From: an uncultured Chloroflexota bacterium
GTDB lineage: Bacteria; Chloroflexota; Dehalococcoidia; UBA3495
Direction of reading: 5' to 3'
Length of the DNA: 12,891 nucleotides
NCBI GenBank assembly: GCA_913052545.1
Contig: CAJXEF010000049.1
Location: forward strand, 1-12,891
The notes under the pieces were generated by a model, which was not told where the DNA came from, searched no databases, and saw only the letters and a program-made list of their open reading frames with translations. The translations under genes were made by a program, and so were the position numbers. Shown here one piece after another: positions 1 through 12,891 of this stretch. How positions within the stretch are numbered: position 1 is the first letter of the stretch; every line of letters starts with the position of its first letter.

Positions 1-22
1 TGTGATTAGGGATAGTATCTAG

Positions 23-64
23 AAGGGCAGGCATCGCAACACCCGATGATGCCTGCCCTTTTGA
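23..64. terminator. Strong stem-loop, probable transcription terminator
   Basis: A perfect 13-bp inverted repeat (23-35 with 48-60) encloses a 12-base loop. On the plus strand the stem is followed by four T residues, so it can end a plus-strand gene lying to the left of the window. On the minus strand it sits 14 bases beyond the stop of the VOC gene and could also end that transcript, although the U-run on that side is poor (CTTCTAG). No coding sequence can be assigned to bases 1-74. Confidence 0.75.
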
Positions 65-74
65 TTTGTGGTTT

Positions 75-518
75 TTAGTAGTGTCGGAGTTCTACCACGT
101 TATCATCTGGGTCGTATATATATAGAGAAAGCCCGTCGCCGTGAGAACCCCACCTGGTTCCTGGGCCTGCTTGGATATCGACACCAATCGATTCGAATTT
201 TGTCTTTAAAGCTTCCATATCAGTTGGTTCTATAACCATACAAAAATGATCTTGGTTTTTGGCGTCTTCCCGGCCTACCGGGTCCTGATCGCTGCCAAAA
301 AAATCTATAAGGGTGTCTGCATTTAAGCGTGCTGATGGAAAACGTATGTCCCCGGCTCGCCATTTTTCAACTCGCTCTGGGGTCAGGCCTAGCACGTCTG
401 TGTAGAATGCTAGTGCACGCTCGACATCAGACACCCTTAAAACTATGTGATCCAGTTCGGTTATCTTCACCAAAGGCTGGGCTGACGTTTTTGGCACCTG
501 TTGCGTGTTTAAAGCCAT
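75..518 (-). CDS. VOC-family (glyoxalase/dioxygenase-fold) metalloprotein
   Basis: A cytoplasmic 147-residue protein of the vicinal oxygen chelate superfamily. The first half-module starts with DHIVLRVSD (23-31), followed by an AFYTDVLGL segment (37-45). The second half has DHFCMVIE (90-97) and ends in the usual DPDDNVVELRHY pattern (136-147). Likely metal ligands by family pattern are His24, His91 and Glu143. The length suits a single-domain enzyme with two beta-alpha-beta-beta-beta modules. Family members include glyoxalase I, extradiol dioxygenases, epimerases and fosfomycin-modifying enzymes, so the reaction cannot be named; it is closest in look to small glyoxalase-like proteins. The ATG has an AGGAGGG ribosome site 7 nt upstream. 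The gene is probably monocistronic: a stem-loop lies on the SDR-gene side and a TATAAT box lies upstream. The first 20 residues are a polar extension ahead of the domain. Confidence 0.88.
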   Translation of the reverse strand: MALNTQQVPKTSAQPLVKITELDHIVLRVSDVERALAFYTDVLGLTPERVEKWRAGDIRFPSARLNADTLIDFFGSDQDPVGREDAKNQDHFCMVIEPTDMEALKTKFESIGVDIQAGPGTRWGSHGDGLSLYIYDPDDNVVELRHY

Positions 519-567
519 CGGGTAACCCTCCTCTTATTTTAGCTGACTTTATTATTAAGGTTCGCTT

Positions 568-573
568 ATTATA
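568..573 (-). promoter_or_regulatory. Candidate -10 box for the VOC gene
   Basis: On the minus strand a perfect TATAAT lies about 50 bases before the ATG at 518, which would give a leader of roughly 40 nt. The -35 region 17 bases further upstream is poor (TTCGAC). This is pattern recognition only. Confidence 0.4.
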
Positions 574-651
574 TCTGAAATCAAACTTTGGTCGAAAGAC
601 TAGTTACTCTCTTGTCTAGTATGTTCCTTAATTATCGATCAATTGGTTAAC

Positions 652-677
652 AAGGCTTCTTCTGGTTATGAAGCCTT
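652..677 (-). terminator. Stem-loop terminator for the SDR gene
   Basis: An 8-bp perfect inverted repeat (652-659 with 670-677) with a 10-base loop lies 18 bases past the SDR stop codon on the minus strand. It is followed by TTGTTAA, a weak T-rich tail. The placement between two same-strand genes suggests the SDR and VOC genes are transcribed separately. Confidence 0.5.
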
Positions 678-694
678 ATGGGTAAGATTATCGG

Positions 695-1513
695 TTAATA
701 AAATACTGCGGTTCCGGTACCGCCTCCTGCCGCTATCACCTCTCCTGTAATTGCCCAGGCTTTATCAGAAGCAAGATATGCCGTTAAGAAGCCGACCTCG
801 GAAGCATCCACCATACGGCAAATTGCATTTCCTCTTGGAGAATTGGGGGCGAAATCCTGTTTTTCAGCTTCTTCAGGCGTAACACCAAGTTGCTGCGCAC
901 GCGCTTCTAAAAGACTGGCTGTACGCTCAGTACGGGTTGTTCCTGGGTGAATACAATTGACCGTTATTCCGAATTGACCCACTTGGTTAGACAGAGTCTT
1001 GGTTAGGTGGACCATTGAGACGTTACGGGCTCCGCCACTCAAATTGCCGGCGTTTCGGGCATTTCCACCGCTGATGTTTATAATACGTCCCCACCCCTGT
1101 GTTTTCAAGAATGGAATAGAGGCTCTGGCGCACCGTAAGGCACCTACGTATTTCACATCGAAGTCACTGAGGAGGTCATCTTCGTCAACCGTCTCTATTG
1201 GTCCGATAGCGTTGGGCGAGCCTCCTGGTAGTGAAGCACTATTCACCAATATGTGTAGCCCTCCAAGTTGGCTAGCTGCATCTGCAATACATTGGTTTAC
1301 TTGTTCGGTGTTAGTTACATCTAAAGACATGGGTATTACTTGTTGCCCTGTTTCATCCTCTATCTCCCTCGCCGATTGCTCTAGATCTGGCATACTTCTG
1401 GAAGCTATTACTAGGTTGACCCCTTCTTGTGCCAGGACACGTGCAATGGCTTTACCGATTCCTCGACTGGCTCCTGCGACAAATGCGCTTTTTCCCTGTA
1501 ATCCAAAATCCAT
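695..1513 (-). CDS. SDR-fold oxidoreductase with non-canonical active site
   Basis: A 272-residue protein of classical short-chain dehydrogenase size. The dinucleotide-binding motif GASRGIG is at 14-20. Arg17 and Arg39 (after strand 2, ASRS) suggest NADP(H). Asp65 is in LDVT, a variant NSAS replaces NNAG at 91-94, and Ser148 is the active-site serine in NISGG. Downstream, the segment that normally carries YxxxK reads GGARN at 160-164. Anchoring on the following LTKTLS helix (170-175) puts Gly160 in the Tyr place and Asn164 in the Lys place. The tetrad Asn also appears to be Lys121 (DVKYVG). The C-terminal region IHPGTTRTE and the final GGGTGTAVF are normal. Either the enzyme uses other acid/base groups or it binds without redox catalysis. 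From memory, a group of SDRs with a similar xARN/xIRN replacement exists. SD AAAGGAG lies 9 nt before the ATG. Substrate unknown. Confidence 0.85.
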   Translation of the reverse strand: MDFGLQGKSAFVAGASRGIGKAIARVLAQEGVNLVIASRSMPDLEQSAREIEDETGQQVIPMSLDVTNTEQVNQCIADAASQLGGLHILVNSASLPGGSPNAIGPIETVDEDDLLSDFDVKYVGALRCARASIPFLKTQGWGRIINISGGNARNAGNLSGGARNVSMVHLTKTLSNQVGQFGITVNCIHPGTTRTERTASLLEARAQQLGVTPEEAEKQDFAPNSPRGNAICRMVDASEVGFLTAYLASDKAWAITGEVIAAGGGTGTAVFY

Positions 1514-1539
1514 TATTATTTGCTCCTTTGTTTGTCTTG

Positions 1540-1545
1540 ATTATA
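1540..1545 (-). promoter_or_regulatory. Candidate -10 box for the SDR gene
   Basis: A perfect minus-strand TATAAT lies about 27 bases before the SDR ATG, giving a short leader of around 20 nt that contains the AAAGGAG ribosome site. The -35 hexamer at 17 bases (TTATTA) is weak. Confidence 0.42.
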
Positions 1546-1619
1546 GTCAAATGTTGTTAGCTTAATAATCATTACAGATAATAGTCACAATGATTTTCTA
1601 TTACTTCGAGACTTGTTTG

Positions 1620-2177
1620 TTACACAGGTAACACGACTTCGGTCCTGTCATCTGGGAGAGTGACTTCAAAAGTATTAAGGATCATAGATGTTTGAGCGTA
1701 ATGTCCTATCAAAGCAGTTATCTCTACCAAATGCTGGCTACCGAATTGGTTCAAAGCAGCATCAAATGTGGCAGTACTCACTTTATGTGTTTGGAAGAAT
1801 TCACTTGCATAATTAATGATAGCTGATTCGTCCGGCGCTAAATTAGGGAGTGAGCTCTTATCCCTTATGGCATCTACTAGTGCATCCGGCACTCCCTGAT
1901 TTCTGGCTGCTGGAGCATGGGCATTCCACACGTATTGGCAGTCCATTGCTCGAGCGGTGACGATGATCGCAAGTTCTTGGATTCTTTTTGGAAATGTGCT
2001 CTCATATCGCAGGTAATTCGTTAGATGAGCTCTCCTACGCGCCATCTCAGGGCTATTTATGGTTATAGACCCTGGCCCGCCTGTGATTACCCCACCGCTC
2101 TCTGCGGTAACTTCATCAAAAGCCTCTAAGAATTCAGGTGGTACGTTGTCACGAGTCAGGTTGGGTAATCGGGCCAT
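1620..2177 (-). CDS. Carboxymuconolactone decarboxylase (CMD)/AhpD-fold protein
   Basis: A 185-residue, all-helical, cytoplasmic protein. The diagnostic core runs from ELAIIVTARAMDC (68-80) through YVW to NAHAPAARNQGV (85-96). This matches the CMD family pattern of a Glu at the start, a Cys, and a His 7 residues after the Cys (Glu68, Cys80, His87). AhpD-type peroxidase partners carry CxxC here; this protein has a single Cys (CQYV), so thiol peroxidase activity of the AhpD type is unlikely. A decarboxylase, lactone-related or other hydrolytic role is possible. Residues 130-170 form a second helical half. Its neighbours are an SDR on the same strand and a divergent flavin amine oxidase, consistent with a catabolic context. 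SD AAAGGAG lies 7 nt before the ATG. The true substrate cannot be told. Confidence 0.85.
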   Translation of the reverse strand: MARLPNLTRDNVPPEFLEAFDEVTAESGGVITGGPGSITINSPEMARRRAHLTNYLRYESTFPKRIQELAIIVTARAMDCQYVWNAHAPAARNQGVPDALVDAIRDKSSLPNLAPDESAIINYASEFFQTHKVSTATFDAALNQFGSQHLVEITALIGHYAQTSMILNTFEVTLPDDRTEVVLPV

Positions 2178-2208
2178 ATTAATTCTCCTTTAGTTACTTA
2201 TGCTTCGG

Positions 2209-2237
2209 ATTCTATGGCTGCTGCTATGAAAGTGCAA
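2209..2237 (-). promoter_or_regulatory. Candidate promoter of the CMD-like gene
   Basis: On the minus strand TTGCAC (2232-2237) is separated by exactly 17 bases from TAGAAT (2209-2214), placing a start about 25 bases before the ATG at 2177. The -10 matches 5 of 6 consensus bases; the -35 keeps only the TTG. Confidence 0.35.
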
Positions 2238-2293
2238 TAGGAGGCACGGATTCAAAATAGATAATGCGGTATTAGAATCCGATAATGTTGTGA

Positions 2294-2302
2294 TGCTATA
2301 AT
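2294..2302 (+). promoter_or_regulatory. Candidate extended -10 promoter of the flavin oxidase gene
   Basis: TGCTATAAT is an extended -10 (TGnTATAAT) about 42 bases before the start at 2344. No good -35 is seen, as often with extended -10 promoters. Together with the minus-strand promoter at 2209-2237 it makes 2178-2343 a divergent promoter region. Confidence 0.45.
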
Positions 2303-2343
2303 CCCAATCATCTCCTAAAATTCTAAAATAGTTCATTGGATAA

Positions 2344-3486
2344 ATGTTAGTGAATAACGAATTTGATGTAATCGTGGTGGGTGTGGGTGGGATGGGAAGT
2401 GCCACTGTTTATGAGTTGGCATCAAGAGGTTTTCTGGTATTAGGAATCGATAGATATAACATCCCTAACCACATGGGATCTTCCCACGGTATCAGTAAAA
2501 TTATTAGATTGGCCTACCATGAGGATCCTTCCTATGTTCCATTAGTACGCAGATCTTACGAGTTATGGCACCGATTGGAGCAAATGGTTGACGAAACATT
2601 GCTAGTACAAACTGGAACTATTAGAGGGGGGCCAGAGCATGGGGCGATGTTCAGTGGTTCGTTGAAAGCTTGCCAGATACATGAACTAGCTCATGAAGTT
2701 TTAGATGCCGATGCTCTAAAACGTAGATTCCCTTCTTACACTGTTCCATCAGGTACCATGTCGGTAGTTCAACGGGAAGGCGGTTTCTTGCTATCGGAGA
2801 AGTGTATATCTAGCTATGTATTCGCTGCCTTAGAATTAGGTGCCCATATTAATGGGAGGGAACGGGTAGTGAATTGGGAACCGACTGATCTTGGAGTCAA
2901 AGTTGAGACTGACAAAGGAGCCTATTCTGCAAAACATTTAGTAATTAGCTCCGGCTCTTGGGTTTCTTCTTTGGTACCACAATTACTGGAATTTGCTAAA
3001 CCTGAAAAACAAGTCGTCGGCTGGTTCAGACCGCTGATCCCAGAACTATTTACAATTGAACAATTCCCTGTATTTGGCTTGGAAGTAAAACAAGGGAGGT
3101 TCTACGGGTTTCCGGACTATGATGGTCGGGGGTTAAAGGTTGGGTGTTACCATCATTTCAACGAACAGGTAGATCCGGACGATTTCGATCGAGCCGTCAG
3201 CCTAAATGATGAGGTTTTATTGCGGGATTTCATAGGTCAATACTTTCCGGCAGCGTTGGGGTCTACTTTAGCCCTACAAACTTGCCTGTTCACTAATACG
3301 CCTGATGGACATTTTATATTGGATCGCCATCCTGAATACCCCCAGGTTTTGCTCGCGGCAGGGTTTTCAGGCCATGGTTTCAAGTTTGCCAGCGTAGTTG
3401 GTGAGATCATGGCGGATCTTGTGGAACATAAAGAAAGCGATTACGATTTGGGGCTGTTCAAATTATCTAGATTCTTAAATAATTGA
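2344..3486 (+). CDS. FAD-dependent monomeric sarcosine oxidase/N-methyl-amino-acid oxidase family protein
   Basis: A 380-residue flavoenzyme of the DAO superfamily, close to the usual 385-390 of MSOX, SolA and pipecolate oxidase. It would oxidise a secondary or N-methyl amine to an imine with release of H2O2. The ADP-binding motif GVGGMG is at 13-18. The family block GSSHG (45-49) leads into IIRLAY, and the C-terminal block AAGFSGHGFKF is at 338-348. Cys314 in TCLFTNTPD matches the Cys that binds FAD covalently in MSOX. Lys265 (GLKVG) matches the oxygen-activating Lys, and Lys347 the substrate-carboxylate Lys. One change stands out: Lys52 sits where MSOX has active-site Arg49, while the second Arg is kept (Arg55). 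The ATG has no good SD; GTG at 2350 is an alternative start. The luciferase-like gene follows after 108 bases with its own promoter. Substrate unknown. Confidence 0.88.
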   Translation: MLVNNEFDVIVVGVGGMGSATVYELASRGFLVLGIDRYNIPNHMGSSHGISKIIRLAYHEDPSYVPLVRRSYELWHRLEQMVDETLLVQTGTIRGGPEHGAMFSGSLKACQIHELAHEVLDADALKRRFPSYTVPSGTMSVVQREGGFLLSEKCISSYVFAALELGAHINGRERVVNWEPTDLGVKVETDKGAYSAKHLVISSGSWVSSLVPQLLEFAKPEKQVVGWFRPLIPELFTIEQFPVFGLEVKQGRFYGFPDYDGRGLKVGCYHHFNEQVDPDDFDRAVSLNDEVLLRDFIGQYFPAALGSTLALQTCLFTNTPDGHFILDRHPEYPQVLLAAGFSGHGFKFASVVGEIMADLVEHKESDYDLGLFKLSRFLNN

Positions 3487-3511
3487 CTGTAGCCAAGTTA
3501 GGTTTCTCTAG

Positions 3512-3540
3512 TTGACCGGAATGATATCAATTGATATTCT
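3512..3540 (+). promoter_or_regulatory. Candidate sigma70-type promoter of the luciferase-like gene
   Basis: TTGACC (3512-3517) and TATTCT (3535-3540) are 17 bases apart, a standard spacing. This would start transcription near 3547 with a leader of about 48 nt that includes the AAGGGGG ribosome site. The spacer contains the palindrome listed separately. Confidence 0.45.
3524..3537. repeat. 14-bp perfect palindrome in promoter spacer, possible operator
   Basis: The sequence ATATCAATTGATAT is a perfect inverted repeat with no loop. It lies in the spacer of the candidate promoter and overlaps its -10. This is a typical location for a repressor operator. It is AT-rich, so a chance origin is possible, and no regulator gene is present in the window. 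Confidence 0.3.
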
Positions 3541-3594
3541 CGGATTTTACGAGGATCTTCTAATAAGAACCGGATTTCTTCAAGGGGGAATAAC

Positions 3595-4659
3595 ATGGAC
3601 TTCGGTGTTTTCTTAGATTTTACTGTGAGACCTGGTGGCACTCAGAGAGAATGTTTTCAAGAGTATTTAGAACTCGCAGATCTCGGGGAAAAAACAGGGC
3701 TAGATACGGTTTGGCTCGGAGAGTCGCATTTCAATCAAAATAGAGTGGTATCAGCGCCAATTGTGATCGCGGGATCTATAGCCTCTCGTACTAGAAATTT
3801 GAGGGTTGGTATGGCGGTCCAGGTTTTGCCATTGATTAACCCGTTAAGGATAGCTGAAGAGGCTGCTACAGTGGACCAGATAAGTGAAGGCCGGTTTGAG
3901 TTTGGGGTTGGTAGAAGTGGAAATTTGAGAGCTTACGAAACTATGGGAATCCCATATGAGGAGAGTAAAGATCGTTTTCAAGAGGCTTTGGATATTATTC
4001 TAAAATCTTGGGAAGGTAATACATTCTCCTATCACGGTAAATTCAATCACATAGAAAATGCTTCTGTATCTCCGATGCCATTTACCCAGCCCCATCCTGT
4101 TGTCAGGCTCGCTTCGACCAGTGAAGACAGTTTCAGTAGGGTAGGTCGTCTTGGGTTTCCTATATTTCTTTCTATGAGAGGTATGGATATACATGATCTC
4201 GAGAGAAATCTGCAGGATTACCACACAGCCTGGAAATCTGCAGGACATCCGGGCGAGAGTGGTGATATCTCTGTCCGTGTACCGATTTATATAGGGACCA
4301 GCAAGGAAGGAGCTATGCAGGAACCCCGTGAGAGCATAGAAGCCTTTTTTCAGAGAATGCGGGTGCGCTATGAAGAAGGAAGAGACGACGAAGGTGTTGG
4401 TGGATCTACTGAAGAGAGAGCTAAAATACTCAAGGAGAGGGCAGATAGATTGGCAAGGTTGACTTATGAAGAAATATTAGAAACCAAAGTAATCTGTGGT
4501 ACGCCTGAAGAAGTTATCGAACGGCTAGCACAGTTTAAGGAGACCTTGGGGTTGACGGGTTTTACGGCGGAGTTAAATCCGGGCGGGTTATTACCCAAAG
4601 AAGCAGTTCAACGCAGCCTTCGGTTACTTACTGAGGAAGTCATGCCAGCTTTTAAATAA
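3595..4659 (+). CDS. LLM-class flavin-dependent monooxygenase (bacterial luciferase-like)
   Basis: A 354-residue TIM-barrel protein of the luciferase-like family, which uses reduced FMN or F420 to oxygenate or reduce small organic molecules in the cytoplasm. It starts with MDFGVFLDF, the usual first strand. ESHF at 43-46 takes the place of the common EHHF element, keeping Glu43 and His45 but with Ser44 in between. The strong family block ISEGRFEFGVGRSG is at 96-109. LKSWEGNTFSYHGKF (136-150) and SPMPFTQPHPVV (159-170) are also family hallmarks. The C-terminal segment around CGTPEEVIERL is the normal end. SD AAGGGGG lies 6 nt before the ATG, and a strong terminator follows the stop. Such genes are multiplied in marine SAR202 genomes, where a role in attacking recalcitrant organic matter has been proposed. 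Cofactor choice and substrate cannot be read from the sequence. Confidence 0.9.
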   Translation: MDFGVFLDFTVRPGGTQRECFQEYLELADLGEKTGLDTVWLGESHFNQNRVVSAPIVIAGSIASRTRNLRVGMAVQVLPLINPLRIAEEAATVDQISEGRFEFGVGRSGNLRAYETMGIPYEESKDRFQEALDIILKSWEGNTFSYHGKFNHIENASVSPMPFTQPHPVVRLASTSEDSFSRVGRLGFPIFLSMRGMDIHDLERNLQDYHTAWKSAGHPGESGDISVRVPIYIGTSKEGAMQEPRESIEAFFQRMRVRYEEGRDDEGVGGSTEERAKILKERADRLARLTYEEILETKVICGTPEEVIERLAQFKETLGLTGFTAELNPGGLLPKEAVQRSLRLLTEEVMPAFK

Positions 4660-4692
4660 GGGGTATGTACATTTTAGTTAAACGACGTAATT

Positions 4693-4726
4693 AAATAATG
4701 GCCCATTTGATTATGGGCCATTATTT
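4693..4726. terminator. Two-way terminator between convergent genes, partly coding
   Basis: A perfect 14-bp inverted repeat (4693-4706 with 4713-4726) with a 6-base loop has AAATAAT on the left and ATTATTT on the right, so both strands have a T-rich exit. It ends the luciferase-like gene on the plus strand and the bicupin/ThuA/small-protein group on the minus strand. Its right arm encodes the last residues (NNGP) and its loop side contains the stop codon of the 4711-5070 gene. Confidence 0.8.
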
Positions 4727-5070
4727 AGCTCTATTCGAGTTATACCTCCCAATTCCCCTAAGTTTTGATTTATGGTTACTTCCAAATCCGAGTCCGATAA
4801 TGCCGTTATGAAAGAGTTTATACATCTTTCATCGACCTCAGCCAAAACCTTTATCACAGTCGAATTTTGTTGAGCTAATCCGAAAGTATCGTCATATAGT
4901 CGTATCTCGGTCCCGGGCTTTACTTGGATTAAAGTGCAGGACTTAGCGGTTTCGCTCGAAACTGGAGCGCTAATCAAAGAAAGATCCCATGATTGAGTGA
5001 AATCACTGTTTAGTTTTCCTATGTAATGCTGTGTGCAGCTATCTCCCTCGTAAAATCGAACTTCACCCAT
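4711..5070 (-). CDS. Small conserved-looking protein of unknown function, ThuA neighbour
   Basis: A 119-residue soluble protein that I do not firmly recognise. It has no signal peptide or membrane segment. It starts GEVRFYEGDS, has a middle segment CTLIQVKPGTEIRLYDDTFG (45-64), and ends in TRIELNNGP. The alternating hydrophobic pattern and the FYEGD/RLYDD elements suggest an all-beta fold; a small Greek-key (beta/gamma-crystallin-like) fold is a weak guess. Cysteines are at 12, 45 and 83. The gene begins only 18 bases after the ThuA-like stop. Its leader shares a 9-base block containing GAGGT with the ThuA leader at the same 6-nt spacing, so the two are almost surely co-transcribed and likely made together. 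Its last codons lie inside a terminator stem. It could be a partner or stabiliser of the ThuA-like protein, but that is inference from position only. Confidence 0.7.
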   Translation of the reverse strand: MGEVRFYEGDSCTQHYIGKLNSDFTQSWDLSLISAPVSSETAKSCTLIQVKPGTEIRLYDDTFGLAQQNSTVIKVLAEVDERCINSFITALSDSDLEVTINQNLGELGGITRIELNNGP

Positions 5071-5088
5071 TGGTACACCTCGCTTAAG

Positions 5089-5784
5089 TTAATTCGACGT
5101 CGCCCAATCTACCCCATTTAAGACCATTTTCTGGAATTCGGGGGTTTGGAAGCTCTGGCCATCATGACCTAAAAGTAAAACAAACACGTTTCCTTCCCCA
5201 TATTTACGAGTCCAACCTAGGGGAAAGATTCCACCCGGCATGTCCGTAGGTTGTCTATCTGGACCCCATGGGTGTACTCCATCTGAGGCGGTACCAGTTA
5301 TAAACACTTCGTTACCCTCTTTAATGGCAAGTCCCATATAAAGTTCATCATCAGTGTCGAAATCTGTCACCCCTTGTACCCCAGGATGCGTGGAATTACT
5401 GACATTAACTGTGAAATGACCGTAAGGCGGATGAAAGCTAGTCCCGCTAATCCAGCCCCCACCGGTTATATCGTGGTACTCTGACCAATGGTCTGGGAGA
5501 CAACCAGATATATGTAAGCATACGAAGCCTTTACCAGCATTTATAAAACGTTTCATACCATTTTGCTCTTCCGAGGATAATCGCAAATCCGGGGCTCCCG
5601 GGGCATTTTCCCTGCGGGTATTAAATACCAGAGCGTCATAATTATTCAATTGAGATTCATTTGCAAGAACTGATGCATCCTCAGTAATGGTCACCTGGTG
5701 CCCTGCCGATTTAAGAAAGTCATTTAGAACCGGAGTGGATTCTTCGTACGGGTGTCGGCCTCCGGAAATTACTAAAAGATTCAT
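5089..5784 (-). CDS. ThuA-like domain protein (class I glutamine amidotransferase-like fold)
   Basis: A 231-residue single-domain protein of the ThuA (trehalose utilisation) family. It opens with MNLLVISGGRHPYEES, as usual for the fold. GKGFVCLHISG (84-94) contains the conserved family His91. DTDDELYMGL (143-152) is the diagnostic DELY element. W191 is followed by YGEGNVFVLLLGH (195-207), the other diagnostic block, and the end LNGVDWA is typical. The family shares the GATase-like flavodoxin fold but lacks a standard Cys-His-Glu triad, and its members have been linked to sugar and polyol metabolism, including oxidation of disaccharides. Here there are no sugar transporters or Gfo/Idh dehydrogenases next to it, so a sugar role is not supported by context. 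The leader has GAGGT 6 nt before the ATG. It probably leads a two-gene unit with the 119-residue protein. Confidence 0.87.
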   Translation of the reverse strand: MNLLVISGGRHPYEESTPVLNDFLKSAGHQVTITEDASVLANESQLNNYDALVFNTRRENAPGAPDLRLSSEEQNGMKRFINAGKGFVCLHISGCLPDHWSEYHDITGGGWISGTSFHPPYGHFTVNVSNSTHPGVQGVTDFDTDDELYMGLAIKEGNEVFITGTASDGVHPWGPDRQPTDMPGGIFPLGWTRKYGEGNVFVLLLGHDGQSFQTPEFQKMVLNGVDWATSN

Positions 5785-5825
5785 GTACGTACCTCGCTTC
5801 GGATATTGATGGGTAGTTAATGTCT

Positions 5826-5831
5826 ATTATA
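5826..5831 (-). promoter_or_regulatory. Candidate -10 box for the ThuA-like gene
   Basis: A perfect minus-strand TATAAT lies about 42 bases before the ATG at 5784. The -35 region (TTTCCC or TTCCCT at 17-18 bases) is poor. No terminator is seen between the bicupin and this site, so read-through from the bicupin gene is also likely. Confidence 0.4.
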
Positions 5832-5884
5832 CTATCGGGACAAACCATAGGGAAATATTTAAAATAGGGACTCTGGGTTAGCTA

Positions 5885-6571
5885 CTAGACTGGGTTAAAT
5901 ACCAACCATTTTGCCGGGTTATCACTATTACTTCTCCACTCATGATCGGTGTTTGGATGAACTAATATGGCATCCCCTTCAGATACAAAAAACTCGGTTC
6001 CGTCACATTCCAGAATAGCACTGCCTTCGAGAAAAAAAGCTTGATGTTCTCCTGGGTGAATATGTTTTGGAGAAAATTCGCCCTTTAATACACCACGGAA
6101 GGCCATTGAATAAGTTTTGGCTCCATCATCCGGTCCAATTATAGTTCTGGCAGGGCCAGAACTCTGATCTATAGTATCTAGATTTTTTATGACTGGGAGG
6201 TGGTTGCCTTTGTTGTTGGTGTTATTGGACTGGGTTTCCGCTAGTAGGGCACCTAAAGGGTTGACTTCGATCCGTCTGATTACACCTTGTCCACCGTTAT
6301 TTAATGTATAGTGATCGGCGTCTGGCGGGATGTAAATCGCATCTCCTGCACGTATCGCGTGTTCGACTCCATCACAGATCAACGTCCCTGAGCCTTTTAT
6401 TATAAAGATTTCATGTTCCCATGTATGTGAGTGATGGGCGCTGGTCCTGCCAGGGTATATTTCTGAGTACGTCATTGTACAGGTTGGCGGGTTATCTTCA
6501 ACCCAGATTAGACGGGCAGCAGGCCCCTCAGGTACGTAAACGTTTCTGAAGTTTTTTATTACAGGGTCCAA
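5885..6571 (-). CDS. Bicupin metal-binding protein
   Basis: Two cupin domains in tandem, 228 residues from the chosen start. Cupin 1 has a complete motif 1 (AHHSHTWEHE, ligands about His47 and His49 plus a Glu) and motif 2 (GDAIYIPPDADH, His87). Cupin 2 has HIHPGEHQ (His170 and His172) and GDAILVHPNTDH (His210), so both barrels may bind a metal. There is no signal peptide. Bicupins include oxalate decarboxylases, quercetin dioxygenases and ureidoglycine aminohydrolases; the short length and lack of special motifs leave the reaction open. Start choice: the frame is open back to a TTG at 6604 with no SD. An ATG at 6577 sits only 1 nt from AAGGAGG, which is too close. A TTG at 6571 is 7 nt from the same SD, matching the spacing in neighbouring genes. 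I therefore prefer TTG, with ATG 6577 as the alternative. Confidence 0.83.
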   Translation of the reverse strand: MDPVIKNFRNVYVPEGPAARLIWVEDNPPTCTMTYSEIYPGRTSAHHSHTWEHEIFIIKGSGTLICDGVEHAIRAGDAIYIPPDADHYTLNNGGQGVIRRIEVNPLGALLAETQSNNTNNKGNHLPVIKNLDTIDQSSGPARTIIGPDDGAKTYSMAFRGVLKGEFSPKHIHPGEHQAFFLEGSAILECDGTEFFVSEGDAILVHPNTDHEWRSNSDNPAKWLVFNPV

Positions 6572-6578
6572 TATCATT

Positions 6579-6585
6579 CCTCCTT
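6579..6585 (-). promoter_or_regulatory. Ribosome binding site deciding the bicupin start
   Basis: A perfect minus-strand AAGGAGG lies inside the longest possible reading frame. It is 1 nt from ATG 6577 but 7 nt from TTG 6571. Neighbouring genes use 6-9 nt spacing, which favours the TTG. Confidence 0.6.
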
Positions 6586-6643
6586 GCCTGCAGATGAGTT
6601 GCAATTAGATTGGATTACGGGATTTTGATAAGAGCTCGATATG

Positions 6644-6672
6644 TTGCTGTGTCTATATTAGAAGGGTATATT
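6644..6672 (+). promoter_or_regulatory. Candidate promoter of the kinase/enolase-like operon
   Basis: TTGCTG (6644-6649) and TATATT (6667-6672) are exactly 17 bases apart, placing a start near 6679 and a leader of about 34 nt before ATG 6713. The -10 matches 5 of 6 bases. It is divergent to the bicupin gene. A second TATATT at 6654 has no matching -35. Confidence 0.38.
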
Positions 6673-6712
6673 AGCAGAAATTTGAACCTATTAAACAATT
6701 TATTTGGGAATT

Positions 6713-7804
6713 ATGGCCTTTGATTTAAACGAAAATAACGTGACTGATTACCTGATTTCCGAAGGCCTGTTGAAGTATTCAGCTGTAGTTGATGTTGAAA
6801 CTTTAGGCTGGGGTATTTCAAATACGGTAGTTAAGGTGACCACTTCGGACAGAAGTATAGTAGTAAAACAGTCTCTTGAATATTTGAGGGTAAAAGAAGA
6901 ATGGAAAGCGGATAGGACTCGGATCTATAGGGAAAGAGAATGCATAGACATTTTAAAAGATGTTTTAGAGGTAGGGTCTCTCCCAGAAATTATTTACGAA
7001 GACCAAACCAATTTTTTATTTGTGATGTCGGCTGCTCCGGAAGAGAGTATTAATTGGAAAGAGTTGCTTCTATCAGGAAAAATTTCCCCTGAAATAGCGA
7101 GGGAAAGTGGTACTTTGTTAAGACGGTTTCATAATATTGATGTTGGATTACTGGGTAGGAAAACCATTTTTTCAAATCTTGATTCATTTGTTGAGCTACG
7201 AATAGAGCCCTATCATCGTACAGTCTCGCGTTTACATAGAGACGTTTCAGATATTATAGGTAGGGAGGCTGATCGAATGCTTGAAACTCAGGTTGCTTTA
7301 GTTCATGGAGATTACAGCCCTAAAAATCTGCTGGTCTTTAAAAAGAAACCATTCTTGATTGATTTTGAAGTAGCCCACTATGGTAATCCAGTTTTCGATC
7401 TCGCCTTTATGTTGAATCATTTGTTGCTGAAAGCGATTGCTAACGCCAATCAAAAAAAAGATTTCTTTGATGCCATAAAGCAGTTCTTGATAGGTTATAC
7501 CTCCTCTTCTAATTTGCCTGCCGACCACACCGTAAAGAATGGCAATCTCCAAATAGCTGTAGCTTTGGGCGGGCAGGTATCTGACAGACCGATTCGAGAA
7601 AGAGACGTAATAAAGCAAATCGGATGCCTGATGTTGGCTAGGATTGATGGTAAGTCGCCTGTAGAATATATCAACAACGACCATAGGAAGAATTTTGTTA
7701 GGAGGCTCTCCAAGCGCTTGTTGCTAGAAAATTTAGAATCTATAGCCCAAATGATCACCCTATTTGATTTCGAGATGACCTGTGACAATAAACTCAAGAA
7801 TTAA
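6713..7804 (+). CDS. APH-fold small-molecule kinase (phosphotransferase family)
   Basis: A 363-residue protein with the protein-kinase-like fold of aminoglycoside/choline/methylthioribose kinases. It should transfer phosphate from ATP to a hydroxyl of a small molecule in the cytoplasm. The N-lobe has VVVKQSLEYLRV, with Lys52 as the ATP-binding Lys, and a WKADRTRIYRE stretch (about 65-75) like that in MtnK-type kinases. The C-lobe has HGDYSPKN (198-205, catalytic Asp200 and Asn205) and the metal-binding IDFE (216-219), then GNPVFDLAF. All key residues are present, so it should be active. ATG 6713 is chosen over an in-frame TTG at 6704; neither has a good SD. The 3' end overlaps the enolase-like gene by 23 bases, so the two are translated together and probably act in sequence. 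The MtnK likeness is not enough to claim methionine salvage, as no other gene of that pathway is present. Confidence 0.85.
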   Translation: MAFDLNENNVTDYLISEGLLKYSAVVDVETLGWGISNTVVKVTTSDRSIVVKQSLEYLRVKEEWKADRTRIYRERECIDILKDVLEVGSLPEIIYEDQTNFLFVMSAAPEESINWKELLLSGKISPEIARESGTLLRRFHNIDVGLLGRKTIFSNLDSFVELRIEPYHRTVSRLHRDVSDIIGREADRMLETQVALVHGDYSPKNLLVFKKKPFLIDFEVAHYGNPVFDLAFMLNHLLLKAIANANQKKDFFDAIKQFLIGYTSSSNLPADHTVKNGNLQIAVALGGQVSDRPIRERDVIKQIGCLMLARIDGKSPVEYINNDHRKNFVRRLSKRLLLENLESIAQMITLFDFEMTCDNKLKN

Positions 7805-9095
7805 TAGCATCCATGGTAGAGAAGTATTGGATTCGAGAGGTACCCCAACGGTTGAAGTAGAAGTCGTGTTATCCGGGGGTGCCAAGGGACGAGCAATAGT
7901 GCCCTCCGGAGCATCCACAGGGACGCATGAGGCCGTGGAATTAAGAGATGGGGACGCTAGTCGATTTTCAGGAAAAGGAGTGCTTCAGGCGGTTCAAAAT
8001 GTAAATCAGGTTTTAGGTCCCGAAATTATCAGGCGTGGGTTAGCGGCAGATCAACAACAGGTCGTAGACGAATTAATCATAAGTCTGGACGGTACTGCCG
8101 ATAAATCTAACTTGGGTGCCAATGCTATTTTGGGTATCTCCCTGGCTACGGCTCACGCGGCTGCGGCGAATCATAAAATGCCTTTTTATAGGTATTTAGG
8201 TGGCGAGCAAGGCAGGGAATTACCAGTGCCAATGGTTAACATAATCAGCGGAGGCAGGCACGCTTCAGGCGGATTGGATTTTCAAGATTTCTTGGTGATA
8301 CCGGTTGGATCTCATACTTACAAGGAGTCGTTACAAGACTGCGCTAATGTTTATCGCGCTATGGGGCGATTACTCGAAGAGAAATCGATCAGCTTTTCGG
8401 GAGTCGCGGATGAAGGGGGGTATGGTCTGAATTTGCCAAGCAATGAAACGGCTATTTCTTTGCTTACCGAAGCTATAGAATTTGCAGGCTATTCCCCTGG
8501 GATTAATCAAGATATGGCCATTGGTCTGGATGTGGCAGCTTCGGAATTTTTTTCAGATGGAAAATACCATCTAAAATGTGAAGGTAGAGATCTTGTGTCG
8601 GCCGAAATAATTGAATTATTGGTGGATTGGCATAAAAAATATCCAGTGTTGTCTATAGAAGATGGTCTAGCAGAGGACGATTGGGCCGGATGGAAACTGT
8701 TGACAGATAGCTTGGGAGATAATGTGCAACTCATAGGCGATGATTTATTTACTACTAAATTAGATAGGTTAGAACGCGGTACATCAGATGGAATAGCCAA
8801 TAGTATTTTGGTCAAACCTAACCAAGTAGGTACCTTGACCGAAACTTTGGAGGTTATTACCTGGGCTCAACAGGCCGGGTTCTCACCAGTAATTTCCGCT
8901 AGGTCTGGTGAGACTGAGGACGCTACTATTGCCGACTTGGCTGTCGCTACTAATGCGGGTCAAATAAAGATAGGATCTTTGGCTAGGTCCGAACGTCTTT
9001 CAAAGTATAACCAGCTCTTAAGAATCGAGGAGGAGTTAGGGTGCAAGGCGATTTATAGGGGAAGCGAGGTTTTTTCTAGATTTGTTTCTGCCTAG
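7782..9095 (+). CDS. Enolase-family protein with altered active site (divergent paralogue?)
   Basis: A 437-residue protein alignable with enolase (2-phosphoglycerate to phosphoenolpyruvate) over its full length. Retained are the SGAST loop (42-46), His160, the Mg ligands Asp250, Glu293 and Asp320, Glu211 in ADEGGY, Lys345 in LVKPNQ, Arg374-Ser375, and Lys396 in GQIKIGS. Three changes fall at sites that are near invariant. The HRSGETED motif reads ARSGETED, so Ala373 replaces the His that contacts the substrate phosphoryl group (His373 in yeast). QEF reads QDF, so Asp169 replaces the Glu called 168 in yeast. NGGxHA reads SGGRHA, with Ser156. The rest is so well kept that a fold-retaining enzyme for a modified substrate is likelier than decay. 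The start is GTG, inside the end of the kinase gene, with only a weak SD, as expected for coupling. If the genome has no other enolase, this one would have to serve glycolysis. Confidence 0.9.
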   Translation: MTINSRINSIHGREVLDSRGTPTVEVEVVLSGGAKGRAIVPSGASTGTHEAVELRDGDASRFSGKGVLQAVQNVNQVLGPEIIRRGLAADQQQVVDELIISLDGTADKSNLGANAILGISLATAHAAAANHKMPFYRYLGGEQGRELPVPMVNIISGGRHASGGLDFQDFLVIPVGSHTYKESLQDCANVYRAMGRLLEEKSISFSGVADEGGYGLNLPSNETAISLLTEAIEFAGYSPGINQDMAIGLDVAASEFFSDGKYHLKCEGRDLVSAEIIELLVDWHKKYPVLSIEDGLAEDDWAGWKLLTDSLGDNVQLIGDDLFTTKLDRLERGTSDGIANSILVKPNQVGTLTETLEVITWAQQAGFSPVISARSGETEDATIADLAVATNAGQIKIGSLARSERLSKYNQLLRIEEELGCKAIYRGSEVFSRFVSA

Positions 9096-9191
9096 TTAAC
9101 GTTTCATAAATCGTCATGAATTTAACTGCGCTCCAGTTTTTAAGTAAAAATAATTGGCCTTTATTTCACCTCCATTTCAAAGGAGTTTGTA

Positions 9192-10208
9192 GTGGCTATC
9201 TATAAATCCTCATACCGAGTTCTGGTTACGGATTACGTATGGCCTTCTCTAGATCCGGAGAGAGAAGTCTTAGCCAAAATAGGAGCGGATATTATAGAAG
9301 CGCCGGATCAATCTGAAGACACTTTATCTGCATTGGCAGGTGACGTTGATGCGATAATGACTTGCTTTGCCCAAGTTACCCAGAAAGTAATTGAATCCGC
9401 CAAAAAGTGTGTTGTGATTAGTAGATATGGAGTCGGGGTAGATAATATAGCGGTAGCTACGGCGACGGATCGAGGTATCCCTGTAACGTATGTTCCTGAT
9501 TATTGCGTAGATGAGGTCTCAGACCACGTAATGGCACTTTTGTTGTCCTGGAATAGGCAAATTCCATTTTACGATGGAATTGCCAAAACAGGTGATTGGT
9601 CTGGGACTAGGTCGCCGTACCCTTTGCTGCGTTTGAAAGATAGAACTCTTGGAATTATCGGTTTAGGGAGAATTGGTCAAGCAGTAGCTAAAAAAGCCCA
9701 GTCGTTTGGGTTAAATATCGTTGCCTTTGATCCCTATAAAAATGAAGTCGATGCAGATTGTTTAGGGGTTAGATTATTGTCTCTCCCTGCATTGATGTCG
9801 TCGTCGGATTACATCACCTTACACCCTCCGTTAAACGAGGATACAAAGGCTTTAATAGATGCCGATATGATACGAAGGATGAAGCCAAATGCATATATTA
9901 TTAATTGCGCGAGAGGCCCAATCATTGATGAACAGGCTTTATATCAAGCATTGAAGAACCATTCTATAGGAGGAGCTGGTTTAGACGTCATGCAAGATTC
10001 TTCTCCTCTGCCAGATCATCCGTTATTTCGCTTGAATAACGTACAAATCACGCCTCATATAGCTTTTTTATCGCAGCAATCTGTGTTGGAATTAGAAACG
10101 CGGACGGCTCAGGCGACTGTCGATGTTTTGCAGGGTCGAATGCCGGAATTCTTAGTTAATCATGATGTGCTGGGTCAGAGCAGGATTTCGCTCGATAAAA
10201 GGGCGTAA
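9192..10208 (+). CDS. D-2-hydroxyacid dehydrogenase family protein (CtBP/PGDH-like), catalytic Glu missing
   Basis: A 338-residue NAD-dependent D-isomer 2-hydroxyacid dehydrogenase fold, single-domain type without an ACT domain. The substrate half has SRYGVGVDNI (77-86). The nucleotide motif GLGRIG is at 157-162, with Asp180 after strand 2, indicating NAD. NCARGPIIDEQAL gives catalytic Arg241, and TPHIAF gives catalytic His289. The usual DVFExEP element reads DVMQDSS (265-271), so the third catalytic residue, Glu, appears to be Ser270; Asp269 is next to it and might substitute. The C-terminal FLSQQS and LQGRMPEFLVN parts resemble bacterial proteins named C-terminal-binding-protein-like or phosphoglycerate dehydrogenase. 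The GTG start has SD AAAGGAG 6 nt upstream. It follows the enolase-like gene after 96 bases with no terminator, so one transcript is likely. A role as hydroxypyruvate/2-oxoacid reductase is possible but unproven. Confidence 0.88.
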   Translation: MAIYKSSYRVLVTDYVWPSLDPEREVLAKIGADIIEAPDQSEDTLSALAGDVDAIMTCFAQVTQKVIESAKKCVVISRYGVGVDNIAVATATDRGIPVTYVPDYCVDEVSDHVMALLLSWNRQIPFYDGIAKTGDWSGTRSPYPLLRLKDRTLGIIGLGRIGQAVAKKAQSFGLNIVAFDPYKNEVDADCLGVRLLSLPALMSSSDYITLHPPLNEDTKALIDADMIRRMKPNAYIINCARGPIIDEQALYQALKNHSIGGAGLDVMQDSSPLPDHPLFRLNNVQITPHIAFLSQQSVLELETRTAQATVDVLQGRMPEFLVNHDVLGQSRISLDKRA

Positions 10209-10281
10209 TTAGAGCGATTGTTTAGATATTAGCTGTTACATCAGGATATGGATTCCAGCTTCATTGTCGAGATTTGTGGTT

Positions 10282-10286
10282 AAGGA
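10282..10286 (+). promoter_or_regulatory. Ribosome binding site deciding the start of the MDMPI-like gene
   Basis: AAGGA lies 7 nt before ATG 10294. An in-frame TTG at 10264 lies upstream of this site without its own SD, so ATG 10294 is preferred and the protein has 277 residues. Confidence 0.6.
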
Positions 10287-10293
10287 TTTTATT

Positions 10294-11127
10294 ATGGGAA
10301 CACCCCAAGAATTGATTAATTTACTTGAATGCGAGGCGAATGCCTTTAAGCTATATTTAACTACTCTATCAGAAAATGATTGGATGCATCCGAGTGCCTG
10401 CGATGGATGGACAGTTGCCCACGTTGTGGCCCATGTTGCGGGTCAGGATTTTTCTCTCCGTATCCGTCGTGGTTTATCCGGTGATACTACACCTCCACCT
10501 GGATCACCTGATCCTGTAGATCATGATGAGGATCAGTTCGCTCAAGCCATTTTTGAGAGAGCTTTTTCTACTGTAGATACTTTGGGCAAAAATTTGTTGA
10601 ACGAATTTTCCGCACGTCTTGAGGATTCTATCGAGGTGTTTAAGTCAGTGTGCTCTACCCAGTGGGATACGTTATGTTACTGGCCTCCTGGTCCGGAGAA
10701 AATCGAGACTATGTTAGAAATGCGCATTAGTGAATTGACGATGCATGCATGGGATGTCAGATCGGAGCTTGAGTCGGATTATCATCTTTCTCCGGCAAGT
10801 GTTCAGGTTTTATGTGATACGGTACCCAGAGCTATCCGTAGATCGTTTCGACCGGATCCTGAAATAAAAAGCCCAATCAGATACCGTTTTAACCTCGTTG
10901 ATTTCGCAGGCAATATTCAAGATGTAGTTGTTACTGCTGAGGGTGCCTATCTCGAAGAAGGTTTAACTGAATCTTCGAGCCCGTGTTTTAATTGTAGCGC
11001 TGAGTCGTATGTATTAATTATGTATGGCAGGCTCAAGACAGACGACGCATTATCGCTGGGTTTGCTCAAATGTGAACAAGGCCATGAGTTTGCTATAGAA
11101 TTCGACAACCGATTCATCGGTGGATGA
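10294..11127 (+). CDS. Mycothiol-dependent maleylpyruvate isomerase-like (DinB-fold) protein
   Basis: A 277-residue protein with an N-terminal DinB/MDMPI four-helix domain (about 1-160) and a C-terminal alpha/beta domain (about 190-277). HPSACDGWTVAHVVAHVAG (32-50) is the family's GWTVxDVVAH element. RISELTMHAWDVR (144-156) supplies the second half of the metal site. The likely Zn ligands are His47, Glu147 and His151, the same order and nearly the same spacing as in the corynebacterial maleylpyruvate isomerase. Family members use a low-molecular-weight thiol (mycothiol, bacillithiol or another) for isomerisation or transfer to a substrate. Which thiol is used here is unknown. Aromatic-acid degradation through maleylpyruvate is not otherwise evident nearby. 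The longer frame from TTG 10264 is rejected on SD grounds. It follows the dehydrogenase by 85 bases with no terminator and may share its transcript. Confidence 0.8.
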   Translation: MGTPQELINLLECEANAFKLYLTTLSENDWMHPSACDGWTVAHVVAHVAGQDFSLRIRRGLSGDTTPPPGSPDPVDHDEDQFAQAIFERAFSTVDTLGKNLLNEFSARLEDSIEVFKSVCSTQWDTLCYWPPGPEKIETMLEMRISELTMHAWDVRSELESDYHLSPASVQVLCDTVPRAIRRSFRPDPEIKSPIRYRFNLVDFAGNIQDVVVTAEGAYLEEGLTESSSPCFNCSAESYVLIMYGRLKTDDALSLGLLKCEQGHEFAIEFDNRFIGG

Positions 11128-11221
11128 TAAGTCGTAACCACAAGAATCCCCGGTTGGTTGATTCTACAGATCGGTAAAGGATCCATTCAATTAAATTTTT
11201 GTTTGAAGAGAGCTATTTTCA

Positions 11222-12891
11222 GTGGAACCTAAGTTTGATATTGATTTATTCGAAATATCTAAATTCGTAAAGATTGACCACTCTCAAGTCAAAGCTGTTG
11301 GCAGATTATTAGCCGACGGATGTACGTTGCCATTCATTGCTAGATATAGAAAAGAGGCCACAAGTGGGCTAGATGAGATAGACATAGAAAAAATTCAAGA
11401 GGAAATCCTACAACACCAAAGATTAAACAAGCGCAAGCTAACCATATACAAATCTCTGGTCAAGATGGGCGTAATGACACAGCTTCTTGAGGACTCATTA
11501 ATCTCTATTTACAGCTTATCAAGATTAGAGGATTTATATCTGCCCTATAAACCAAGTCGACGGACCAGGGCGTTTATTGCCAAATCTAAGGGGCTAGAAT
11601 CGTTAGCTGGGCTCCTGTGGGAGCAAGGGAATATTAGTGAGGAATTAGCTGCCCTGCAGTATATTAACGTTGAATTAGGTGTTGAATCAATTGGAGATGC
11701 CCTTGGTGGTGCTCGAGACATAATGGCTGAATGGATCAGTCAAAATCAGATTGCCAGGGATTCGATAAGAGATCTGTATTGGCGTCAGGGCATATTATCT
11801 TCTCGAGTAAATCCTGGTATGAATGACACGGAATCAAAATATCGGGATTATTTCAATTGGGATGAGCCACTGTCGAATCTGGCTTCTCACAGGGTCCTCG
11901 CTATGTTTAGAGGGGCGAATGAAAAATGTCTATCCGTAGGTATCGCTCCGCCTTTAGATCAGGCTTTGAGTCGCCTGAATAGTATTTTCGTTAATGGTTA
12001 TGGTCGAGCTACTGAACAGGTTGTGGAATCTATTCAAGATGCTTATAAGAGATTGTTACGACCCTCTATAGAATCGGAAGTTCGGAGCACTATAAAACAA
12101 AACGCTGAAAATACTTCTATTGAAGTTTTTTCGAAAAATGTCGAGCAGTTACTTTTAGCCCCTCCTTTGGGCAATAAGAGTGTCATGGCGATTGATCCGG
12201 GGCTCCGTACAGGATGCAAGCTGGTATGTTTAAGTGAACATGGGCAGCTGCTTCACTCCGATACTATTTTTCCATTATCGGGGGAAACCGAAGCCTCAAA
12301 GGCGTCGAGTACTCTATTATCTTTACTTACTACATATAGCATAGATGCAATAGCGGTAGGGAATGGTACCGGGAGTAGAGAGACTGAAGGATTTTTAAAA
12401 GATCTGGATATTGATGTGCCAGTCATAAGTGTAAATGAAAGTGGTGCCTCAGTTTACTCTGCCTCCCCGGTTGCCAGATCTGAATTTCCGGACTTGGATA
12501 TCACTTTGAGAAGTGCCGTTTCTATAGGGAGACGGCTGATAGATCCCTTGTCAGAATTGGTCAAAATCGATCCTAGATCTATAGGGGTAGGTCAATATCA
12601 ACATGAGGTTGATCAGAGCGCTTTGTCAAAACGCTTAGAAGAAGTGGTAGGAAGTTGTGTCAACAAGGTCGGTGTCGATTTGAATACTGCGAGCGAAAAT
12701 CTACTTTCCTATGTATCTGGGGTCAGTGTAGCGTTGGCTCGAGATATAGTTGATCATCGTGATAAATATGGCCCATTCCGGTCAAGAAACGAACTGAAAC
12801 TAGTTACTGGAATTGGGTCAAAGATTTTTGAGCAATCCGCTGGTTTCTTGAGAATCAAAGACGGCATAGACCCTCTGGATGCAAGTGCCGT
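11222..12891 (+). CDS. Tex-family RNA-binding/transcription accessory protein, 3' end outside window
   Basis: The reading frame is open from GTG 11222 to the window edge (556 codons plus 2 bases); the full family length is about 720-780, so the C-terminal S1 RNA-binding domain is missing only because the window ends. The N-terminal helical region has PFIARYRKE (about 35-43) and LSRLEDLYLPYKPSRRTRA. The YqgF-like RNase H fold starts at AIDPGLRTG (about 323-331), with GNGTGSRETE after it. The near-invariant block VNESGASVYSAS, then SIGRRLIDPLSELVKIDPRSIGVGQYQHEVDQ, identifies Tex firmly. The tandem helix-hairpin-helix part ends the window. A TGA lies in frame 18 bases before the GTG, so no longer start is possible. 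The SD is weak (GAAGAG, about 10 nt away). Tex is a conserved housekeeping protein tied to transcription and translation fidelity and is unrelated to the catabolic genes before it. Confidence 0.93.
   Translation, partial: MEPKFDIDLFEISKFVKIDHSQVKAVGRLLADGCTLPFIARYRKEATSGLDEIDIEKIQEEILQHQRLNKRKLTIYKSLVKMGVMTQLLEDSLISIYSLSRLEDLYLPYKPSRRTRAFIAKSKGLESLAGLLWEQGNISEELAALQYINVELGVESIGDALGGARDIMAEWISQNQIARDSIRDLYWRQGILSSRVNPGMNDTESKYRDYFNWDEPLSNLASHRVLAMFRGANEKCLSVGIAPPLDQALSRLNSIFVNGYGRATEQVVESIQDAYKRLLRPSIESEVRSTIKQNAENTSIEVFSKNVEQLLLAPPLGNKSVMAIDPGLRTGCKLVCLSEHGQLLHSDTIFPLSGETEASKASSTLLSLLTTYSIDAIAVGNGTGSRETEGFLKDLDIDVPVISVNESGASVYSASPVARSEFPDLDITLRSAVSIGRRLIDPLSELVKIDPRSIGVGQYQHEVDQSALSKRLEEVVGSCVNKVGVDLNTASENLLSYVSGVSVALARDIVDHRDKYGPFRSRNELKLVTGIGSKIFEQSAGFLRIKDGIDPLDASA

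Follow-up and report, generated by a model that had tools for sequence, protein, structure and literature searches.

A variant enolase and its partner kinase recur as a gene pair in Bacteria and Archaea

Judged by its sequence, the variant enolase encoded in the window (the whole 12,891-nucleotide stretch of Chloroflexota DNA analysed here) belongs to a separate subfamily with an altered active site that spans Bacteria and Archaea. Members of this subfamily are encoded with a partner kinase, and we are confident that the two form a real functional module. Our preferred reading, which we hold tentatively and rate at somewhat below an even chance, is that the module is ATP-dependent: it would phosphorylate a glycerate-type acid, though not D-glycerate itself, and then dehydrate the product to phosphoenolpyruvate (PEP). 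Enolase is usually regarded as one enzyme with one job.

Table 1. Features of the window relevant to the kinase–enolase pair.
Feature	Coordinates	Strand	Evidence
Bicupin, divergent from the kinase	5885..6604	-	Pfam Cupin_2, 103 bits, 2 stretches
APH-fold, methylthioribose-kinase-like partner kinase	6704..7804	+	Pfam APH, 72 bits
Variant enolase	7782..9095	+	GTG start, 437 aa; signature S156/D169/A209/A373/I397
2-hydroxyacid dehydrogenase (2HADH; phosphoglycerate-dehydrogenase-like), third gene	9192..10208	+	Pfam 2-Hacid_dh_C, 194 bits

The enolase reading frame is open over all 437 codons with no internal stops, and its product matches both enolase domains (Pfam Enolase_N, 184 bits; Enolase_C, 340 bits) and scores 573 bits against the enolase model TIGR01060 (cut-off 300). 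It differs in this respect from the MR/MLE branch (COG4948), which shares the enolase-superfamily chemistry and has members near the pair in several loci: Pfam gave no match to MR_MLE_N or MR_MLE_C in the product at E 0.001. In some homologues of the window enolase, a precomputed PF13378 match appears alongside the enolase domains.

Residues were equated by counting positions along an alignment with the C. aurantiacus enolase 4yws. Window D169, E211 and K345 correspond to its Glu165, Glu206 and Lys338, and A373, R374 and S375 to His366, Arg367 and Ser368; we take His366 to line the enolase active site. The initial annotation described a full-length enolase carrying Ala373, Asp169 and Ser156, and the translation and alignment bear out all three: Asp, Ala and Ser stand where the yeast-numbered Glu168, His373 and Asn155 would be expected of an enolase. 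The alignment likewise upholds its statement that the metal ligands, K345, E211, R374 and K396 are intact, and S375 is also kept. According to the ligand-binding passages of PMC4450660, 2-PGA and PEP are bound in the C. aurantiacus enolase by Glu165, Glu206, Lys338, Arg367 and Ser368, a list from which His366 is absent. The window enolase preserves four of the five, and the remaining one (Glu165 to Asp) is one carbon shorter. Literature searches on the role of His373 returned nothing on point.

Ser156, Asp169 and Ala373 are present in all 120 homologues listed (the best 120 of 7998 scored). These shared residues dispose of the worry, raised in the initial annotation, that the changes might be a sequencing error or a single-genome variant. 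To describe the signature, we aligned 137 variants (these 120 search proteins, the window protein, and 16 from loci) with 136 ordinary enolases, every one taken from loci; enolases of the loci from a viral scan went into this alignment pool only. Five positions co-segregate. At 156, 169 and 373, the variants read S/D/A (137/137) and the ordinary enolases N/E/H (136/136); at 209, Ala (136 variants) or Val (one) replaces a Gly found in all 136 ordinary enolases; and at 397, Ile or Val replaces Thr, Ser or Ala. The suggested co-occurrence of Ala373, Asp169 and Ser156 is therefore strict in this comparison, and two more changes, G209A and T397I/V, join it. No intermediates between S/D/A and N/E/H were found among the 137 variants and 136 ordinary enolases, most of the former having been picked by similarity to the query, a choice that may miss intermediates.

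The catalytic, metal and phosphate positions that we checked are the same in both groups, apart from an X at 168 in a single ordinary enolase. The variants thus share with enolase (TIGR01060, EC 4.2.1.11) its fold, both Pfam domains, its length, the Mg ligands, and K345, E211, K396, R374, S375, H160 and Q168, but differ from it at the five signature positions (position 156 being Ser or Gly), in forming a separate branch, in having a kinase partner, and in coexisting with an ordinary enolase.

The Gly alternative at 156 marks one lineage, mostly Proteobacteria plus Streptomyces. A search with a diverse alignment of variants listed 120 further proteins, all reading G156/D169/A209/A373/V397, with eleven catalytic positions all kept (E211 in 120/120). 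Named sources of these proteins, which are annotated as enolase or phosphopyruvate hydratase, include Rhizobium, Paraburkholderia, Burkholderia, Bosea, Cupriavidus and Streptomyces. The sole clear outlier is an Enterobacter relative (locus L229), which has Gly156, Cys209, Gly373 and a Lys replacing E211. Enolases of the type in loci L177, L178, L180 and L181 share just 44–47% identity with the window enolase.

A tree of homologues, the comparison proposed in the initial annotation, places the variants on one branch. Our first tree held 89 enolases: 28 variants, 16 ordinary enolases from variant-bearing genomes, and 45 of 120 other ordinary enolases (about 75 were dropped at random). The variants formed one side of a branch with support 100/100. 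For the second tree we used 36 ordinary enolases and 39 variants, with plasmid records, among them those of Haladaptatus and Halomarina, supplying 16 of the variants. L229 and the split L231 were excluded, and 100 of the 120 other ordinary enolases were dropped at random. With haloarchaeal and proteobacterial variants in the set, the variants again formed one side of a branch (support 100/99), with L233 as a long branch. For both trees, the variant label stayed undivided in all 200 bootstrap replicates (100%).

The description of the window gene as a paralogue also agrees with the genomes. We found 17 variant-bearing genomes (15 Chloroflexota and 2 Actinomycetota), of which 16 encode a second, ordinary enolase with His373 (SHRSGE). 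The exception is G057, a multi-contig assembly in which the variant is the single enolase match. The second enolase speaks against the variant filling the glycolytic role in these cells. Because an ordinary enolase is already present in 16/17 genomes and would serve D-2-phosphoglycerate, we doubt that the kinase makes that compound; its product is probably one that the ordinary enolase cannot use.

The partner kinase, which the initial annotation overlooked, supports its idea of a phosphorylated substrate. It lies directly upstream, and the enolase start overlaps its stop by 23 bases. The kinase carries an HGDYSPKN loop, IDFE, and a C-terminal ARIDGKSPVEY, but at 69.2 bits against TIGR01767 (cut-off 275) it falls below the score expected of a methylthioribose (MTR) kinase. 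Its modelled fold (pLDDT 85) is that of the MTRK/APH group with the HGD loop, and its best Foldseek match is the A. thaliana MTR kinase 2pyw (TM 0.78). The partner kinase therefore resembles 5-methylthioribose kinase (MtnK) in overall fold and HGD catalytic loop, but the two are only 15–21% identical in structural alignments. An MTRK-like partner also suggests a methionine-salvage enolase (the MtnW role) as a candidate identity. Annotations of the plasmid regions around the pair name no methionine-salvage genes.

Kinase and variant enolase track each other closely across genomes. For example, among 400 Chloroflexota genomes, the kinase profile (E up to 1e-30) was found in 15, and all 15 have a variant enolase. 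A sequence pattern for the variant found 13 genomes, all within those 15; in the remaining two (G057 and G209), the variants read SARSGDTED and SARSGESED, beyond the pattern's reach. In two assemblies (G085 and G701), the kinase and enolase are on separate contigs, each at a contig end and correctly oriented, and in G701 only the last third of the enolase is present. Pattern matches also occur in 2/396 Actinomycetota genomes, 6/6 in the G081 order and 7/41 in the G081 class.

We compared 36 loci (the window and 35 others), and 34 contain both genes; the other two, L168 and L182, are cut by contig ends. The genes are adjacent on the same strand in 29 of the 34, adjacent but divergent in L229, and approximately 4–6 kb apart in four (L222, L224, L226 and L234); the enolase precedes the kinase in three (L223, L225 and L232). 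Spacing was assessed in 16 loci: a possible enolase start overlaps the kinase stop or lies at most 4 bases past it in 11/11 loci outside the G081 order, as against 1/5 within that order, where extra N-terminal sequence intervenes in the other four. The kinase is in 0/80 ordinary-enolase loci, even at E 1e-5; these controls are the matches listed by a contig scan with a shared motif.

Plasmids give the same picture. Using the kinase as a query, we fetched 18 loci, chosen for diversity and annotation from the 32–33 records matched per search, and all 18 have the enolase alongside (14 adjacent, including the diverged L229, and 4 in the same cluster). Conversely, 18 plasmid records encode an enolase sharing 60% identity or more with the Rhizobium N324 enzyme, and the kinase is present in every one of them. 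The archaeal plasmids are from Haladaptatus and Halomarina, and the bacterial ones from Rhodococcus, Embleya, Azospirillum, Rhizobium, Methylobacterium nodulans, Cupriavidus, Paracoccus, Roseibium, Sphingobium and Persicobacter. Haloarchaea, Proteobacteria and Actinomycetota are thus among the groups that have the pair.

The third gene of the window encodes a protein whose nearest solved chain is 1wwk, a phosphoglycerate dehydrogenase. Homologues with 38–47% identity accompany the pair in L179, L218, L219, L222 and L224, and a profile found 2HADHs in L225, L226, L230, L232 and L234 as well. The identity of this third gene varies by lineage: it may be a 2HADH, an SDR or, in L214, a frame that by eye is LDH2-like. 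The bicupin is a possible associate of the pair. A tblastn comparison at 1e-8 gave no match to it in the other loci covered, and other kinds of cupin genes are annotated close to the kinase and enolase of haloarchaea, Rhizobium, Rhodococcus and Sphingobium.

Recurrent neighbours include FAH-family hydrolases, HpaI-type aldolases, MR-type sugar-acid dehydratases, 2HADHs, SDRs, cupins, HpaD-like dioxygenases, and sugar or tricarboxylate transporters. Counts in 27 representative variant loci, set against the 80 ordinary-enolase loci, were 12 vs 0 for SDRs, 10 vs 0 for FAH-type hydrolases, 8 vs 0 for 2HADHs (one control at a laxer cut-off), 6 vs 1 for MR-type dehydratases and 3 vs 0 for HpaI. Since the SDR profile found no control locus even at E 1e-5, the SDR contrast may be overstated. 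The control is biased (ordinary eno sits amid housekeeping genes), the representatives and neighbour sets were hand-chosen, and the neighbour profiles were built from members in these loci. When the seed locus was left out of a profile, it was still recovered (FAH 5/5, 2HADH 6/6, MR 4/4). Two FAH hydrolases that we tested scored highest against 2,4-didehydro-3-deoxy-L-rhamnonate hydrolase, below its cut-off, and the MR-type dehydratase of L177, on the opposite strand, scored 636 bits against galactonate dehydratase (cut-off 311). FAH, HpaI and MR genes are absent from the window's 12.9 kb, and also from L176, L178, L183 and the G081-order loci.

Because the base, acid, metals and phosphate ligands are retained, the variants should still be able to take a proton from a phosphorylated acid with the help of Mg. 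Since the changes co-occur strictly and the catalytic set is kept, an analogue of 2-phosphoglycerate is the natural reading of the substrate. The initial annotation went further, proposing that the pocket for the substrate phosphate and hydroxyl is remodelled with the chemistry preserved. The kept catalytic set and the kinase partner back its phosphorylated substrate, but R374, S375, S45, H160 and K396 are unchanged and lend no support to a remodelled phosphate pocket.

In the route that we favour, the kinase would use ATP to phosphorylate the 2-hydroxyl of a three-carbon 2,3-dihydroxy acid other than D-glycerate. In the variant enolase, Lys345 would then remove the C2 proton, the enolate would be held on the Mg ions, and Glu211 would expel the C3 hydroxyl, giving PEP that would be open to use by PEP carboxylase. 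No single downstream enzyme was noticed in every one of the loci compared, which is what PEP as the end product would predict. The acid could be released from sugar acids by the FAH-type hydrolases or HpaI-type aldolases encoded nearby, or be produced by a neighbouring dehydrogenase. FAH hydrolases and HpaI aldolases can cleave a six-carbon sugar acid to give pyruvate and a three-carbon fragment. With the 6-deoxy acid L-rhamnonate this fragment is L-lactate, and with L-hexonates it would be L-glycerate. We therefore prefer L-glycerate, and the simplest candidate sequence would be L-glycerate to L-2-phosphoglycerate to PEP. It is from the genes and their neighbours that we infer both reactions, the substrate, the stereochemistry and the product. 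A bolder version, which we consider rather unlikely, is a mirror-image lower glycolysis, in which an L-glycerate 2-kinase and an enolase of inverted substrate stereochemistry (L-2-phosphoglycerate to PEP) would be an unrecognised, widespread catabolic module of Bacteria and Archaea for L-hexonate-derived L-glycerate, entered as glycolytic enolase in the records seen.

Several points count against L-glycerate and PEP. The lack of FAH, HpaI and MR genes in the window and in the other loci named above is one. The smaller side chains at 156, 169 and 373 would accommodate a larger substrate no less well than an inverted one, and a longer acid fits them as well as L-glycerate does. No one pathway accommodates the genes after the pair (2HADH, SDR, LDH2-like), and for a D-2-hydroxyacid dehydrogenase D-glycerate is a better match than L-glycerate. 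PEP carboxylase is adjacent in one Rhizobium lineage only, where the genes run LysR, ppc, 2HADH, kinase on plasmids of Rhizobium N324, R. indicum and Rhizobium Pop5.

The longer acid is the basis of the best-surviving alternative, which we regard as possible but somewhat unlikely: an ATP-dependent, iron-free dehydratase for C4–C6 aldonic acids, in which a 2-phospho-aldonate would become an enol phosphate and then a 2-keto-3-deoxy acid, with FAH, SDR or aldolase enzymes finishing the pathway. All three replacements (N to S/G, E to D, H to A) are to smaller residues and could free room at C3, the kinase fold is like that of a five-carbon-sugar kinase, and clusters in Roseibium and Paracoccus are annotated with a transporter, an SDR and an FAH but no dehydratase by name. 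However, the loci have no common enzyme that would use or dephosphorylate the unusual enol phosphate, and MR-type dehydratases lie by the pair in Dictyobacter, G706, G326 and haloarchaea, where a second dehydratase might be redundant. The PEP carboxylase neighbour in Rhizobium also speaks against an aldonate.

We consider it unlikely that the variant retains the ordinary enolase function. The serine cycle has a segment comprising hydroxypyruvate reductase, glycerate 2-kinase, enolase and PEP carboxylase, and the Rhizobium clusters hold the same enzyme types. On this explanation, the 2HADH would act as hydroxypyruvate reductase, the kinase as a D-glycerate 2-kinase and the variant as an enolase for D-2-phosphoglycerate, together a dedicated route from hydroxypyruvate to PEP, with PEP carboxylase following. 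Gene order is favourable, with kinase, enolase and 2HADH consecutive in the window and L179, 2HADH, kinase and enolase in L219 and L230, and ppc, 2HADH and kinase in Rhizobium, and the TIGR01060 score is well over the cut-off. Against this, a private enolase is needless where 16/17 genomes have an ordinary one, the variant and kinase were not found apart, and the variant, unlike the serine-cycle enolase, has a changed active site. The kinase, moreover, is of a different family, we presume, from the known glycerate 2-kinases. In every variant aligned there, the substrate-contacting Glu (Glu165 in the ligand-binding passages of PMC4450660) is Asp, and His373 is absent.

Least probable, in our view, is a reaction other than dehydration, whether epimerisation or isomerisation of a phosphorylated acid by C2 proton transfer or expulsion of another C3 group such as sulfite: the changed residues E168 and H373 presumably sit on the leaving-group side of the enolase site, and the far Enterobacter relative has lost E211 yet is still beside the kinase and near a 2HADH, but E211 is kept in 137/137 variants and throughout the second set, and no sulfite-handling gene was noticed by eye in the annotated clusters.

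We also considered whether the window enolase belongs to the SAR202 Chloroflexota enolase-superfamily expansions, and rejected this because the relevant parts of PMC6946804 and PMC10444878 assign those expansions to COG4948; COG0148 does not occur in the main text of PMC6946804. A literature search on the carboxyphosphonoenolpyruvate synthase of bialaphos clusters gave nothing usable. In the open-licence PMC literature, we found no description of the kinase–variant enolase pair, which is a weak absence.

The pairing suggests an overlooked two-step route from an unusual sugar-derived acid to central metabolites. If the two-step reaction is true, it would be a new ATP-dependent hydroxy-acid dehydration that does without an iron–sulphur cluster, and the two-gene system could reveal what the His, Glu and Asn positions of enolase specify. 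Glycolysis inferred from an enolase annotation can also count the wrong gene in such genomes: variants are named phosphopyruvate hydratase or enolase in records from Rhizobium, Paraburkholderia, Streptomyces, Rhodococcus, Chloroflexota and haloarchaea.

Three genes flank the kinase–variant enolase module in the window (table below), and a tblastn search with the bicupin among them returned no matches in the other loci searched.

Genes flanking the module in the window
Feature	Position	Strand
Bicupin	5885-6604	-
ThuA-type protein	5089-5784	-
Luciferase-like monooxygenase	3595-4659	+

Seven clusters from Rhizobium, Cupriavidus, Rhodococcus and Sphingobium plasmids (L222, L224, L225, L226, L230, L232 and L234) have in common many members of one gene set, which comprises an HpaD-like dioxygenase, a cupin, a zinc alcohol dehydrogenase, an FMN-reductase-like protein, an FAH-family hydrolase, a 2-hydroxyacid dehydrogenase, the kinase and the variant enolase.

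On an Enterobacter chuandaensis plasmid (L229, 8232-16614), a kinase homologue adjoins an enolase-fold protein in divergent orientation, the latter annotated in the record as hypothetical. Numbered by the window protein, E211 is replaced by Lys in this enolase-fold protein, while residue 373 is Gly and residue 209 is Cys. The cluster also contains a 2-hydroxyacid dehydrogenase, an aminotransferase, iron-containing redox enzymes and a nucleotidyltransferase, and it looks biosynthetic, not catabolic.

Genome G181, from the Chloroflexota sample, alone has five enolase-family matches, with identities of 55, 46, 36, 32 and 31%.

Among loci from the order of genome G081 (L129-L133), several kinases have their C-terminal half split, downstream of NMFVL, by in-frame inserts that contain MDSRxRGNDG-like repeats. 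The enolase N-terminus in these loci is likewise lengthened by in-frame inserts with such repeats. In both genes this looks like the uptake of a repeat element within the coding frame.
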